The notes beneath the pieces are model-generated. The model saw nothing but the letters and a program-made list of their open reading frames with translations. It was not told the origin of the DNA and did no database searches. Source: Chthoniobacteraceae bacterium (lineage in GTDB: Bacteria > Verrucomicrobiota > Verrucomicrobiia > Chthoniobacterales > Chthoniobacteraceae). Taken from it: a DNA stretch of 64,000 nucleotides. The translations under genes were made by a program, and so were the position numbers. The stretch is from positions 38,210-102,209 of the forward strand of contig CANFTB010000009.1 in assembly GCA_947449735.1 (NCBI GenBank). The letters are read 5' to 3'. Below, piece by piece: positions 1 to 64,000 of this stretch (position 1 is its first letter; each line of letters opens with the position of its first letter).

Positions 1-1156
1 GCGGATTCACGAGTTCGGGAAAACGCCCGTCATCCGCAAAAAGTTCGGCGTGAAAACCGGGCGCGACGCTCAGGGGCGCCGTCGCTTCGGGAGCAGTGGA
101 GGACACCCGGCGGGCCGGAGGATTTTGAACCTCCACCGAGGCCCCCCCCGCAGCGACAGACCACACCCCGTTCTCGCGCGGGCGCAAGCCTTCCTCCAAC
201 GCCGCAAGAGACGCGGCTGCCGGCGCACCCCAAGCCAGCGCACGGTAAGACAGAACCCAATCTTCATTTTTTAAAAGCACCGCGCGCCGCAGGGACTCCA
301 GATCCGCCCCCGCCTGCGCGGTCCTTCCAGTCAGCACCTCAAACAATCCCGACGCCAACAGACGGTGCGACTCCTCCGTGAGGCGTCCTCCGTAGACACT
401 CAAAGCGCTGCGAGGCGCGCCCCAGCGCTTGGGCAGCAAAGCCGAACGCTGCGGACCCGTTTGAAACATGCGCTGGGTGGCACTGTACAAATCCACGAAG
501 GGCACGCCCGCCATCCGCGCGACACCCGCCAGCGCCTCGGAGTACGCCTTCAAGTTCTCATTGGCCCGGTCCGCCTCGGACGGCGAGGGCTCCGTGCGTG
601 TTTCCCTCGCGGAGGGCCCCACCAGCACCACCCGCACAGCCGCCTTCCCGTCCGCAGGGGACGCGCTCAGATTTTTCACAAACGCCGCAACGTCCGCCGT
701 GAAATCCGCCAGCCGCTCCGGGCCCGCAGCCGATTCCACCGCGCCGCAAAAAAGCCACACCACGTCGGCCTTCACCGCCCGCACCCACTGCTCCCTCAGC
801 TCCGCCTCGCCCGTCTGACGCCGCACCACCGATTCCCCGGACACCGCGAGGTTACGGAAAACCAGCTGGTGCTTTGGAAAAGCTCCGTGAAAGAGAGCCT
901 CCAAAAAGCCGTCCTGCCAGAACGCCTCCGCCCCCGCCCCGCCCACGATTGCGATGCGCTGCCCTGGCTTCGGTTCCCAAAGCAAAGCCTTGGACTCCGC
1001 GGTTTCAGACACCCCCGCAGCAGGCACCTGTGCCCGGGCTAAGGCGGCGTGGAAGAAGACCAAGCAAAGCGCCGGAACCAGAAAGGCAGGCAGGTGAAAA
1101 AGCCTCCCCGATGGAAGGAGACGTTGCCGACATGGAACGGAAGCGCGGGTGGACAT
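1..1156 (-). CDS. PVC-type secreted protein: SGNH-like domain plus start of heme/dehydrogenase domain (partial)
   Basis: The gene is read on the minus strand and runs off the left edge, so only about 385 N-terminal residues are present. The chosen ATG gives a short basic region, a hydrophobic stretch (LPAFLVPALCLVFFHAALA) and a cleavage-like ARAQ, a convincing signal peptide. Residues ~55-280 match the degenerate SGNH/GDSL-like domain common in Planctomycetes-Verrucomicrobia proteins: GQRIAIVGG, then RNLAVSGES, then a late VYGGRLTEES block. Near the edge SVAPGFHAELFADDG and PELVNP mark the start of the membrane-bound dehydrogenase/heme-binding region of this family. The usual CxxCH heme site would lie outside the window. 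Function is unproven; an exported redox or carbohydrate-oxidising enzyme is the usual inference. Confidence 0.8.
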   Translation of the reverse strand, partial: MSTRASVPCRQRLLPSGRLFHLPAFLVPALCLVFFHAALARAQVPAAGVSETAESKALLWEPKPGQRIAIVGGAGAEAFWQDGFLEALFHGAFPKHQLVFRNLAVSGESVVRRQTGEAELREQWVRAVKADVVWLFCGAVESAAGPERLADFTADVAAFVKNLSASPADGKAAVRVVLVGPSARETRTEPSPSEADRANENLKAYSEALAGVARMAGVPFVDLYSATQRMFQTGPQRSALLPKRWGAPRSALSVYGGRLTEESHRLLASGLFEVLTGRTAQAGADLESLRRAVLLKNEDWVLSYRALAWGAPAAASLAALEEGLRPRENGVWSVAAGGASVEVQNPPARRVSSTAPEATAPLSVAPGFHAELFADDGRFPELVNP

Positions 1157-1270
1157 AGGTTAAAATCGGACTCCCCTATAGTGCGCCACCTTAGATGCCG
1201 CTTGGCCAGAACTGAAAACGTTCATCGCATCCCCCTTGACCCGGCGCCCCGCTCCGTCCATCCCTCCTGC

Positions 1271-1693
1271 ATGAACCGCGCACTCGGATTGGATACTGGC
1301 GACGCCCGCATCGGCCTCGCCCTCTCGGATGAACTCCGCATGCTGGCGCATCCGCTGCAGACGGTCGCCGCCGGCAAGGCCGCCCTCGCCCAGATCACCG
1401 AAGTCATCCAGCAGAAGTCCGTGGACACGGTGGTGGTGGGGCTTCCGAAAAACATGGACGGCAGCAAGGGGGCCGCCGCGCAAAAGGCGGAGGCGTTCGC
1501 CGCGGACCTGCAAAAGCGGGTGCCGAAGGTCAAAATCATCCTGTGGGACGAGCGCATGACCACCCTCGCCGCCCAGCGCGCCCTCCATGAAGCCGGGCGC
1601 AACACCAAGCAAAGCAAGGGGGTGATCGACCAGGTCGCCGCCCAGATGATTCTCCAAAGCTGGCTCGATTCCCAAAGCTTCCTAGCCCCCTGA
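1271..1693 (+). CDS. ruvX: RuvX/YqgF-family Holliday junction resolvase-like nuclease
   Basis: The 140-residue product opens with ALGLDTGDARIGLALSD, the RNase H-like YqgF signature in which the first Asp binds metal, and ends with a conserved acidic segment (WDERMTTLAAQRAL) plus KGVIDQVAAQMIL. Length is normal for the family. YqgF proteins process structured nucleic acid and the 16S rRNA 5' end; the exact role here is inferred. A longer open frame extends upstream, but the ATG at 1271 places the signature at residues 4-20 as in homologues. The stop codon TGA shares its A with the truA start, so the two are probably translationally coupled. Confidence 0.9.
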   Translation: MNRALGLDTGDARIGLALSDELRMLAHPLQTVAAGKAALAQITEVIQQKSVDTVVVGLPKNMDGSKGAAAQKAEAFAADLQKRVPKVKIILWDERMTTLAAQRALHEAGRNTKQSKGVIDQVAAQMILQSWLDSQSFLAP

Positions 1694-2499
1694 TGTCCGC
1701 GCCGCACCCGAAACCACCCCGGGGCGAAGGCTCCCCTCCGGCCCCGGGCATGATCCGGCTCAAAATGCTCGTCGCCTACGACGGCGGCGCCTTCGAGGGA
1801 TGGCAGAGCCAGGCTTCCGGCAACACGGTGCAGGACGCTCTGGAGCGCGCGGTACTGACGCTTGCCGGCGAACGCCGTACCGTCCACGGCTCCGGTCGCA
1901 CCGATTCCGGCGTCCACGCCACGGGCCAGGTGGCCCACGTCGACGTTCCAGCCGGCCGTCTCCCCCTCGCCGCTTGGGAGGGCGCCCTAAACGGCCACCT
2001 CCCCAGAACCGTGCGCGTTCTGAGCGCCCGCAAGGCCTCCCCCCGCTTTCACGCCCGCTTCAGCGCCTCCGGCAAAATCTACACCTACCGTATCTGGAAC
2101 GCCCGCTGCCTGCACCCGCTCGAACTCGGACGCGCCTGGCACATTCCCTCGCCCCTCGACGTGGACGCCCTGCGTGCCGCCGCCGGTCTGTTCTGCGGCA
2201 CCCATGATTTCGCCGCCTTCGCCGCCAACCGGGGCCGCCCGGACGAGGACACGGTGCGCACCATCCACCGAATTTCGCTCAAGCAAAGCGGCCCCCTGCT
2301 CGCGCTGCAATTCCACGGAAACGGCTTTCTCTACCGGATGGTGCGTCTTCTGACCGGTTCGATGGTCCGAGTTGCGCAGGGAAAAACCGACCTCGCCTGG
2401 CTGAGCGCCTTTCGGGATGCCCCGCAAAACGGCCGCACCTCCTTCTGCGCTCCCCCCGAGGGCCTGTACTTGAGCCGGGTCTTCCACAGGATCCGCTAA
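1693..2499 (+). CDS. truA: tRNA pseudouridine(38-40) synthase TruA
   Basis: The 268-residue protein isomerises uridines 38-40 in the tRNA anticodon stem-loop. LVAYDGGAFEGWQSQ opens the domain, and GSGRTDSGVHATGQVAHVD contains the catalytic Asp (residue 71). Later YRMVRLLTGSMVRVAQGK is the conserved C-terminal block. The ATG at 1693 overlaps the ruvX stop by one base. An internal ATG at 1750 (MIRLKML) would match the family N-terminus better, because the first ~19 residues are Pro/Gly-rich and poorly conserved-looking, so the true start is uncertain. Confidence 0.95.
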   Translation: MSAPHPKPPRGEGSPPAPGMIRLKMLVAYDGGAFEGWQSQASGNTVQDALERAVLTLAGERRTVHGSGRTDSGVHATGQVAHVDVPAGRLPLAAWEGALNGHLPRTVRVLSARKASPRFHARFSASGKIYTYRIWNARCLHPLELGRAWHIPSPLDVDALRAAAGLFCGTHDFAAFAANRGRPDEDTVRTIHRISLKQSGPLLALQFHGNGFLYRMVRLLTGSMVRVAQGKTDLAWLSAFRDAPQNGRTSFCAPPEGLYLSRVFHRIR

Positions 2500-2533
2500 A
2501 GCCAAACCCAAAGCCAAACCCAAAGCCAAAGCC
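2498..2533 (+). repeat. Hexamer tandem repeat AAA(G/C)CC at the end of truA
   Basis: Six hexamers alternate between AAAGCC and AAACCC, starting inside the truA stop codon. The array is too short and weakly structured to assign a role. It may be slippage-prone sequence. Confidence 0.7.
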
Positions 2534-2701
2534 AGAGATAAAACACTGGCGCAGAGGGCCATTTAGACGGGCGCGGCGATCCTGTTGCGCGCCCGCCACC
2601 AATATCCGCAGCAGGGTTTTGCCTGATAGCGGCTGGCTATTGCATCGCTTAGGTTGCTCGCGGTTTAAAACCACCACCGCAGCAACAGAAAGGAAGAGAG
2701 T

Positions 2702-3475
2702 ATGAAAGGCAGCATAGTTTCAATGGCGCTTTTAATGGCTGGCAGCGTTCTGCTGGGTAACTTCACGGCTGTGTGCGCGTCCGAAACGGACGATCGCATC
2801 GAGGCTTCGTTTAAAAACAGTTTCGTCTACAAGACCTATCTGAAGGACGAGCACATCAGCATCAGTTCCAAGGATGGCGTAGTCACCCTGGATGGATCCG
2901 TTTGGAACGACAGCCACAAACCGATGGCCCAGGACGTCGCCGAAGCGCTGCCCGGGGTCAAGAGTGTGGATAACCGGATTAAAGTCAGCGGGGCTCCTGC
3001 TGAGAACTCAGATAAATGGCTCAGCATGAGGGTCAAAACGGCGCTCATGTACCATCGCAGCGTGAATGGACATAAAACTGAGATTTACGTGAAGGACGGC
3101 CACGTGACGTTGAAAGGCGAGGCGGCCAACCAAGCCCAGAAGGAATTGACCACTGAAACAGTCAAGGATGTGGTGGGAGTCAAGGGCGTTGACAATGAAA
3201 TGACCGTGGAAAAGACCCCGGAGAAGCCGGACCAAACGCTGGGCGAAAGCATTGATGACTCCTCCATCACCGCACAGGTGAAATCGTCTTTGCTCCTGCA
3301 TCGCTCGACCGGCGTGCTCAGAACCAAAGTGGAGACCATGGATGGGGTGGTCACCTTGAGCGGCCACGCCCGGAACGCTGCCGAGAGGGACCTCGTGACC
3401 AAGCTGGTGATGGACATCAATGGGGTGAAGCGCGTGGTCAACAACATGGCCATCGAGGAACCTGCAAAAAAATAA
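2702..3475 (+). CDS. Exported protein with three BON domains
   Basis: The 257-residue protein starts with a signal peptide (MALLMAGSVLLGNFTAVCA) and is therefore probably periplasmic. Three BON (OsmY-type) modules follow, at about residues 31-97, 105-170 and 184-250. Each has the pattern short helix, GVVTLDG/GHVTLKG/GVVTLSG strand, then GVKSVDN/GVKGVDN/GVKRVVN. BON domains bind phospholipid surfaces and are often induced by osmotic or envelope stress (family knowledge). AGGAAGAG lies just upstream of the ATG, a good ribosome site that supports this start. The 202-bp region before it separates it from truA, so it is likely transcribed alone. Confidence 0.9.
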   Translation: MKGSIVSMALLMAGSVLLGNFTAVCASETDDRIEASFKNSFVYKTYLKDEHISISSKDGVVTLDGSVWNDSHKPMAQDVAEALPGVKSVDNRIKVSGAPAENSDKWLSMRVKTALMYHRSVNGHKTEIYVKDGHVTLKGEAANQAQKELTTETVKDVVGVKGVDNEMTVEKTPEKPDQTLGESIDDSSITAQVKSSLLLHRSTGVLRTKVETMDGVVTLSGHARNAAERDLVTKLVMDINGVKRVVNNMAIEEPAKK

Positions 3476-3490
3476 CGCCGTGGATGAATC

Positions 3491-3526
3491 GCTGTTGGCG
3501 GCTCCTAAAAGGCGCCGGCCAACAGC
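3491..3526 (+). terminator. Hairpin downstream of the BON gene, terminator-like
   Basis: GCTGTTGGC and GCCAACAGC form a perfect 9-bp stem with an 18-nt loop that can pair further internally (GGC/GCC). It starts 15 nt after the stop codon. There is no T-tract, so rho-independent termination is not certain. Confidence 0.45.
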
Positions 3527-3852
3527 GCCTTCCGGAAAGAGGCGCCCGCAATTAAATGTTTTCAGCGCTCCCCGCTGTGCTGGCGGGCCAAACCCCGGGA
3601 TGGGGCGGAAGGCAAAGCCGTCGCGGTTGCTCACTCCAGCCACCAAATCGATCTCTGTCCAGATTCCCTCGATCTACGCCTGACGGGGAAACCCCTCTTT
3701 GAAGGCCTTCACCTTTTATCTCCTGCCTGAGATTTGTTCTCATGCCTGAGACCAGCCGTTCTGTTTCCGAATCCGCCCCTTTGGAGGCCTCTCTCAAGGG
3801 ACCCGAACATTTGGTATTTCCAAGGAGCTCCCGCGAGCCGATTCTAGTGTAG
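3527..3852. other. Intergenic region between the BON gene and rmlA
   Basis: Apart from the hairpin at its left end, I see no convincing gene, RNA or repeat in this stretch. A 67-codon open frame at 3480-3683 lacks protein-like composition and is rejected. The promoter of rmlA must lie here, but no clear -35/-10 pair is visible. Confidence 0.5.
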
Positions 3853-4746
3853 ATGAACAAGGCCATCATTCTCGCAGGCGGAGCCGGATCTCGCCTCTAC
3901 CCGCTCACCCGGATTGTCTGCAAACAGCTGCTGCCGGTCTACGACAAGCCGATGATCTATCATCCGCTCTCCACCCTCATGCTGGCGGGGATCCAGGACA
4001 TCCTCATCATCTCCACCCCGCACGACCTGCCTCGCTTTCAGGAACTCCTCGGCGACGGCTCCCGACTCGGCATCCGCCTCTCCTACCTAGAGCAGGCCAA
4101 ACCCGAGGGCATCGCCCAGGCCTTCATCCTGGGAGAGGCCTTCCTCAAGGACGCCACCCATTCTGTGCTCATCCTCGGTGACAACATCTTCTACGGCAAC
4201 CTCGACTTCCTCCGGGACGCCCTGCGCCTCCCCGCCGGCGCCTGCGTCTTCGCTTACCCGGTGCGCGACCCGGAACGCTACGGCGTGGTCGAGTTTGACG
4301 AGACAGGCAAAGCCATCAGCCTCGAGGAAAAACCACTCCAGCCGCGCAGCAACTTCGCGGTTCCCGGCCTCTACGTCTACGACAAGCGCGTGGTGGAAAT
4401 TTCCAAAAACCTGAAACCCTCCGCCCGCGGCGAACTCGAAATCACGGACGTCAACCTCACTTATTTGCGCGAAGGCAGCCTCCAGGTGCGCGTCCTCAAC
4501 CGGGGCATGGCCTGGCTCGATACAGGCACTCCCGTCAGCCTCATGGAGGCCAGCAACTACATCGCCGCCATTGAACACCGGCAGGGCCTTAAGATCGCCT
4601 GCCTCGAGGAAATCGCCTTTTCCAAAGGCTACATCGACCGGCCTCAACTCGAGTCCCTCATCGCCGGCCTCCCGAAAAGTGAGTACCGCTCCTACCTCGA
4701 GCAAAGCCTCAACTCCCGCTGGGACGGCGAATCCAGCGGTTCCTGA
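3853..4746 (+). CDS. rmlA: Glucose-1-phosphate thymidylyltransferase
   Basis: The 297-residue protein makes dTDP-glucose from glucose-1-phosphate and dTTP, the first step to dTDP-L-rhamnose and other deoxysugars. [14 protein letters not shown] is the nucleotide-binding signature. [28 protein letters not shown] and [19 protein letters not shown] are RmlA hallmarks, and the length is standard. The rmlBCD genes are not adjacent. The gene is followed after 2 nt by a GTG-initiated secreted protein gene, so the two are probably co-transcribed, though the functions have no obvious link. Confidence 0.95.
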
Positions 4747-4748
4747 CC

Positions 4749-6227
4749 GTGCGCCATTCCGCCGCCATCGTCCTCAGCCTGCTTGCCGGCGGGGCAGGCC
4801 TCTGCTCGGCGGAATCTTTGTCCAAGACGTCTTCTGCCCAGAAGCCACCCCCGCCCGCCAAACCGGTCCGCACCTCGGATCAATTCAAGCAGTTCCTCGT
4901 CACAGGCGGCGCCTTCGCCCAGCGCGTCGCCGTCCTGCGGCTCGCAGAAGAACTCAGGGAAACCGTGCTTCAGGCGTTCGGCATCCCCCAAGAAAGCTAT
5001 CCCGTCGCGAGGCCACTGCTGTTTTCAATTCAAACTCAGGCGAAGCAGGACACCCCGCCCAAATTCCAGGTCCTTGAAGATCCGGGCGGACTGAAACTAC
5101 ACCTCCCCCTGCCACCCCTGGAGGAGGCCCCGTCCAACGAAACCACCTTCCAAAGCCCGGGCGGCATCAAAATCAAAATCGGACAACCCGCGCCGCCCAG
5201 AGCGGCAGACGGCCCTACCGAACGCTCCATCCTTGCGGCCCTGCTCACGGAACTCGCCCTGCGCCCAGACCCGCGCTCCCCATCCACCATCACGCAAACA
5301 GAGTCGCTCGCCCCCCGGTGGCTCGTGGATGCCCTCCACCACAAGCACCACCACCGGGATCCGGTGCTCTACCCGATCTTACTGAGGCCGCTGCTGGAGT
5401 CCGGGGCCATTCCCTCCCCGCTCCCCTTCCTCATCCGACCGGAACAGGACCCCACGCCTTCGTCTCCGGAGGAAATCGACCTCGCGCGCTGCCTGCTCTC
5501 CCTTTTCCTGAGCCAAGCAGACGGCCGCGCGGGCCTTCTCCAACTGCTCCGCACCGACTGCGTCACTTCCCCGCTCTACGCGGTCCAAAAGTGCTTCCCC
5601 GCGCTTGGCAAAACAGAAGAGGAGCTCCAGCGGCAATGGACCCTCGCCGTCGCCAGCTACGGCACCCAACACGAAATGGTCGCTTTCAACGGCCCAAGAA
5701 CGGACGCCGAAATCCAAAAACTCCTCCAACTCGAGATCACAGACCTCGAATCCGGCCAGTACTTCTCCTTTCCCATGGAGCAGTTCGCCGACTATCTACG
5801 CCTGAAGGGAATCCGGCAGGTCCTCCTCGCCCGACAGCTGGAATGGATCGCGCTCCGAGAAAAAGGCCATTTCCTCTACACCGAGGTCGCCGCGACCTAC
5901 GCCTCGATTTGCAACGACCTGGCGCAGGGCAAAACCAGCGGCGTCGCCGCCAGGTTCCGGCAAGCCACGCTGGAGCGCGAAAGCGTTTCCGCCCGCCTCT
6001 CCCGCATCCGGGACCACATGAACTGGTTCGAGGCGGTCGCCGCCCCCCGCAATGAAAGCCCGCGCATGAAGGAGTTCTACCGCATCCTCGACGAAAGGCC
6101 CCCGGTCTCCGCGGCGCTCAAACAGGCCCTGGACCGCGCAGAAGAACAGGTCCGTCAGGAGGAGTCGAAGGCGGACGTTTTGCGCGCGCTGGAGGAATCC
6201 AAAAGCAGGTCCAAACCCTCTCGGTAA
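4749..6227 (+). CDS. Exported protein of unknown function
   Basis: I do not recognise this 492-residue protein. A signal peptide is visible (AAIVLSLLAGGAGLCSAES), followed by a Pro-rich linker and a largely helical, charged body. The middle has the segment APRWLVDALHHKHHHRDP, and the C-terminus is Lys/Glu-rich and possibly coiled-coil. No catalytic motif stands out; the His cluster near residue 200 is not a recognised metal motif. The GTG start lies 2 nt after the rmlA stop and gives the signal peptide directly. It is probably a lineage-specific verrucomicrobial secreted protein. Confidence 0.7.
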   Translation: MRHSAAIVLSLLAGGAGLCSAESLSKTSSAQKPPPPAKPVRTSDQFKQFLVTGGAFAQRVAVLRLAEELRETVLQAFGIPQESYPVARPLLFSIQTQAKQDTPPKFQVLEDPGGLKLHLPLPPLEEAPSNETTFQSPGGIKIKIGQPAPPRAADGPTERSILAALLTELALRPDPRSPSTITQTESLAPRWLVDALHHKHHHRDPVLYPILLRPLLESGAIPSPLPFLIRPEQDPTPSSPEEIDLARCLLSLFLSQADGRAGLLQLLRTDCVTSPLYAVQKCFPALGKTEEELQRQWTLAVASYGTQHEMVAFNGPRTDAEIQKLLQLEITDLESGQYFSFPMEQFADYLRLKGIRQVLLARQLEWIALREKGHFLYTEVAATYASICNDLAQGKTSGVAARFRQATLERESVSARLSRIRDHMNWFEAVAAPRNESPRMKEFYRILDERPPVSAALKQALDRAEEQVRQEESKADVLRALEESKSRSKPSR

Positions 6228-6289
6228 AAAACACATCCAGCAACCTTCGGGGTTCCGATGTGTCACATCCTATGGTTAACCTCTGCCCC

Positions 6290-7669
6290 ATGCGTCCCCC
6301 AGGCCCCCTCCCTTCGCTCGCAGCACTCCTCTGTGCAACTCTCTCTGCCGGCCTAGTAGTTGCGCCCGCCGACGCCCAGTCTCCCACCCCTCAGCCGGGC
6401 GCGCCCGCTCCAAAAGCCGCCCAAACGGAAAATCCGCTGCGTACCTGGTCGATCAGCGACGGCCGCTTCCTCCAAGCGTCCTTCGTGAACACGGACGGCG
6501 CTCTGGTCTTGCTACGCATGGCCAACGGCCAGACCGGCACGATCCCGGTTCAAAAGCTCTCACCTGCGGACCAGGCCTTTGTCCGCACCAAACTCGGCGC
6601 CGCCGCGCAGACCGCCCTTCCCAAGGCGCCCGTCGACGCCGTACGCCCCATTCTCCCCGCGGCCAAGCGCGTCTGGCCTGAGAAAGTCACGCCGGACGAA
6701 AAGGCTCTGGATGTCACGCTGGTTTCGGAAGCCACCTCGGACCAGCAGTATGTATACCATTCCCGCAACTTTGAGTTTGTCTCGCAGGACAAGCTTGCCG
6801 GCTCCGTGATGAAGGAAATCGCGCGCACCTTCGAAGCCACGCGGACCCTCGCCGACGCCCTGCCCTGGGGAATCCAACCCAAGCCCCCGGCAGACCTCGG
6901 CTATTACCGCGCCAAGTTCTACGTCGACCGAAAACACTACACGGACGACGGAGCCCCCGCCAACTCCGGCGGCGTCTACATGAGAAGGGAGCGCATCTTC
7001 AAAATCCCGTTTGAGAGCCTGGGTTTGGAGATGCGCGGCAAGACCTGGTTTAAAAACGAGAACTACCGCAACGACACCATCGTCCATGAGGTGACCCACC
7101 AGATGATGCACGATTTTCTGGACTTCCTCCCCATCTGGGTCACCGAGGGAACCGCCGACTACACGGCCATGATTCCCTTCAAGTCAGGCACCTTTAGCAG
7201 CGCCCTCCACGAAAAGGGCATCAAGGAATACATCAAATCCTACCAGATGCGCTCGTCAGCATCCCTGGGCGACATTGGTTCGCTGACTGAGCTCATGAAA
7301 ATGACGAGGCAGGAATGGCACAACCGCGCCGACAAAGGACCGAGGGAGCAGTCTCGCCTCTACTTTTCCTCCTGCCTCCTTATCTATTTTTTCTGCCACC
7401 TCGACGGCGACGGCCACGGCACCCCTCTCCTGGTCTACTTCGACAAAATACGCGAAGCGCGAGACGCTTGGGCTGAGTTCCTCAACAACCCCGCCGTCAA
7501 ACGCAACCCGGACGGTTCCTTTTCCTATCCCACCAGCCTGCCTCTTCCCGCCCAGCCGCGCTCCGAGAACTGCGGCCTGGAACTGGGAAACCTGATCGCC
7601 GCCGGCCGCGATGAAGCGCAATTAAAACGCGCCTTCGTCGAAGGCTACAAAAAAATGGGCGTCCGCTAG
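6290..7669 (+). CDS. Secreted SHD1-domain protein with gluzincin-type metallopeptidase domain
   Basis: I chose the ATG at 6290 because it begins a clean signal peptide (MRPPGPLPSLAALLCATLSA, cleavage near ADAQ). A GTG 30 nt upstream is open but would bury the signal. Residues ~48-98 form an SLA1-homology (SHD1) unit: RTWSISDGRFLQASFV, then GTIPVQKLSPADQAFV, a module frequent in Planctomycetes-Verrucomicrobia secreted proteins. Further on, His266-Glu267-x-x-His270 (HEVTH) followed by Glu286 in WVTEGTADY fits the HExxH...E zinc site of gluzincin peptidases. It is likely an exported or outer-membrane-associated zinc peptidase; the substrate is unknown. Confidence 0.75.
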   Translation: MRPPGPLPSLAALLCATLSAGLVVAPADAQSPTPQPGAPAPKAAQTENPLRTWSISDGRFLQASFVNTDGALVLLRMANGQTGTIPVQKLSPADQAFVRTKLGAAAQTALPKAPVDAVRPILPAAKRVWPEKVTPDEKALDVTLVSEATSDQQYVYHSRNFEFVSQDKLAGSVMKEIARTFEATRTLADALPWGIQPKPPADLGYYRAKFYVDRKHYTDDGAPANSGGVYMRRERIFKIPFESLGLEMRGKTWFKNENYRNDTIVHEVTHQMMHDFLDFLPIWVTEGTADYTAMIPFKSGTFSSALHEKGIKEYIKSYQMRSSASLGDIGSLTELMKMTRQEWHNRADKGPREQSRLYFSSCLLIYFFCHLDGDGHGTPLLVYFDKIREARDAWAEFLNNPAVKRNPDGSFSYPTSLPLPAQPRSENCGLELGNLIAAGRDEAQLKRAFVEGYKKMGVR

Positions 7670-7704
7670 CGAACGCACACCTAACATCATCGAGAATCTG
7701 TCCT

Positions 7705-8424
7705 CTATTTAGGAATCAAACATACTGAGCCACAGCTGCCGTGGGTGCATTTCATTCCCATGCGACGCATCAAACGCTTCACAGTGGGATCATTTTCGCT
7801 ATCCCCTAAATCCGAGAAGTCCATGGACTGATAACCTCGCTCGCGCAATCTCTGCCATGGCTGCTCTGACAGAGGATGTGACTCGGACAATTTCGTGATG
7901 CTTGTCCCCTTGTCGTTTTCCACACGGACCTGAACCGCCATGTGCAAGGAGTCGCTCCACAGAACTCTCCAACGCGAACCCTGGGCATCCCCTTCGAAAC
8001 ACTCCAGTTCCTGATTCTGAAAGCTCTCCTTGCCGGCGGGCTTTAGGAATTCTTCGATGAACTTCCTGGACACCAACGAAAAACAACGTTCCCAATCCAC
8101 AGGATGTCCGATGACCTTGAGATCCATCGCGGTAAAGACTACTTCGGTCCGCTCGGGATGAAAGATCCGTTTAAACATCACGCCTCCGGCACCGTCAAGG
8201 CCCCACACTTCACCGTCTTTGGAGCCAATCTGCCATATCTCAACCTCCGTCTTGGAACGCCACATCCTCCACTTGGACAAAGTGTCCGAGGGAGCATCAC
8301 CCTTGGGCAAAAAGTGTGTCTCAAACTCAAAAGCTGTCTCCACCGAAACCGCGGCCGGATCGGAAGCTCCCCGACAGGTCGCGCACAGGAACAGCGCGAA
8401 AAAAACGTTCAAAAAAGTCTTCAT
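7705..8424 (-). CDS. Small exported protein of unknown function
   Basis: The 239-residue product has an N-terminal signal peptide (FLNVFFALFLCATCRG); the Cys residues there do not form a clean lipobox. The body contains many aromatic and charged residues and reads like an outer-membrane-lipoprotein-sorting or substrate-modification fold (KWRMWRSKTEVEIWQIGSKD), but I cannot assign a family. The extreme C-terminus has three Cys in CTHGSCGSVC. It is downstream of the alkaline phosphatase gene on the same strand, separated by a strong hairpin, so expression may be independent or read-through dependent. Confidence 0.65.
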   Translation of the reverse strand: MKTFLNVFFALFLCATCRGASDPAAVSVETAFEFETHFLPKGDAPSDTLSKWRMWRSKTEVEIWQIGSKDGEVWGLDGAGGVMFKRIFHPERTEVVFTAMDLKVIGHPVDWERCFSLVSRKFIEEFLKPAGKESFQNQELECFEGDAQGSRWRVLWSDSLHMAVQVRVENDKGTSITKLSESHPLSEQPWQRLRERGYQSMDFSDLGDSENDPTVKRLMRRMGMKCTHGSCGSVCLIPK

Positions 8425-8439
8425 GATTAAAAATTGAAA

Positions 8440-8468
8440 GCGTCCCCCGGGAATAACCCGGGGGACGC
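8440..8468 (-). terminator. Rho-independent terminator of the alkaline phosphatase gene
   Basis: GCGTCCCCCGGG and CCCGGGGGACGC form a perfect 12-bp GC-rich stem with a 5-nt loop, 27 nt after the phosphatase stop. On the minus strand it is followed by TTTCAATTTTT. It also ends only 15 nt before the ATG of the next gene, which has no visible Shine-Dalgarno sequence. Confidence 0.85.
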
Positions 8469-8495
8469 AAATTCATTCAAACTGCCAGAGCAGAG

Positions 8496-10289
8496 TTAGT
8501 TCTGCGGCCAGATTGCAGTGCCATTGATCTGCGGAAAGCGGAGCGCATCAGCCATGATCCAGTAGATCATCGACTGCTCCAAAGTACCGCGGAACAGGTG
8601 AGCATTCGGGCCTTTTGCAAAGATCGCAACGTCTTCACCAGCGTGCGTCTCGGAGGAGAGAGGCACGGTCGCTTCCTGCATGAAGTCACGGGCCTCAGTG
8701 TTCACTCCAGTGGCGGCCAGATTGGGACGTCCAGCCGCAATCCCAGTCACGGATGACACGTAATAGGTCGCACCACCATCACCCTCAGACAGAACGGTTT
8801 TCTGAAGCTTCAAACCCTCTGCCTTGTTGGATGCATAGGACGTAGCCGAGCTACCGGTCAGAGCACCGGTGTACCCGGGCCCGTTTGCATAACTCAATGT
8901 GGTGTAGGGCAGTCCAAGCATGTCCTTCGTCGTGGTCCCGCCCACCTTCACCAATCCCAGAATCGGATTCCCACGGTCCGGATACCCGGCAATGGTGAAC
9001 ACGTGGCTGTGGTCAGCAGTCACCACAATGAGTGTGTCAGGGCCAACCTTTTCGGCCGCGGCCTTCACCGCATTCGAGAAGGCAATCGCATCCGTCAAAG
9101 CGCGATAGGCGTTCCCCGCATGGTGCCCGTGATCGATACGACCACCTTCAACCATCAGAAAGTACCCGTTCCGGTTCTTGGCGAGGATATCGATCGCCTT
9201 TGTCGTCATGTCTGTCAGCGAAGGCTCACCCGCAGGGTCGTTTTCGCGATCAGCCTCGTACTGGACGTGGCTGGGCTCGAAGAGTCCGAGAAGACGGTCC
9301 ACATTCGCAGGGATGACTGCGTTAAAACCAGTCTTGTTCCACACATAGGCAGAACGGGAATTGTCTGCTATGGTTGCGGACGAAACCGCACCTGTGGTGG
9401 GATCGACCACACGGGAGGGGAGTTTCTTCCACTCGCTGATCAAATCCCGGCCTCCAGCGGTTGTAGCCTTCCTCTTTCCAGCGAGGGTGGTGTACTCAGG
9501 ATCAAACTGATTAGAGGGCATGAAGTAGGTGCGTCCTCCACCGAGCACAACCTCGATGCTTTTGCCTGCATCGCAGTCCAGAAGCTGGGCAGCGATGTCC
9601 TTTGTGGTCATTGTGGTGAGCTTTTGATCGTGCTCCCGGTCACGGTCGCTGATATGCGCGTAGCAGGCAGCCGGGGTCGCATGCGTCACACGTGCGGTGG
9701 TCACGATGCCAGCGGCCATTCCGCGGTCCTTGGCCTGTTCAAGAATGGTCTTCAAGTTTTGGGCGTTAGATGTCACGTCAGTGCCACGCGTCACATTTGC
9801 GGTCACGGAAAGTGCTCCGTCGTTCGCCTTCACCCCAGTCACCATCGCAGTCATGGTGGGAGCGGAATCAGACACCTGCTGGTTCACGCTGTAAGTCCTC
9901 GAAAAAGCGGAGTTCGGAAACTGCTCAAAAGACAGGAGATTCTCTTCACCCTTGGTAGAGCCTTTCACCTTCTGACCTTCCAAAATGCGAGCAGCCGTAA
10001 TCGTTGAGATACCCATGCCGTCTCCCACAAAAAGAATCACGTTCTTAGCCCGGGTCGCGTTGAGCTTGTAAGAATCGACCTTGAGTTGGTTAAGCTTCGC
10101 CTTGCCGGCGTCAGCCCAGTAGGTCTTTGTCGTGTCTGCAGGAGTAGTGGCCGTCGGAGCAACGGTAGGAATGACTTCCGCGTGTGCGCCACAGATGAAC
10201 GCCTGGCTCACCGCAAGGACTGATGCAGTTAAAACTCCCGGAACCTGTGGTCGGCTCCGAAACAAGCTGAGGATTGTGTTGGATTTCAT
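8496..10289 (-). CDS. phoA: PhoA-type alkaline phosphatase, exported
   Basis: The 597-residue enzyme hydrolyses phosphomonoesters outside the cytoplasm. After a signal peptide (residues ~1-37), NVILFVGDGMG contains metal ligand Asp90. VSDSAPTMTAMVTG contains the phosphorylated nucleophile Ser142. MVEGGRIDHGHHAGNAYRA, VVTADHSHVF and SSETHAGEDVAIFAKGP carry the zinc/magnesium ligands. It is longer than E. coli PhoA (~470 aa), with an extra C-terminal stretch. It follows the autotransporter gene on the same strand after 148 nt. An 8-mer CGTTACAA 58 nt before the ATG also occurs before the autotransporter gene. Confidence 0.93.
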   Translation of the reverse strand: MKSNTILSLFRSRPQVPGVLTASVLAVSQAFICGAHAEVIPTVAPTATTPADTTKTYWADAGKAKLNQLKVDSYKLNATRAKNVILFVGDGMGISTITAARILEGQKVKGSTKGEENLLSFEQFPNSAFSRTYSVNQQVSDSAPTMTAMVTGVKANDGALSVTANVTRGTDVTSNAQNLKTILEQAKDRGMAAGIVTTARVTHATPAACYAHISDRDREHDQKLTTMTTKDIAAQLLDCDAGKSIEVVLGGGRTYFMPSNQFDPEYTTLAGKRKATTAGGRDLISEWKKLPSRVVDPTTGAVSSATIADNSRSAYVWNKTGFNAVIPANVDRLLGLFEPSHVQYEADRENDPAGEPSLTDMTTKAIDILAKNRNGYFLMVEGGRIDHGHHAGNAYRALTDAIAFSNAVKAAAEKVGPDTLIVVTADHSHVFTIAGYPDRGNPILGLVKVGGTTTKDMLGLPYTTLSYANGPGYTGALTGSSATSYASNKAEGLKLQKTVLSEGDGGATYYVSSVTGIAAGRPNLAATGVNTEARDFMQEATVPLSSETHAGEDVAIFAKGPNAHLFRGTLEQSMIYWIMADALRFPQINGTAIWPQN

Positions 10290-10347
10290 ATGGATTACTG
10301 AATTGAGGAAAAAAGAACTACGGTAGGATGGGAGCGTCGCAGGCGAA

Positions 10348-10355
10348 CGTTACAA
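10348..10355 (-). promoter_or_regulatory. CGTTACAA motif upstream of phoA
   Basis: On the coding strand it reads TTGTAACG and lies 58 nt before the phoA ATG. The same 8-mer occurs upstream of the autotransporter gene. It could be part of a common regulator site, for example a phosphate regulon box, but it does not match the enterobacterial Pho box well. Confidence 0.25.
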
Positions 10356-10437
10356 TCTGAGGGCCAGAAGGTTCCATGTTTCTGAAAAATTCGGTGCCTT
10401 TCAGCTGTCAGCAGCAAGGGTCCGCCAGAACAGCCCT

Positions 10438-13400
10438 CTAGAACCGAACGCTGAACCCGACAGATGCACCCGGCTGGTTGCTGCCGTCCCGAATCTGCCA
10501 GTTGCCATTCAACCGGACGCTCGTCCGCTCACTCAGATCGAGGGTCGCACCCACTCCGAGTTCAATCGCGTCCGCACCGATCCGGGAACCGAGCGACTGG
10601 TAAGCTCCCACAGCGCTCGAGGCCTCTGTGAATTGCGTCATCGTGCCCAGCGGCTTGCTGTTGAAATCGTGTACCCAGTTCACAGAGGAAGAAAGCCCAA
10701 GCCCGTTACCGGCCACCTTGAACTTCCGAGATACCTCCGTCCCCATCCTCGTCTGCCAAGTATGCAGTGTCTTCCTCTGGGTCGAAACCGACAAAGGCCC
10801 AGCGCCGCTCTCGCTCAGTCCATCTTGGACCACTCCGCTCGAGACCAGAGAGAAGGACGGGACGATCGAGAAGCCCTGAACATTGCTGAAGTTCAAGCCA
10901 CCGCCCGCATGCGCCGAGTACTCGCTGGATTGGAACTTTGAGCGAGCCGTTCCTCCCAGGCCTCCCAGCGAAACATCACGCTTTACAGACTGGTCAGCGC
11001 TTCCCGCCAGAAATCCTGCGTTGAAGAACACTACTCCCAGATCAATGTTTGCGTAGGAGCCCCCATGGAAGCTGTCCACCGCAAGCGAAGAACCTGGATT
11101 GGAGAGGGTGGCCGACGAGTGGCCCGTCGCTCCCACAATTCCCAAGGTGAGGCTCTTCACAGTCTTCTGAACTCCAACGACGCCGCCAAAGGTATCTCCG
11201 TTCCATGAACTCGAAAGTCCCGCCGAGTTCTTGTGGAAGGACCACCCATAGGCCTCGCTCCATGCAGACCAACCGTCTACGCCGGCAACTCCTTGCGGGC
11301 TCAGGCGTCTCTGAATCGTCTCATCAATGGCGGATGTGCGACGCAGGGACAGGCGCTGGGCCTCAGAATAAACGGTGGAGGAGATGGACTTCAATGCAGC
11401 CTCCAACTGAGCCTGGTTCGTGGAGCTATCGATCACATTGATCAACGAAGTAAATGAAGTCGTGGGTGATGCAAAAGAGGCGCTGCTCAGGTAGTAACCC
11501 AGATTCTGCAGGCGCTGCGACGACACCTTCTGGCCATAGTTTGCCTTCTCTACCAAGATTCCCAGAGTGGTCCCCGAGGTCACCCAAGAGGTCGTGTAAA
11601 GATAACCCGGATTCGAAAGCTCCGGCAGGACGCTTCCGATCGTCAACGTCGTAGCGCTAAAAACGTTTGTAAAGGTGATCGAGGACGGCACCACCCCGGC
11701 AATAAACGTCACGCCACGAGAGTCGGTGCCGGTGTACGGAGTCACCACGATTCTCGCTCCAGTTGCGATCGTCAAGGTCCCGCCAACGACCACCTGATCC
11801 CACTCGTACTGCCCGTTGTCCGCACGGACACCGTACTCGATCTGCGTTACCGAGGAGGAATCCAGAGAGAGATTGCCACCAGAAAGTGCTCCTGTGGTTT
11901 TCGCAACCGTGAACAATCCAGGCGAATTCCCCGGCTTGAATGCTCCAGCCGTGCGCACAGAGCCGACAATGGTACCGCCGCCCATTAGGGATTGGGAACC
12001 GGCCAAGACGAGGCCGGACGAAAGCTGGCTTACATCGAGCACCGTGCGATCTGCGGCAGCCGAACCGACGCGCAATTCCGAAGTCCGAATCGATGCGGAA
12101 GTGCCCATGGTAACCCTGCCAGAGCCGGACAAGGCGAGCACACCATCACCGCTGACCGTACCAGGTAGGCTGATGTTCCCCGCGGAGGTATCCACGCCCA
12201 TCGGCTTCGTCGGGTCCTTGAGGTTGACGGTTCCAGCAGGCAGATCCGCGGTCACAGTGACACTCACCCCCTTCTCAACCACGAGCGTTCCAGCGAACGT
12301 GGCGCTGCTGCCCGCAAGCTTCACAGAACCGCTGTTCAGAGAAACAAGCCCGCTGGTGCCAGAAAGCGAGGGGAGCACTAGAGTGGAGGTTCCCGTCGGG
12401 TTGACGTTCACCACGGACGAGCCCGACAAACTAATCGTGGCGGACTTGTTGAAACTGCCAGTGAGCTCTGCGACGGCGCCCGATCCCAAAGAGGTTGTGC
12501 CCGTGTAGTCTGGGCTACTCACAAACTTGACGCTTCCACCGGCGACCACACTGATAGACCCGCTCCCTTTCACCGGCATCAATGCTGTCTGCGTTCCCGC
12601 GCCTGACGAAACACTGATCGTCCCTTCCGTCAATAGAGTCCCGGAAAAGCCAGTAAGCGTTGTTGAATAGTTCAGAACTCCACCAGACGACAGCACGATA
12701 AACGAGGAGCTCCCTCCTCCAATCAAGCCGGAGAAATTCTTGATGTCCACCTCGCCCGAAGTCGTATCCAGATTGATTTTCACACCGTCGTCCACTTGGG
12801 TGGCCCCGGATGCCTTGGACAACGAAAGCTCAGTGCCAGCCGCCATCTTCAACTGAGCGACAGCAACTTCGCCAGTAGCAGACACCGTTAAAATTCGACC
12901 AGAGCCGACATTCAGCAAAGAAACTTTGTCTGCAACGGCCTTTGGCAAGCGGAGCTCGGAGCCTGTTTCGCCGTCAAAAAGGATGGACACCCCTTGTGCG
13001 ATCGAATCGAGATTCGAGAGATTAAAATTACCGACCAGATCATGTGTTCCAAAGACTGACAAGGTGGCGCCCTTGGAGATGCTCAACTTGACAGCCGAGG
13101 AAAACGCACCCGTAGCACCTAAGGCTAGTTCTCCAGAGGTGACAGTAGCGGAAACAAAGTCAGCCGTTCCGCCGAGTGTAAACTTACCCGAACCGGCCTT
13201 GGTCAGTGTAGCGCCAGTCCCGGAGATCGATCCTGCGTAGATGCTGCTCTTCCCAGTCGCGCCAATCGTCAACTTGAAGTTGGCTGGCAGAGCGACACTC
13301 CCGTCCCCCGAGAGACCTCCAAGACTCGCCTCTGACGTGGTGAACTTGAGCGCTCCCCCAGAGGAGGACACGTTGACCGTGGCCCCCTTTAAAGCGTCGG

Positions 13401-15831
13401 CATGCGTTACCGAAACGGAGCCTCCACTGATCACGAGGCTTCCCGCAAACGAAGCGCTCGATCCGCCGACAACTAGGGTTCCAGTCGATCCATACTGCCC
13501 CACTTCCAGCACTCCCGTTCCCGAGATGCCAGCAGATACCGTGATCGTCCTTGACCCCATATCGAGCAAGCCTGCACCACTCACGATCAAAGAGCGCGCG
13601 AGTGTCAGGTCCTGGGTCCCGCTGTAGAGCAATCCGCCCCGCGTAAACGTCACCGGTCCGGTGGAGTCTCCCAAGTTGGCATCCTTAGTGAACTCAACAT
13701 TACCGCCTCCGGTAATCTCTGTGCCGCCGGTATAAGTGTTCAAGCCGCTGAGCCGTACTGTCCCGAACGGCTGCCCGGCGAGAGTCAGTCGACCGTCGCC
13801 TGAAATGACTCCGCTCACCTCTAAAACGTTTTCTCCAGCGTCCAGCTTACCCTCGTCCAGAAGGATGATCTTCGACGACAGTGTCGTGTCTGAACCAGCC
13901 TGTATCCCACCTCCTGCGGCGAGCGTGAAGCTCTGAGGCGAAATCCCGGTCGCATTCGAAAGCCTGAGAGTGACAGCTTCCACTGTCACATCACCGGAAA
14001 CATCACTGGCTCCAGAAAAGGTCAGGACCGACGTTGGTTGACCGGTGATCAACAGCGAGCCGCTGGCAGAAAGTGCTCCGGCTAATTCGACTGAATTGTC
14101 CCCAACGTGTATTCTCACACCCATGCCGTCAGTCACTGACTCCACGTTGATCGAGTTCAGCAAGCGAACGCTCTCATCAAAAGCCACGGTCGTTCCATCC
14201 TTGATCCATAGAGCACCTGTGCCGATCGGGGACGACACTATCGTGGACCCGTCCGTCACCGAAGAGGAAGCCAGCACAAGCACACCCTGGTCTAAATAAA
14301 CCCCTCCCGAAAAGGTGTTCGCGCCAGAAAGAGTCAACGTCTCCCGCCCCGTCTTGCAAAGCATGCCGGCACCCGAGATGACACCCCAAATGGTCTGATC
14401 CGCGACCGAATTTGTTGAGTCGATCGTCAACATTCCCGAGCCAATCTGCAAGTTGGCCAGCTTGGTGAAGTCGTTATTGCCTGCGAATGTGACATCGCCC
14501 GTTCCGGCGGGAATACTCAGCAAAAAGTTCTGGGTCCCCGCGTTCACCGCGGAATCCTTCCAGTTGATGGTCATCGTCCCACCGGTGTTTACGGCGATGG
14601 AACTGAAGTTCGCCAGCGCCCCGGTAATGATGGTGCCGGAATCCGTATTGATGCTCAGATTGTTGACCACACCCTCGATACCCGACGGGGTCAAGTCGCC
14701 CTGAACCGTCGCCCCATCAGTGAGGAACATGTTGTAGGTGTCCCCGCGGGCGGCAAGACCGTTCAGGAGGCTCGCTTTCGCCCATGTCTGCGTGTTTTGG
14801 GAGTACTGAGCACCCGTGTAGTCGGTGAGGCTGCGTCCGAACTGGTCCGTGTAAAGTTCACTCTTGGCCAAAGCGATCGCGTTCGCCGTCGCTGCAAAAA
14901 ACTCGACCGGAGCATTGATCAAGTTCTCGCTCGTAACGGTAGCGTTGTCATTCCACACCACCCTGTTGCGAAGAAAGTCCGCCCAATAGAATTCGATAAA
15001 ATTGACATCGGGCTTTGAGCTGAGCGATGAAGTCGAGTCAACCTTGGAGTATCCGACGATTTTCGTTCCGCTGACATTGGTTGCGGTTTTGACGATCCCA
15101 TCCACGGCACCCCAGGCCAGAGAGCGGTATAGGTCATTTATCATTGAGGATGTCCCCGGAGTGGTAGGCATCACAGTCGCCGACGGCATGATCGGCCGAA
15201 GCCCTGAGTACCCCGCATCCCCCGGCTGTGCCAGTTGGTTGCCGGACGCCCCGTAGAGATAGGCATTGTTGGTCGTCGCGAAATTGGTCCACATCTGGTC
15301 CCCGACGGCCGTTCCCGGGGACGGGTTAGCCACCGTTGTCCCCAGAACGATGTGATTCTTGCCGGCGATCAAAGGGCTGCCCTCGGTTGCCAAGTATCCA
15401 GCCGTCGTGTGATGGCCGTCCGTGATGTACCCGTTGCCGTCTATCCCAAGAACGATGGGGAGGTTCTTCTTGGTCCAGTACCCCGCAAGGGTGCTGCTCG
15501 TACTCAACGTCCCGTAGTTATAAACTGTGTTGTTCGAGGCGTCGGTCTCTGGGGTAACGGCCGTAAACGAAAGGGAACCAAAGAACTGCTTTTTGTAAAC
15601 CACCTCCCGGAAACCCAAGGAACGCTGAGTCGCCCGCAGCAAGGAGGCATCGGCATCCATGTAGACCATAGTCCCCGCAGGAAGCGTCGACGAAAATGGC
15701 TGGTAGTAGTTGCTATTGATGTAAAGCAACGTCTTGCCCGCAACACCCGTCGGGGCAGGAGCGGTGGGCAGCGTTGCAAACGCCAAACATCCCGCAGTGA
15801 GAAAAACAAATGAGGCCAGAGCGCGTTTCAT
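10438..15831 (-). CDS. Giant type V autotransporter with N-terminal ParB-like (ParBc_2-type) domain
   Basis: The 1797-residue protein has a signal peptide (MKRALASFVFLTAGCLAFAT). Residues ~30-330 are not beta-repeat: LPIVLGIDGNGYITDGHHTTAGYL carries the ITDGHH signature (Asp138-His140-His141) of the ParB-like nuclease family ParBc_2. The passenger then becomes a long Gly/Ser/Thr-rich beta-helix with autotransporter-associated beta-strand repeats such as SGANTFSGGVYLDQGVLVL and GLNTYTGGTEITGG. The last ~270 residues, from WSAWSEAYGW to the C-terminal FSVRF, form the outer-membrane beta-barrel with the typical terminal Phe. It probably displays the N-terminal domain on the cell surface. Location next to alkaline phosphatase suggests extracellular nucleic-acid use; that is inference. 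Confidence 0.85.
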   Translation of the reverse strand: MKRALASFVFLTAGCLAFATLPTAPAPTGVAGKTLLYINSNYYQPFSSTLPAGTMVYMDADASLLRATQRSLGFREVVYKKQFFGSLSFTAVTPETDASNNTVYNYGTLSTSSTLAGYWTKKNLPIVLGIDGNGYITDGHHTTAGYLATEGSPLIAGKNHIVLGTTVANPSPGTAVGDQMWTNFATTNNAYLYGASGNQLAQPGDAGYSGLRPIMPSATVMPTTPGTSSMINDLYRSLAWGAVDGIVKTATNVSGTKIVGYSKVDSTSSLSSKPDVNFIEFYWADFLRNRVVWNDNATVTSENLINAPVEFFAATANAIALAKSELYTDQFGRSLTDYTGAQYSQNTQTWAKASLLNGLAARGDTYNMFLTDGATVQGDLTPSGIEGVVNNLSINTDSGTIITGALANFSSIAVNTGGTMTINWKDSAVNAGTQNFLLSIPAGTGDVTFAGNNDFTKLANLQIGSGMLTIDSTNSVADQTIWGVISGAGMLCKTGRETLTLSGANTFSGGVYLDQGVLVLASSSVTDGSTIVSSPIGTGALWIKDGTTVAFDESVRLLNSINVESVTDGMGVRIHVGDNSVELAGALSASGSLLITGQPTSVLTFSGASDVSGDVTVEAVTLRLSNATGISPQSFTLAAGGGIQAGSDTTLSSKIILLDEGKLDAGENVLEVSGVISGDGRLTLAGQPFGTVRLSGLNTYTGGTEITGGGNVEFTKDANLGDSTGPVTFTRGGLLYSGTQDLTLARSLIVSGAGLLDMGSRTITVSAGISGTGVLEVGQYGSTGTLVVGGSSASFAGSLVISGGSVSVTHADALKGATVNVSSSGGALKFTTSEASLGGLSGDGSVALPANFKLTIGATGKSSIYAGSISGTGATLTKAGSGKFTLGGTADFVSATVTSGELALGATGAFSSAVKLSISKGATLSVFGTHDLVGNFNLSNLDSIAQGVSILFDGETGSELRLPKAVADKVSLLNVGSGRILTVSATGEVAVAQLKMAAGTELSLSKASGATQVDDGVKINLDTTSGEVDIKNFSGLIGGGSSSFIVLSSGGVLNYSTTLTGFSGTLLTEGTISVSSGAGTQTALMPVKGSGSISVVAGGSVKFVSSPDYTGTTSLGSGAVAELTGSFNKSATISLSGSSVVNVNPTGTSTLVLPSLSGTSGLVSLNSGSVKLAGSSATFAGTLVVEKGVSVTVTADLPAGTVNLKDPTKPMGVDTSAGNISLPGTVSGDGVLALSGSGRVTMGTSASIRTSELRVGSAAADRTVLDVSQLSSGLVLAGSQSLMGGGTIVGSVRTAGAFKPGNSPGLFTVAKTTGALSGGNLSLDSSSVTQIEYGVRADNGQYEWDQVVVGGTLTIATGARIVVTPYTGTDSRGVTFIAGVVPSSITFTNVFSATTLTIGSVLPELSNPGYLYTTSWVTSGTTLGILVEKANYGQKVSSQRLQNLGYYLSSASFASPTTSFTSLINVIDSSTNQAQLEAALKSISSTVYSEAQRLSLRRTSAIDETIQRRLSPQGVAGVDGWSAWSEAYGWSFHKNSAGLSSSWNGDTFGGVVGVQKTVKSLTLGIVGATGHSSATLSNPGSSLAVDSFHGGSYANIDLGVVFFNAGFLAGSADQSVKRDVSLGGLGGTARSKFQSSEYSAHAGGGLNFSNVQGFSIVPSFSLVSSGVVQDGLSESGAGPLSVSTQRKTLHTWQTRMGTEVSRKFKVAGNGLGLSSSVNWVHDFNSKPLGTMTQFTEASSAVGAYQSLGSRIGADAIELGVGATLDLSERTSVRLNGNWQIRDGSNQPGASVGFSVRF

Positions 15832-16147
15832 AGGGCGGCATTTGTTTAGCCACCGGCGCTCACAGCAAGCAAAAGCTTTACTGCAACAATTAAGAGGCAG
15901 CAGCGTTACAAAGCCTGCAACTACATGCCCTTCTTTGACTTAATTATTTCCCATTAGGTCTAAAATGGACCTGCACAACAGCCCAAAAAGGTCAAAAAAA
16001 CCACCGAATACATTCAAAGTAGCGCCATTCAGCCGCGCAGAAGTTTGAGCTACTGCTCCCTATTTTAGGTTCGGATTTATTCGCAATCGACCCAGTCGAA
16101 ATTCCATTCGCTTCCAAAAAAAACCCATTCCCACGCCAGCCGCTTTT
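15832..16147. other. Intergenic region upstream of the autotransporter gene
   Basis: This 316-bp stretch is clearly more AT-rich than its surroundings and carries A-runs and T-runs around 15980-16150. It must contain the autotransporter promoter and the end of the allophanate hydrolase transcript. I see no ORF, RNA gene or strong terminator hairpin. Confidence 0.5.
15904..15911 (-). promoter_or_regulatory. CGTTACAA motif upstream of the autotransporter gene
   Basis: It is identical to the 8-mer upstream of phoA and lies 72 nt before the autotransporter ATG in an AT-richer patch. Whether a regulator binds it is unknown. Confidence 0.25.
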
Positions 16148-17944
16148 TTATGCAGAATCTCTACTCGCCAGATAGGCCCGCCACCCGCCGAGGTGGGTAA
16201 TCTCTGTAGCACCCTCCAATGCCACGGGTTCGCACAAAAAGCCCTTCACCGTCGTTCCATCCAAAAGACTCACACTCCCGATCACCATCGGCGGAGGCAC
16301 CTCCGCCACAAACGAACCGAACGCTGACGGAGTCAGCGACCAGAGCTCGATCTCGATCCCTCCGCCAGCAGCGCCCGCCTGCCGTACCAGTCCGGGCTTG
16401 GCCGGCGTTGTGTTCGCAAGCGCAAAAAACCGGTAGTTCCTCGCAGTCCGTCCCGCCTTAACAAACTGTGCTCCCCGCGAAGTTAGCTGCCAGTTCAAAG
16501 GCTGTCCCGTCAGATGCGCCCCCACCACCGCCAGCAGCACCGATTCCTCCTTCGGAACAGGCACGTCGGGCTGGTCCACGATCATAGATTTTGTAATCCC
16601 AAGCGCACCTCCTACAGCCTTGTGCATTTGGTCCGCCAACGCAAGAAGCGCTCGGTCGCAGCCCGAGGGGGCAATGAGACTCACACCGAAGGGCAGCCCG
16701 CTCGGTCGCAGCCCCGCTGGAACCGCCACGGCTGCAAGATCCAACAGGTTAACAAAATTGGTATAAAAGCCCAAATTTGAATTCAGCGCGACGGGCTTTG
16801 CGCCGATCTCCCTGTGCGTATATGTGGTTCCCGTCGTCGGCAGCAGCAGCGCGTCCATCTTCGACCACTCCACCCTCGTCCGGGCCGCAAGCGCCCTGAG
16901 CTTGTAGGATGCTGCAAAGCAATCCACAGCGCTAAACCGCTCGCCTCCCGCTATAATCGAACGCACCGTTGGATCCATCGCCTCGTGGCTTTCTAAAAAA
17001 GCACCCACCGCATGCAACCGCTCCGCGACCCACGGGCCCTGATACAAAAGCTCCGCCGTCTCACGAAACGGTTTGAAGTTGATCTCCACCAGATAGCCGC
17101 CCACCTCCTCAATTCGCTCCTTGGCCCGCTCGAAAAGCGCCGCCGCCGCTACGTCTCCGAAAAACTCGCAGTCCCCCGGCGAGGGCACGCCGATGCGCGG
17201 CTTCCGGGGTAGGGTCCGCGGCACCAGTACGCGGGAAAAAGGATCCGTGGAATCCTCCGCAGCCGCGGCATCCATCACGATGCCCGCATCATAGCCGCTC
17301 CCCGCAAAGATCGACACACAGTCCAGCGAGCGGCACGCGGGAAACACTCCGGTCGTGCTCAAGGCTCCGAGCGACGGCTTCAGGCCCACGATTTGGTTAA
17401 AGGCTGCGGGGACCCTGCCCGACCCCGCGGTGTCCGTCCCGAGGGCAAATGCCACCTGCCCCGAAGCCACCGCCACGGCCGACCCGGAACTCGACCCTCC
17501 CGAGATGTAGGCCGAATGAAACACCGAGGCGCACGAACCATAGGGAGAACGGGTGCCAACCAGACCCGTCGCAAATTGGTCCATGTTCGTCTTTCCAATC
17601 GGAATGGCACCGGCCGCGATCAGACGCTCGACCACCGTCGCGGAGGACTCCGGCTGGAAGGCGAACGCAGGACAACCCGCGCTCGTTGGCACGCCTGCCA
17701 GGTCGATGTTGTCCTTGATGGCGAAGGGGATTCCAAAAAGTGGAAGCTTCTCAAATTGGACACGACCCAGACGACTCGCGTACCCGATGATCGCTTCCTC
17801 GTCCAGCATCGTGATCCATACATTCGGGTGCCTCCCGGCCGTCGCACGGCGCAGGCTCTCCAGGGCCACCTGCTCAGGCGACGCACGGCCCTCGCGATAA
17901 ATCTGGCGCAGGTTGGCGATGGTAAAAGCGGCTTTCTCCAGCAT
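16148..17944 (-). CDS. atzF: Allophanate hydrolase
   Basis: The 598-residue enzyme splits allophanate into ammonia and CO2, the last step of urea carboxylase or guanidine carboxylase pathways. The amidase-signature domain covers residues ~1-440: Lys77 in FAIKDN, the Ser-rich ISGGSSSGSA loop (148-155) and nucleophile Ser175 in GTDTAGSGRVPA form the Ser-cisSer-Lys triad. The C-terminal ~120 residues (from LLAVVGAHLTGQPLNWQL) are the AtzF C-terminal domain that completes allophanate turnover. It is the last gene of the operon, 24 nt after the carboxylase. Unlike fused yeast DUR1,2, the two activities are separate polypeptides. Confidence 0.93.
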   Translation of the reverse strand: MLEKAAFTIANLRQIYREGRASPEQVALESLRRATAGRHPNVWITMLDEEAIIGYASRLGRVQFEKLPLFGIPFAIKDNIDLAGVPTSAGCPAFAFQPESSATVVERLIAAGAIPIGKTNMDQFATGLVGTRSPYGSCASVFHSAYISGGSSSGSAVAVASGQVAFALGTDTAGSGRVPAAFNQIVGLKPSLGALSTTGVFPACRSLDCVSIFAGSGYDAGIVMDAAAAEDSTDPFSRVLVPRTLPRKPRIGVPSPGDCEFFGDVAAAALFERAKERIEEVGGYLVEINFKPFRETAELLYQGPWVAERLHAVGAFLESHEAMDPTVRSIIAGGERFSAVDCFAASYKLRALAARTRVEWSKMDALLLPTTGTTYTHREIGAKPVALNSNLGFYTNFVNLLDLAAVAVPAGLRPSGLPFGVSLIAPSGCDRALLALADQMHKAVGGALGITKSMIVDQPDVPVPKEESVLLAVVGAHLTGQPLNWQLTSRGAQFVKAGRTARNYRFFALANTTPAKPGLVRQAGAAGGGIEIELWSLTPSAFGSFVAEVPPPMVIGSVSLLDGTTVKGFLCEPVALEGATEITHLGGWRAYLASRDSA

Positions 17945-17968
17945 AGGACAATCCAGAATTTTGAGATT

Positions 17969-20900
17969 TCAGCTCCGTTCACCTCCGCCGGCCACGAGCA
18001 CCAGGAGGGTCTGACCCGGCTCTGCCCGACTTCCCTTGCTGCATAGCACCTGGTGAACCCGGCCCGCGCACGGCGCAGCTAGAATCGTCTCCATCTTCAT
18101 CGACTCCAGCACCACCAGTTTCTGCCCCTCCTCCACCGCGTCGCCCTCCCCAACCAGCAGCTCCCATATGCTCCCGGGCAAATGCGCACGCACAAACGTC
18201 CCTCCCGGAGGCAATTTCACCTCGCTGATCTGCGGCTCGGGTTCGACGACGGAATCCACAACGTTCTGTCCGGCGTCCGCCCAGCGCTGCCGTTCTTCGG
18301 AAAACGCCCCGCGCTGCTGCTGCCGGAACGCTGAGATACCCGGAGCGTTCTGCTCCAGAAACGCCTGATAATCAGCAAGCCTGAAGGTTGTCTCCTCCAC
18401 CTTGATCTGAAAGCGGCCAGTCAGAAAATCTTCGCGATGCCGCAACAGCTCCTCGGCGCTCACCGGATAAAAACGGATCTGGTCGAAGAAACGGAGCAAC
18501 CACGGCTTGCCCGCCTGGAAATCGCGGGTGGTGCGGTGCGTGTTCCAAACCTGCACGGTACGTCCCACGAACTGGTACCCTCCCGGCCCTTCCATCCCGT
18601 AGATGCACATGTAAGCGCCGCCGATTCCGACGGCATTTTCCGGAGTCCACGTTCTCGCGGGATTGTACTTGGTCGTCACCAGGCGGTGGCGTGGATCCAA
18701 GGGCGTCGCCACGGGCGCGCCGAGATAAACATCCCCCAGACCGAGCACGAGATAGCTCGCGTTGAAAACAATGTCGCGCACCTCGTCGATGCTCGCGAGT
18801 CCATTGATACGCCGGATGAATTCGAGGTTGCTTGGGCACCAGGGTGCGTCTGCTCGAACGGATTGCATGTACTTATCAATCGCAAGCCGGGTCGCAGGAT
18901 CGTCCCATGAAAGCGGCAAATGTACGATGCGTGAAGGCACCTCAATTGCATCCAGTCCGGGCAGCATCTCCTCCGCCTGCAGCAAGGCCTCCATCAACCT
19001 CCCGGTGGAAAGCACCCGGGAATCATAGTGAATCTGGAGCGAGCGAATGCCCGGCGTCAGGTCTATCACCCCCGACTGAGGATGCTTTTCAAGCCACTGC
19101 ATGAGCGCATGCACCCGGAAGCGCAGCGCCAAATCCAGCACCAGCGGCCCGTACTCCACGAGCAGATACTTGTCGCCCGCACGCCTGTAGCACACGGCGG
19201 GACGTTCGTCTGTTTGAGAAAGCTCCCATTGAATGGCGTCCTCTACGGGCAGCCTCAGCCGTCCCAAAGGCTCAGCAGACGGCAGCGGCACGAGACCGGC
19301 GATCTCTGCGTCCTGGCGCAGTTCGGACGCGTTCGCCTCCGCCATGGTAACAGGAACAAACCTTACCGTGTCTCCGGGCTTGAGCTGGCCGATCTTCCAA
19401 AGTTCGCTTTGAACAATACAGGCGGGGCACACAAAGCCGCCCAAGCTCGGTCCATCCGGTCCGAGGATGATCGGCATGTCGCCCGTAAAATCAATCGCCC
19501 CCACGGCATAGGCGTTGTCGTGGATGTTTGAAGGATGCAATCCCGCCTCACCTCCGTCTGCTCTCGCAAACTGCGGCTTCGGGCCGATTAAACGTACGCC
19601 GGTCCGGTTGGAGTTGTAGTGCACCTTCCAGTCGGTGCTGAACAGCATCTCAACATCATCTGGCGTGAAAAAATCCGGCGCGCCGTGCGGTCCATAAAGA
19701 GCGCCGATCTCCCAATGACGCCTGTAGACGGGCACCAGTTCCCCGGGCAGCGCAAGCTCATCAGCCGGCCGGCCCGCACCGCCCAAATGCAGCACATCGC
19801 CCATGCGTAACGCCCGGCCACCGTGGCCGCCAAAGTTCCCAAGTGTGAAGGTAGCGCGGCTTCCCAGATACAAAGGAGCCTCAAACCCGCCCTCAACCGC
19901 CAAATAGGCCCGGGCCCCATGTCCAGCCGCAGCCCCCATCACGAGCGTCCCGCCCTTGGGGACCACAATCGCAGTCCACAACGGCACCGCTGCCCCGTCG
20001 AGCGTCGCGCCCATGTCCGCGCCCGCAAGCGCGATCCGACACGGCGCGTTAAAGCGCAGCGACGGGCCGGTCATCGTGACCTCCAACCCTGCAGCAGCCT
20101 CAGGATTGCCAAGTAACCGGTTTGCAATACGGAACGCCAACGGGTCCATCGGTCCGGACGGCGGCACCCCCACCGCCCAGTATCCGAGGCGGCCGGGATA
20201 ATCCTGCAGCGTCGTCTGCGCCCCTGCATCCAAAACGTCGACAGATCTAGGGTCGTAAGAAAAGGAACTGAGGTAACCGGTTGTCACCTCTCCTCTTTCG
20301 AAAGTCTCCGCCGCCACAACCGACTTCAAATATCCGAGGTTGGATTCAATTCCATCGAATGCTGAACCATCGAGCGCTGCGCGCATCTTCGCTATGGCAC
20401 CGATACGGTCCTCTCCAAGCACGATGATCTTTGCGATCATCGGGTCGTAATAGGGAGTCACCTCGGACCCGCTCTCCACCCAGGTCTCGCACCGGACAGC
20501 CTCCGGCAGGACGACGCGCGTCAACAAGCCGCAGCTCGGCTGGAAGTTCTTGCGTGCATCCTCCGCGTACACGCGCACCTGGATGGAGTGCCGCTTCGGG
20601 GCGTGCTTGTAAACAGCTAAAAATGAATCGTCTCCCGCCGCCAGACGCACCATCCATTCCACAAGATCGATCCCGCACACTTCCTCGGTCACGCCGTGCT
20701 CCACCTGCAGACGCGTGTTCACCTCGAGGAAATAAAACGCGCCAGCGTCCGCATCGAAAACAAACTCCACCGTGCCCGCGGAACGATAGTTCACAGCACC
20801 TCCCAACCGGACGGCCGCAGCCGAAAGCTCGGCACGCTGCCCCTCCGTGAGGCCCGGCGCCGGAGTCTCCTCCACAACCTTTTGGTTGCGGCGCTGGGCG

Positions 20901-21586
20901 GAACAATCCCGCTCCCCGAGGGAGATGACCCGCCCCTTTCCGTCTCCAAAAATCTGCACCTCGATGTGCCTCGCCCGGGCCACAAACTTCTCCAAAAACA
21001 ACCCAGACTCCTTGAAGTTGCTGGCGCTCAACCGCTGGACCGAATCAAAGGCCTCCCCAAGCTCAGCAGCATCCCGGCAAACGCGCATCCCGATCCCGCC
21101 CCCACCCGCCGTGCTCTTGAGCATGACGGGATATCCGATCCGGTCTGCCTCGGTCAGGGCGTGCGGCACACCGCTTAAGATGCCCGTTCCAGGAAGCAGT
21201 GGAACACCCTGCGCCGCAGCAATTTCACGAGCAGTGTGCTTGAGTCCAAAGTCGCGCATCTGCGCCGGCGTCGGTCCAATAAACGCGAGACCCGCGGCTT
21301 CGCACGCCTCAGCAAACTCCGGGTTCTCGCTCAAAAAACCGTAGCCGGGATGCACGGCCTGCGCGCCCGTCTGCGCCGCAGCGGCCAGAATACGTTCCAC
21401 TCTGAGGTAGCTATCCGAAACGGCGGCGGCCCCGAGTAGGACAGCGTCATCCGCGTCGCTAACGTGCAGGGAGCGCGAGTCGGCTTCCGAGTACACAGCA
21501 ACGCTGGAAACACCGAGCTTGCGCAAGGTTCGTGTGATGCGCCTAGAAATCGCGCCCCTGTTCGCTATGAGAACCTTGGAGAACAT
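17969..21586 (-). CDS. uca: Biotin-dependent urea/guanidine carboxylase
   Basis: The 1205-residue protein has a biotin carboxylase N-terminus ([17 protein letters not shown], ~1-450), a carboxyltransferase part built from KipI/KipA-like AHS1 and AHS2 domains (~460-1100), and a C-terminal biotinyl domain with VLESMKMET, Lys1164 being the biotin site. I start at the ATG at 21586 because it shares one base with the upstream TGA and begins the canonical sequence; an in-frame ATG at 21670 adds 28 atypical residues. Many proteins annotated as urea carboxylase next to paired DUF1989 genes have been shown to be guanidine carboxylases, so guanidine is the likelier substrate. Sequence alone does not settle it. 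Confidence 0.92.
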
Positions 21587-22227
21587 CACGGCCAGAGAAG
21601 TATGCGCACGGGCGTCGGGTTGTATGCGTTGCACGGGTTGTTCAACTGCGGGCAGTTGGAAATGAGGCACACCACGTCCATCTCCGCCCGCATCTCGACG
21701 TAACGTCCGCTACCCGACACACCGTCCTCAAAGGTCAATCCTCCCTCTTCAGTGACCGGAACGTTCATAAAGAAATTGATATTGTGGGTGATGTCGCGCT
21801 TGGTCCAGCCGGGCTGCCACTGACGAATGCCGCGCAAAAAGCTGTCCCTGCAGGCGTGCATCGAGCGCTTCTCGAGGGCGTAACGCACCATGTTACTTTC
21901 GCACGAACATGCCCCCCCAAGCGTGTCGTGCCGCCCGCATGTGTCGGCTGTGATGGTTAAAAGGGCGTTGCCCCTCGTCGACATTAGCCGCGTCCCAGTG
22001 CTCAGATAAAGCCCCCCCTGCCCGCGGATGGTATCTTGGGCGCTGTACCGCTCCGCCGGATCATGCGCGTTGTAGAAAAGAGTGTCGGCGGCCTGGTTGC
22101 CCTCCAAATCGACGATACGCAATGTCTGCCCCGCCTTGATTCCATGCATCCACGGCTCGCCCGCGGGAAGCGTGAACTCGTAGACGGCGTCAGCCGGGTT
22201 GAGCGGACTTTCAATCAATGCACTCAT
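21586..22227 (-). CDS. DUF1989 protein, carboxyguanidine deiminase subunit (UAAP2-like)
   Basis: The 213-residue protein belongs to the urea-amidolyase-associated (DUF1989) family. Pairs of these, called CgdA and CgdB, deiminate carboxyguanidine to allophanate. Visible motifs are [40 protein letters not shown] and [20 protein letters not shown], whose Cys/His cluster fits a metal site. Its start overlaps the upstream DUF1989 gene by ATGA, and its stop overlaps the carboxylase start by one base, so subunit stoichiometry is probably coupled in translation. Which of the two paralogues is CgdA or CgdB I cannot tell. Confidence 0.88.
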
Positions 22228-22949
22228 AGGAAGTAACGTCGGGTGATTTCAAATCCTCTCGTGTTCTCCGCACAGGAAGTGCGGCAGCGGTCGTCCCCGG
22301 CAGGTGGCGGTGAAGTCCACACGGATAACTCCACCGGCTGGGGCGCGTAAGTCGGCGACGGATCCAGCGGGTGGACGCAGGTGTTGAGGACGACGAGCGT
22401 GTTCATCTCCGCACGCAAATCGACATGCATCCCTGCTTTCGAATGGCCCTCGTGAAAGCGCAGTCTGCCCTCCTTGTCGGCGGTCACCTTGGCGAAGAGG
22501 TTCACGTTCATCGCCAGGTCGCGTTCGTCCATGCCGTACTTCCCAAGTTCTGTGAGAAAGCTGTCCCGGCCGTTCCGGTGGAATGCGTTCCGCGCCTCCT
22601 GGTAGCGGAGCGCACCGTATTTAAGAAGCACCTCCTGTTCGCTGGAGCAGCCTGAGAGCGGATCGTGCCAGCCGCACGTGTCGTCCGTGATCGATACAAG
22701 GATCCGGCCCATATCCGAATATAGGCAGTGTCCCGCCGTCAGGCGCGCCGTGTGCTGGCACTTTAGAGTGTCGGGCAGGTTGAGGCGCTCGCCCAATATC
22801 TCAAAATTGTAGAAGAGCGCCGAAACGTTGGCCCCCTCACCCAGCGATTTCACCCGCAGGGTTGTCCCGCGTTTGAGGACGTGTGACCAACTCGCACCGG
22901 CAGATACTTGCTCGATGAAACGCACAAGGGATAGGTCGATCTCAGCCAT
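22224..22949 (-). CDS. DUF1989 protein, carboxyguanidine deiminase subunit (UAAP1-like)
   Basis: This is the longer of the two paralogues (241 residues). It has the family layout: [39 protein letters not shown] and [19 protein letters not shown] with the conserved Cys-Gly-x-His-Asp...Cys cluster, then a NVNLFAKV segment and a C-terminal [15 protein letters not shown]. The paralogue pair is expected to form the heteromeric deiminase. It begins 3 nt after the stop of the NikR-like regulator gene and overlaps the next gene by 4 nt, the typical arrangement of these operons. Confidence 0.88.
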
Positions 22950-22952
22950 GGT

Positions 22953-23396
22953 TTAGTAAATGGGAGGCAGAAGCGTGGAGGTGACGTTGAGGTGCCCATG
23001 CTTGACCCCCTTGCAGGCGATCAGTTCGTCGGCGATGCGCTTCAATCGTTCGCCAGGCCCCTGCGCAAGGATGACTTCCAGGCTGTGGTGGTTCTCGAGA
23101 TGCACGCGCTGCGAGGTGATGATCTCCTTCAGGTACTGGTGCTGGATCCTGATCAGGCGCCCCTGAAGCCCCGGCTTTGCGTGGTCGTAAATGAGCGTGA
23201 TCGTGGCGGCTAGCACCTCCTTGCCAAACTGCTGTGCATGACGGACGAGCTGCCCGCTGATCATCTTTGAAATCGCCTCCGACCGGCTTGCATAGCCGCG
23301 CTCCTCCACCATGGCATCCAGATTTACCAGCAACGACTCAGGCAATGAAATGCTGATGCGCGCCGCCGGGCTGGGCTTTTGAAGTTTTGCGCTCAT
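22953..23396 (-). CDS. NikR-like ribbon-helix-helix/ACT regulator with altered nickel site
   Basis: The 147-residue protein (ATG at 23396; a GTG two codons earlier is possible) has an N-terminal ribbon-helix-helix (ARISISLPESLLVNLDAMVEERG, then RSEAI) and the C-terminal ACT-like NikR domain ending CKGVKHGHL. It aligns without gaps to E. coli NikR across the metal region. The equivalents of Ni ligands His76 and His89 are kept (His86, His99), but His87 is Arg97 and Cys95 is Ser105. It is therefore probably not a standard nickel sensor. It is first gene of the carboxylase operon and faces two NikR-type operators, so it likely controls both divergent operons. Confidence 0.88.
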   Translation of the reverse strand: MSAKLQKPSPAARISISLPESLLVNLDAMVEERGYASRSEAISKMISGQLVRHAQQFGKEVLAATITLIYDHAKPGLQGRLIRIQHQYLKEIITSQRVHLENHHSLEVILAQGPGERLKRIADELIACKGVKHGHLNVTSTLLPPIY

Positions 23397-23444
23397 GAGC
23401 ACACTCTTTTAGCAGGCAGCGTGCTAGCTCCGCCCCGGCGGCGG

Positions 23445-23472
23445 GTGTGAAGAACAACTTTTTTCCTCATAC
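23445..23472. promoter_or_regulatory. NikR-type operator 1 (GTGTGA-N16-TCATAC)
   Basis: GTGTGA at 23445-23450 and TCATAC at 23467-23472 are separated by exactly 16 bp. This is the spacing and, with one base changed in the left half, the sequence of the E. coli NikR operator GTATGA-N16-TCATAC. The flanking base is also symmetric (G left, C right). It lies about 50 bp before the regulator gene start. Confidence 0.7.
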
Positions 23473-23532
23473 CGGAACCACCCCTCCGGCCTGTCGTGTT
23501 TTAACCACCCAGCCTGCTCGATTTTGAACACA

Positions 23533-23560
23533 GTGTGAGAATTCGCGTGAATCCTCATAC
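23533..23560. promoter_or_regulatory. NikR-type operator 2 (GTGTGA-N16-TCATAC)
   Basis: A second site with the same half-sites and the same N16 spacing lies 88 bp from the first. Its flanking bases are also symmetric (A left, T right). It sits centrally between the two divergent operons, about 140 bp from either start codon. Two independent copies make chance very unlikely. Confidence 0.72.
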
Positions 23561-23703
23561 TCAGCAAGGCTCTCTGGAGCCGCGCTTAAAGGCCGGGTGC
23601 GGTCAGTTTCCAGTGTGGACGCGCTGTTTCTCGCCCCCGGCTGCCTCATTGGCACGCAGGCTGCGATAGCCCTGACCCGGTTAGTCCTTCCTTTCTCAAA
23701 ACT

Positions 23704-24672
23704 ATGAAACTAAAAAGCACACTCGCACTGCTGTTGAGCCTCCTCGCCGCCGGCGGACTCCAAGCCGAGCCGCTCAAAATCGCGTACTCCGACTGGCCGG
23801 GGTTCACCATCTTCGAACTGGCCAAGCAAAAGGGCTGGTTCAAGGACGCCGGGCTAGACGTGGAGCTCGTCTGGTTTGAATACCTCCCCTCCATCGACGC
23901 CTTTTCCGCAGGCAAGGTAGACGCGGTGACCATCGTGGGCACGGACGCGCTGGTCGCGGGGGCGAACGGAGCAAAGAGCAAGTTCGTCGCACTCCTCGAT
24001 TACAGCGAAGGCAGCGACATGATCATCGGCGCGCCGGGCATCAAATCCATCAAGGACCTCAAAGGTAAAAAAGTCGCCGTCGAGACAACTCTGGTAGAGC
24101 ACCTGCTGCTGCTCAAAGCACTCGAAGAAAACGGCATGACGCAGGCGGACGTGGAACTGGTAAACACCGCCACCGACAAGATGCCCGAGACCCTGGCCTC
24201 CGGCAAAGTGTCCGCGGTGGGGGCGTGGTATCCCATCTCCGGAAATGCGCTCAAGCAGGTCTCGGGATCCAAGGCGCTCTTCACAAGCGCCAGCGCGAAG
24301 GGGCTGATCTACGACGTACTCGCCGTCAGTCCAAGCAGTTACGGCAAGCACAAGGAGGAGTGGGCCAAGATCGCGGGTATTTATTACAAGTGTGTGGATT
24401 ACTTGAAGGACCCGAAGACCAAGAAGGAGGCCATCAAGATCATGGCGGCGAAGGTGGGCGCTGACGCCTCCGACTACGCCAAAAACGTTCCCGGCACGCA
24501 CTTTCTCACTCTGGAAGAAGCCAAGGCCGCCGTTAAAAAGGGGCCCGGACTCGACTCCATCTACGGCTCCCTCACGGTGGGCGACAAATTCAACTTGGAG
24601 AACAAGGTATATAAGTCCGCCCAGAAGCCGGAAAGCTACGTCCTGCCGAACCTGATCAACGACCTGAAGTAG
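23704..24672 (+). CDS. ABC importer substrate-binding protein (urea carboxylase-region family)
   Basis: The 322-residue protein has a signal peptide (LALLLSLLAAGGLQAEP) and an NMT1/SsuA/TauA-like periplasmic binding fold: LKIAYSDWPGFTIFELAKQKGWFKDAGLDVELVWF split over residues 22-56, SIDAFSAGKVDAVTIVGTDA and IKDLKGKKVAVE. This subfamily is regularly encoded beside urea/guanidine carboxylases, and the ligand here is probably guanidine or urea. It is the first gene of the plus-strand operon, with the permease 9 nt downstream. Its promoter lies in the region with the two NikR-type sites. Confidence 0.9.
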   Translation: MKLKSTLALLLSLLAAGGLQAEPLKIAYSDWPGFTIFELAKQKGWFKDAGLDVELVWFEYLPSIDAFSAGKVDAVTIVGTDALVAGANGAKSKFVALLDYSEGSDMIIGAPGIKSIKDLKGKKVAVETTLVEHLLLLKALEENGMTQADVELVNTATDKMPETLASGKVSAVGAWYPISGNALKQVSGSKALFTSASAKGLIYDVLAVSPSSYGKHKEEWAKIAGIYYKCVDYLKDPKTKKEAIKIMAAKVGADASDYAKNVPGTHFLTLEEAKAAVKKGPGLDSIYGSLTVGDKFNLENKVYKSAQKPESYVLPNLINDLK

Positions 24673-24681
24673 GTTTCCTTC

Positions 24682-25722
24682 ATGGCCACGGCGCACCGCG
24701 ACTGGTTGGGATTGAAGGCGGAGCTGCCGCGCAAGCGGCGGACGCAGCTCACGCTGCTTTCCTTCCTTCTGCCTCTCGGCCTGTGGTGCGTCGTGAGCTA
24801 CGTTCCGTGGATATGGCACCCCCTGGTCCGCATCACCAGTCCGGGCGAGGTAGACTATTTCACGGAGGACCTCGACGTTCCGCGGGGTGATTTCACCTCC
24901 GAGTGCGCAAAGGCGCGTGCGGCCGGACAGACGCTTCCGGAGGGTGTCCGGGTGAACCCCGTTTACCTTCCTCCGCCGCACGCTGTCGCGCGCGCCTTTG
25001 TCACAGCCTTCCAGACTCCTCCACGGCTTCCCAATGAACCGTGGCTGCACCAAAGCCTTGGCCACAGCATACGCACCATCGTCTGGGGCTTCGTTGCGTC
25101 ATCACTGCTTGGGCTTCCGCTGGGCATCTTATGCGGCACCTACCGCTTCGCAGCCAGGCTCCAGGAGCCTTTCATCGAGTTTTTCCGCTACCTTCCGGCG
25201 CCTGCATTCGGGGCGCTGTGCGTTGCGGTGCTTGGGATCGACGACGCCCCGAAGGTGGCGATTATCTTTGTAGGCACCTTTTTCCAACAGGTGCTCGTGA
25301 TCTCCAATACCGTGCGCAAAGTCGATCCGGCCCTGATCGAGGCCTCCCAAACTCTCGGCGCCAGGGGATGGAAGCTTGTGCGGCGGGTGATCATCCCGGC
25401 GTCCGTGAGCGACATCTACACCGACATGCGGATCCTGCTCGGCTGGGCCTGGACTTACCTGATCGTGGCCGAGGTCGTCGGGACAATGTCCGGCATCACC
25501 TATTTCATCAACCAGCAGGCCCGCTACCGCAACTTTGACAACGTGTACGCGGCGATTGCGATGATCGGTATCATCGGCTTCTCCAGCGACCTCTTTCTAG
25601 CCTGGCTGGGGAGCGTTCTGTTTCCTTGGAAGCGCAAATCCCGCGGAACATCCGGCATCGCGAAGCACAGTTTGTCCACAAGTGCTTCTCCCTCCTTGGA
25701 AGCAACTGTCCAGACCCCATGA
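24682..25722 (+). CDS. ABC importer permease
   Basis: The 346-residue BPD-type permease has a first membrane span ([21 protein letters not shown]) followed by an unusually long non-membrane insert of ~60 residues before the transport domain. The EAA loop is visible as [22 protein letters not shown], which contacts the ATPase. Several further spans follow, including [21 protein letters not shown]. It overlaps the ATPase gene by 4 nt (ATGA). It belongs to the SsuC/TauC-like group seen with carboxylase loci and presumably moves the same substrate as the binding protein. Confidence 0.9.
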
Positions 25723-26624
25723 GCGCTAGAACCTCGGATCCAGAGGCCTATTTGAGGCAGCCCGCTGGTGTCGCGGAGCGCTTCGAGCGCATCCGGCAGA
25801 GGCCAGTGATCCTGAGCGTGCGGCATTTAAGCAAGGATTTCGAGTCCGACGGACACAGACGCCCAGTCTTTGAGGGACTCACTCTGGACATCCACCGGCG
25901 CGAGTTCATCTGCGCGATCGGGCCTTCAGGGTGCGGCAAGTCGACCCTGGCGCGCATAGTGGCGGGTCTGGACGAGGCGAGCGGTGGGGAGGTGCTGCTC
26001 GACGGCGCACTCGTGACCGGGCCGGGCCCGGACCGCGGAATGGTGTTCCAGGGCTACACGCTTTTTCCGTGGCTCACGGTGAAGGCGAACGTGATGTTCG
26101 GTCTGGAGATGGGCGGTCAGGCGCCTGCCATCGCAGAACAAGAAGCCCGCCAGTGGCTTGACATGGTGGGGCTGGGAAAGTTCGAGAACGCTTACCCGCA
26201 TGAATTATCGGGCGGCATGAAGCAGCGGGTGGCCATTGCTAGGGCCCTCGCCAACGGACCCCGCATCCTTATCATGGACGAACCCTTCGGCGCACTGGAC
26301 GCCCAGACACGCGCCCAGATGCAGGGCTATCTGCTGCAAATCTGGCGCAAGGTGGACGTCACCATCCTGTTCATCACGCACGACCTCGACGAGGCAGCCT
26401 ACCTTTCGGACCGCATTCTGGTGATGGGGGCGAATCCGGGTCGGGTCGTGGAGTTTATCGAGAATCCGGTGCCCCGGCCGCGGAGTGCAGAGCAATTTCA
26501 GTCACCCGAATTTCTTGCACTGAAGAGACGTCTGGAAGAACACATTCATCCTCCGATGGAAGTCGAAGAAGTAGATCTTCTTCCCATGGTGAAACTCACG
26601 CACGCAGACGACGAGGTCGAGTGA
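25719..26624 (+). CDS. ABC importer ATPase
   Basis: The 301-residue nucleotide-binding subunit energises the importer. Walker A is GPSGCGKST, the Q-loop region reads [13 protein letters not shown], the ABC signature is [15 protein letters not shown], and Walker B is [13 protein letters not shown], followed by the switch His in ITHDLDEA. I start at the ATG at 25719, overlapping the permease stop; the open frame extends upstream inside the permease gene but that part is not ABC-like. About 25 extra residues precede and 35 follow the core domain. Confidence 0.92.
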
Positions 26625-26723
26625 GGCTTGTGCGCCGGCAAAGGCAGCGCGCCCGACTAGGGGGCCGGGTGCCTGTGTTTTAAAGCTTGAGCCTCGGCAA
26701 AGGGAACTGTCTTTAAAGCCGTC

Positions 26724-27074
26724 ATGGAGGTCTTCCTGCTTTTGCTGCCTACAATTATTGGAATCGGCATCCTGCTTTTTCTTTCCCACGCAATTCTATG
26801 GGGAATGACCTTCACAATCGACGATTTGCACGTCCGGGTCCGCGTCTACGGACGCACGGTCCGCAAGGTGGCGTTGAGCGACATTGAATGGGCCGCGGCC
26901 GATTGGACCCTCGTAAACGAGCACTGGACGAACACCATCAATCCCAAGCGCATCGTCCTGCTGCGGCGGCGGACCGGCTTTATGAAAAACTTCCTCGTCA
27001 GCCCGCCGTCACGGACCGACTTTCTGAACAATCTCGCCGCGCGCGGCGTCACGATCCGACAGACCAAATCGTGA
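26724..27074 (+). CDS. Small membrane protein with possible bacterial PH-like domain
   Basis: The 116-residue protein starts with one strong membrane span (FLLLLPTIIGIGILLFLSHAIL) and continues with a beta-rich cytoplasmic part (FTIDDLHVRVRVYGRTVRKVALSDIEW, then RIVLLRRRTGFMKNFLVSP split by charged turns). That pattern, with hydrophobic span plus short PH-type beta fold, resembles bPH-domain membrane proteins. The assignment is tentative. It is 99 nt downstream of the ABC ATPase, so it may be a separate unit. Confidence 0.6.
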   Translation: MEVFLLLLPTIIGIGILLFLSHAILWGMTFTIDDLHVRVRVYGRTVRKVALSDIEWAAADWTLVNEHWTNTINPKRIVLLRRRTGFMKNFLVSPPSRTDFLNNLAARGVTIRQTKS

Positions 27075-27294
27075 CACCCACACACACCGCGATCCAGAAG
27101 ACGAGGCCCAATAGAAGGCTTGCATGCACTGGCTCCGCAACCCGGGAAGCCATTCCACGCTGCCAAAACTGTAGACACGGTTTTCTACGTCCAAGCGTCA
27201 ATCCAAACCGCAGCAGTTCTCCCGTCCAGACCAGGAGGACATCGACAAACAGCGAGTAGAGAAATTCAACCACTAGCCCGGCAACGGCATTCAT
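27049..27294 (-). CDS. Small two-span membrane protein
   Basis: An 81-residue product from the ATG at 27294 shows two hydrophobic spans (VVEFLYSLFVDVLLVWTGELL and SLLLGLVFWIAVCVGVTIWSV) joined by a basic loop with the LTLGRRKP motif that recurs in small bacterial membrane proteins. It overlaps the end of the preceding plus-strand gene by 26 bp tail to tail. A TTG start 24 nt upstream is possible. Function is unknown. Confidence 0.5.
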   Translation of the reverse strand: MNAVAGLVVEFLYSLFVDVLLVWTGELLRFGLTLGRRKPCLQFWQRGMASRVAEPVHASLLLGLVFWIAVCVGVTIWSVGS

Positions 27295-27576
27295 GTTGCA
27301 TGCATGTTCTGCCACCAATGGCGCTTCTTTACAACACCATGCAGCCGTCGAGGCCGCCCCACTGCGTGACAGTGTTTGAGCGATGCCTGCTCACGGGCTG
27401 GCGGGTCGTCCTCCTCGAATACACCTCGCACGCTCGCCGGAGCTGCCAAGCGCGTTTACATGATTGTCCACTAGGGCGACTCCAAACAAGACTCGCCTAA
27501 ACAACCGACAGTTTACCACGGGCGTTTCCTCTGCCAGACCACATGGCGTTGGGTCGCCCGTCCGTCCAGACACACA

Positions 27577-28446
27577 ATGCATCTGCGCATCACGAAACAC
27601 GGCATTTTCACAGCACTTCTGCTAGCAGCCCGGCTGAACGCAGCCGCTGTTCCACCTCCACCCGCGAACGATTCGTCGGCAGAAGGCAGGCCGTTCCCCG
27701 CCGTTGCCGAGAGCCTCTGGCGCGGCCACGCCAAGCTCGCGTTTAAAATGGGCGAGCACGCCGGATTTGTGGTCGCCCCGAACAGCCCGGGCCCCGGCCG
27801 ACCGTGGATATGGCGCACGTCGTTTCCGGATTATCATCCTGAAGTCGACCTGCTGCTGCTAGAGCGCGGCTACCACATCGCCCACCTCGACGTGCTGAAG
27901 ATGCTGGGAGCCGACACAGCTCTCGACTTGATGGACGCCTTCTACGAGAGGGTGCGCGAAAATTGGAAGCTTGCACCAAAACCTGCCCTTGAGGCGGTGA
28001 GCCGCGGCGGATTGCATGCCTACCGTTACGCCGCACGGCACCCCGACCGGATCGCTTGCATTTACGCCGATGTCCCGGTGATGGACCTCAAGAGCTGGCC
28101 CTCGAAGCGCGCCGACTCGCGCAACCAGCTTCAAGACGCGCTGCATTTTTACGGCTGGACCAGCGAGGACGAGCTTCGGTCCTTCAAGGGAAACCCGCTC
28201 GACCTGCTAGCTCCCATCGCGCAGGCTTCCATCCCGCTCCGGCACATCATCAACCTCCGTGACAAGGTCGTGCCACCCGAGGAAAACACCCTCGAAGCCA
28301 GGCGCAGGCTCCGTGTGTTGGGATGGGACATGGACTTGGTCGTTTTGGATGCAGACACAGCTTTGGAGAGCCACCATTTCCCCATCGCAGAAGCCGAGAA
28401 AACCGCGGACTTTATACTGAAACACACGTTGCGTCCGTCGCCCTGA
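27577..28446 (+). CDS. Secreted alpha/beta hydrolase-like protein
   Basis: The 289-residue protein has an N-terminal signal peptide (GIFTALLLAARLNAAAV) and an alpha/beta-hydrolase body. AVSRGGLHAYRYAARHPDRI resembles the nucleophile elbow with Ser in SRGG. A late Asp in NLRDKVVPPEEN and His in LESHHFP are in the right order for the acid and base of the triad. Related proteins in Planctomycetes and Verrucomicrobia are putative esterases. The substrate is unknown. Upstream 27295-27576 contains no other gene that I can support. Confidence 0.72.
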   Translation: MHLRITKHGIFTALLLAARLNAAAVPPPPANDSSAEGRPFPAVAESLWRGHAKLAFKMGEHAGFVVAPNSPGPGRPWIWRTSFPDYHPEVDLLLLERGYHIAHLDVLKMLGADTALDLMDAFYERVRENWKLAPKPALEAVSRGGLHAYRYAARHPDRIACIYADVPVMDLKSWPSKRADSRNQLQDALHFYGWTSEDELRSFKGNPLDLLAPIAQASIPLRHIINLRDKVVPPEENTLEARRRLRVLGWDMDLVVLDADTALESHHFPIAEAEKTADFILKHTLRPSP

Positions 28447-28513
28447 GACGGCCGGACAAAAGACCTCCCCCACCAAGAGGGTTTATCGCCCACCTCTACC
28501 CCAGCCCAGGAAA

Positions 28514-29314
28514 ATGGATCCCTATCAAAACCCAGATCAACAAAGCGACGCCACAATCCACGCCATGGTAACGCGCCTCGAGCAACGGGCGCAGCATCCG
28601 TTTTTTCTCCGGCTGATCGCGAACTACGCAAATCAGGTGCGCACAGACATTCCGCTCCACATCTTGGATTTGGGCTGCGGAACCGGGGTCGTGATACGGC
28701 AGTTTGAAACCCGGCTTCATTCCGAATCCACGTTGATCGGCGCCGACATCAGCAGCCGGCTTCTGGACGCGGCAAGGACGCACAGTCCTGGTTCCCGAAT
28801 TCATTGGGAGAAGTTGGAGTCCGCCCCTCTGCCATACGACGCTTCAAGTTTTGACGTGATCGTGATGCACACTCTTCTGAGCCACGTCGCGGAGCCAGAG
28901 GTGCTCCTGCGCGAAGCGCACCGGACGTTAAAGCCGGGCGGCTCTTTGATTGTCTTCGACGCCGACCACGCGAGCACCACCTACGGCCTCCCGGACTACG
29001 CCAAAACTCGGGAGACCGACCAGAAGCTGGTGGCGGCGATCGCAACGCACCCGAACATATGCCGCCAGTTGCCAAGACTTTTGAAGCACACGGGGTTCGA
29101 GCTGGAACGCCACAGTGCTGAGATTCTCTCGGAGTGCGGCCGCGGCGATTTTTGGCTCTCAAGCGTGAAGGGCTTTGCACGTCTGATCCCCGCGCTCGGG
29201 ATTCTTCCCGACAAAGAGGGGCAGGCCTGGGTGGAGTCCATGCTCAGCTCCCACGAAGCAGGTACTTTTTTCGCCGCCGGGAGCTACTACACCTTCTTCG
29301 CAAGCAAGCGCTGA
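28514..29314 (+). CDS. Class I SAM-dependent methyltransferase
   Basis: The 266-residue protein has methyltransferase motif I (LHILDLGCGTGVVIRQFE, residues ~50-67), an acidic residue after strand 2 (LIGADIS), SFDVIVMHTLLSH as motif IV and RTLKPGGSLIVFDAD as post-IV. It looks like a UbiE/type 11 small-molecule methyltransferase. No neighbouring biosynthetic genes identify the substrate. Confidence 0.85.
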   Translation: MDPYQNPDQQSDATIHAMVTRLEQRAQHPFFLRLIANYANQVRTDIPLHILDLGCGTGVVIRQFETRLHSESTLIGADISSRLLDAARTHSPGSRIHWEKLESAPLPYDASSFDVIVMHTLLSHVAEPEVLLREAHRTLKPGGSLIVFDADHASTTYGLPDYAKTRETDQKLVAAIATHPNICRQLPRLLKHTGFELERHSAEILSECGRGDFWLSSVKGFARLIPALGILPDKEGQAWVESMLSSHEAGTFFAAGSYYTFFASKR

Positions 29315-29647
29315 TCACCCGGCCCCCTTCGCGGAACGCTCAAGATCCAGATCGACAGATTGTCTACCTCCCCTCCGCGGGTGAGCAGTGAACGAAGGAT
29401 GTGTCTGGTGTGGAACAAGGTGGTGTTTATGTTTACCACGCCACTGCAAGGCCTTCAGTGAAAAGATTTGTTGAACATCGGACAGCGTGAATGCGGTTGC
29501 GCCGCCCCGGATTGTGGCAGGGAATCCGGTGACGCCCGTTTTTGAGGGCTTCCCACGAGGAATCTGACTGCGTGCCGGACAGGGTCGGCTGAATTCCCCC
29601 TTTGCCTAAGGACGCATTGCAGAGTTATCTATTCGCCTCCTTTTCCC
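29315..29647. other. Intergenic region before the murU-like operon
   Basis: I find no convincing gene, RNA or repeat in these 333 bp. A short inverted repeat (GTGGT...ACCAC around 29420-29442) is too weak to call. The promoter of the downstream four-gene operon should be here. Confidence 0.5.
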
Positions 29648-30589
29648 ATGCGTCCGCCCCCATCCACAGCCTTTGTCCTCGGCGCCGGTCTCGGCACCCG
29701 TCTCAAGGCACTCACCGCACACCTGCCCAAGCCGCTCCTGCCGGTGTGCAACACGCCCCTGATCACCCGCGCCTTCGCCCACCTTCGCGAGGCAGGCGTC
29801 CGGCGCTTCGTCGTCAACACCCACTGGCAGGCAGGCGCATACGCCAGCGCGTTCCCCGAGGGTTCTTGGGAGGGGTGCCCTCTTGCCTTCAGCCACGAAT
29901 CCCCCGAGGTCCTCGAAACTGGCGGCGGGCTTAAGCACGCGGCCGAATCGGGCCATCTCCCGGGCGCCGAACCTTTCTGGGTCTACAACGGCGACATCCT
30001 TTCCACCCTTCCCCTGCAAGAGGCCTGGGAAGCGCACCAGAGCGCCGGAAACGAGGTCACCCTCGTGCTCCGTTCCAAGGACGGGCCGCTGCAGGTGGGG
30101 TTCGACAGCGCCTCGGGCCGCATCACCGACCTGGGCAAGCGCCTGCATCCCGAAGTGGAACCAAGGTTCCTCTTCACAGGCATCTACCTCGTCGAACCCG
30201 CATTTCTGCAGCGCATTCCCCCGGGGGTGAAAATCAGCGTCGTGCCAACCTTTGTTGAAATGATCCGCGCGGGCGCGCGCCTGGGCGGCGGCGTGATCGA
30301 CTCGGGCGACTGGTGGGACCTCGGAACCCGCGAGCAAATCCTTGCCGTGCACGCCTCCATGGCTTCCCATGGTGCCCCGTGGATCGCCTCTTCCGCCTCC
30401 GTCGCCCCGGATGCAACGCTCAAGGGCGCGACCGCCGTCGGTGCGGGCGCGTCCATCGGCGCGGGTGCCATTTTAGAGGACTGCGTCGTCTGGGCCGGCG
30501 CCGTGATTTCAGCGGGAAGCCATCTTCGGCGTTGCATCGTCACCCAGAACGCCCTGGTTTCCGGACAACACACCGACGCCGACCTGTGA
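29648..30589 (+). CDS. Sugar-1-phosphate nucleotidyltransferase, MurU-like with hexapeptide tail
   Basis: The 313-residue protein starts with AFVLGAGLGTRLKALTAHLPKPLLPV, the nucleotidyltransferase signature, and has LETGGGLKHA and YNGDILSTL as in MurU, which makes UDP-MurNAc from MurNAc-1-phosphate. Residues ~245-305 form hexapeptide-type turns (ASVAPDATLKGATAVG, IGAGAILEDCVVW), a left-handed beta-helix tail that short MurU enzymes lack. The neighbouring sugar-kinase-like gene overlaps by 4 nt, supporting a MurU/AmgK peptidoglycan-recycling pair. A mannose-1-phosphate guanylyltransferase is the alternative. Confidence 0.72.
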   Translation: MRPPPSTAFVLGAGLGTRLKALTAHLPKPLLPVCNTPLITRAFAHLREAGVRRFVVNTHWQAGAYASAFPEGSWEGCPLAFSHESPEVLETGGGLKHAAESGHLPGAEPFWVYNGDILSTLPLQEAWEAHQSAGNEVTLVLRSKDGPLQVGFDSASGRITDLGKRLHPEVEPRFLFTGIYLVEPAFLQRIPPGVKISVVPTFVEMIRAGARLGGGVIDSGDWWDLGTREQILAVHASMASHGAPWIASSASVAPDATLKGATAVGAGASIGAGAILEDCVVWAGAVISAGSHLRRCIVTQNALVSGQHTDADL

Positions 30590-31638
30590 CAAACCCCACC
30601 CTAGCCGAAATCGAAGCCCTTACCCGCGCCCGCTTCCCAGCCTGCGCCGGCGGACCGCTCGCCCTGGAACCCCTTGAGAAAGGCGGCTCGGACCGGAAGT
30701 TCTACCGCATCCGGCCTTCGCCAGGTGAGCCCCTGATTTTCGTCCAATACGGAAAGCAGCGGGAGGAAAACAGCCACTACGTGGAAATCGGCGCCTTTCT
30801 CCAAAAGGCGGGGGTTAGGGTGCCTATCATGTTTTTGCACGAGCCCGAATCGGGCCGGATCTGGATGGAGGACATGGGCGAACAGGACCTTTGGACCTTT
30901 CGCAACGAACCCTGGCCCGTGCGCAGGCGGCTCTACGAATCGGCGCTCACGCAACTCCACGGGCTCCACACCGCGGCCTCCCGCCACGCCGACTCCGCCG
31001 CACTTCTCGGCCTCCAACCTCCCTTCGACGCTGGTCTCTACCGCTGGGAGCAGGACTATTTTTTTCAAAACTGCGCCATCCGCCACCTCGGCCTGCCACC
31101 CGCAGCACTCGAAGCCGACCGCGCCCGCCTGCACGCCCTCGCTGGCGAGCTGGAACAGATGCCCCGCTGCCTGGTCCATCGTGATTTCCAATCGCAAAAC
31201 ATCGTGGTCAGAAAGGGCGAGCCCTGCTTCATCGACTTTCAAGGCATGCGCTTCGGCCTCCCCCAGTACGACCTCGCCTCCCTGCTACTGGACCCCTACG
31301 TAGATCTCTCTGATTCCGAACAGGAAAGACTCCTGGAGTTTTACTGCGAGCGCGTCCGCGAAGCCGGCGGCGACGTTGGCGGAGACTTCCACCAGAACTA
31401 CCTCCGCTGCGCCGCCCAGCGGCTCATGCAGGCTCTCGGCGCCTACGGTTTTCTGGGCCACGAAAAAGGCCGCCTCGATTTCCTCTCACACATCCCGGTC
31501 GCCCTGCCGCGCCTTGTCACCGTCCTCCAAAAAGTCGGGGGGATGGACTCGCTGGCCCGCCTCCTTCAAGAAGCCGCAACGAAACCAGCGTTGCACACGG
31601 CCCCGGATGCCGTCAAAAAGCCGGATTCTTCATGCTGA
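30586..31638 (+). CDS. Aminoglycoside phosphotransferase-like sugar kinase, AmgK-like
   Basis: The 350-residue product begins at a GTG overlapping the upstream TGA (GTGA), and the next frame upstream lacks homology-like sequence. It has a kinase fold of the APH type: LEKGGSDRKFYRI at the nucleotide loop, WMEDMGEQDLW, catalytic LVHRDFQSQNIVV (His-x-Asp...Asn) and FIDFQGMRFGLPQYDLASLL with the metal-binding Asp. AmgK phosphorylates the anomeric hydroxyl of MurNAc/GlcNAc and is genetically paired with MurU, exactly the arrangement here. The start of the next gene overlaps its end by 7 nt. Confidence 0.78.
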   Translation: MTNPTLAEIEALTRARFPACAGGPLALEPLEKGGSDRKFYRIRPSPGEPLIFVQYGKQREENSHYVEIGAFLQKAGVRVPIMFLHEPESGRIWMEDMGEQDLWTFRNEPWPVRRRLYESALTQLHGLHTAASRHADSAALLGLQPPFDAGLYRWEQDYFFQNCAIRHLGLPPAALEADRARLHALAGELEQMPRCLVHRDFQSQNIVVRKGEPCFIDFQGMRFGLPQYDLASLLLDPYVDLSDSEQERLLEFYCERVREAGGDVGGDFHQNYLRCAAQRLMQALGAYGFLGHEKGRLDFLSHIPVALPRLVTVLQKVGGMDSLARLLQEAATKPALHTAPDAVKKPDSSC

Positions 31639-33617
31639 CGCTCTCTCAAATTTCCAAATCCTACAGCGGCCGGACGCTGTTCCAAGAAGCCTCCCTTCAA
31701 ATCAACCGCGGGGACCGCATCGGCCTCGTCGGACCCAACGGCGCCGGCAAGTCCACGCTGTTGTCCGTGATCCTTGGCACCGAGCCGCCGGACTCCGGGT
31801 CTGTCGCTTGGGAACGCGGGGCGAACTATGGCTTCCTGCCGCAGGAAAGCGCGCAGGTCGGCGAGGAGACCGTCCTCCATCTCGCGTGCGCGGTGACTCC
31901 CGCTTTGGCGGAAGCCAACCGGATCCTGGCCACTGCGCCCGAGGGCTCGGAGGAGCAGCACGCCGCGCTTGAAGTCTTCTCCGATGAAGACGGCTGGCGC
32001 ATCGAGGCCCGGGCAAAGCAGATCCTCAAAGGACTGGCCTTTCGCGAAACCGATTTCGACCGCCCCGCCAAAACTCTGAGCGGCGGGTGGATCATGCGCG
32101 CACACCTGGCGCGTCTCCTCGTACACGAACCGGACCTGCTGCTGCTGGACGAACCCACTAACCACCTCGACCTCGAATGCCTCGGTTGGTTTCAAGAACA
32201 CCTGCGCATGTACCGCGGCGCTATCATGGTCATCTCCCACGACCGCGAATTTCTCAACAGGCTCGTCGATTCCGTGGTGGAACTGAGCCGCAGCCGGCTC
32301 AACCGTTACAAGGGCAACTACGACTCCTACCTCGTGCAGCGCGAGGCGCGCGTGGAGCAGCAGATGGCCGCGTTCAAAAACCAGCAGCGCGAGATCGCCT
32401 CCCTGCAGGCGTTTGCCGACCGGTTCCGCGCCAAGGCGAGCAAGGCCGCCCAGGCCCAGAGCAAGCTCAAGCAGATCGAACGGATGGACCGCATCGAGGC
32501 CCCCGAGGCCCCGGAACGCGTCGTCGGCCAGTTCAAGTTTCCCCAACCGCAACGCTCCGGCCAGCGCGCCATCACGCTCAAAAAAGTCGACCACGCCTAC
32601 GGCTCGCTCGTCGTCTACGAGGGACTTGATTTTGAAGCCGAGCGCGGCCAGCGCACAGTCCTCGTCGGCCCCAACGGCGCGGGTAAGTCCACCCTGCTCA
32701 AGCTGCTCGCGGGCGTGCTGCCCACCCAAAGCGGATCGCTCGAACTCGGCCATCAAGTGCGCGTCGGTTACTTCTCGCAGCACCGTCAGGAGATGCTGCG
32801 CGCCAACGCCACCGTGCTCGAAAACGCCATGGAAAACGCCCCCACGGGCGTCTCCGAGCAGATGGCCCGTTCGCTGTGCGGCGCCTTTCTGTTCCGCGGC
32901 GACGACGTCTTCAAGCCGGTGTCCGTCCTGAGCGGCGGGGAGAAAACACGCCTCGGACTGGTCAAGCTCCTGCTCGACCCGCCCAACCTGCTGTTGATGG
33001 ACGAACCCACCACTCACTTGGACATGTCCTCCATCGACGCGCTCATCGGCGCGCTCAAGCAGTACGAAGGCACCCTCCTGTTCATCTCCCACGACGTCCA
33101 CTTCATCCGCTCCATCGCGGATACCGTCCTCCACATTTCCGCCGGAAAACTCACCCCCTACGCCGGCAACTACGACTACTACCTGGACAAGACCAAAGCC
33201 ACTTCCGCACGCGCCGCCCTCACCGCCGGCGAAGGCCTCTCCGACCACCGGGCTGGAACCGTTGTAAAGCCGGCCAAGCCCGCTTCTCAGGCCCCGGACG
33301 CCCCCGCGCCCGGACCCGGAATGCGCGAAGTTCGCGAAGCCCGCAAGCGCGAACAGGCAGAGCGGGCCGCCAAGGCCAAGCTCCAGCGCGAACGCGAGAA
33401 GGCGCTTGCGGACGCGGAAGCGGAGGTCACGAAACTGGAGGCGCAGCAGCGCGAAATCACGACCGCCCTCGAAGGATCAGAGGCTTACGAAAATTCTTCC
33501 CTCGCGCTCAAACTGAACCGCGACCTGATGAACATCCAGCGCGCCATCGCCGAGGCCACGGCCCGCTGGGACCTTCTCGCAGAACAATCCCAACCGGAGG
33601 AGCCCGTCGTCGCTTGA
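31632..33617 (+). CDS. ABC-F family ATPase
   Basis: The 661-residue soluble protein has two ATPase domains without membrane spans: GPNGAGKST occurs twice, with LSGGWIMRAHLARLL and LSGGEKTRLGLVKLL signatures and LLLLDEPTNHLDL / LLLMDEPTTHLDM Walker B segments. A charged linker (~residues 235-300) joins them and a Lys/Glu/Ala-rich coiled coil forms the last ~110 residues. ABC-F proteins act on ribosomes in translation or antibiotic resistance. The C-terminal coiled coil is Uup/YheS-like. It overlaps the kinase gene by 7 nt and is followed after 5 nt by a gcvH-like gene. Confidence 0.92.
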   Translation: MLTLSQISKSYSGRTLFQEASLQINRGDRIGLVGPNGAGKSTLLSVILGTEPPDSGSVAWERGANYGFLPQESAQVGEETVLHLACAVTPALAEANRILATAPEGSEEQHAALEVFSDEDGWRIEARAKQILKGLAFRETDFDRPAKTLSGGWIMRAHLARLLVHEPDLLLLDEPTNHLDLECLGWFQEHLRMYRGAIMVISHDREFLNRLVDSVVELSRSRLNRYKGNYDSYLVQREARVEQQMAAFKNQQREIASLQAFADRFRAKASKAAQAQSKLKQIERMDRIEAPEAPERVVGQFKFPQPQRSGQRAITLKKVDHAYGSLVVYEGLDFEAERGQRTVLVGPNGAGKSTLLKLLAGVLPTQSGSLELGHQVRVGYFSQHRQEMLRANATVLENAMENAPTGVSEQMARSLCGAFLFRGDDVFKPVSVLSGGEKTRLGLVKLLLDPPNLLLMDEPTTHLDMSSIDALIGALKQYEGTLLFISHDVHFIRSIADTVLHISAGKLTPYAGNYDYYLDKTKATSARAALTAGEGLSDHRAGTVVKPAKPASQAPDAPAPGPGMREVREARKREQAERAAKAKLQREREKALADAEAEVTKLEAQQREITTALEGSEAYENSSLALKLNRDLMNIQRAIAEATARWDLLAEQSQPEEPVVA

Positions 33618-33622
33618 TTCCC

Positions 33623-34093
33623 ATGGCGGACCAGACTGTTTTCTACAAACGATCCACTTTCGTCACCCACCTGCCGAAGGAAGCGCTGTTCAGCCCCAGC
33701 CACTACTGGCTTCTGCCGGAGGCCGCCGGGGTCTGGCGCGTGGGCTTTACAAAGTTCGCCACGCGGATGCTGGGCGACCTGGTGGATCATCAATTTGAAA
33801 AACAGTCGGGCGAACCCCTGGCCAGCGGCGACATCGTCGGTTCGGTGGAAGGGTTCAAGGCCATCTCAGACCTCTATTCGCCCATCACGGGATCCTTCCA
33901 AGGCGGCAACCCGGAGCTCCAAAAAGACCCCGAGATCATCAGCAGCGACCCCTACGGGGCAGGCTGGCTGTTCCGCGCCGCCGGGACGCCGGACGCCCGT
34001 TGCGGCGACGTCGAAAGCTACAGGAGTCTCTTGGACGCCACGATCGACCGGATGCTGGAGAAGGAAGGGCATTCGGACGAAGCGCAGGAGTAG
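33623..34093 (+). CDS. gcvH: Glycine cleavage H-like lipoyl protein
   Basis: The 156-residue protein from the ATG at 33623 carries the lipoyl motif VGSVEGFKAISDLYSPITG with modifiable Lys79, the usual GcvH hairpin. Before it HYWLLPEAAGVWRVGFTKFA matches the H-protein N-terminus; after it come DPYGAGWLFR and a terminal helix. GcvT and GcvP genes are not nearby. It could still serve a glycine cleavage system encoded elsewhere, or carry lipoate for protein lipoylation. It ends the murU-like operon. Confidence 0.88.
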   Translation: MADQTVFYKRSTFVTHLPKEALFSPSHYWLLPEAAGVWRVGFTKFATRMLGDLVDHQFEKQSGEPLASGDIVGSVEGFKAISDLYSPITGSFQGGNPELQKDPEIISSDPYGAGWLFRAAGTPDARCGDVESYRSLLDATIDRMLEKEGHSDEAQE

Positions 34094-34096
34094 GGG

Positions 34097-34201
34097 ACAA
34101 GTCGTGATTTTCGACAGCGATCAACCTTTCGCCGTTTTGGTCCCCTTCCGGGGGACTCTACCTGATGCCCCCCGGCCAGCGAGGGTGTCGGAACTTGGAA
34201 A
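34097..34201 (+). pseudogene. Remnant of a Phd/YefM-type antitoxin gene
   Basis: In frame with the end of gcvH but after its stop, the translation GQVVIFDSDQPFAVLVPF resembles the Phd/YefM core in which a VVI strand is followed by a Pro-Ala-Val-Leu-Val-Pro strand. No start codon or N-terminal DNA-binding part precedes it, and the frame after ~34200 loses similarity. It directly precedes a PIN-domain remnant, the natural order of a toxin-antitoxin operon. Confidence 0.4.
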
Positions 34202-34330
34202 ATGGGGCCACCTGACCATGCCGCGTCACGACAGAAACTCTCACGCAGGCTCCCCCAGGAGGGCACCCGTTCAATGCGCATCCCAGGCAGCCCTGGCCGA
34301 GTGCATTTCCGCAGGAAGACGCGAGGACAG

Positions 34331-34488
34331 ATGAGATTTTGGGACAGTTCAGCGCTCGCTACCCTGTTGGTTCAGAAGCGCAGCTCGTTTCGGTGCTCCA
34401 AATAAGAGACATGCGCTTCGTAACTTTGGATGAAAACCTGGCAAACTGCGCCGCGCGCGAAGGCTTTGCCGTCATTCCGCATCTTTAA
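34331..34488 (+). pseudogene. Internally deleted PIN-domain (VapC-like) toxin gene
   Basis: MRFWDSSALATLLV at 34331 is the classic PIN N-terminus with its first catalytic Asp. About 30 nt later, in a different frame, EAQLVSVLQIRD and MRFVTLDENLANCAAREGF are the PIN C-terminus containing the late Asp, ending at a TAA at 34486-34488. The middle ~80 residues with the other acidic residues are missing. The gene is therefore a deletion plus frameshift relic, with no active nuclease possible. Confidence 0.55.
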
Positions 34489-34604
34489 AGCCGCTCGCAA
34501 CTGCGTTGCGACTTCGAGCGTCCAAGCCTTTTGCCATGGACTAAATCATTCTAATCCAGAGAATTCTTGCGAGGTTATCCTCCCGTCGCCCCCGCCATCC
34601 CCCC

Positions 34605-36329
34605 ATGCTCGACCTCAAGATCCCCCTGCTCCTGCTGTTCGGCTGCACTCCGCTGCTGGCAGCACCGTTGACTGTTTTCACCAACGGCCGCGTACTCACC
34701 GTGGATGCAAATTTTTCGGTATCCGACGCCATCGCCGTCGAAGGCGAACGGATTGTGGCCTTAGGCGAACAGGCCAAGGCGCTCGCCAAATCCAAACCCG
34801 GAGCAACCACCGTCGACCTGCGCGGCCGCATGCTGCTGCCAGGGCTCATGGACTCGCACTCCCATCCAGTGGGCGCCGCAGTCACGGAGTTCGACCATCC
34901 CATTCCGAACATCGAGGACATTCCCCAGCTTTTGGAGTATGTCGCCGGCCGCGCAAAGGCGCTTCCCGAGGGGTCCCTCATCGGCATCGGGCAGGTCTTC
35001 ATCACCCGCCTCAAGGAACAACGGTATCCAACCCGCGAGGAGCTCGACCGGGCGGCTCCGAAGCACCCCGTCCAGTTCAGCACCGGTCCTGACTCGATGC
35101 TGAACTCTCTGGCACTTAAACTCGCCGGGATCGACCGCAACTTCAAGGTGCCGGAGGGTGCCACCGGGGTCGTCGTCAAAGATGCGCAGGGCGAACCCAC
35201 GGGGTTAATGCATGCGTTCAGCCCAAAGCTCGGGCTCAAAACGCCAAGTAAACAGCCGGACGCACAGCAGACCCTCGACCTGGTCAAAAAGCTGTTCGCC
35301 GATTACAACAGCGTCGGATTCACCACGATCGCGGACCGCGGGGCCTCCCGCAGCAACGTGGAGCTCTACAAAAACCTGCTCGATTCGCACAGCCTGACCG
35401 TCCGCCTCCGCCTCTCCCACACCTTCTCCACCGGCGGCCAGTGGCGCACCACCGAAACGGTTCTCGACGAAATCCTGCAGCACCCCCTTTGCAAACCGGA
35501 CCCGATGCTCCAGATCATCGGAACCAAGATCTGGCTGGATGGAGGCATGCTCACCGGCAGCGCCCTCATGCAGGAACCCTGGGGCGTCAGCAGCATCTAC
35601 GGCATCACGGACAAGGAGTACCGGGGCGTCCAGCGCACCCCGAGCGAGAACCTTGTGAAAATGGTCAAAAAAGTCTCGGACGCCGGGCTCCAGTTCACCG
35701 CCCACAGCGTGGGAGACGGGGCAGTGAAGCTCCTGCTCGACGTGTATGAAACCGTCGACAAGGAAAAGCCCATCGCAGCCTCGCGCCCCTGCCTGACCCA
35801 CAGCAACTTCATGACGCCCGAGAGCGTCGCGAAGGCGGGACGACTGGGGGTCGTCGTCGACATGCAACCCATCTGGTTTTACCTTGATGGAGCAACCCTG
35901 CTCAAACAGTTCGGCAACGAGCGCATGAGCCGTTTCCAACCGCTGCGATCCCTGTTTGACGCCAAGGTTGCCGTCGGCGGGGGAAGCGACCACATGCAAA
36001 AAATCGGCAGCCTCCGCTCGATCAACCCCTACAACCCGTGGCTCGGAATGTGGATAACCATCGCCCGCAAGAGCCGCTTCCTAAACGAGAGCCTACACCC
36101 TGAAGGCGGCCTTTCCCGCGAAGAGGCCATCCGCATGTACACCATCAACAACGCGCAGATCCTATTCCTCGAAAAGGAAACAGGGTCCCTCGAAGTAGGC
36201 AAACGTGCAGACTTCGTGATCATTGACCGCGACATCCTCCAGTGCCCGCTGGACGACATCAAGGCCACGCAGGTTCACGAAACGTGGTTGAATGGCAACA
36301 AAGTGTGGCCCGCACCCGCCTCCCTCTAA
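34605..36329 (+). CDS. Exported YtcJ-like amidohydrolase
   Basis: The 574-residue protein has a signal peptide (IPLLLLFGCTPLLAAPL) and the amidohydrolase-superfamily layout: TVFTNGRVLTVD beta-sandwich strand, GLMDSHSHP with the metal-binding His-x-His, a central TIM-barrel with His in FTAHSVGDGA and CLTHSNF, GGGSDHMQ with the catalytic Asp, and a C-terminal ITD-like strand (VGKRADFVIIDRDIL). YtcJ relatives hydrolyse N-acyl or amide bonds; the substrate is not predictable. An exported form is unusual for cytoplasmic amidohydrolases but common in this phylum. Confidence 0.85.
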   Translation: MLDLKIPLLLLFGCTPLLAAPLTVFTNGRVLTVDANFSVSDAIAVEGERIVALGEQAKALAKSKPGATTVDLRGRMLLPGLMDSHSHPVGAAVTEFDHPIPNIEDIPQLLEYVAGRAKALPEGSLIGIGQVFITRLKEQRYPTREELDRAAPKHPVQFSTGPDSMLNSLALKLAGIDRNFKVPEGATGVVVKDAQGEPTGLMHAFSPKLGLKTPSKQPDAQQTLDLVKKLFADYNSVGFTTIADRGASRSNVELYKNLLDSHSLTVRLRLSHTFSTGGQWRTTETVLDEILQHPLCKPDPMLQIIGTKIWLDGGMLTGSALMQEPWGVSSIYGITDKEYRGVQRTPSENLVKMVKKVSDAGLQFTAHSVGDGAVKLLLDVYETVDKEKPIAASRPCLTHSNFMTPESVAKAGRLGVVVDMQPIWFYLDGATLLKQFGNERMSRFQPLRSLFDAKVAVGGGSDHMQKIGSLRSINPYNPWLGMWITIARKSRFLNESLHPEGGLSREEAIRMYTINNAQILFLEKETGSLEVGKRADFVIIDRDILQCPLDDIKATQVHETWLNGNKVWPAPASL

Positions 36330-36406
36330 ATCCCTTTATGGCAGGCTGAACAGGCTGCCTCTGCTTCCAACACCCTTCCGCACCCCCGGAACAACCACTC
36401 TCTGTA

Positions 36407-37396
36407 ATGCCCTCATACCGTTCAGCGGGAACGTTTCTTTCTCTCGTCCTCACGACCACTCTCCGGGCGCAGCAGGTGACCATCACCCCTTCGGAGAAGG
36501 GCCTGCGCATCGAAGTGGACGGCGCGCTGTTCACCGAGTACGTCACCAAAGACACCCAGCATCCCTGCTTTTACCCCGTCATAGGCCCCAGCGGCGCTGG
36601 CCTCACCCGCGAGTATCCACCCGCACCGGGCGCAAAGGTCGACCACCCCCACCACAGTTCCATTTGGATCGGCCACGACGGGGTGAACGGCGTCAATTTC
36701 TGGTACATCTGGGGCACCACGGGCTCGATCCAAACCACGGCCCTCTCCGACCGTAAAGCCGAAGGCAACAGCGCCTCCTTCCATGCCTCTTCAAAATGGG
36801 TGACATCCGCCGGCGAAGCCGTGCTCAGGGATGAACGCCAGTTCGTCATCACCGCACTTCCCCGGGGCGCGCGGCAGATCGATGTCAAAGTAACTTTCCT
36901 GGCGTCCGAGGGCGACGTCACCTTCCGGGATTCGAAGGAAGGCACTATGGGCATCCGCGTGGCCCCAACCATGACCGCCAGCCCCAACAAACTGGATCAA
37001 TCGGGCGGCGGCGGCCACATCCTCACAAGCGAGGGCGCCACCGACGCCGCAGCTTGGGGAACCCGCGCTAAGTGGGTGGCCTACTACGGCCCGGACCCCC
37101 GCGGGCAGCTCGCTTCCATCACCATGATGGACCATCCCTCCAACCTGCGCCACCCCACCTGGTGGCACGTACGCGCCTACGGCCTTTTCGCAGCCAACCC
37201 ATTCGGCCAAAGTGATTTTGAAGCCCCGCGCGAGAATGAAAAAGCCATCACCATCGGCGGCCGCGGCACCAAGGGCAACTTCACCCTGACCAAAGGCCAG
37301 TCCCTAACCCAGCGCTACCGGATCCTCCTCCAAAGCGGGCCACCGAACACCAGCCAACTCGACTCCATCTTCACCTCCTTCCAGTCCGATCAATAG
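36407..37396 (+). CDS. Exported PmoA/DUF6807-family protein
   Basis: The 329-residue protein has a short signal peptide (GTFLSLVLTTTLRAQQ) and the PmoA/DUF6807 pattern: LFTEYVTKDTQHPCFYPVIGPSG, then DHPHHSSIWIGHDGVNGVNFW, and MDHPSNLRHPTWWHVRAYGL near the C-terminus. The family name comes from early annotation and does not imply methane oxidation. Members in this phylum are found with carbohydrate-use genes. The conserved His-rich segment may bind metal. It follows the amidohydrolase gene by 77 nt on the same strand. Confidence 0.82.
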   Translation: MPSYRSAGTFLSLVLTTTLRAQQVTITPSEKGLRIEVDGALFTEYVTKDTQHPCFYPVIGPSGAGLTREYPPAPGAKVDHPHHSSIWIGHDGVNGVNFWYIWGTTGSIQTTALSDRKAEGNSASFHASSKWVTSAGEAVLRDERQFVITALPRGARQIDVKVTFLASEGDVTFRDSKEGTMGIRVAPTMTASPNKLDQSGGGGHILTSEGATDAAAWGTRAKWVAYYGPDPRGQLASITMMDHPSNLRHPTWWHVRAYGLFAANPFGQSDFEAPRENEKAITIGGRGTKGNFTLTKGQSLTQRYRILLQSGPPNTSQLDSIFTSFQSDQ

Positions 37397-37430
37397 CCAG
37401 CCCTCGATCAGATACACTAACCCTCCCTCC

Positions 37431-38546
37431 TTATCTCCGGAGTAGCCGTCTCAACCACCCGCCAAAACGTCCCGTCCCGACGCCGTCCATCATCAGGAGC
37501 TCGCTGAGATTTTCCTGCGTAAACACGCCCAGAAGACGCCCGTCCTCATCCAGCACGGGAAGGGCCGGGCTTTGGTGTTCCTGCATCACCCGGCAGGCGT
37601 GCGACAGCAACTGCGTCGGCCCAACCGGGGGCAGATCCGTTCTGGCATACTCCAGAGCCATCCCCATGGGCCCGGCAAGATTCAACCCTTCTATCAACCG
37701 GTTCCGCGTCAGCAAACCCACACAGTGCCCACCTTCGTCCACCAACGGAAACGTGTGCTGCGAGGCATGGAGCAGCAGGTCCACCGCGTCAGCCAGCGTG
37801 GCGTCAGTAGGCAGCCTGGTAAACAGAGTCAGCATCGCATCCCTCACCCGCAGCCCCCTGGAGGCCTCTTTTAAATCCACCTGCGCCGCCTCGTTCCCCG
37901 CCCCCAAAAACACAAACACAGCCACAAAGACCAACATCGGCGCCGACAGGTAAAGCCCGCCCAGTCCCAAAAGGACGGCAAACCCCTGTCCTACCGCCGC
38001 CGCCACGCGTGTGCTTTTCTGGTAACTCATGGTCATGGCGAGAAGGGCCCGGAACACCCTCCCCCCGTCCATTGGAAACACCGGCAACAAGTTGAAAAAC
38101 AAAAGCCCTACGTTGATCGCAAACAACTTGGACCAAAGCATGCTCCAGCTTTGAATCGCATCATCAAGGGGAGGCAGCACAAACCCCGACAACACGCCGA
38201 ACACCAGCGCGAGCAAAGCGCTTACCAAAGGCCCTCCAATCGCCACCACAATTTCCTGACCCGGCTTTTCAGGAATCCGCTCCAGCCGGGCAAGACCTCC
38301 AATCGGCATCAAAGTAATGTCCGGCGTCCGAATGCCGTAGCGGCGGGCAGCCATGGCGTGGCCGAACTCGTGCAGCAGAATGCAGGTGAAAATCAGAAGG
38401 ATGAACGTGACTCCACTCAGCGCGGACATCCACCCGCCCTCCATTCCATCGCGAAAACCGATCCATCCCAAAAAAAGAATAAAGGTCAGGTGAATCCGGA
38501 CCTGGATTCCTGAGATACGGGCCACTGGAAAAGACCACTGCATCAA
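37431..38546 (-). CDS. Site-2 protease-like M50 metallopeptidase with CBS domains
   Basis: The 371-residue membrane protein has His59-Glu60-x-x-His63 (LLHEFGHAMAARRYG) and the distal NLLPVFPMDGGRVFRALLA motif with the zinc-ligand Asp, the two hallmarks of intramembrane M50 proteases. Several hydrophobic spans surround them. The C-terminal ~130 residues form a CBS pair (VRDAMLTLFTRLPTDATLADAV and LPVLDEDGRLLGVFTQENL), likely an adenosine-nucleotide sensor. Such SpoIVFB/Rip-type proteases cleave regulators in the membrane; the substrate is unknown. A sigma-factor gene lies immediately upstream on the same strand, an interesting but unproven link. Confidence 0.9.
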   Translation of the reverse strand: MMQWSFPVARISGIQVRIHLTFILFLGWIGFRDGMEGGWMSALSGVTFILLIFTCILLHEFGHAMAARRYGIRTPDITLMPIGGLARLERIPEKPGQEIVVAIGGPLVSALLALVFGVLSGFVLPPLDDAIQSWSMLWSKLFAINVGLLFFNLLPVFPMDGGRVFRALLAMTMSYQKSTRVAAAVGQGFAVLLGLGGLYLSAPMLVFVAVFVFLGAGNEAAQVDLKEASRGLRVRDAMLTLFTRLPTDATLADAVDLLLHASQHTFPLVDEGGHCVGLLTRNRLIEGLNLAGPMGMALEYARTDLPPVGPTQLLSHACRVMQEHQSPALPVLDEDGRLLGVFTQENLSELLMMDGVGTGRFGGWLRRLLRR

Positions 38547-38773
38547 GACCTCCCCAGATGATTTGCCACGCGTAATTTCATTCCTGTCGTTCCTTCAACC
38601 AAGCTGCGCAGACCGGTCCCATTCGGGCTCCGGGCCACGCGACCATTCTCGCCTCCTACACCTCAGCACATCAAGCCGCAGCCTCAAAGGTCGTGCGCAA
38701 ACGGGCGTCTCAGCAGCCAATGCTCGCAGGCCGCCCACGAAGGGCCTCCCCCGCGCGCGCTGCCTCCCTCCAC

Positions 38774-39745
38774 TCAGGCCGTCTGCCCAATCCCCGGAGT
38801 CGCGAGCAACCCTGCCCCACCCTCCGGCAACGCCCTCAACGCACGCACCCGCTTCCCAACCTTCTCCCGCCTCTGCTTCCTTTCAAGAAGCGACCAGGCG
38901 CTGGATTCCGAAAAAGCCCTGCGCACCTTCACGAGAGCTAGCTCAGCAATGCGGCGCACCCACTCGTGGCTCACACCCATCCTGCGCCCGAGTTCCCTGA
39001 AGGAAACTGCCGCGGGTGCGTTCAAGCCGAACTTGAGGGACAAGACTTGAAACTCCCGCTCATCCAGATCGGCCAGGCAGGCGAGCATCTCGTCGTGCAT
39101 CTCCTCCGCGTCCATCCGGGCCGCGGGATGCTCCGCCGACTCGTCCGCAAGACTGTCCCCGAGGCTGCGCTCGCCGTCCTCACCGGTCGTCATGTCCATG
39201 GACACCACCTCAACCCTGTCCCCGTTGACCTCCATCAGGTCCTCCGCTGAAATTCCCAGCCGCTCGGTCAACTCCGCTTCGCTCGCCGAATGTCCAAGCT
39301 GCGAGGAGATTTCCTCCTGAATTTTCCCAAGCTTGCGCAGACGCTGGGAGCGCCAAACCGGGACGCGGATCACACGAGCCTGGGAGTTGATCGCACGGTG
39401 GATGCGCTGACGGATCCACACCGAGGCGTAGGTCAGAAATTTCGTCCCAAACTTGGGGTCGTAAAGCTCTGCCGCCCTCATCAGCCCGAGGTTTCCCTCT
39501 GCGATCAAGTCGGAAAGGGCCATCCCGAATCCGGAATACTGGTGGGCTATTTTCACCACCAGCCGGAGATGGGACTTTACCAGCACCTCGCGGGCAGCCG
39601 CGTCGCCGCTCCGCGATGCGCGGCCCAGCTCCAAAGTTTCCTCATGGGTCAAATTCGAGTACTGGGCCACCTCCTTCAGATAAGCGTCCAAAGCACTCCA
39701 GTCTCCGCTGCGGGCGCTTGCGATGCGTTGGGCGATTTTTTTCAT
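38774..39745 (-). CDS. Sigma-70 family RNA polymerase sigma factor (group 2-like)
   Basis: The 323-residue protein shows region 1.2 (DAYLKEVAQYSNLTHEETLELG), region 2 (LRLVVKIAHQYSGFGMALSDLIAEGNLGLMRA split, then YDPKFGTKFLTYASVWIRQRI) and region 4.2 (FRELGRRMGVSHEWVRRIAELALVKVR) with the helix-turn-helix. Region 1.1 of housekeeping RpoD is absent, so it is RpoS/RpoH-sized. The C-terminus extends ~45 residues beyond region 4 in a basic tail. The upstream region has direct repeats and tandem hairpins, suggesting regulated expression. Confidence 0.92.
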   Translation of the reverse strand: MKKIAQRIASARSGDWSALDAYLKEVAQYSNLTHEETLELGRASRSGDAAAREVLVKSHLRLVVKIAHQYSGFGMALSDLIAEGNLGLMRAAELYDPKFGTKFLTYASVWIRQRIHRAINSQARVIRVPVWRSQRLRKLGKIQEEISSQLGHSASEAELTERLGISAEDLMEVNGDRVEVVSMDMTTGEDGERSLGDSLADESAEHPAARMDAEEMHDEMLACLADLDEREFQVLSLKFGLNAPAAVSFRELGRRMGVSHEWVRRIAELALVKVRRAFSESSAWSLLERKQRREKVGKRVRALRALPEGGAGLLATPGIGQTA

Positions 39746-39781
39746 AAAATGGAGGGTTAAACTTCGAACGTGTCCCTGAAG

Positions 39782-39857
39782 GGACCTCTTCTGATCTACT
39801 CAAACTCCAGCACAAGGGCCGACTCCCGCTCTCCAGTCGCTTCAAAGGACCTCTTCT
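39782..39857. repeat. Direct repeat GGACCTCTTCT (two copies, 65 bp apart)
   Basis: Identical 11-mers occur at 39782-39792 and 39847-39857, about 40 and 100 bp upstream of the sigma-factor start. On the coding strand they read AGAAGAGGTCC. They could be binding sites for a regulator of the sigma gene. Confidence 0.5.
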
Positions 39858-39908
39858 AGTGCGCTTACCACGGATTGCAGCTGAAGGAATCCGACGAACG
39901 CTCTCAGA

Positions 39909-39943
39909 GTCTCCCCTGAGACGCCGAGTCTCTCATGAGACTC
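39909..39943. promoter_or_regulatory. Two tandem GTCTC-N4-GAGAC hairpins
   Basis: GTCTC-CCCT-GAGAC at 39909-39922 is followed after 5 nt by a longer GAGTCTC-TCAT-GAGACTC at 39926-39943. The two share the GTCTC/GAGAC stems and a 4-nt loop. They may be repeated operators or an RNA element in the 5' leader of the sigma-factor transcript. Confidence 0.45.
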
Positions 39944-40271
39944 ACTCAGCGGCGCAGGCTTTGACTGCAATCGACTACAAATGTGCTTTGGTTGACAACG
40001 GCTGCGGATGCGGGGTTCAAAAAAGACTTATAAAAATGAAAGGCTGCCTGATTTTTTCAAAGGCAGCACAAGCCCCCCCGGCATATGACGTTTTAACCTC
40101 CCCTTCTTAATCCATTTTAGCGTAATGTTCACGGCTGCCTGAACAAAAACCACTGAACGTCCCTTTCCTTTCCGTCCCTTTCGACCCTAAAATCAGCTCC
40201 TGCGCCTCCTCGCCCGTTTCACAGGAGGCGCCGCCCCTTCTCAAAGCCTGTCTCCCCCGGAGCAACTCCCC

Positions 40272-40769
40272 ATGAGCCGTTGCATTCAAAACATTGCCAT
40301 TCTGGCGCCACTGGTAATCTTTTTCCAGAGCTGCGCCACGTTTGAAAGCCAGGAAAGGGAGGGCAAGAAACACGCCAAGATGCTGGTCCGCACCACCGCC
40401 TACACCCACACAGAGGCGGGAGGTTCCAAAAATGCCGTGGGAAGCCGCCTGCGTTTTGGCAGCGATGTATCCTCGGCGGCGGCAGACTGGAGCTGGTTGC
40501 CAATGGGAACGCGCTTCCGGCTGATTGAGACAGGAAGAATCTACGTCATCGAAGACTACGGCACCGCGCTCGTAGGCAAGAAAACGATCGACCTCTACAT
40601 GCCGAACGAACCGATGATGCGGGCCTGGGGGGTCAAAATGGTGAACATTGAGATCCTGGATTGGGGCTCAAAACCTATGAGCCGCATGCTTTTGGAGAGC
40701 CGCAGAAACGGAGCGACCGCCCGCCGGATGCTCACGGCGATGGAAACCGAGAATCCGAGATCCCCGTAG
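40272..40769 (+). CDS. 3D-domain lipoprotein
   Basis: The 165-residue protein has a lipoprotein signal (ILAPLVIFFQSCATFE; FQSC is an imperfect lipobox with the lipid-bearing Cys at residue 21) and a 3D domain. TTAYTHTEAGGSKNAVGSRL, ADWSWLPMGTRFRL and EDYGTALVGKKTIDLYM carry the spaced Asp residues (here Asp in EDYG and IDLYM) that define the family. 3D domains occur in MltA and other peptidoglycan-cleaving or -binding proteins, so an envelope-remodelling role is likely. Confidence 0.85.
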   Translation: MSRCIQNIAILAPLVIFFQSCATFESQEREGKKHAKMLVRTTAYTHTEAGGSKNAVGSRLRFGSDVSSAAADWSWLPMGTRFRLIETGRIYVIEDYGTALVGKKTIDLYMPNEPMMRAWGVKMVNIEILDWGSKPMSRMLLESRRNGATARRMLTAMETENPRSP

Positions 40770-40910
40770 GCTGCCTGAGCCGAGCAGGCTGGGGCTCACG
40801 CGGAGCTGCGGAGGGCGCGGAGGAGGTTTTTGGGAAGAACATAGCCCCGACACCCCGCATAGCCTCAGGCATCCCGAGCACGCCCCTGTCTTCCACTCCC
40901 AACAGGCCGT

Positions 40911-41219
40911 TCAGCGGGCGGGTGCTCCTGAATCTAACAACAAAGTGGCCCGCTCCCGCCCGGAGTCCCTGCGCAGAGAGTCCACTTCGCCGTATTCAGA
41001 GTCCTCCGAACCGACTGAGTCAAAACCGGTCTCCCTCTCCAACTCGCGGGCGTGGGCAGCTTCAGCCATCAAACGGGGAAGCGCAGAGAGAACCGTGGCC
41101 TCAATCAGGGAAGAAAGGTGAAGCCCCTGGCTGGCGGCAAAATCCCTCAACCTCCTGACGTCCATTCTGTCCATCCATGCGCCTATCTTGACTTTGTTTG
41201 CAGCACGTACGTTTGGCAT
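40911..41219 (-). CDS. Small protein of unknown function, possible DNA-binding
   Basis: A 102-residue product from the ATG at 41219 begins with a basic region (VRAANKVKIGAWMDRMDVRRLRDFAA) and a helix (GLHLSSLIEATVLSALPRLM) reminiscent of ribbon-helix-helix architecture, followed by an acidic and then Ser/Arg-rich tail. A longer frame to 41318 adds residues with no support. I cannot assign a function. It is downstream of the FAD oxidoreductase gene on the same strand, 95 nt away. Confidence 0.45.
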   Translation of the reverse strand: MPNVRAANKVKIGAWMDRMDVRRLRDFAASQGLHLSSLIEATVLSALPRLMAEAAHARELERETGFDSVGSEDSEYGEVDSLRRDSGRERATLLLDSGAPAR

Positions 41220-41314
41220 CGTACCACTGATTCGCGTCTGGGAAATCTTCCGGAGGCACGATTCCTCCAAAAAACTGCCCTTTTTCAAAACAGGCCTGCA
41301 AACAAACGGCTCAA

Positions 41315-43669
41315 TCAAGGCACCGCGACCACCTGCACCGCGTCCACCACCACATTGCCGTCCGCCCCCTCTGTCTTGAACACCACGGCATTCGGCACGC
41401 CCTGCTTAAACTCGTACGTCCCAAACAGATTCACACCCTTGGGGGTAGACACCTTCTGGTTCAAACGTGACAGGACGGGATCCTGCCCCGAACGCTCCAG
41501 CGTACACGACGCGTTCGATGCCCGATTTTCGTGCCCCGCCCAAATGAGGCGCACTTCGTACTTGCCGCTAGTCGGAACCTTGAACTCAAACCGTGCCGAT
41601 CCGCCGGTCTTCGGCCCCGCGTAGCGGGATCCGCCCCCGACGCAGGGTGCCAGGTTTGTTTTGGCCCACTCGCCTGAAAACACCGCGCTGGTGTCGTCCA
41701 CAAGAATTCCTGAGAGCAGTTCGGAATCAGACCCGTCTCCGAGGTTCAAACGGTTCGCAAATTGGGGGAGGTCCAAATTCATCCTGCCCACGGGAAGCTT
41801 CAGCGGGTCTGGCAAACTGATATCCAAACGGGACTCGCCCTTGAGGGAGTCTCGCCGGGTGGCGCCGGGCTGCTCGGCAAGACGGATGAGTTCGGGCAAA
41901 TGCTTCTCGTACACCCCCCGAGGCGAGGTGCCGTGCAGAACAGACAGATAGGCAGCCTTTCCGACGATCTCGCCCATCATGCCGCAGGTGCGCATCACGC
42001 GGATTGTACCAAGCGCTTGGTGCGTCACACTGATGTTGCGGCCGGCCATGAAAAGGTTCGGCACGTTCTTCGAGTAAAAGCAGCGATAGGGCACGGGATA
42101 GCCGTTTTTACGGTCTACATGACGGCCAAATTCTGCGCGGGAAATGAAGGGGTTCTCGGGCGTTTTCTTCGCGTACTGTTCCCGGGGATAGTGCAGGTCG
42201 ATATCCCAAGTGGTCGGCACGAAACCGTCTGGAAACTCGCGTCTCTCCACAATGTCGTCCTGAGTCAAAACCAAATCTCCCTGAAGCAACCTGCTCTCGC
42301 GGGGGCCGCCGACATGGGAAACCCACTTCAGCGCCGCGTTCGCATTTTCATCCTTTTTCTCGCCCCGTTTCAGTCCGCTAAACGCCCCGAAGACGGCGCG
42401 CAGGTTCCAGTCACGAATCAACTCGAGATCATTGAGCGGGTGCTTGTCGAAGCCCGACTCCCAGAACCACTCCCCCTTGAAAAAGGGTTTCCCGTCGACC
42501 AGCGACTTGCTTTTCGGAGTGGCAGGAAAATCGCCCGCATCCAGAGGCAACGCCCACGGCGTTTCCGGCCAAGCCTGAACAGAATCCTCCTGCTGATAAT
42601 ACCACATGTTGGACATCCCCATGTGGCCCTTTTCCTCCATCGTAAAGTCCGCTCCGGCCAGGCCGCCCACCGTCCCGTGCCCGGTGCAATCCACGAAAAG
42701 TTTCCCCCTGAAAACGCGCTCCCTTCCGCTGCGCACGTCCAAGGCCGTCACACCCTTGATCTGTCCGCCCTTTGAATCCTGAAGCACACCCTGCACAAAA
42801 TGGCCGAGGAACAAGGAAAGCGTCTTTTCGTTCCGGCAGACCGCCTCCTTGCGGCCGTCCACAAAATGCTCCGCGGGTCCGGGACTGTCGGGGGAGCGGT
42901 CTGCGAATTCCTCCACGATTTCCCCTACGTGCGGATACTTGCCCCTCATGGTTCCGCCCATGGCCCAGACACCGATTTCGCTGCTGCCGTTGCCGCCCAG
43001 GACAAACCGATCCTGAATCAAGGCCACCTTCAAAGACTGGCGTGCGGCAGAAATTGCCGCGCCCAGCCCTGCGTACCCTCCACCGACGACCACCAAATCG
43101 TACTCGCCAGCCTCGTCTGAGGCCCCCGCCGGGTTCAACCACTTTTTGCGGGCCTCGACCAGTGCGGCGCCGTCAGGAGGGGTGAACTGGGGATCATTGC
43201 TCAAAAGAATGGCGTCGCAACGCCCGTCGAACCCGGTCAAGTCGCGCAGCGCGATCGTGGCCTCTCCCTGCGGCAGGCTCACAGCATCGCCAGCCTGCCA
43301 GTGCCAATCGGCTCCCTGGGTACCGAACTCTGAGGCCAGCGCCTTGCCGTTCACCAAAAGTTGAAACCGGCCTGGTTTTCCGGAGGCGCCCCACGGAGCC
43401 ACCCAGTCCTTGGTTCGCACCCACACATGATAGGTTCCAGCCTCTTTGATCTGCACCTTTCCCTCGGCGTCTTTCACCGGTTTGCCCAGACCATGCGCCA
43501 GCAGGTAGGGGGAACCCATGACAGGGACAAATGAGGTATCCAAAGCCCAGCCGCCATGCGTCTCCAGAGATTCCGCCTCTAGAAATACGGTCTGAGCGGC
43601 GCTTGCTGCTCCTGCGCACAGGAGGCTGATGCCAAGGGCCAAAATACCGGGGGATTTTAATTTTCTCAT
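41315..43669 (-). CDS. Exported FAD-dependent oxidoreductase with carbohydrate-binding-like flanks
   Basis: The 784-residue protein has a signal peptide (ALGISLLCAGAASAAQ), then ~150 residues resembling a carbohydrate-binding or GH-associated beta-sandwich (AGTYHVWVRTKDWVAPWG). The FAD core starts at YDLVVVGGGYAGLGAAISAAR with the GxGxxG Rossmann motif and runs through a LFVDCTGHGTVGGLAGADF segment to FMAGRNISVTHQALGTIRV. The last ~150 residues form another beta-sandwich (SGKYEVRLIWAGHENRA). This FAD-dependent family (PF12831-like) is abundant in Planctomycetes-Verrucomicrobia and probably oxidises polysaccharide-derived substrates outside the cytoplasm. Confidence 0.85.
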   Translation of the reverse strand: MRKLKSPGILALGISLLCAGAASAAQTVFLEAESLETHGGWALDTSFVPVMGSPYLLAHGLGKPVKDAEGKVQIKEAGTYHVWVRTKDWVAPWGASGKPGRFQLLVNGKALASEFGTQGADWHWQAGDAVSLPQGEATIALRDLTGFDGRCDAILLSNDPQFTPPDGAALVEARKKWLNPAGASDEAGEYDLVVVGGGYAGLGAAISAARQSLKVALIQDRFVLGGNGSSEIGVWAMGGTMRGKYPHVGEIVEEFADRSPDSPGPAEHFVDGRKEAVCRNEKTLSLFLGHFVQGVLQDSKGGQIKGVTALDVRSGRERVFRGKLFVDCTGHGTVGGLAGADFTMEEKGHMGMSNMWYYQQEDSVQAWPETPWALPLDAGDFPATPKSKSLVDGKPFFKGEWFWESGFDKHPLNDLELIRDWNLRAVFGAFSGLKRGEKKDENANAALKWVSHVGGPRESRLLQGDLVLTQDDIVERREFPDGFVPTTWDIDLHYPREQYAKKTPENPFISRAEFGRHVDRKNGYPVPYRCFYSKNVPNLFMAGRNISVTHQALGTIRVMRTCGMMGEIVGKAAYLSVLHGTSPRGVYEKHLPELIRLAEQPGATRRDSLKGESRLDISLPDPLKLPVGRMNLDLPQFANRLNLGDGSDSELLSGILVDDTSAVFSGEWAKTNLAPCVGGGSRYAGPKTGGSARFEFKVPTSGKYEVRLIWAGHENRASNASCTLERSGQDPVLSRLNQKVSTPKGVNLFGTYEFKQGVPNAVVFKTEGADGNVVVDAVQVVAVP

Positions 43670-43794
43670 AGAGTCAAAACGATGCCGCCCAAGGTAAATG
43701 CGCGATGGGTCGCGACATTAGAAGAAGACTCTCCAGAGGGACAACGTATTTTGGCAGCCCTCCAAGGGGTCTGGAGAACTGGGATTCTCCCCCG

Positions 43795-44373
43795 CTATGC
43801 TGTCGAACCGCGGCTCACCTTCTGGCGTTCGGCTGGATCCAACTCCCTCCAGTCACCCGCGGACAATCCCCCCAGTTCCAAGAGACCGATCCGCACCCTG
43901 AGCAGGCGCAAAGTCGGATGGCCGATGGCGGCGGTCATTTTTCGGACCTGGTGGTACTTCCCCTCCACGAGCTCGAGAGAAATCCAGCAATCGGCCACGG
44001 TTTTACGGGCGCGCACCGGCGGATCCCGGGGAGCCAAATCCGGTTGGGGATCCAGAATCCGGGCGCGGCAAGGGAGCGTTTGCCTCCCACCCAAAACAAC
44101 ACCCTTGCTGAGGGCCTGAAGAGCCTCGGAGGTTGGGATCCGTTCGACCTGGGACCAGTACTCACGCACGTGAGCCTTCGAGGGGTGCAGCAAGCGGGCG
44201 TTCCATTCCGGTTCGTCGCTCAACAGGAGAAGACCCTCGCTGTCAGCGTCAAGGCGGCCTATCGGGTAGACGCGCGGAGGAAATCCGAACGACGCCAGGG
44301 TTCCCCAGCGAGACCCCGGCTCCGGGGTAAACTGCGAGAGAAAACCGTAAGGCTTGTGAAAGGCTATCAGCAC
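43795..44373 (-). CDS. rluE: rRNA pseudouridine synthase, RluE/RsuA type
   Basis: The 192-residue protein has the RsuA/RluB-family signature YPIGRLDADSEGLLLLSD with catalytic Asp42, plus HVREYWSQVERIPT and VEGKYHQVRKMTAAIGHPTLRLLRVRIG. It lacks an N-terminal S4 domain, as does RluE, which modifies U2457 of 23S rRNA in E. coli. Target position in this organism is inferred. Confidence 0.85.
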   Translation of the reverse strand: MLIAFHKPYGFLSQFTPEPGSRWGTLASFGFPPRVYPIGRLDADSEGLLLLSDEPEWNARLLHPSKAHVREYWSQVERIPTSEALQALSKGVVLGGRQTLPCRARILDPQPDLAPRDPPVRARKTVADCWISLELVEGKYHQVRKMTAAIGHPTLRLLRVRIGLLELGGLSAGDWRELDPAERQKVSRGSTA

Positions 44374-44454
44374 GGGGCGGGGAAAACTCTGTTTCAGAAG
44401 CCAAAAACGGCGGGCAGTCTCTTTTGAGGCTGCCGCGCCGTTGATGGAGGATGC

Positions 44455-44490
44455 GCGCGCCGGCCCTCCATGAAGGGGATGCCGGCGCGC
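44455..44490. terminator. GC-rich hairpin after ahcY
   Basis: GCGCGCCGGC and GCCGGCGCGC form a perfect 10-bp stem around a 16-nt loop, 6 nt after the ahcY stop. No T-tract follows on the ahcY strand, so it may act as a stabiliser or rho-dependent terminator. Confidence 0.45.
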
Positions 44491-44496
44491 AGCTGT

Positions 44497-45918
44497 TTAG
44501 TAGCGGTAGTGTTCCGGCTTGAAGGGACCTTCGGAGGAAACCCCGAGGTACTCCGACTGGGCCGGCGTGAGCTTGGTGAGCTTCACCCCAATTTTCTCCA
44601 AGTGCAGGCGGGCGACTTCTTCGTCGAGGCGCTTCGGCAGCACATAGACCGAGGGCTTGTAGAGGTCGCGGTTCTTCCAGAGATCCAGCTGCGCGAGCAC
44701 CTGGTTGGAGAAGCTGTTGGACATTACGAAGCTGGGATGGCCGGTGGCGCAGCCCAGGTTCACGAGGCGGCCTTCCGCCAGCATGAAGATCTCATTGCCG
44801 TTGGCAAAACGGTACTTGTCGACCTGGGGTTTAATGTTGATGCGTTCCGCGCCGGACGTGTTGAGGCGGTCCACCTGGATTTCGTTGTCGAAGTGGCCGA
44901 TGTTTGCGATCACCGCCTGGTCCTTCATGGCCTTCATGTGCTCAAGGGTGATGACGTCCACATTCCCGGTGGTAGTGATATAGATGTCGGCGCGGCCGAG
45001 AGTATCCTCGATCGTTGTGACTTCATAGCCTTCCATCGCAGCCTGAAGCGCATTGATCGGATCCACTTCGGTCACGATCACCCGGGCACCCTGCCCGCGC
45101 AGGGACTGGGCCGAACCCTTGCCCACGTCTCCGTAACCGCAGACGACGGCGACCTTGCCGGAAATCATGACGTCGATGGCACGGTTGAGCCCGTCGACGA
45201 GGGAGTGGCGGCAGCCGTAGAGGTTGTCGAACTTCGACTTCGTCACGGAGTCGTTCACGTTGAAGGCTGGGACGAGCAGCTTGCCCTGTTCCTGCAGCTT
45301 GTAGAGACGGTGTACCCCGGTCGTGGTTTCTTCCGAAACGCCGCGCCATTCCTTCACGACTTCGTGCCAGTGGAGCGGGTTTTCACGGTGCATGTCCTTG
45401 AGAAGGTCTTTGATCACCTGCTCCTCCGTGTTGGAGGAGGCGGTGTTCACCCAACCGCTCCCGTCCTCAAGTTCGTAGCCCTTGTGGATGAGCAGGGTCA
45501 CGTCCCCGCCATCGTCGACGACCATCTGCGGGCCTTTGCCGTCGGGGAAAACCACGGCCTGTCTGGTACACCACCAGTATTCTTCGAGGGTCTCGCCCTT
45601 CCAGGCGAACACGGGAATCCCGGCGGCGGCGATGGCCGCAGCGGCGTGGTCCTGCGTGGAGAAAATATTGCAGCTGGCCCAGCGCACGTTGGCTCCCAAA
45701 TCGATCAGCGTCTCAATGAGAACCGCTGTCTGGATGGTCATGTGCAAAGACCCCGTGATGCGGACGCCGTTCAGCGGCTTTTGGGGCGCATACTTTTCGC
45801 GAATGGCCATCAAGCCGGGCATTTCCTTCTCGGCTATGATAATTTCCTTCCGGCCCCACTCGGCGAGCGAGAGGTCCCGGACTTTGAAGTCTGAGGCGGC
45901 GTGTGTTTGAGTCAGCAT
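44497..45918 (-). CDS. ahcY: S-adenosylhomocysteine hydrolase
   Basis: The 473-residue enzyme removes the methylation product SAH by reversible hydrolysis to adenosine and homocysteine. [22 protein letters not shown] is the NAD-binding loop, [16 protein letters not shown] and the C-terminal [21 protein letters not shown] end (here [17 protein letters not shown]) are diagnostic. It carries the ~40-residue insert seen in many bacterial AhcY proteins ([21 protein letters not shown]). It lies 47 nt downstream of metK on the same strand, so the two cycle enzymes are probably co-transcribed. Confidence 0.97.
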
Positions 45919-45965
45919 GGTGGTGTGTTTTTCTTTCGGTTGAGTCGTGAGTGTCGGCGCCCGGA

Positions 45966-47135
45966 CTAGACCGCTGCGCGCAGTGCATCTACCTTGTCGG
46001 TGCGCTCCCAGGTGATGTCGGGGTCGCTCTTTCCAAAGTGCCCGTAGTTGGTGGTTTTCGAGTAAATGGGCCGCAGCAAATCCAGCTGCTTTACAATCTG
46101 GGCCGGCTTGAAGGAGAACACCTCCGAAACCGCCTTCTCGATCTGCTCCTCAGGTACCTTGCCCGTTCCAAAGGTGTCGATATGGATGCTCACCGGGTCC
46201 GGGTACCCGATAGCGTAGGCAAACTGCACTTCGCAACGGTCGGCGAGCCCAGAGGCCACGACGTTCTTTGCCACGTAACGCCCCATGTAGGCGGCCGAAC
46301 GGTCGACCTTCGAGGGGTCCTTTCCGGAGAACGCGCCGCCGCCGTGGCGACCCATTCCACCGTAGGAGTCCACGATGATCTTGCGTCCTGTGAGGCCAGT
46401 ATCCCCCTGGGGGCCACCGACCACGAAACGGCCGGTCGGGTTGATCAGGAACTGGGTGTCCGCCGTCAGAAGTTCGGCGGGCAATTCCTTGCGGATCACT
46501 TCATTGATCAAGAAGGAACGGATGGTTTCGTTGGACACGGATTCCGCATGCTGCGTCGAGATCACGACGTTTGAGATGCCAACCACCCGGTGTCCTTCGT
46601 AAATCACGGATACCTGGGACTTGGCGTCGGGGCGCAGCCAGGTTGCGCCGCCGCTCTTGCGGATTTTTGTCAAAGCGCGACCAAGGCGGTGCGCGAACAT
46701 CACCGGTGCCGGCATAAGCTCGGGGGTTTCGTTGCAGGCGAACCCGAACATCAATCCCTGATCGCCCGCTCCCTGCTCCGCAGTGTCCTTGCCTTCCGCC
46801 GAACGGGCGTCCACGCCCTGGGCAATGTCGGGAGACTGTGCCGTGATGATGTTCATCACAAAAATTTTGTCGGCGTGAAACACGTCGTCATCGTTCGTGT
46901 AACCGATGCCCCGGACGCTTTCACGGACGATGTCGGTGTAATTCGGGTCGGCGGAAGTGGTGATTTCCCCGCCCACCACGACGATGTTGCTCTTGGCATA
47001 GACCTCGCAGGCCACGCGGCTGTGGGGGTCTTTGGCCAGACAGGCGTCCAGAATGGCGTCAGAAATGGTGTCGCAAACTTTGTCGGGATGGCCTTCTCCG
47101 ACAGATTCCGAGGAAAAAATGTAACGGCGTGACAT
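45966..47135 (-). CDS. metK: S-adenosylmethionine synthase
   Basis: The 389-residue enzyme makes SAM from methionine and [28 protein letters not shown] is split over the ATP/methionine-binding N-terminus; [18 protein letters not shown] and [23 protein letters not shown] are the two classical MetK signatures in abbreviated form. It is the first gene of the metK-ahcY unit and starts 92 nt from the divergent ArsR-methyltransferase gene. I see no SAM riboswitch in the short leader. Confidence 0.97.
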
Positions 47136-47184
47136 GGAAGGGGACAGGGGTGGAAGAGGATGGTTTGTTTTGAGTGCTCCGAGA

Positions 47185-47200
47185 GATGCATTGACGCATC
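47185..47200. promoter_or_regulatory. Inverted repeat GATGC-N6-GCATC between metK and the ArsR-methyltransferase gene
   Basis: The half-sites are perfectly complementary with 6-bp spacing and lie midway between the divergent start codons. An ArsR-type dimer would bind such a site. It is a candidate operator; the binding protein is not proven. Confidence 0.4.
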
Positions 47201-47227
47201 ATGATGGGAGGATGTATCCCCTTTCCC

Positions 47228-48163
47228 ATGGCGTCAATCCTCAAATCGCTTCGCCTTCTCTCGGACGACACCCGCATCCGGATCCTTCTGCTTCTCCGCC
47301 AGGAGGAACTCTCCGTGGCCGAACTCCAGGAGATCCTCGGGATGGGCCAGTCCAGAATCTCCTCCCACTTGGCCCAGCTGCGTGTGGCAGAACTGGTTGC
47401 AGACCGGCGGGCGGGTAAGAACATCTACTACACCCTGAATGCCGAAACGGTTGCAGTCGAAGTTTCTGCCGTCCTCAGCGCCGCGGGCGCCGAAATGGCC
47501 GAAACCCGCGCCGACACCCGCGGCCTCGAGTCCCTCCGCCGCAAACGGGCCGACCTCAGCCGGGAGTATTTCAACCGCATGGCCGGCCGATTCGGCCGCA
47601 CCTACTGCCCCGGAAGAACCTGGGAGGGTGTCGCCCGTATGCTTTTCACCCTGGTGCCCCCCATTCTTATCGCGGACCTTGGCGCCGGTGAGGGCCACCT
47701 CTCCCAGCTGCTCGCTAAGCGGGCCCTCCGGGTCATAGCCGTCGACAACTCCGAAAAAATGGTTGAGTACGGCGCCAGCCTCGCCCGAGAGAACGGCATC
47801 CACAACCTCGAGTACCGACTGGGCGACATCGAAAGCCCCCCCATCGAACCCGGCACCGTCGACCTCGTCGTCCTCTCACAGGCCCTCCACCACGCCGGCA
47901 GCCCGCAGCGCGCCCTCCAAGCCGCCCACCGCATCCTGCGCCCCGGCGGCCAGGTCGCGGTCCTCGACCTTCTCGCCCACCAGTTCGAACAGGCCCGCGA
48001 ACTCTACGCGGACACCTGGCTCGGGTTCACCGAGGCGGAACTGGGCGGACTTCTCCAGGACGCCGGCTTCGGCGACGTCGACTCCGCGGTGGTTTCCAAG
48101 GACGAGCAAAACCCCGTCTTCCAAACCCTCCTCGCCACCGGCTCGAAGGCCCCCGCGCCCTGA
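47228..48163 (+). CDS. ArsR-family regulator fused to a SAM-dependent methyltransferase domain
   Basis: The 311-residue protein has an N-terminal winged helix (LRLLSDDTRIRILLLLRQEELSVAELQEIL split, then GMGQSRISSHLAQLRVAELV) without the usual ArsR metal Cys pair, and a C-terminal methyltransferase domain with ILIADLGAGEGHLSQLLA as motif I and LVVLSQALHHAG and HRILRPGGQVAVLDLL following. I start at the ATG at 47228; an upstream ATG at 47201 adds 9 residues. The SAM/SAH-binding domain and divergence from metK-ahcY suggest it senses SAM or SAH and controls that unit, as SahR-type ArsR regulators do in Proteobacteria. An enzymatic role is also possible. Confidence 0.88.
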   Translation: MASILKSLRLLSDDTRIRILLLLRQEELSVAELQEILGMGQSRISSHLAQLRVAELVADRRAGKNIYYTLNAETVAVEVSAVLSAAGAEMAETRADTRGLESLRRKRADLSREYFNRMAGRFGRTYCPGRTWEGVARMLFTLVPPILIADLGAGEGHLSQLLAKRALRVIAVDNSEKMVEYGASLARENGIHNLEYRLGDIESPPIEPGTVDLVVLSQALHHAGSPQRALQAAHRILRPGGQVAVLDLLAHQFEQARELYADTWLGFTEAELGGLLQDAGFGDVDSAVVSKDEQNPVFQTLLATGSKAPAP

Positions 48164-48221
48164 GTCCGCCCCCCGCGCCAGTCCCAGGGCACGCGTGCTC
48201 TGCCTCCTTGGTCTCCCCCCC

Positions 48222-48257
48222 GAGGCGGTTCCCCTCCCAGAGGAAAGGAACCGCCTC
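48222..48257. terminator. Bidirectional terminator-like hairpin
   Basis: GAGGCGGTTCC and GGAACCGCCTC form a perfect 11-bp stem with a 14-nt loop between two convergent genes. No long T-run on either side. Confidence 0.55.
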
Positions 48258-48275
48258 CGCCCCCCATCGCTGGGC

Positions 48276-48749
48276 TCAGCTCACGCTCACCTCCACCTTG
48301 TGGGGCTTCGCATCCTCGCTCTTAGGCATCAGCACGGTCAGCACCCCGTCCTTGTAAGCCGCCTGGATCTTGTCCGCCTGCACCGGCACGGGAAGCGCCA
48401 TATCGCGCGAAAACTTGCCGCTCGCCCGCTCCGCCCGGTAGCAGTCGGCCTCCTTCCCCTCAGGGTAGTCCGGCAGCCGCTCCCCGCTGACCGTCAAAAC
48501 GCCGTCCTGATAGTTTACCGTCATGTTTTCGCGGCAGAGGCCCGGCAGCTCGATCTTTGCCACCAGCCGCTCGGCCTCGTCGTAGAGGTCGACGGCCGGC
48601 GACCAAGCCGCGGGCGCCGCGCTTCCGCGCCCCGAGTAGGTCAACTCCCACAGACGGTCCATGTCCTGGCGAAGCGCCGCCAGACGGTCGACAGGCGACC
48701 AAAGCGCCGGGGTAACCTGGGTGGTTCGTATCGGTATTGTCGTGTTCAT
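48276..48749 (-). CDS. Hsp20-family small heat-shock protein
   Basis: The 157-residue chaperone has the alpha-crystallin domain: AVDLYDEAERLVAKIELPGL, NMTVNYQDGVLTVSGERL and AAYKDGVLTVLMPK with the C-terminal PKSEDAKPHKVEVSV. It has the typical length and prevents aggregation of unfolded proteins. The ATG overlaps the stop of a possible small upstream frame by 4 nt. Confidence 0.93.
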   Translation of the reverse strand: MNTTIPIRTTQVTPALWSPVDRLAALRQDMDRLWELTYSGRGSAAPAAWSPAVDLYDEAERLVAKIELPGLCRENMTVNYQDGVLTVSGERLPDYPEGKEADCYRAERASGKFSRDMALPVPVQADKIQAAYKDGVLTVLMPKSEDAKPHKVEVSVS

Positions 48750-49021
48750 AAGTGATCTCCGTATTGTTTGCTCACCAACTTGTTCTCCAACTTGCTTTCA
48801 GGGTTCAGATCCCGACTGGACCTGCCGCTGTTGCTCCGGGGGGAAAACCTGCGACTGCGCGGGCGGAAAATCCGCGAAAAACCATCTCTGCCAGAGCTTC
48901 GCCCGCACAACCGTGCCGTGAAGCTGCCGGACCGCTCCGGCAACGCCGGCAGCGCCGCATTCCAGCGGTTCCGGTGCTCCGCCCACCGCGATACCAAATC
49001 CAGTGTATCTCTCGCGTTCAT
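48746..49021 (-). CDS. Possible small gene upstream of hsp20 (doubtful)
   Basis: A 91-codon frame from an ATG at 49021 (MNARDTLDLVSRWAEHRNRW) ends in a TGA overlapping the hsp20 ATG (ATGA), which suggests coupling. Its middle is Arg/Ser-rich and low-complexity; a different frame over the same DNA reads more protein-like (VVRAKLWQRWFFADF) and stops earlier at 48798. It may be a frameshifted small gene or simply non-coding leader. Composition does not decide it. Confidence 0.25.
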   Translation of the reverse strand: MNARDTLDLVSRWAEHRNRWNAALPALPERSGSFTARLCGRSSGRDGFSRIFRPRSRRFSPRSNSGRSSRDLNPESKLENKLVSKQYGDHL

Positions 49022-49147
49022 CCCTTCACCCCTCGCGTTCAGCCCGTCCATCGGCTCCCACCCACACACTCATTGCTACGAAGGCGGAAGGAAAAAAGTT
49101 GGGGGGAAATGTGGAAATGTTTTCAAAAAACACGCAGGTGTAACCCC
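48750..49147. other. Divergent region between hsp20 and ribD
   Basis: About 400 bp separate the two starts. Apart from the doubtful small frame, nothing is clear. I looked for an FMN riboswitch in front of ribD: CAGGGTTCAGATCCCGACTGG near 48800 recalls part of it, but the GGTGAAAT core and second half are absent. Confidence 0.45.
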
Positions 49148-50188
49148 ATGCAGCACGCAAAATTCATGAGGGAGGCCCTTCAGGAGGCCGCCAAAGGATG
49201 CGGCGCCACCAGCCCAAACCCCGCCGTCGGCGCCCTCATCGTCCGCGACGGTCGCATCCTCGCCCGCGGATGGCACCGCCGTGCAGGCCTGCCTCACGCT
49301 GAAATCGAGGCGCTCCGCTCCCTTCCCGACCCCTCCCTCGCCCGCGGCGCCACCCTCTACGTCACCCTCGAACCCTGCAGTTCCCACGGCCGCACACCGC
49401 CCTGTACCGACGCCATTCTCGCCGCCGGATTCAACCGCGTCGTCGTCGGCTCAGTCGACCCACACCCGAAGCACGCGGGCGGCGGCCTCGATATCCTCCG
49501 CCAACACGGAATCGACGTCCTCACCGGCGTCCTCGAATCCGAATGCCTGCACCTCAACAGGGCCTTTTTCAAATGGATCACCTCCAAACGCCCCTGGGTC
49601 CTTGCCAAAGCCGCCGTCTCGCTCGACGGCCGCCTCACACGCCCCCCGGGAGAGGGCCAGTGGCTCACCGGCACTGAGGCCCGCCGCGACGCCCACCGTC
49701 TTCGGGCCGAGTGTGACGCCATCCTGATCGGTTCGGGCACCCTCAAAGCAGACAACCCTTCTCTCACCATCCGCGACGCACCGATTCCCGAGGGGAAAGC
49801 GCAGCCGTGGAGAGTCGTTGTCACCCGGGGAACCGCGCCACTTCCAAAGGTGGCGCATCTCTTTACGGATGAGCACCGCGACAGAACCCTGGTATTTCAC
49901 GGCAAGCCCCTGCGAGAGGTATTGCAGGAACTCGGGGAAAAATACTCGGTCACCTCCGTATTGGTGGAAGGAGGAGGCGCGATTCTGGGGTCCCTTTTCA
50001 GCCAAAAGCTCGCCGACGAGGCGTGCTTTTATTTGGCGCCCATCCTTTGCGGTCCCTCCGGCGTGGCCATCGCCGGCATGGAGGGCGGACTGCCGCAACC
50101 GTCCCTGCATCTAAGCGAGATCGAATACAAACAACTCGGTCAGGATTTGCGCGTGCGGGGACTCCTCCAACGCCCGCACGGCTCTTGA
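49148..50188 (+). CDS. ribD: Bifunctional riboflavin biosynthesis deaminase/reductase
   Basis: The 346-residue enzyme performs two steps of riboflavin synthesis. The deaminase half has the zinc site His50-Ala-Glu52 (GLPHAEIEAL) and EPCSSHGRTPPCTDAI with Cys77 and Cys86. The reductase half starts around residue 150 (RPWVLAKAAVSLDGRLTR) and has DAILIGSGTLKADNPSLT and SVLVEGGGAILGSLF. I start at the ATG at 49148, which directly precedes the conserved N-terminus; the frame is open upstream but unrelated. Other rib genes are not adjacent. Confidence 0.95.
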   Translation: MQHAKFMREALQEAAKGCGATSPNPAVGALIVRDGRILARGWHRRAGLPHAEIEALRSLPDPSLARGATLYVTLEPCSSHGRTPPCTDAILAAGFNRVVVGSVDPHPKHAGGGLDILRQHGIDVLTGVLESECLHLNRAFFKWITSKRPWVLAKAAVSLDGRLTRPPGEGQWLTGTEARRDAHRLRAECDAILIGSGTLKADNPSLTIRDAPIPEGKAQPWRVVVTRGTAPLPKVAHLFTDEHRDRTLVFHGKPLREVLQELGEKYSVTSVLVEGGGAILGSLFSQKLADEACFYLAPILCGPSGVAIAGMEGGLPQPSLHLSEIEYKQLGQDLRVRGLLQRPHGS

Positions 50189-50222
50189 CCTGCTTTGAGC
50201 GCAGGTGCATCGGCTCTCAGCA

Positions 50223-50263
50223 CCCCTGTGTTAAGCGGCGTTCGGGAAGTGCGGAGAAAGGGA
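50223..50263. repeat. Imperfect direct repeat R1 (att-like), downstream of ribD
   Basis: This ~41-bp segment, CCCCTGTGTT then AAGCGGCGTTCGGGAAGTGC and GGAGAAAGGGA, matches R2 at 50933-50974 with few mismatches and one 1-nt gap. It begins 34 nt after the ribD stop. Confidence 0.65.
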
Positions 50264-50264
50264 C

Positions 50265-50564
50265 TTAAACAATCCCTTTCTGCCATTTCTGCGAATCCTC
50301 GGAGCAATGGAAAATCTGGTAAACAGTCACCAGGCTGTCGTCGCACCTGTAAAAGAATGTGTATGGGAACTTCCGAGGCAATCCCTTCCGATAGCCCTTC
50401 ACCACTGGAAAAATGTCTGGGTGCCGTTGAATGAGTTCAAAACAAGCTGAGAAAGCTCGCAAAAACTCATGCCCCAAACCCGCTTCCTTTGATTCGTACC
50501 ATTGGAAAGCCTCTGCCAACTTGGCCTTGGCCTCTTGAGTAATCGCGATCCGATTACCCATCAT
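50265..50564 (-). CDS. RelE/ParE-superfamily toxin
   Basis: The 99-residue protein has the fold pattern of RelE/ParE toxins: AKAKLAEAFQWYESKEAGLGHEF helical hairpin, RHPDIFPVVKGYRKGLPRKFPYTFFYR strands (split) and a terminal VYQIFHCSED strand. It is basic in the strands, as expected for binding RNA or gyrase. The gene overlaps the antitoxin gene by 11 nt and ends just inside repeat R1. Confidence 0.88.
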   Translation of the reverse strand: MMGNRIAITQEAKAKLAEAFQWYESKEAGLGHEFLRAFSACFELIQRHPDIFPVVKGYRKGLPRKFPYTFFYRCDDSLVTVYQIFHCSEDSQKWQKGIV

Positions 50565-50775
50565 TTTTAACGATCCAGTCTCTCACGGAATCCCACGTTT
50601 CCAATGATGCAGGATTCTGCTCAGCCTTGATCCGAATCCGCTCTACCTCTTCGATTTGCCAATCGGGCACTGGGATTTGATCCGCTTCTTTGGCAATGCT
50701 GTCCCAAAGGTCTTCGACAAGCTGTAGCCGTTCAGCACAACTCAGCTTAAAAAGCGGTGCGAATTCAGCGTTCAT
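50554..50775 (-). CDS. Addiction-module antitoxin (TIGR02574-like)
   Basis: The 73-residue protein has LSCAERLQLVEDLWDSIAKEAD followed by VPDWQIEEVERI, the pattern of the putative addiction-module component family that pairs with RelE/ParE toxins. It precedes and overlaps the toxin gene. AAGGAG within a 12-bp palindrome lies upstream of its ATG and may combine ribosome site and operator. Confidence 0.85.
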   Translation of the reverse strand: MNAEFAPLFKLSCAERLQLVEDLWDSIAKEADQIPVPDWQIEEVERIRIKAEQNPASLETWDSVRDWIVKNDG

Positions 50776-50787
50776 TGTCTGAGCCTA

Positions 50788-50799
50788 CTCCTTAAGGAG
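50788..50799. promoter_or_regulatory. Palindrome CTCCTTAAGGAG before the antitoxin gene
   Basis: A perfect 12-bp palindrome sits 13-24 nt before the antitoxin ATG. It contains AAGGAG on the coding strand. Toxin-antitoxin operons are normally autoregulated at such palindromes. Confidence 0.5.
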
Positions 50800-50833
50800 G
50801 GACATTCAAAGCCGATTTCAGATTTTCGGGCCG

Positions 50834-50953
50834 TCACGCTGCTTTTGCGGAGATGCTCCTGCAGAAGGTTGCCCTGCTGATTCCCACCGTCTTACAGATT
50901 TCCTGAAAGCTGTCGCTCTCATCCTTTGCGAGCCCCTCTGTTTTACGCGGCGT
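50834..50953 (-). pseudogene. C-terminal remnant of a serine recombinase (resolvase/invertase)
   Basis: Thirty-nine codons ending at a TGA (50836-50834) read GLAKDESDSFQEICKTVGIS then RATFCRSISAKAA, the HTH_7 DNA-binding tail of Hin/Pin/Tn3-type resolvases. An in-frame stop precedes it at 50954-50956, and no catalytic domain is present. It lies between the toxin-antitoxin genes and the tRNA-Leu and overlaps repeat R2, so it is probably debris of the element that delivered or rearranged this spot. Confidence 0.6.
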
Positions 50954-50974
50954 TCAGGAAGTGCCGAGGAGGGG
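50933..50974. repeat. Imperfect direct repeat R2 overlapping the 3' end of tRNA-Leu
   Basis: CCCCTCTGTTTTACGCGGCG then TTCAGGAAGTGCCGAGGAGGGG corresponds to R1. The last 13 nt are the 3' end of the tRNA-Leu gene (minus strand). Together R1 and R2 bracket about 700 bp. Confidence 0.65.
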
Positions 50975-51043
50975 AATTGAACCCCTATGCCTTGCGGCGC
51001 CAGATCCTAAGTCTGGTGCGTCTGCCAATTTCGCCACCTCGGC
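50962..51043 (-). tRNA. tRNA-Leu (anticodon UAG)
   Basis: The minus strand folds into a type II tRNA: acceptor GCCGAGG/CCTCGGC, D-arm with GGCGAAATTGGCAGACGC, anticodon arm CCAGACTTAGGATCTGG with anticodon TAG, a long variable arm (GCGCCGCAAGGCAT) and T-arm GGGGTTCAATTCCCC, then discriminator A. Length is 82 nt; CCA is not encoded. The long variable arm and anticodon identify leucine (CUA codons). Its 3' end lies in repeat R2. Confidence 0.95.
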
Positions 51044-51157
51044 CTCTCCCTACGCCGCCCAGCTTACTCAGTGATCCCCCACCACAAGCAACCCTAGACT
51101 GCGGATTCACCGAGAATCCTGCCAAATCAAAACATCAGGAGGGCATCCCTAGGATGT

Positions 51158-53377
51158 TCAAATGGAAGATGCGCCGACCAGAGCCGCTCCGGCCTCAGAG
51201 GCAGCACGCTTCTCAGCCAGGATGCGATCCAGTTCACGGTAGTTCACCTTGCCTGTGCCCAGTTTCGGCATCTCTGACACCACCACCAGCTCTCTGGGCG
51301 CCATGATGTTTGGCAGGTTCTTCGCCTTCAGCGCGGCCCTCACCTCCTCCAGCGTCAGCCTCGATTCGTTGGTAGCCACCACCAAAACCTCGCCGCGATT
51401 GCCGTCCGCACGCGTCAGCACCGCGAGCTGGCAGTGCAACCCGAACACCGGGAACGCCCCGGCCAGAGCGTCCTCCACGGCGGTCAGACTGACCATCTCG
51501 CCGCTGATCTTCGCAAAACGCTTCAAGCGCCCCTTCACAAACAAAAACCCTTCCGCATCGAGGCTCACAATATCACCCGTGTCGTACCAACCTTCGGCCC
51601 CCACCGCCGCCTTTGAGCCCAGCTCGCCCGTGGAACCACTCAGATAACCCTTCATGACGTTCGGGCCGCGCACCCAGAGGCGCCCGCCGTCGGCAACCCC
51701 CTCGACCGCCTCCAAACGGTATTCCATGCCCGGCATCAGCCTGCCAGCGGAACCGCATTTGGCCTGCATCGGCGTATTCACGCTCACGCAGGGGCTGCAC
51801 TCCGTCGCGCCGTATCCCTCGAGCACCCGCACCCCGTAACGCCGGGCCCACAAATTCACCGTGGACTCCTGCAGTTTTTCCGCGGCCGCAAACATGTACC
51901 GCAGGCTGCGGAAGTCGTACGGATGCGCCTTGCGGCCGTACCCGTTCAGGAAGGTGTTTGTGCCGATCATGATCGTCGCGTCACACTCGTAAAATGCGAT
52001 GGGCACCGCCCTGAAATGCAGGGGCGACGGATAGATGTACACGTACAACCCCCGAAGCAGGGGGAGCAGCAGCCCGACGGTGAGACCGAAGCTGTGGAAA
52101 ATCGGCATCGCATTGAAGACACGGTCGGCGCCCGTGATGTCGGTCACCGCGAGCATCTGGCGCACGTTTGCGAGAATGTTTCTGTGGCTCAAGCCGACGG
52201 CCTTGGGGACGCCCTCCGATCCGCTGGTAAAGAGGATCGCGGCGTCCTTTTCACCCCGCTCCGCGCCTCCCTGAACTGGGTCGGTGGCAATGGGGTGGGG
52301 CGTTCCCCGCAGGTAGCCTTTGACCCGTCTGAGTGCGCTCAGTTTGTCGCCGCCGGTCACCCGGGCCTTGATGTCTTCGAGATAAATCCATTCGACCCCC
52401 GTGCCGGCGAGCTGGCTGATATCCAGCCTGGCCCGCTCGAGAAATGTCCTGGAGGTGATCACCTGCTTGACCGCGGCGACCTTGATGCAGGCCTGCATCA
52501 CCGTCGCCCCCGTGGAATAGTTCAAAAGCGCGGGCACTTTGCCCAGTGTCCACAAGCCGAGCAAAGCCAGAGGCGCGGCGCTGGCATTCGGAAGGAGGAC
52601 GCCGACGTGCGCAACGCCGGGTTGCAACAGGAGGGCGAACTGTTCCGCGAGCACCTCCGCCCCGACCAGCAACTCCTGAAACGAGAAGCGTCCGGCCAGG
52701 TCCTCGACGGCCCTTTTTCCGGGAGCCCTGCCGGCGGCCTCGACGATCCCTTCGATGATCGTTTTGGGGCCGAACTCCATCTCCACCTCAAACCGCTGGT
52801 TCACCATTTTGTCCCAGAGCCAGTTTGTATAAATTGCCCGTGCCTTGACGGTGCTCGTGTGCTCGACCACTGGCGGCGTCAGCACCTCGCTGAAATGAGT
52901 GGTCACTTTCGGAAACCAGCGCTTGTGCTCGGGGTTGGGCGAAGCGGGAAAAAACTGGGCGCCACGAAAGAAACAGGTGATGGCCTTGGCCTTAGTCTTG
53001 TGCAGGAGAAACCCGGTTCCGTCGTAGAGCTTCATGAGGGTGCCCGTTTGGGACAGCCGACCCTCGGGAAACAGAATCAAGCGCCCGCCTTGATTGAGGT
53101 ATTCGGCCACGCGCTTCACCGCATACGGAGAATCCGTGTCGATCGGGTAGGTAAAGCGGTTCAGCATGATGAACCGGTGCAGAGGCGAGCTCTCGGCGGT
53201 TCTCTTGGAAACGATGCACTTCCAGCCCCCCTCCAGAGAGACGAGCAAAAACAACCAGTCGAGCCAGGAGACGTGGCTGGGCAGAAGCAGGACGGGACCG
53301 GGGGTTTTGAGGACGTCTTCATTGTAGGCGCGGAAGCCGAAGAGACGTCGCAGGAGAAAACGCAGCAAAATTTTCAT
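51158..53377 (-). CDS. aas: Aas-like acyltransferase/acyl-ACP synthetase
   Basis: The 739-residue protein fuses a PlsC-type acyltransferase (residues ~1-190; LPSHVSWLDWLFLL with His-x4-Asp and LFPEGRLSQTG) to an AMP-binding acyl-activating domain (AAILFTSGSEGVPKAVGLSHRN, then LEGYGATECSPCVSVNTP, and LFVKGRLKRFAKISGEMVSL). This is the layout of E. coli Aas, which reacylates lysophosphatidylethanolamine at the inner membrane. The LplT-like flippase gene starts divergently about 300 bp away, supporting a lysophospholipid-recycling role. Confidence 0.9.
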   Translation of the reverse strand: MKILLRFLLRRLFGFRAYNEDVLKTPGPVLLLPSHVSWLDWLFLLVSLEGGWKCIVSKRTAESSPLHRFIMLNRFTYPIDTDSPYAVKRVAEYLNQGGRLILFPEGRLSQTGTLMKLYDGTGFLLHKTKAKAITCFFRGAQFFPASPNPEHKRWFPKVTTHFSEVLTPPVVEHTSTVKARAIYTNWLWDKMVNQRFEVEMEFGPKTIIEGIVEAAGRAPGKRAVEDLAGRFSFQELLVGAEVLAEQFALLLQPGVAHVGVLLPNASAAPLALLGLWTLGKVPALLNYSTGATVMQACIKVAAVKQVITSRTFLERARLDISQLAGTGVEWIYLEDIKARVTGGDKLSALRRVKGYLRGTPHPIATDPVQGGAERGEKDAAILFTSGSEGVPKAVGLSHRNILANVRQMLAVTDITGADRVFNAMPIFHSFGLTVGLLLPLLRGLYVYIYPSPLHFRAVPIAFYECDATIMIGTNTFLNGYGRKAHPYDFRSLRYMFAAAEKLQESTVNLWARRYGVRVLEGYGATECSPCVSVNTPMQAKCGSAGRLMPGMEYRLEAVEGVADGGRLWVRGPNVMKGYLSGSTGELGSKAAVGAEGWYDTGDIVSLDAEGFLFVKGRLKRFAKISGEMVSLTAVEDALAGAFPVFGLHCQLAVLTRADGNRGEVLVVATNESRLTLEEVRAALKAKNLPNIMAPRELVVVSEMPKLGTGKVNYRELDRILAEKRAASEAGAALVGASSI

Positions 53378-53680
53378 GAAAGGCCGTCAGGTGGCGGTGG
53401 AGGAGATGGGTCAGGGGAGAGTGCGGGAAAGGGCCGCCAGCGCGCCCGATGAATGAAGGCCTTTCACCCCCCGGCGGCTGGCGGGGCGGCATGGTTGCAC
53501 ACTTAAGTTCGTTTGGGCCCGCAAATTTACAATCAAAGAACACACTCTCACATCGCTGTCGAATGAATGCCACATTCACTCGAGCATACATCGAGACGAA
53601 TTTGTTTTACCAACAGCGCCGGCTCGCTTGGATTGACGGCTGCCAAGCCAAAGAAGCAGCCGCCCCCTCCCCTTTTGCGC
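53378..53680. other. Divergent region between the aas-like and lplT-like genes
   Basis: These 303 bp hold the promoters of both genes. A frame from 53567 runs into the lplT-like gene but lacks protein-like N-terminal sequence. No repeat or RNA is evident. Confidence 0.45.
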
Positions 53681-54952
53681 ATGAACTCTCAATCCACCAC
53701 CCCCTGGAGGAGCGGCTTCTGGTGCCTGATGGCCACCCAGTTCCAGAACGCCCTCAGCGACAATGCGCTTAAAAACCTCGTCATCCTGCTGATCCTGGCG
53801 CACCCCATCTCGGAGGCACAACGCAACACCCAGGTCGCCATGGCGGGCGCGCTGTTTGCAGCGCCGTTCATTCTCTTTTCCATGCTCGGCGGCTGGTTTG
53901 CAGACCGCTTCAGCAAACAACGCGTCATGGAATGCGTCAAAATAGCGGAGATCGGCATCATGCTTTTCGCCACGGCCGGACTCTGGTTTGCCAACCTCCC
54001 CATGCAGCTCGCCGCAGTCTTCCTGATGGGATGTCACAGCGCCCTCTTCGGCCCCTCCAAGTACGGCATCCTCCCCGAAATGCTCCCACTGGAGAAGCTC
54101 TCTTGGGGGAACGGCATGATGGAGCTTCTCACGTTTTTGGGAATCATCGCCGGCACCGTGTGCGGAGGACTGCTCGCTTCGAGCTTCAAAACCCAGTCCT
54201 GGATTTCCGGCCTTCTCCTGGCCGCGCTCGCACTCGCAGGGCTTCGGCTGAGCCGGGGCATTCCGAAGGTGCCGGGGGCCAACCCGAACTGCATACTGCG
54301 CGCCAATCCCGTGACAGACATGTGGCGCCAGATGGCGTCCATGCGCTCCGACAGAGACCTCTGGCGAGCCAACTGGGGCAACGCCGGATTCTTCTTTGTC
54401 GCCGCACTGGTGCAGATGAACCTGATTCTTTACGCCCAGACAGTCCTGCATCTGAACGAGACGCAGAACGGCCTTTTGAACGCGGCCTTGGCGTTGGGCA
54501 TCGGGGCCGGCAGCGTCATTGCGGGGTACGCGTCCAGGGGACGGATCGAATACCGGCTGGTCCCCGCCGGGGCCGCCTTGATGGCGGCGGCAACCGTCCC
54601 GATGGGATGGGCGGGCATCACGACCCCGGGTTTTTGCAGCGCCCTCGCGGCTCTGGGGCTGGGGGGCGGACTGTTCATCGTTCCCATCGCGGCCGTGTTG
54701 CAGCACAAACCGGAGCCCGAGAACAAGGGCGCCGTGCAGGGGGCTGCCAGCGTGCTAAGCTTCATCGGCATCCTTGCGGCTTCGGGCGCCCAAATCGTCC
54801 TGAGCGAATGGTTGCATCTCTCCTCCGGACGGATGTTCTGGGCCTGCGGCACCACGGCGCTGCTGACGGGTGTTTACGTTTTTTTCAGCAGGCGCGAAGC
54901 CATGCGAGGAGTGCAGTCGCCAGTCAGCAAACCGGACGCCGGCGGCAAATAA
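53681..54952 (+). CDS. lplT: MFS transporter, LplT-like lysophospholipid flippase
   Basis: The 423-residue protein from the ATG at 53681 shows about twelve membrane spans and the MFS motif GGWFADRFSKQRVME after the second span. FQNALSDNALKNLVILLIL at the N-terminus is typical of LplT and of fused MFS-Aas proteins. LplT flips lysophospholipids to the cytoplasmic side where Aas reacylates them. In E. coli the genes form one operon; here they are divergent. Confidence 0.85.
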   Translation: MNSQSTTPWRSGFWCLMATQFQNALSDNALKNLVILLILAHPISEAQRNTQVAMAGALFAAPFILFSMLGGWFADRFSKQRVMECVKIAEIGIMLFATAGLWFANLPMQLAAVFLMGCHSALFGPSKYGILPEMLPLEKLSWGNGMMELLTFLGIIAGTVCGGLLASSFKTQSWISGLLLAALALAGLRLSRGIPKVPGANPNCILRANPVTDMWRQMASMRSDRDLWRANWGNAGFFFVAALVQMNLILYAQTVLHLNETQNGLLNAALALGIGAGSVIAGYASRGRIEYRLVPAGAALMAAATVPMGWAGITTPGFCSALAALGLGGGLFIVPIAAVLQHKPEPENKGAVQGAASVLSFIGILAASGAQIVLSEWLHLSSGRMFWACGTTALLTGVYVFFSRREAMRGVQSPVSKPDAGGK

Positions 54953-54994
54953 GGCGGGGTTGCCTGCTTGAGGGATGCGATTTAGGCTCACTCC

Positions 54995-57640
54995 ATGAGC
55001 TCCCACCCCCGTGGCTTCGCCTCCGCCTTCTTCAAAATCCTCCTTCTTTGCCTGAGCGTGCTCGGCGGAACGGCCCCCTTTCCTGCGTTGCGCGCCGAGG
55101 AGCAACAGCACGTCTGCAGGTACTGCTCCACAAACCTCGCCCCCACCCCGGCGACGCCGGATCTCCCCCACTATCGCAAATACACACCGGGACGCCGCGT
55201 GGAGATCATCCATCTGGCGCTCGACATCACCCCGGACTTCAAGAAGCGCACGATCCAGGGAACCGTTGTCATCCAGTTCAAACCCATTGCAACGCCCCTG
55301 GAGGAATTCCGTTTGGATGCGGTCGATCTGAGCATCGCCTCCACGAAAAGTTCCGAGCCCGGCTTCCAGCATCAGGTCACGGAAAAGGAATTGGTGTTCA
55401 CGTTTTCTCCGCCCATCCCCGCCGGAAAGGAAAGCAGCGTGACCGTCTCCTACTCGGTGGAGCCCGTGAAAGGATTGTACTTCCGCACGCGGGAGATGGG
55501 GTACAGCGCGACGCACCTCTGGACGCAGGGCGAGCCAATCGAGTCGCGCCACTGGTTTCCCAGCTTTGACCATCCCGTGGAAAAGTTCACCTCGGAGGTT
55601 ACCTGCCACCTGCCCGAAGGCATGGTCGCGCTCTCCAACGGGAGGCAGGTTTCCGCCACCCGGGGTGCCGACGGTCTCACGGCCTTCCGCTGGCTTCAGG
55701 ACAAGCCGCACACAAACTATCTCATCAGCCTGGTCGCCGGCGAACTCAGCAAGATTGAGGAAAAGCACGGAGAACTCCCCTTGGAGTTTTGGACCACGCC
55801 CGACGAGATCGCGCAGGCCCCCAACTCATTTCGAAACACCAAAAACATCATGGAGTTTTTCGAAAAGGAAATCGGGGTGAAATATCCATGGGCGAAATAC
55901 TCGCAGGTTGCCGTTCAGGACTACCATTGGGGCGGCATGGAGAACACCAGCCTCACCACGCTGAACTACAGGACCCTCTTCCAGACCGATACAGAAAACC
56001 TCTTCGACAGCAGCAGCCTCGTCGCACACGAACTCGCCCACCAGTGGTTCGGCGACCTGGTGACCTGCAGGGACTGGAGCCACATCTGGCTGAATGAAGG
56101 CTTCGCCACCTTCTACGACTGGCTCTGGCAGGGCAGCTTCTACGGCAGGGATGAAATGCTGTACTCCCTGCACAACGCCGCCGCCGGCATTCTGGGAAAC
56201 ACGAACGAAACGCGCGGAATCGTGTGGCGCAAATACGATGAACCGGGACAGATGTTCAACTACCTCGCCTATCCGAAGGGCGCCTGGGTCCTGCACATGC
56301 TCCGCACCCAGCTCGGGCCCGACCTTTACCGCAAATGCATCCGCGCCTACGTCGAGAAGCACGCCTATGGCAGCGTCACGACGGACGATTTACGCTCAGT
56401 GATCGAGAACATCTCGGGCCGCAGCTTTGAGCGCTTCTTTGACCAGTGGGTCGCAGGCATCGGGGCGCCGGCGCTCGACGTCAGCTACTCTTGGGACGCC
56501 AAGACGAGCCTTGCGAAGGTGAGCGTCAAACAAACCCAGAAGATCTCGGAGGACGCGCATCTGTTTCAGTTTCCGCTCGTCGTTCATTTTGTCACCAAGG
56601 GAGCGAGGGAAGAGCGCACGCTGCAGGTGGAGAAAAAGGAGGAGGACTTTTATTTTCCGCTGAAGGCGGCGCCGGAATGGGTGCGGGTGAACCCCGATCT
56701 GGGGGTCCTCGCAAAAATCAATTTCAAGCCCGGCAAGCCGATGCTGTTTCTTCAACTCGCCGACCACTCCGACCCGGTCGGCCAGCTGGTGGCGCTGGAA
56801 CAGCTCGCGGACAAGCCGGACAAGGAGGCCGTCTCGAAGATCAAAGCCAGCCTTCAGGAGGCAAAGCACTACGGGGTACGAGTCAAGGCCTCGGAGGTTC
56901 TGCGACAAGCTCGCTCCGAGGAGGGGCTCGAGGCCCTCTCGAAGTCCCTCACGCAGACGGACGCGCGTGTGCGCAACGCCGTCGTTAAAGCGCTCGGTGG
57001 CTTTTACCAGAAGGAGGCGCTCGCAGCCCTCAAGAACGTGCTGGCGGCCGACAAAAACCCTGGGATCATCGCCACCGCCCTGCGCGGGCTGGGCCCCTAC
57101 CAGTCTGCCGACGTGCAGGCGTTGCTAACCAGCAAGCTAGGCGAAGCCTCCTATCGTGAGCGCGTTTCCGAGGCCGCGATCGCCGCCATCAAAGCACAGG
57201 ACGATCCGCGCCTCGCAGGCGTCCTAGGGGACTTCCTGAAAACCCGGGGGAACGCTCTTCCCTCGCCCGTGTTGGGCGCCGGCCTCGAGACCCTGGGCTC
57301 CCTGAATCGGAACGAAACCAACCGCGGAGCCACCCGTGATTTTCTGGAATCATACCTTCAGGCCCCCAAGGAGCAGATCCGTCTGGCGGCCATCACCGCG
57401 CTCGGAAACTTGGAGGATCCCCGCTCCATCGCCACCCTCGACACCTATGCGGGGGCGAGTATTTATCGCCCTGAAAAAGCGGTGGCGGAAAAAGCCCTCG
57501 AGAAAATCCGCGCCGCGCACAAGCCCAGCGAAGAGTTAAAGGCGCTGCGCACGGAGGTCACCAACCTGCAGGAAGCGGGGCGGGAAATCAAAAAGGAGAT
57601 GGAAACCCTGCGTAAAAAGCTGGAGCCGGCGCGCAAGTAA
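54995..57640 (+). CDS. M1-family zinc aminopeptidase with HEAT-like C-terminus, exported
   Basis: The 881-residue protein has a signal-like N-terminus (FFKILLLCLSVLGGTAPF) and then the M1 domain: exopeptidase motif GGMENTSL (variant of GAMEN) and zinc site His345-Glu346-x-x-His349 with Glu368 (VAHELAHQWFGDL, LNEGFATF). From ~residue 600 the sequence is helical-repeat-like (KVLRQARSEEGLEALSKSL... pattern, IRLAAITALGNLEDPRSIATL), similar to HEAT repeats. The last 35 residues form a coiled coil. It degrades peptides N-terminally, probably in the periplasm. Confidence 0.92.
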   Translation: MSSHPRGFASAFFKILLLCLSVLGGTAPFPALRAEEQQHVCRYCSTNLAPTPATPDLPHYRKYTPGRRVEIIHLALDITPDFKKRTIQGTVVIQFKPIATPLEEFRLDAVDLSIASTKSSEPGFQHQVTEKELVFTFSPPIPAGKESSVTVSYSVEPVKGLYFRTREMGYSATHLWTQGEPIESRHWFPSFDHPVEKFTSEVTCHLPEGMVALSNGRQVSATRGADGLTAFRWLQDKPHTNYLISLVAGELSKIEEKHGELPLEFWTTPDEIAQAPNSFRNTKNIMEFFEKEIGVKYPWAKYSQVAVQDYHWGGMENTSLTTLNYRTLFQTDTENLFDSSSLVAHELAHQWFGDLVTCRDWSHIWLNEGFATFYDWLWQGSFYGRDEMLYSLHNAAAGILGNTNETRGIVWRKYDEPGQMFNYLAYPKGAWVLHMLRTQLGPDLYRKCIRAYVEKHAYGSVTTDDLRSVIENISGRSFERFFDQWVAGIGAPALDVSYSWDAKTSLAKVSVKQTQKISEDAHLFQFPLVVHFVTKGAREERTLQVEKKEEDFYFPLKAAPEWVRVNPDLGVLAKINFKPGKPMLFLQLADHSDPVGQLVALEQLADKPDKEAVSKIKASLQEAKHYGVRVKASEVLRQARSEEGLEALSKSLTQTDARVRNAVVKALGGFYQKEALAALKNVLAADKNPGIIATALRGLGPYQSADVQALLTSKLGEASYRERVSEAAIAAIKAQDDPRLAGVLGDFLKTRGNALPSPVLGAGLETLGSLNRNETNRGATRDFLESYLQAPKEQIRLAAITALGNLEDPRSIATLDTYAGASIYRPEKAVAEKALEKIRAAHKPSEELKALRTEVTNLQEAGREIKKEMETLRKKLEPARK

Positions 57641-57680
57641 ACGCCCCGCGGACGGATTCCCGCTGGAACGGCCGCCGCCG

Positions 57681-58634
57681 TTACCGGTCCTGGGGAATCA
57701 GGGAAAAATAAAGCATCCTGTGGTCGCTCGCCCTCCGCCACTGCGGGTTCTGGCTGATCCGGGCGCGCCCGGGGACCAGCTCCGGCCGCAGCGCCTGGTT
57801 GACCAGCAGAAAGTCGATCCGGGAGTAAACGTCTGAGAAGGACCGGAAATGCGTCCACCGGTCTCCATTCGAATCCTCGGCCAACAAATCGCTGAGACTG
57901 TTGAGTCCGCCCCGGGGTCCGAGCACCTCCCGGATGCCGGGCTCCTCCTTCGTCTCGTTAAAATCGCCGTACACCAGAAGATTGACGCGGGGATTTTCCT
58001 GCAAAATACCGTCGATGTGGCGCCTCAAAAGCTGAGCTTCACTGCGGCGCAGCAGGGCCTCCCCCGCCGGCGAGGGCAGTTTACTCTTGAGATGCACTCC
58101 CACCAGCCTGAGCTCATAGCGGGGGTTGATTTGCAGGGTGACATCGAGAAAACCCCGCCGGACCCATTCCGGAAGGCCGTTCAGTTCGAACGGCACCTCC
58201 GAGCGGGAGTCTCTACGCACCGTTTCAAACCGGCTCAGCAGAGCAAGGTGCCTATCAGGGTCGGGACCGTTCACAAACTCCGCGTAGGGAAGGTCCACGC
58301 CCCTTTGCCTGAGCCGTTCCTGAAGATCAGCCAGCGCCTCCCGGGAGCCGACCTCGCACACTCCTAGGATATCGGGGTGTACTTCGGAGGAAACGTCCGC
58401 GACCGCATCTCTCGAAGGGATCGCTTTGACCCGGGCCCGATCGGAGGCAACCAGGGTGTAATTTTCCAGATTATAAGAAGCGAAGAGGATCTCCGAAAAC
58501 TTCTGGGCTGGGGGTGCGGCGGGAGTCCGACCTGCGGCTGACAGAATGAGTGCAAAAAAAAGCCCGCCCATCAGGGAGGGTCTTTTTCGCGACTGTCTAC
58601 GCTGTTTTGGAAAGCAATTTCGGAGAGGGTCCAT
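57681..58634 (-). CDS. Exported endonuclease/exonuclease/phosphatase (EEP) family protein
   Basis: The EEP fold is evident: LFASYNLENYTL with the first Asn, PDILGVCEVGSREALADL with the metal Glu, YELRLVGVHLKSKLPSP, NLLVYGDFNETKEEPGI and a late RRASDHRMLYFSL with the catalytic Asp-His. Before it a basic segment and hydrophobic stretch (MGGLFFALILSAAGRTPAAP) look like a signal peptide. The start is uncertain: ATGs at 58634 (chosen) and 58571 both give an export signal. It could be a nuclease or a phosphodiesterase. Confidence 0.82.
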   Translation of the reverse strand: MDPLRNCFPKQRRQSRKRPSLMGGLFFALILSAAGRTPAAPPAQKFSEILFASYNLENYTLVASDRARVKAIPSRDAVADVSSEVHPDILGVCEVGSREALADLQERLRQRGVDLPYAEFVNGPDPDRHLALLSRFETVRRDSRSEVPFELNGLPEWVRRGFLDVTLQINPRYELRLVGVHLKSKLPSPAGEALLRRSEAQLLRRHIDGILQENPRVNLLVYGDFNETKEEPGIREVLGPRGGLNSLSDLLAEDSNGDRWTHFRSFSDVYSRIDFLLVNQALRPELVPGRARISQNPQWRRASDHRMLYFSLIPQDR

Positions 58635-58712
58635 CGGCGGTGCAATGCACCACTCCAGAATCGCCCGGCAGCTCACCACCGGACCGGCACAGCCGGCTTG
58701 GCATCGAGAAAA

Positions 58713-59117
58713 CTAGGCGTGCGGCTGGGTCGCTGCAGGCACCGTGGACGGAACGGCCGTCTGGGGCTGAGCCGCAACCGGGGCGTGGCCGGCCACCTGA
58801 GCGGGCGCCGGAGCCTCAGGGTGGCTGGTGTGCGAGGCATGAGCGGCATCATATCCGGCCACCTGAGGGGCCGCGGCAGGCTGGGAAGAGGGCAGCGGGG
58901 CGTGTTCAGCGTGATGGTAGGAGGGAACGTCCACCTGTCCCACACGGTGCAACTCAGTGGTGACGTCCTCCTTGGCCTTGCTGAACTCCTTGACCGCCTG
59001 TCCCAAGCCCTTGGCAAGCTCGGGAAGCTTCTTTGCTCCGAACATGATCAAAACGATGAGAAAAATGATCAACATATCGGGACCGGCCAGATTTCCAAAA
59101 ATAGCGAGGGTGTTCAT
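58713..59117 (-). CDS. tatA: TatA/E-type twin-arginine translocase component with long tail
   Basis: The 134-residue protein has the TatA start: one membrane span (LIIFLIVLIMF), FGAKKLPELAKGLGQAVKEF amphipathic helix with the Phe-Gly hinge, then an acidic segment. The C-terminal half is an Ala/Pro/His/Gln-rich low-complexity tail, longer than in E. coli TatA (89 aa). TatA multimers form the protein-conducting element for folded proteins. tatBC are not nearby. Confidence 0.92.
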   Translation of the reverse strand: MNTLAIFGNLAGPDMLIIFLIVLIMFGAKKLPELAKGLGQAVKEFSKAKEDVTTELHRVGQVDVPSYHHAEHAPLPSSQPAAAPQVAGYDAAHASHTSHPEAPAPAQVAGHAPVAAQPQTAVPSTVPAATQPHA

Positions 59118-59146
59118 AATAAACGTTTCGAGGAATTATACCACCG

Positions 59147-60445
59147 CTAGCGGGGTGTGGCAACGCACGACCCAGACGGACTGACTAAATTAGCGATAAT
59201 CCGCTCCGCAGCCAAGAGGATTCCCGCCGCCTTGTCCCAAGTCTCCTGCCATTCAGCCTCCGGCTTAGAGTCCGCCACCACTCCGGCGCCCACATGAAAG
59301 TGAGCGCGGCCCGCCTCCACCACCACGGTCCGGATCAAAATACTGAACACACTCTCCCCCCCTGCGCCAAACCATCCGCAGGCTCCCGTGTAGAGGCCCC
59401 GGTTCTCCGGCTCGATCTCTCCGATGATCTGCCGGGCCCTGCGCTTCGGCGCCCCCGTGATCGACCCACCCGGAAAACAGGCCCGTAACGCCTCCACCTG
59501 GCCCACCGATTCGCGCATCCGCCCTTCCACCGTGGACACCAGGTGGAACACCTGCTCGTGGCGCTCCAACTTCAGCAACTCGCGCACCTCCACGCTGCCC
59601 CATTCGCAAAACTGCCCCAAATCGTTCCTTTCCAGATCGGTGATCATCACCAGTTCCGCAACTTCCTTGGGCGACGTGATCAAATCGAAGGCGCTGCGCT
59701 CATCCGCATCCGCACCTGAGCGCCGGGGACGCGTGCCCTTGATCGGCCGCGTCCTGACGCTTCTCCCGGAGAACTTCAAAAAAAGTTCTGGCGAGCTGCT
59801 CAGCACGGTCCGCCCGCGCTGCTTCAAAAAGGCGCCGTACGGTGCCGGCGAATAGTGCCGCAACGCCTCGTAAAAAGCCCAGGGATCTCCGCCGGGCCAG
59901 CGGGCCTCCAATTTGTGGGCCAGGTTCACCTGATAAATATCCCCGGCGCAGATGTACTCCTGGGCCTTTTCCACCCATCGACAGAAGGTTTCGCCGCTCA
60001 CCGAGGATTTAAACTCCAGCGCCCCCTCCAAAACCGGACTCTCCCCGGAAACGTCCAGCAGCCTCCTCCACCATCCATCGTTTGCGTACCAACGGCCCTC
60101 CCGGTGCCTGTAAACCAGCACCCTCGGATACATTCCAAACTGGAAATCCCCTCCGTAGCCAACGGCCCCCGCCACCACACTTCCCGGAAAACCGTCGTCA
60201 AACCGCCCCTCCTCCCCTGGCAGCGAGGCCACCGCCCTTTGCAACGCGGCAAAATCCCCGTCCACAAACAAGTTTCCCTCGAGCCAGCATTCAGGCTCCG
60301 CAACCAGCAGGGAAAGCGCGGTCCCGTCCTCCACCTCGCGGGCGGAATCAAAAAACGCCACTCCCTCCAAGGACCGGGCGCGCGCGGCAAGCTCTGCGGG
60401 CGTAAAATCCGCCAGCTCGGGAACGGGATGAAATTTAGACTGCAT
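59147..60445 (-). CDS. pabB: Aminodeoxychorismate synthase component I
   Basis: The 432-residue chorismate-binding enzyme has the family motifs in order: YICAGDIYQVNLAHKLEARW, SSSPELFLKFSGRSVRTRPIKGTRPR, VMITDLERNDLGQFCEWGSV-like segment, FPGGSITGAPKRRARQIIGEIEPENRG, FSILIRTVVVE and HVGAGVVADSKPEAEWQETWDKA. The PIKGT segment with Lys favours PabB over anthranilate synthase TrpE, although both share the fold. It makes aminodeoxychorismate for folate. The glutaminase PabA is not adjacent. Confidence 0.88.
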   Translation of the reverse strand: MQSKFHPVPELADFTPAELAARARSLEGVAFFDSAREVEDGTALSLLVAEPECWLEGNLFVDGDFAALQRAVASLPGEEGRFDDGFPGSVVAGAVGYGGDFQFGMYPRVLVYRHREGRWYANDGWWRRLLDVSGESPVLEGALEFKSSVSGETFCRWVEKAQEYICAGDIYQVNLAHKLEARWPGGDPWAFYEALRHYSPAPYGAFLKQRGRTVLSSSPELFLKFSGRSVRTRPIKGTRPRRSGADADERSAFDLITSPKEVAELVMITDLERNDLGQFCEWGSVEVRELLKLERHEQVFHLVSTVEGRMRESVGQVEALRACFPGGSITGAPKRRARQIIGEIEPENRGLYTGACGWFGAGGESVFSILIRTVVVEAGRAHFHVGAGVVADSKPEAEWQETWDKAAGILLAAERIIANLVSPSGSCVATPR

Positions 60446-60529
60446 GGCGTATGGGCTCGGGCACAGCCTCCCGAAAGCGCGCCCTTTTCAAAACCTTTTT
60501 TCAAGATACCTTCAAGGCTTCATCCTTTC

Positions 60530-61195
60530 ATGAAGTTGATCCGCCAACCACTCCCGACGGCGATTCTTTCGCTCGCTCTTGGCCTTCCGCTGCTCGGCCA
60601 GACGGGCGCAGAATCTCAAACGCCTCCCAAAGCGGGACTTTCAGAGAGCCAACCCGGTTCGCCTGGTTCAGCCGGTTCGCCTGGCTCGCCGAATGCACCT
60701 GGTTCGAAAAACCAGCAGGATCGTAAAACCACGCCTCCGGAGAACCTCCCCGCGCCGCTTCCCCTGCCTCCGGAACCTTCCGCCGCGCCGCGCTTCGACT
60801 TGCTCCCGTCCTTCCCCCCCGGCCCCGCCCCCTCCGAAGAACCCGATCTTCCCAGCTTCAACTTCAAACGCCGGGACAACCTTTCTTTGGTTCCTGACGG
60901 GCCAAACCCAACCGAGGAGGCCGCCCTTTCGCTGGCCAGACGGCAAAAGTTTCAAGAAGCCCGCCGCCAAGCCCTCAACGACCCTGCCGTTCGGGACGCC
61001 CTGACCGCCTCGCAGAAGGCGCGCACCGACCGCGAGCTCAGAGAGTTCCTGCGCCAGCACTACACCCTCCTGTTTAAAAAAATACGCTCCCTCGACCCAT
61101 CGCTCGAATCCCTGGTCAAAGATAGAGAACGCGCCGCCCTTGCGCCGCTGGACGAGGGCGTCGCCAAGCACGCCGCCGCAATCGGCAAAAAATAA
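60530..61195 (+). CDS. Exported protein with collagen-like Gly-Ser-Pro linker
   Basis: The 221-residue protein has a signal peptide (LPTAILSLALGLPLLGQT), then a Gly-Ser-Pro-rich segment (GSPGSAGSPGSP) encoded by near-9-bp tandem repeats, a Pro-rich stretch, and a helical charged C-terminus (RRQALNDPAVRDALTASQKA, ending HAAAIGKK). I cannot assign a function. It lies 14 nt upstream of purD and may share its promoter. An upstream frame is open but unrelated. Confidence 0.65.
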   Translation: MKLIRQPLPTAILSLALGLPLLGQTGAESQTPPKAGLSESQPGSPGSAGSPGSPNAPGSKNQQDRKTTPPENLPAPLPLPPEPSAAPRFDLLPSFPPGPAPSEEPDLPSFNFKRRDNLSLVPDGPNPTEEAALSLARRQKFQEARRQALNDPAVRDALTASQKARTDRELREFLRQHYTLLFKKIRSLDPSLESLVKDRERAALAPLDEGVAKHAAAIGKK

Positions 61196-61209
61196 CCCAG
61201 CCACCCGAC

Positions 61210-62475
61210 ATGAAGATCTTGATTCTGGGAAGTGGCGGACGCGAACACGCCCTCGCGTGGAAACTCAGCCAGTCTAAACGCGTAAGCGCCCTCTACTGCG
61301 CCCCCGGCAACGGCGGCATCAGCCAGATGGCGACCTGCGTCCCCATCCCACTGAGCGAACCCGCACGCCTGGTCGAATTTGCAAAATCCGAAGGCATCGG
61401 CCTCACCGTCGTCGGACCCGACGACGCCCTGGCGGACGGCATCGTCGACCTTTTCGTTTCCGCCGGCCTCCGTATTTTCGGTCCCCCTCAAGCGGCGGCC
61501 CGCCTCGAATCCTCGAAGGTTTTCGCAAAGGAGTTCATGCAGCGCCACGGCATCCCGACGGCGCGTTCGGGACACTTCACCGACAGCAAAGAGGCGAAGA
61601 AATTTGCTTCGCAAATGTCCCTCCCGGTTGTGGTCAAGGCTGACGGCCTGGCTCTGGGCAAGGGCGTGATCATTGCGCAAACCCACGCGGAAGCGGAAGC
61701 GGCCATCGTTGAGATCATGGAGGAGCGCAAGTTTGGCGCCGCCGGGAACGCGGTGGTCATCGAGGAGTTTCTCGAAGGCCCTGAGTGTTCCATCCATGCC
61801 CTCGTGGACGGCACCCACTACCTGCTGTTTCCAAGCGCACAGGACCACAAGCGCGCCCTCGACGGGGATCAGGGGCTCAACACCGGCGGCATGGGCACCT
61901 ACAGCCCCGTTCCGCAAGTCACCCCGGCCGTGGAGCAGATCATCCGCACCGAGGTCCTCGACCGTTTTCTCTCAGGGATTCAAAAGGAAAACATCCCCTA
62001 CCGTGGAATGCTTTTTCCGGGCCTGATCCTGACGGCGGCCGGACCGCGGGTGCTGGAGTTCAACTGCCGCTTCGGCGATCCCGAGACCCAGGTGCTCATG
62101 GCCAGGCTGGACTCGGACCTGCTGGATCTTCTTGAAGCCACGATAGACGGCACCCTTTCGCTTCAGACGCCCCACTGGAAATCCGGTTCAGCTGTCTGCG
62201 TCATCGCAGCCTCCGGTGGATACCCCGGCTCCTACGCCAAAGGCAAACGCATCGACGGACTGGAAAAAGCAGGGGCGAGCGCCGTTGTGTTTCACGCCGG
62301 AACCCAGTGCGAATCCGGAGCCTTTCACACCTCGGGAGGACGCGTCCTCGGCATCACCGCCGCCGGCCCAACATTGAAAGAGGCTCGCGACACCGCCTAC
62401 GGAGCCCTGGAACACATCCATTTTGAGGGGATGCAGTTCCGAAGAGACATCGGCGCCCGTGGCCTGGCCTCTTAG
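61210..62475 (+). CDS. purD: Phosphoribosylamine-glycine ligase
   Basis: The 421-residue ATP-grasp enzyme joins phosphoribosylamine and glycine in purine synthesis. LILGSGGREHALAWKL starts it, VVKADGLALGKGVIIAQT is an ATP-grasp strand, then VVIEEFLEGPECSIHALVDG, TGGMGTYSPVP and LEFNCRFGDPETQVLMARL. Length is standard. Confidence 0.96.
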   Translation: MKILILGSGGREHALAWKLSQSKRVSALYCAPGNGGISQMATCVPIPLSEPARLVEFAKSEGIGLTVVGPDDALADGIVDLFVSAGLRIFGPPQAAARLESSKVFAKEFMQRHGIPTARSGHFTDSKEAKKFASQMSLPVVVKADGLALGKGVIIAQTHAEAEAAIVEIMEERKFGAAGNAVVIEEFLEGPECSIHALVDGTHYLLFPSAQDHKRALDGDQGLNTGGMGTYSPVPQVTPAVEQIIRTEVLDRFLSGIQKENIPYRGMLFPGLILTAAGPRVLEFNCRFGDPETQVLMARLDSDLLDLLEATIDGTLSLQTPHWKSGSAVCVIAASGGYPGSYAKGKRIDGLEKAGASAVVFHAGTQCESGAFHTSGGRVLGITAAGPTLKEARDTAYGALEHIHFEGMQFRRDIGARGLAS

Positions 62476-62505
62476 ACGCCACTGAAACCGTTTCCACCCC
62501 GAGCG

Positions 62506-63582
62506 ATGCACCCCAAGCCCTCGTCCGTTTCCACCGCCGCCCTTGTTGCGCTTGTTTCGCTTCTGTTTCAGACGGGTGGGGCCCACGCCACCGCTTCGCT
62601 CCCGTTGTCCGAGGAGGAAACCGACAAGGCGTTGGAGGCCATCTGGATGAAGGCGCCCGCCCCCGGCGAGCGCTCTCCCGAGTCGGCAAAAAACGCCGCC
62701 CTCGAAGCCTACCTGAAACGCCTGGGCCCGGGCACCGCCATAGTCAACGGGCCTCCCAAGGAACCCTCGGAAACGGACTTCGCCCCTCTCAAATTCCATT
62801 CGGAAGTCCTCCCCGGCAATACAGGCTACATCCGCCTAGGCGCCCTCAACACTGAAGTGACCGGGCGTCTGGAGCCGTTTCTCCGCGACCTGAATCAAAT
62901 CAACGCCCGCAATCTCATTCTGGATCTCAGAGCCACCCCTCCGCAGGGTACGCTGGAAACCGCGGCCGCCGTGGCCTCCTGCCTTTTGCCAAAGGGAACC
63001 CCGCTTTTCACACTTAGAACCAGTTCGCGCACGGAGGAGTTTGTCGTCACAAAAACCGGCCCCGAGGCAAATTTCCGAATCCTGGTCCTCACCGGCACCC
63101 GGACCGGCGGGCCGGCCGAGGCCATTGCCGCGGCCCTGAAAGCCCACGGGGATGCGATGATCATCGGAGCTAGAACCCTTGGCGGCGCAGCCGATTTTGA
63201 ACTCGTCCCGATTGGCAAACAGCGCTTCCTGCGCATGCCTGTGAAGGAAGTCGTCATTCCGTCGATGCCGGGCCTTTTCGAAAAGGGTCTGGTTCCCGAC
63301 ATCGCCACCGGCGCCTCGGGGGAAGCCACGGACGCCGCCCTCGAGAGGGCCGCGCAGGACGGCCGCGTGTTGCATTTGCTCGTTGAAACGGAGCGCCAGC
63401 GTCTGAACGAAGCGGCGCTCGTCGCGGGCAAGAACCCCGAGACGGAGGCATGGATTCAGCGCCAGCTCCAAAAAGGGAAGTCGCAACCTGATCCGCTCCC
63501 CAAGGACCAGTCCCTGCGCATGGCCGTCGACTTTCTGGACGCCTGGGAGTCGTTGAACGGGAAGATACGCGTTCTGCAGTAG
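62506..63582 (+). CDS. Exported S41-like protein lacking the catalytic Ser and Lys
   Basis: The 358-residue protein has a signal peptide (AALVALVSLLFQTGGAHAT). Its centre has the C-terminal processing peptidase (S41) core: GNTGYIRLGALNTE strand, INARNLILDLRATP, and ILVLTGTRTGGPAEAIAAALKAHGDAMIIGARTLGGAADF in pieces. In active enzymes the ASASE segment holds the nucleophile Ser and GKG the Lys. Here they read GGPAE and GGA, so no peptidase activity is expected. A PDZ domain is also absent. A binding or scaffold role is possible. Confidence 0.75.
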   Translation: MHPKPSSVSTAALVALVSLLFQTGGAHATASLPLSEEETDKALEAIWMKAPAPGERSPESAKNAALEAYLKRLGPGTAIVNGPPKEPSETDFAPLKFHSEVLPGNTGYIRLGALNTEVTGRLEPFLRDLNQINARNLILDLRATPPQGTLETAAAVASCLLPKGTPLFTLRTSSRTEEFVVTKTGPEANFRILVLTGTRTGGPAEAIAAALKAHGDAMIIGARTLGGAADFELVPIGKQRFLRMPVKEVVIPSMPGLFEKGLVPDIATGASGEATDAALERAAQDGRVLHLLVETERQRLNEAALVAGKNPETEAWIQRQLQKGKSQPDPLPKDQSLRMAVDFLDAWESLNGKIRVLQ

Positions 63583-63719
63583 GTTGGATGTGACGAAGCC
63601 CTGCCCTGCCACGGCTTCGCGGCCCTGCATCCGAAAGCAAGGATGCAACCTGATCCCCGAATCTGCGCGTTCGGCCCCTCGAAGCGAACCAACCCCAGAA
63701 GCCGCCTTAAAAGCAAAAC

Positions 63720-63747
63720 GTCCCCCGCACCGTAAGGCGCGGAGGAC
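63720..63747 (-). terminator. Rho-independent terminator of the repeat protein gene
   Basis: On the minus strand GTCCTCCGCGCC-TTAC-GGTGCGGGGGAC forms a 12-bp stem (two G-U pairs) and is followed by GTTTTGCTTTT. It lies 35 nt after the stop of the gene that enters from the right edge. Confidence 0.75.
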
Positions 63748-63782
63748 TTTTGTTGAGTCAGACTCAGGCTATAAGCCCGGAA

Positions 63783-64000
63783 TTACTTGGAGTTGGCTCC
63801 GCCCTTGCTGGCTCCACCCTTGGAGTCGCCTGCGGGAGCGCCGCCCTTGCTGTCGCCACCCTTAGAGTCGCCGCCCTTGCTGCTGCTGGATCCACCGGGA
63901 GCTCCACCCTTGGAGTCGCCTGCGGGAGCGCCGCCCTTGCTGTCGCCAGAAGGTCCACCCTTGCTGTCGCCACCCTTGGAGTCGCCGCCCTTGCTGCTGC
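63783..64000 (-). CDS. Gly/Ser/Lys/Asp-rich low-complexity protein, C-terminal part
   Basis: The gene enters from the right edge and ends at a TAA (63785-63783), so about 72 residues are visible. They consist of near-identical units GGDSKGG, GGAPAGDSKGG and SSSSKGGDSKGG, ending GGASKGGANSK. At DNA level, blocks of ~20-50 bp such as GGCGACTCCAAGGG recur. Such flexible, charge-balanced tails occur on secreted or surface proteins. No function can be assigned from this fragment. Confidence 0.7.
   Translation of the reverse strand, partial: SSKGGDSKGGDSKGGPSGDSKGGAPAGDSKGGAPGGSSSSKGGDSKGGDSKGGAPAGDSKGGASKGGANSK

What the first reader, a model, noticed from the sequence alone, without database searches (positions are those of the whole stretch)
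16148..26624. Probable guanidine-assimilation locus under a NikR-like regulator instead of a riboswitch
A tight minus-strand operon (NikR-like, two DUF1989 genes, biotin carboxylase, allophanate hydrolase; junctions overlap or are ≤24 nt) faces a three-gene ABC importer. Established work on DUF1989 pairs (carboxyguanidine deiminase) shows that carboxylases with such partners use guanidine. Such loci are often controlled by guanidine riboswitches. Here I see none, but a regulator gene heads the operon and two matching operators lie between the units. A protein-sensed guanidine or nitrogen circuit would be new to me.
Basis: partly seen in the sequence, partly recalled or inferred. Interest (0 to 1): 0.85.

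Follow-up and report, generated by a model that had tools for sequence, protein, structure and literature searches.

The report
Nickel-blind NikR runs guanidine-assimilation genes
Bacteria of two phyla keep, beside their genes predicted to use guanidine as a nitrogen source, a relative of the nickel sensor NikR that has lost part or all of the set of nickel-binding residues; it is predicted to sense guanidine or a breakdown intermediate and would then be a protein switch for a job that a recent review credits only to RNA riboswitches.

Summary
The window protein has lost two of NikR's four nickel ligands (H87→R99, C95→S107). In the phylum places I read, 37 of 37 NikR-like proteins at guanidine-carboxylase loci lack the ligand set HHHC; 32 of 33 others keep it. 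The 57 linked proteins form one clade (100/99) that includes Alpha- and Gammaproteobacteria; C95 is lost in all 57, all four ligands in 10. NikR's operator geometry is kept: two perfect GTGTGA-N16-TCATAC sites here; over 58 upstream regions, 20 perfect sites at spacer 16 and none at 12 other spacers. In three genomes a distant importer carries the same operator. In two Acinetobacter loci an operator stands before a guanidine-I riboswitch. The carboxylase has the guanidine-type Asp in 28 of 28 loci. Predicted mechanism: a NikR-derived repressor released by guanidine or a pathway intermediate. Ligand and sign of control are inferred. Open-access literature searches showed no report.

The parts
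22953..23402 (-). NikR-like ribbon-helix-helix regulator; E. coli nickel ligands H76/H87/H89/C95 read H88/R99/H101/S107
   Evidence: AlphaFold2 pLDDT 83.7, pTM 0.59; the 50 Foldseek matches shown are NikR entries
22224..22949 (-). DUF1989, UAAP1 (predicted carboxyguanidine deiminase subunit)
   Evidence: TIGR03425 329.8 bits against cut-off 205.95; PF09347
21586..22227 (-). DUF1989, UAAP2 (predicted second carboxyguanidine deiminase subunit)
   Evidence: TIGR03424 336.8 bits against cut-off 284.7; PF09347
17969..21586 (-). biotin-dependent carboxylase of guanidine type by sequence (annotated urea carboxylase); Asp at K. lactis positions 1330 and 1584 (D727 and D980 counted from the mechanical start 21670)
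   Evidence: TIGR02712 1854.9 bits against cut-off 1303.85
16148..17944 (-). allophanate hydrolase
   Evidence: TIGR02713 771.6 bits against cut-off 511.05
23445..23472 (.). operator sequence O1, GTGTGA-N16-TCATAC, 48 nt from the ATG of the NikR-like gene
   Evidence: conserved in relatives
23533..23560 (.). operator sequence O2, GTGTGA-N16-TCATAC, 143 nt from the ATG of the SBP gene
   Evidence: a perfect site at a similar place in L059
23704..24672 (+). ABC importer substrate-binding protein (NMT1/SsuA-like)
   Evidence: PF09084; below the cut-off of TIGR03427, 124.7 against 333.9
24682..25722 (+). ABC importer permease
   Evidence: PF00528
25719..26624 (+). ABC importer ATPase (start chosen at the ATG overlapping the permease stop)
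   Evidence: PF00005; junction read

Best explanation
The head gene encodes a NikR-family protein that has lost two of the four nickel ligands and is predicted to bind the two NikR-type operator sequences between the operon and the importer, where it likely represses both until guanidine or an intermediate of its breakdown, the likely ligand, releases it. Shown by the calls: operon, operator sequences, broken nickel ligand set, clade, co-conservation, guanidine-type carboxylase residues. Inferred: DNA binding, repression rather than activation, and the ligand. Predicted steps: guanidine enters; it, carboxyguanidine or allophanate binds the remodelled C-terminal domain, where Q114 (57 of 57), E103 (54 of 57) and E93 (47 of 57) mark the clade and are rare or absent in nickel sensors; the DNA-binding arms lose their grip on the two half-sites; importer, carboxylase, deiminase pair and allophanate hydrolase are made together; ammonia is released and, in some relatives, would pass to a co-encoded type III glutamine synthetase.
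For: Nickel site: in the order, 16 of 16 NikR-like genes next to a DUF1989 pair lack HHHC and 6 of 6 unlinked ones have it; one further gene, cut by a contig end (L024), has no C95 position to read. In the phylum, 37 of 37 linked lack HHHC and 32 of 33 unlinked have it (Fisher p 3.8e-19, relatedness not corrected; two of the 37, G000 and G009, are also in the order set, and L128/L129 are near-duplicates). C95 is lost in 57 of 57 linked proteins. Clade: linked 57 against 41 canonical need one change, support 100/99. Operators: 20 perfect sites at spacer 16, none at spacers 10-15 and 17-22, in 58 upstream regions; no site with 11 or more of 12 matches in 7 DUF1989-pair loci without the regulator, one of them only 3 kb long. 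Distant targets: in G009 and G029 (other contig) and G020 (45 kb away) a perfect site precedes an importer with 58-69% identical SBP, followed by a type III glutamine synthetase gene or part of one. Guanidine: Asp in 28 of 28 carboxylases; in two Acinetobacter loci an operator sequence and a guanidine-I riboswitch (77.6 and 82 bits) precede the same genes; one of these also has a 2OG-Fe(II) oxygenase beside a hypothetical gene, recalling the methylguanidine pair of PMC12508155 (passages).
Against: No ligand, binding or expression data. 27 of 58 upstream regions have no N16 site with 11 of 12 matches; some of these hold close variants, others nothing recognisable. In G014, which has both a canonical and a linked protein, the linked locus has no site and the three perfect sites lie elsewhere. 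Of 23 genomes of the order with an adjacent DUF1989 pair, 7 lack the regulator, have the same carboxylase Asp in the 6 where it could be read, and show no riboswitch either, so the pathway can do without it. No sigma-70-like promoter was found near the operators, so repression or activation cannot be read off. The motif also stands before several canonical nikR genes, so it does not by itself mark the new clade. E93 also occurs in 3 canonical proteins.
Confidence: 0.62

Rival explanations
1. The regulator reads general nitrogen status, such as glutamine or 2-oxoglutarate bound by the ACT-like C-terminal domain, and guanidine use is one output.
For: A type III glutamine synthetase gene lies in the same operator-bearing importer operons. 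In Acinetobacter a guanidine riboswitch already gives guanidine specificity, leaving room for a second signal. ACT-like domains often bind amino acids (recalled).
Against: Perfect sites are few: 1-4 in each of the 14 regulator-bearing genomes with any, none in 3. The off-locus sites whose surroundings I read, other than the distant importers, have no recognisable nitrogen or guanidine gene beside them. A nitrogen-status regulator would be expected to hold more targets.
Confidence: 0.2
2. It is still a metal switch: under nickel shortage it turns on the nickel-free route as a substitute for urease.
For: The window protein keeps two of the four ligand His (H88, H101) and H74; some members keep HHH and lose only Cys (HHHY, HHHS); the window genome and 9 of 15 other linked genomes searched have urease alpha.
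Against: HHHC in 0 of 57; RHQR, RQMN, QHQV and AHFS types keep at most one of the four ligands yet have the same linkage. 6 of 16 linked genomes show no urease alpha and 15 of 16 no NiFe hydrogenase (drafts, so absence is weak). The carboxylase is guanidine-type, not urea-type, by sequence.
Confidence: 0.08
3. A ligand-free repressor that only autoregulates and damps the operon, with true induction by another factor.
For: The old ligand site is very variable in the clade (24 patterns at four positions), as if no small molecule bound exactly there.
Against: The C-terminal domain is conserved elsewhere (Q114 and L120 57 of 57, E103 54 of 57), which a mere scaffold might not need.
Confidence: 0.1

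Closest known systems
NikR, nickel-responsive regulator (E. coli, H. pylori, P. horikoshii)
   Same: Ribbon-helix-helix plus NikR_C domain and fold; half-sites and N16 spacing of the E. coli operator GTATGA-N16-TCATAC (PMC7055735 passages). The H. pylori consensus TRTTA-N15-TAWTA has similar half-sites one base closer (PMC5385501 passages).
   Different: Ligand set H76, H87, H89, C95 not kept; separate clade; targets are guanidine genes; proline-bearing C-terminal tail (P146 invariant, P147 in 50 of 57).
Guanidine riboswitch-controlled guanidine carboxylase operons (e.g. Raoultella, Vreelandella; PMC12186494 and PMC12508155, passages)
   Same: Same enzymes and an ABC importer.
   Different: No guanidine riboswitch here or in the order's linked loci scanned; a protein regulator with operator sequences instead.
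Acinetobacter guanidine loci L114 and L117
   Same: NikR-like regulator of the same clade and NikR-type operator sequences.
   Different: A guanidine-I riboswitch follows the operator before the deiminase-carboxylase genes.

Membership tests
NikR superfamily (RHH plus NikR_C) | RHH_1 and NikR_C domains, NikR fold | tested here: met
   PF08753 92.9 bits, PF01402 26.9 bits, both over cut-off; the 50 Foldseek matches shown are NikR
Nickel-responsive NikR (functional family) | His, His, His, Cys nickel ligands | tested here: not met
   H88, R99, H101, S107; 0 of 57 clade members HHHC
Nickel-responsive NikR (functional family) | NCBI name models | tested here: inconclusive
   NF003381 134.9 against cut-off 105 and NF002815 96.1 against 83 pass, TIGR02793 84.4 against 175.45 fails; a relative with RHQR also passes NF003381, so that model does not test nickel binding
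Nickel-responsive NikR (functional family) | palindromic operator with N16 spacing | tested here: met
   sequence only; binding untested
Nickel-responsive NikR (functional family) | nickel-dependent DNA binding | not testable with these tools
   needs purified protein
Guanidine carboxylase | TIGR02712 plus Asp at K. lactis 1330 and 1584 (rule of PMC11410670) | tested here: met
Guanidine carboxylase | activity on guanidine over urea | not testable with these tools
   needs purified enzyme
Carboxyguanidine deiminase CgdAB | adjacent pair of DUF1989 proteins of the UAAP1 and UAAP2 types | tested here: met
   both over curated cut-offs; the CgdA/CgdB tree test of PMC11410670 was not repeated
Guanidine riboswitch-controlled locus | guanidine riboswitch in the leader | tested here: not met
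   the same search finds guanidine-I in L114 and L117

The most novel reading that the evidence does not exclude
A nickel sensor was turned into a guanidine sensor: the clade is the first guanidine-responsive transcription factor family, spread over Verrucomicrobiota and Proteobacteria, binding guanidinium through new conserved Glu/Gln residues (E93, E103, Q114) beside the dismantled nickel site, and in Acinetobacter it acts in series with a guanidine-I riboswitch so that protein and RNA read the same molecule.
Probability: 0.42. Interest if true: 0.9.

Novelty: new variant of a known kind. Interest (0 to 1): 0.8.

Why it matters
[quoted passage not shown] This clade gives a concrete, widespread candidate with defined operator sequences and targets, so the question becomes testable. 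It shows how a metal sensor can keep its operator while its metal site decays. It also shows that a name model for nickel-responsive NikR accepts proteins without the nickel ligand set.

Tried and rejected
Urea-carboxylase reading: rejected on the Asp positions. Riboswitch in the window leader: none. A sigma-70 promoter or terminator near the operators: none found. Off-locus operator matches in the window genome: C41 lies inside a long open frame and C29 has no guanidine gene of the window's kinds beside it; taken as chance. Guanidine-I in the order: one sub-threshold match in G065 (35.8 bits against 63), not followed. The SMR gene in L114 scores below every NCBIfam cut-off listed, SugE included, so it is not claimed as a guanidine exporter.

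What was left out of counts. Of the places listed, 70 were read: the 30 loci it gave and 40 that I picked from lower ranks, not at random; the rest, mostly weaker, were not read, and the list itself is cut. In the tree L122, L123 and L129 were dropped as duplicates or near-duplicates, and L118, L120 and L191 were put in no group. L058 and L059 match L002 and L001 in contig length and content, so only one of each pair is counted; L194 and L197 (near-duplicates) are both counted. The operator pattern was fixed on the order's loci before the phylum and proteobacterial loci were fetched, so the order's counts are partly circular: on the 42 other loci, 8 have a perfect N16 site and 18 one with at least 11 of 12. 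Of 66 plasmid records with a match, 10 were opened: 7 are guanidine loci, and 3 (L115, L118, L120) show none of the window's other genes.
Full report
What is there. The carboxylase most likely starts at 21586 and the importer ATPase at 25719, which makes three junctions overlapping. The window lies in contig C9 of an unnamed 4.18-Mb draft genome.

Guanidine, not urea. PMC11410670 (passages) separates guanidine from urea carboxylases by Asp at K. lactis position 1330 and also requires Asp at 1584. The window enzyme has Asp at both (D727, D980), as do all 28 carboxylases read, the window's included, in loci with and without the regulator. The two DUF1989 proteins pass the curated UAAP2 and UAAP1 cut-offs; PMC11410670 treats such pairs as carboxyguanidine deiminase.

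No riboswitch. Rfam finds none in the window. None was found in the order's regulator-linked stretches that were scanned (L058 was left out), nor in the seven DUF1989-pair loci without the regulator. Guanidine-I reaches its cut-off in 0 of 197 genomes of the order. The method works: it finds guanidine-I in two Acinetobacter loci.

The regulator has lost the nickel ligand set. E. coli NikR binds nickel with His87, His89, Cys95 and His76 of a neighbour (PMC7055735, passages). The window protein has R99, H101, S107 and H88. Among 120 listed homologues plus the query, position 95 is Ser 112 times and Thr 9 times, never Cys. In the order, 23 NikR_C places in 22 of 197 genomes divide into 16 next to a DUF1989 pair (none HHHC), 6 elsewhere (all HHHC) and one cut by a contig end. 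One genome, G014, holds both kinds. Of 23 genomes with an adjacent DUF1989 pair, 16 have the regulator beside it and 7 do not. In the phylum, 140 of 387 genomes have a match; 70 places were read: 32 adjacent to DUF1989 plus 5 divergent from an importer that leads on to DUF1989 genes make 37 linked, none HHHC; of 33 unlinked, 32 are HHHC and one (L191) is not.

One clade. With canonical and linked proteins from these searches and seven proteobacterial ones, the 57 linked proteins are one side of one branch (100/99) against 41 canonical (three odd rows in no group). In the drawn tree the first-branching linked group has HHHY in five of six members, so the cysteine may have gone first; 10 of 57 keep none of the four ligands. 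Clade-marking residues are E93 (47 of 57), E103 (54), Q114 (57; Arg or Lys in 40 of 41 canonical), L120 (57) and P147 (50). AlphaFold2 gives a NikR-like monomer (pLDDT 83.7, pTM 0.59) and the Foldseek matches shown are NikR entries. The nickel site lies between subunits, so the monomer model cannot show the pocket.

Operators. E. coli NikR binds GTATGA-N16-TCATAC. The window has two perfect GTGTGA-N16-TCATAC sites. In 58 upstream regions of linked genes, perfect GTRTKA-N16-TMAYAC sites number 20 (in 19 regions) and there are none at any other spacer from 10 to 22; regions with at least 11 of 12 matches number 31 at N16 and 0-3 at the others. Some regions without such a site hold close variants such as GTAATA-N16-TATTAC. 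The same motif stands before several canonical nikR genes, so the DNA-binding half seems to have kept its target while the sensing half changed. Where importer and regulator are not divergent neighbours, the importer can have its own site: L065, L067 and, with one mismatch, L068, and the distant importers of G009, G029 (another contig) and G020 (45 kb away). Those operons also hold a type III glutamine synthetase gene, cut by the contig or stretch end in L104; in G009 it has a further site in front.

Other phyla. A protein search of plasmid records (66 with a match) leads to the same regulator-deiminase-carboxylase-hydrolase order in Novosphingobium, Sphingobium and Asticcacaulis. In two Acinetobacter records the regulator heads the allophanate hydrolase gene, with a perfect or one-mismatch site before each of three predicted transcription units, the perfect one about 35 nt before a guanidine-I riboswitch. 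Ligand patterns in these seven are AHFS, LHFS, QHQV and QHQI. Three of the five alphaproteobacterial guanidine loci have no site with 11 of 12 in the upstream region tested besides the near variants (L113, L119, L121; L116 has its sites after the first regulator gene).

Mechanism. I commit to a repressor that binds without metal and is released by guanidine or a pathway intermediate. Shown: genes, operator sequences, broken ligand set, linkage, clade. Inferred: binding, sign, ligand. Arg at an old ligand position (R88 in 28 of 57, R99 in 5 of 57) may stand in for the metal's charge and hold the DNA-binding form; this is a guess. The clade-marking Glu and Gln residues are the proposed guanidinium contacts, also a guess.

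Novelty. Searches for NikR with guanidine and carboxylase, with urea amidolyase, and with urea carboxylase found 0, 0 and 2 papers; passages of those two describe no such locus, and one matched only an author's name. A search on guanidine, transcription factor, riboswitch and carboxyguanidine held 60 papers, of which the 20 listed show nothing of the kind by title and start of abstract; one on Acinetobacter guanidine regulation listed 3 and one on nickel-independent NikR 2, again not this. The library is open-access only.

Noticed in passing
L103:10584-11945 (G009), L104, L105, L192-L194, L197, L064, L076, L077: A type III glutamine synthetase gene (TIGR03105 606 bits against 469.6 in L103; the others by similarity) travels with the guanidine importer or operon in several lineages; in G009 it has its own perfect N16 site.
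   Followed up: partly
L118:8001-8474, L120:8001-8492: Another NikR branch with a broken ligand set (HLRS, HLRG) and a His-rich tail on Sphingobium and Novosphingobium plasmids, with none of the window's other genes beside it; perfect GTATGA-N16-TCATAC sites lie 0.8 and 2.9 kb downstream.
   Followed up: no
L116:11974-12483 and near 15543-15953: Novosphingobium resinovorum plasmid locus with two NikR-like genes, one on each side of the importer.
   Followed up: no
L076-L082: Seven DUF1989-pair carboxylase loci of the order with neither the NikR-like gene nor a riboswitch; their control is unknown.
   Followed up: partly
L056:3411-3703 (G015:C16): Urease alpha lies about 5 kb from the NikR-like gene; the Rfam 5' ureB sRNA model matches the same stretch.
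   Followed up: no
window 22953-23402 and L060:10180-10644: NCBIfam NF003381 'nickel-responsive NikR' accepts proteins without the nickel ligand set.
   Followed up: yes
L191 (G251:C37): A lone, very divergent NikR-like protein with pattern NRTS, with none of the window's other genes within about 9 kb.
   Followed up: no
window 10438-15831: A 1797-aa ORF with repetitive beta-strand-like sequence beside the locus, looking like an autotransporter (judged by eye).
   Followed up: no
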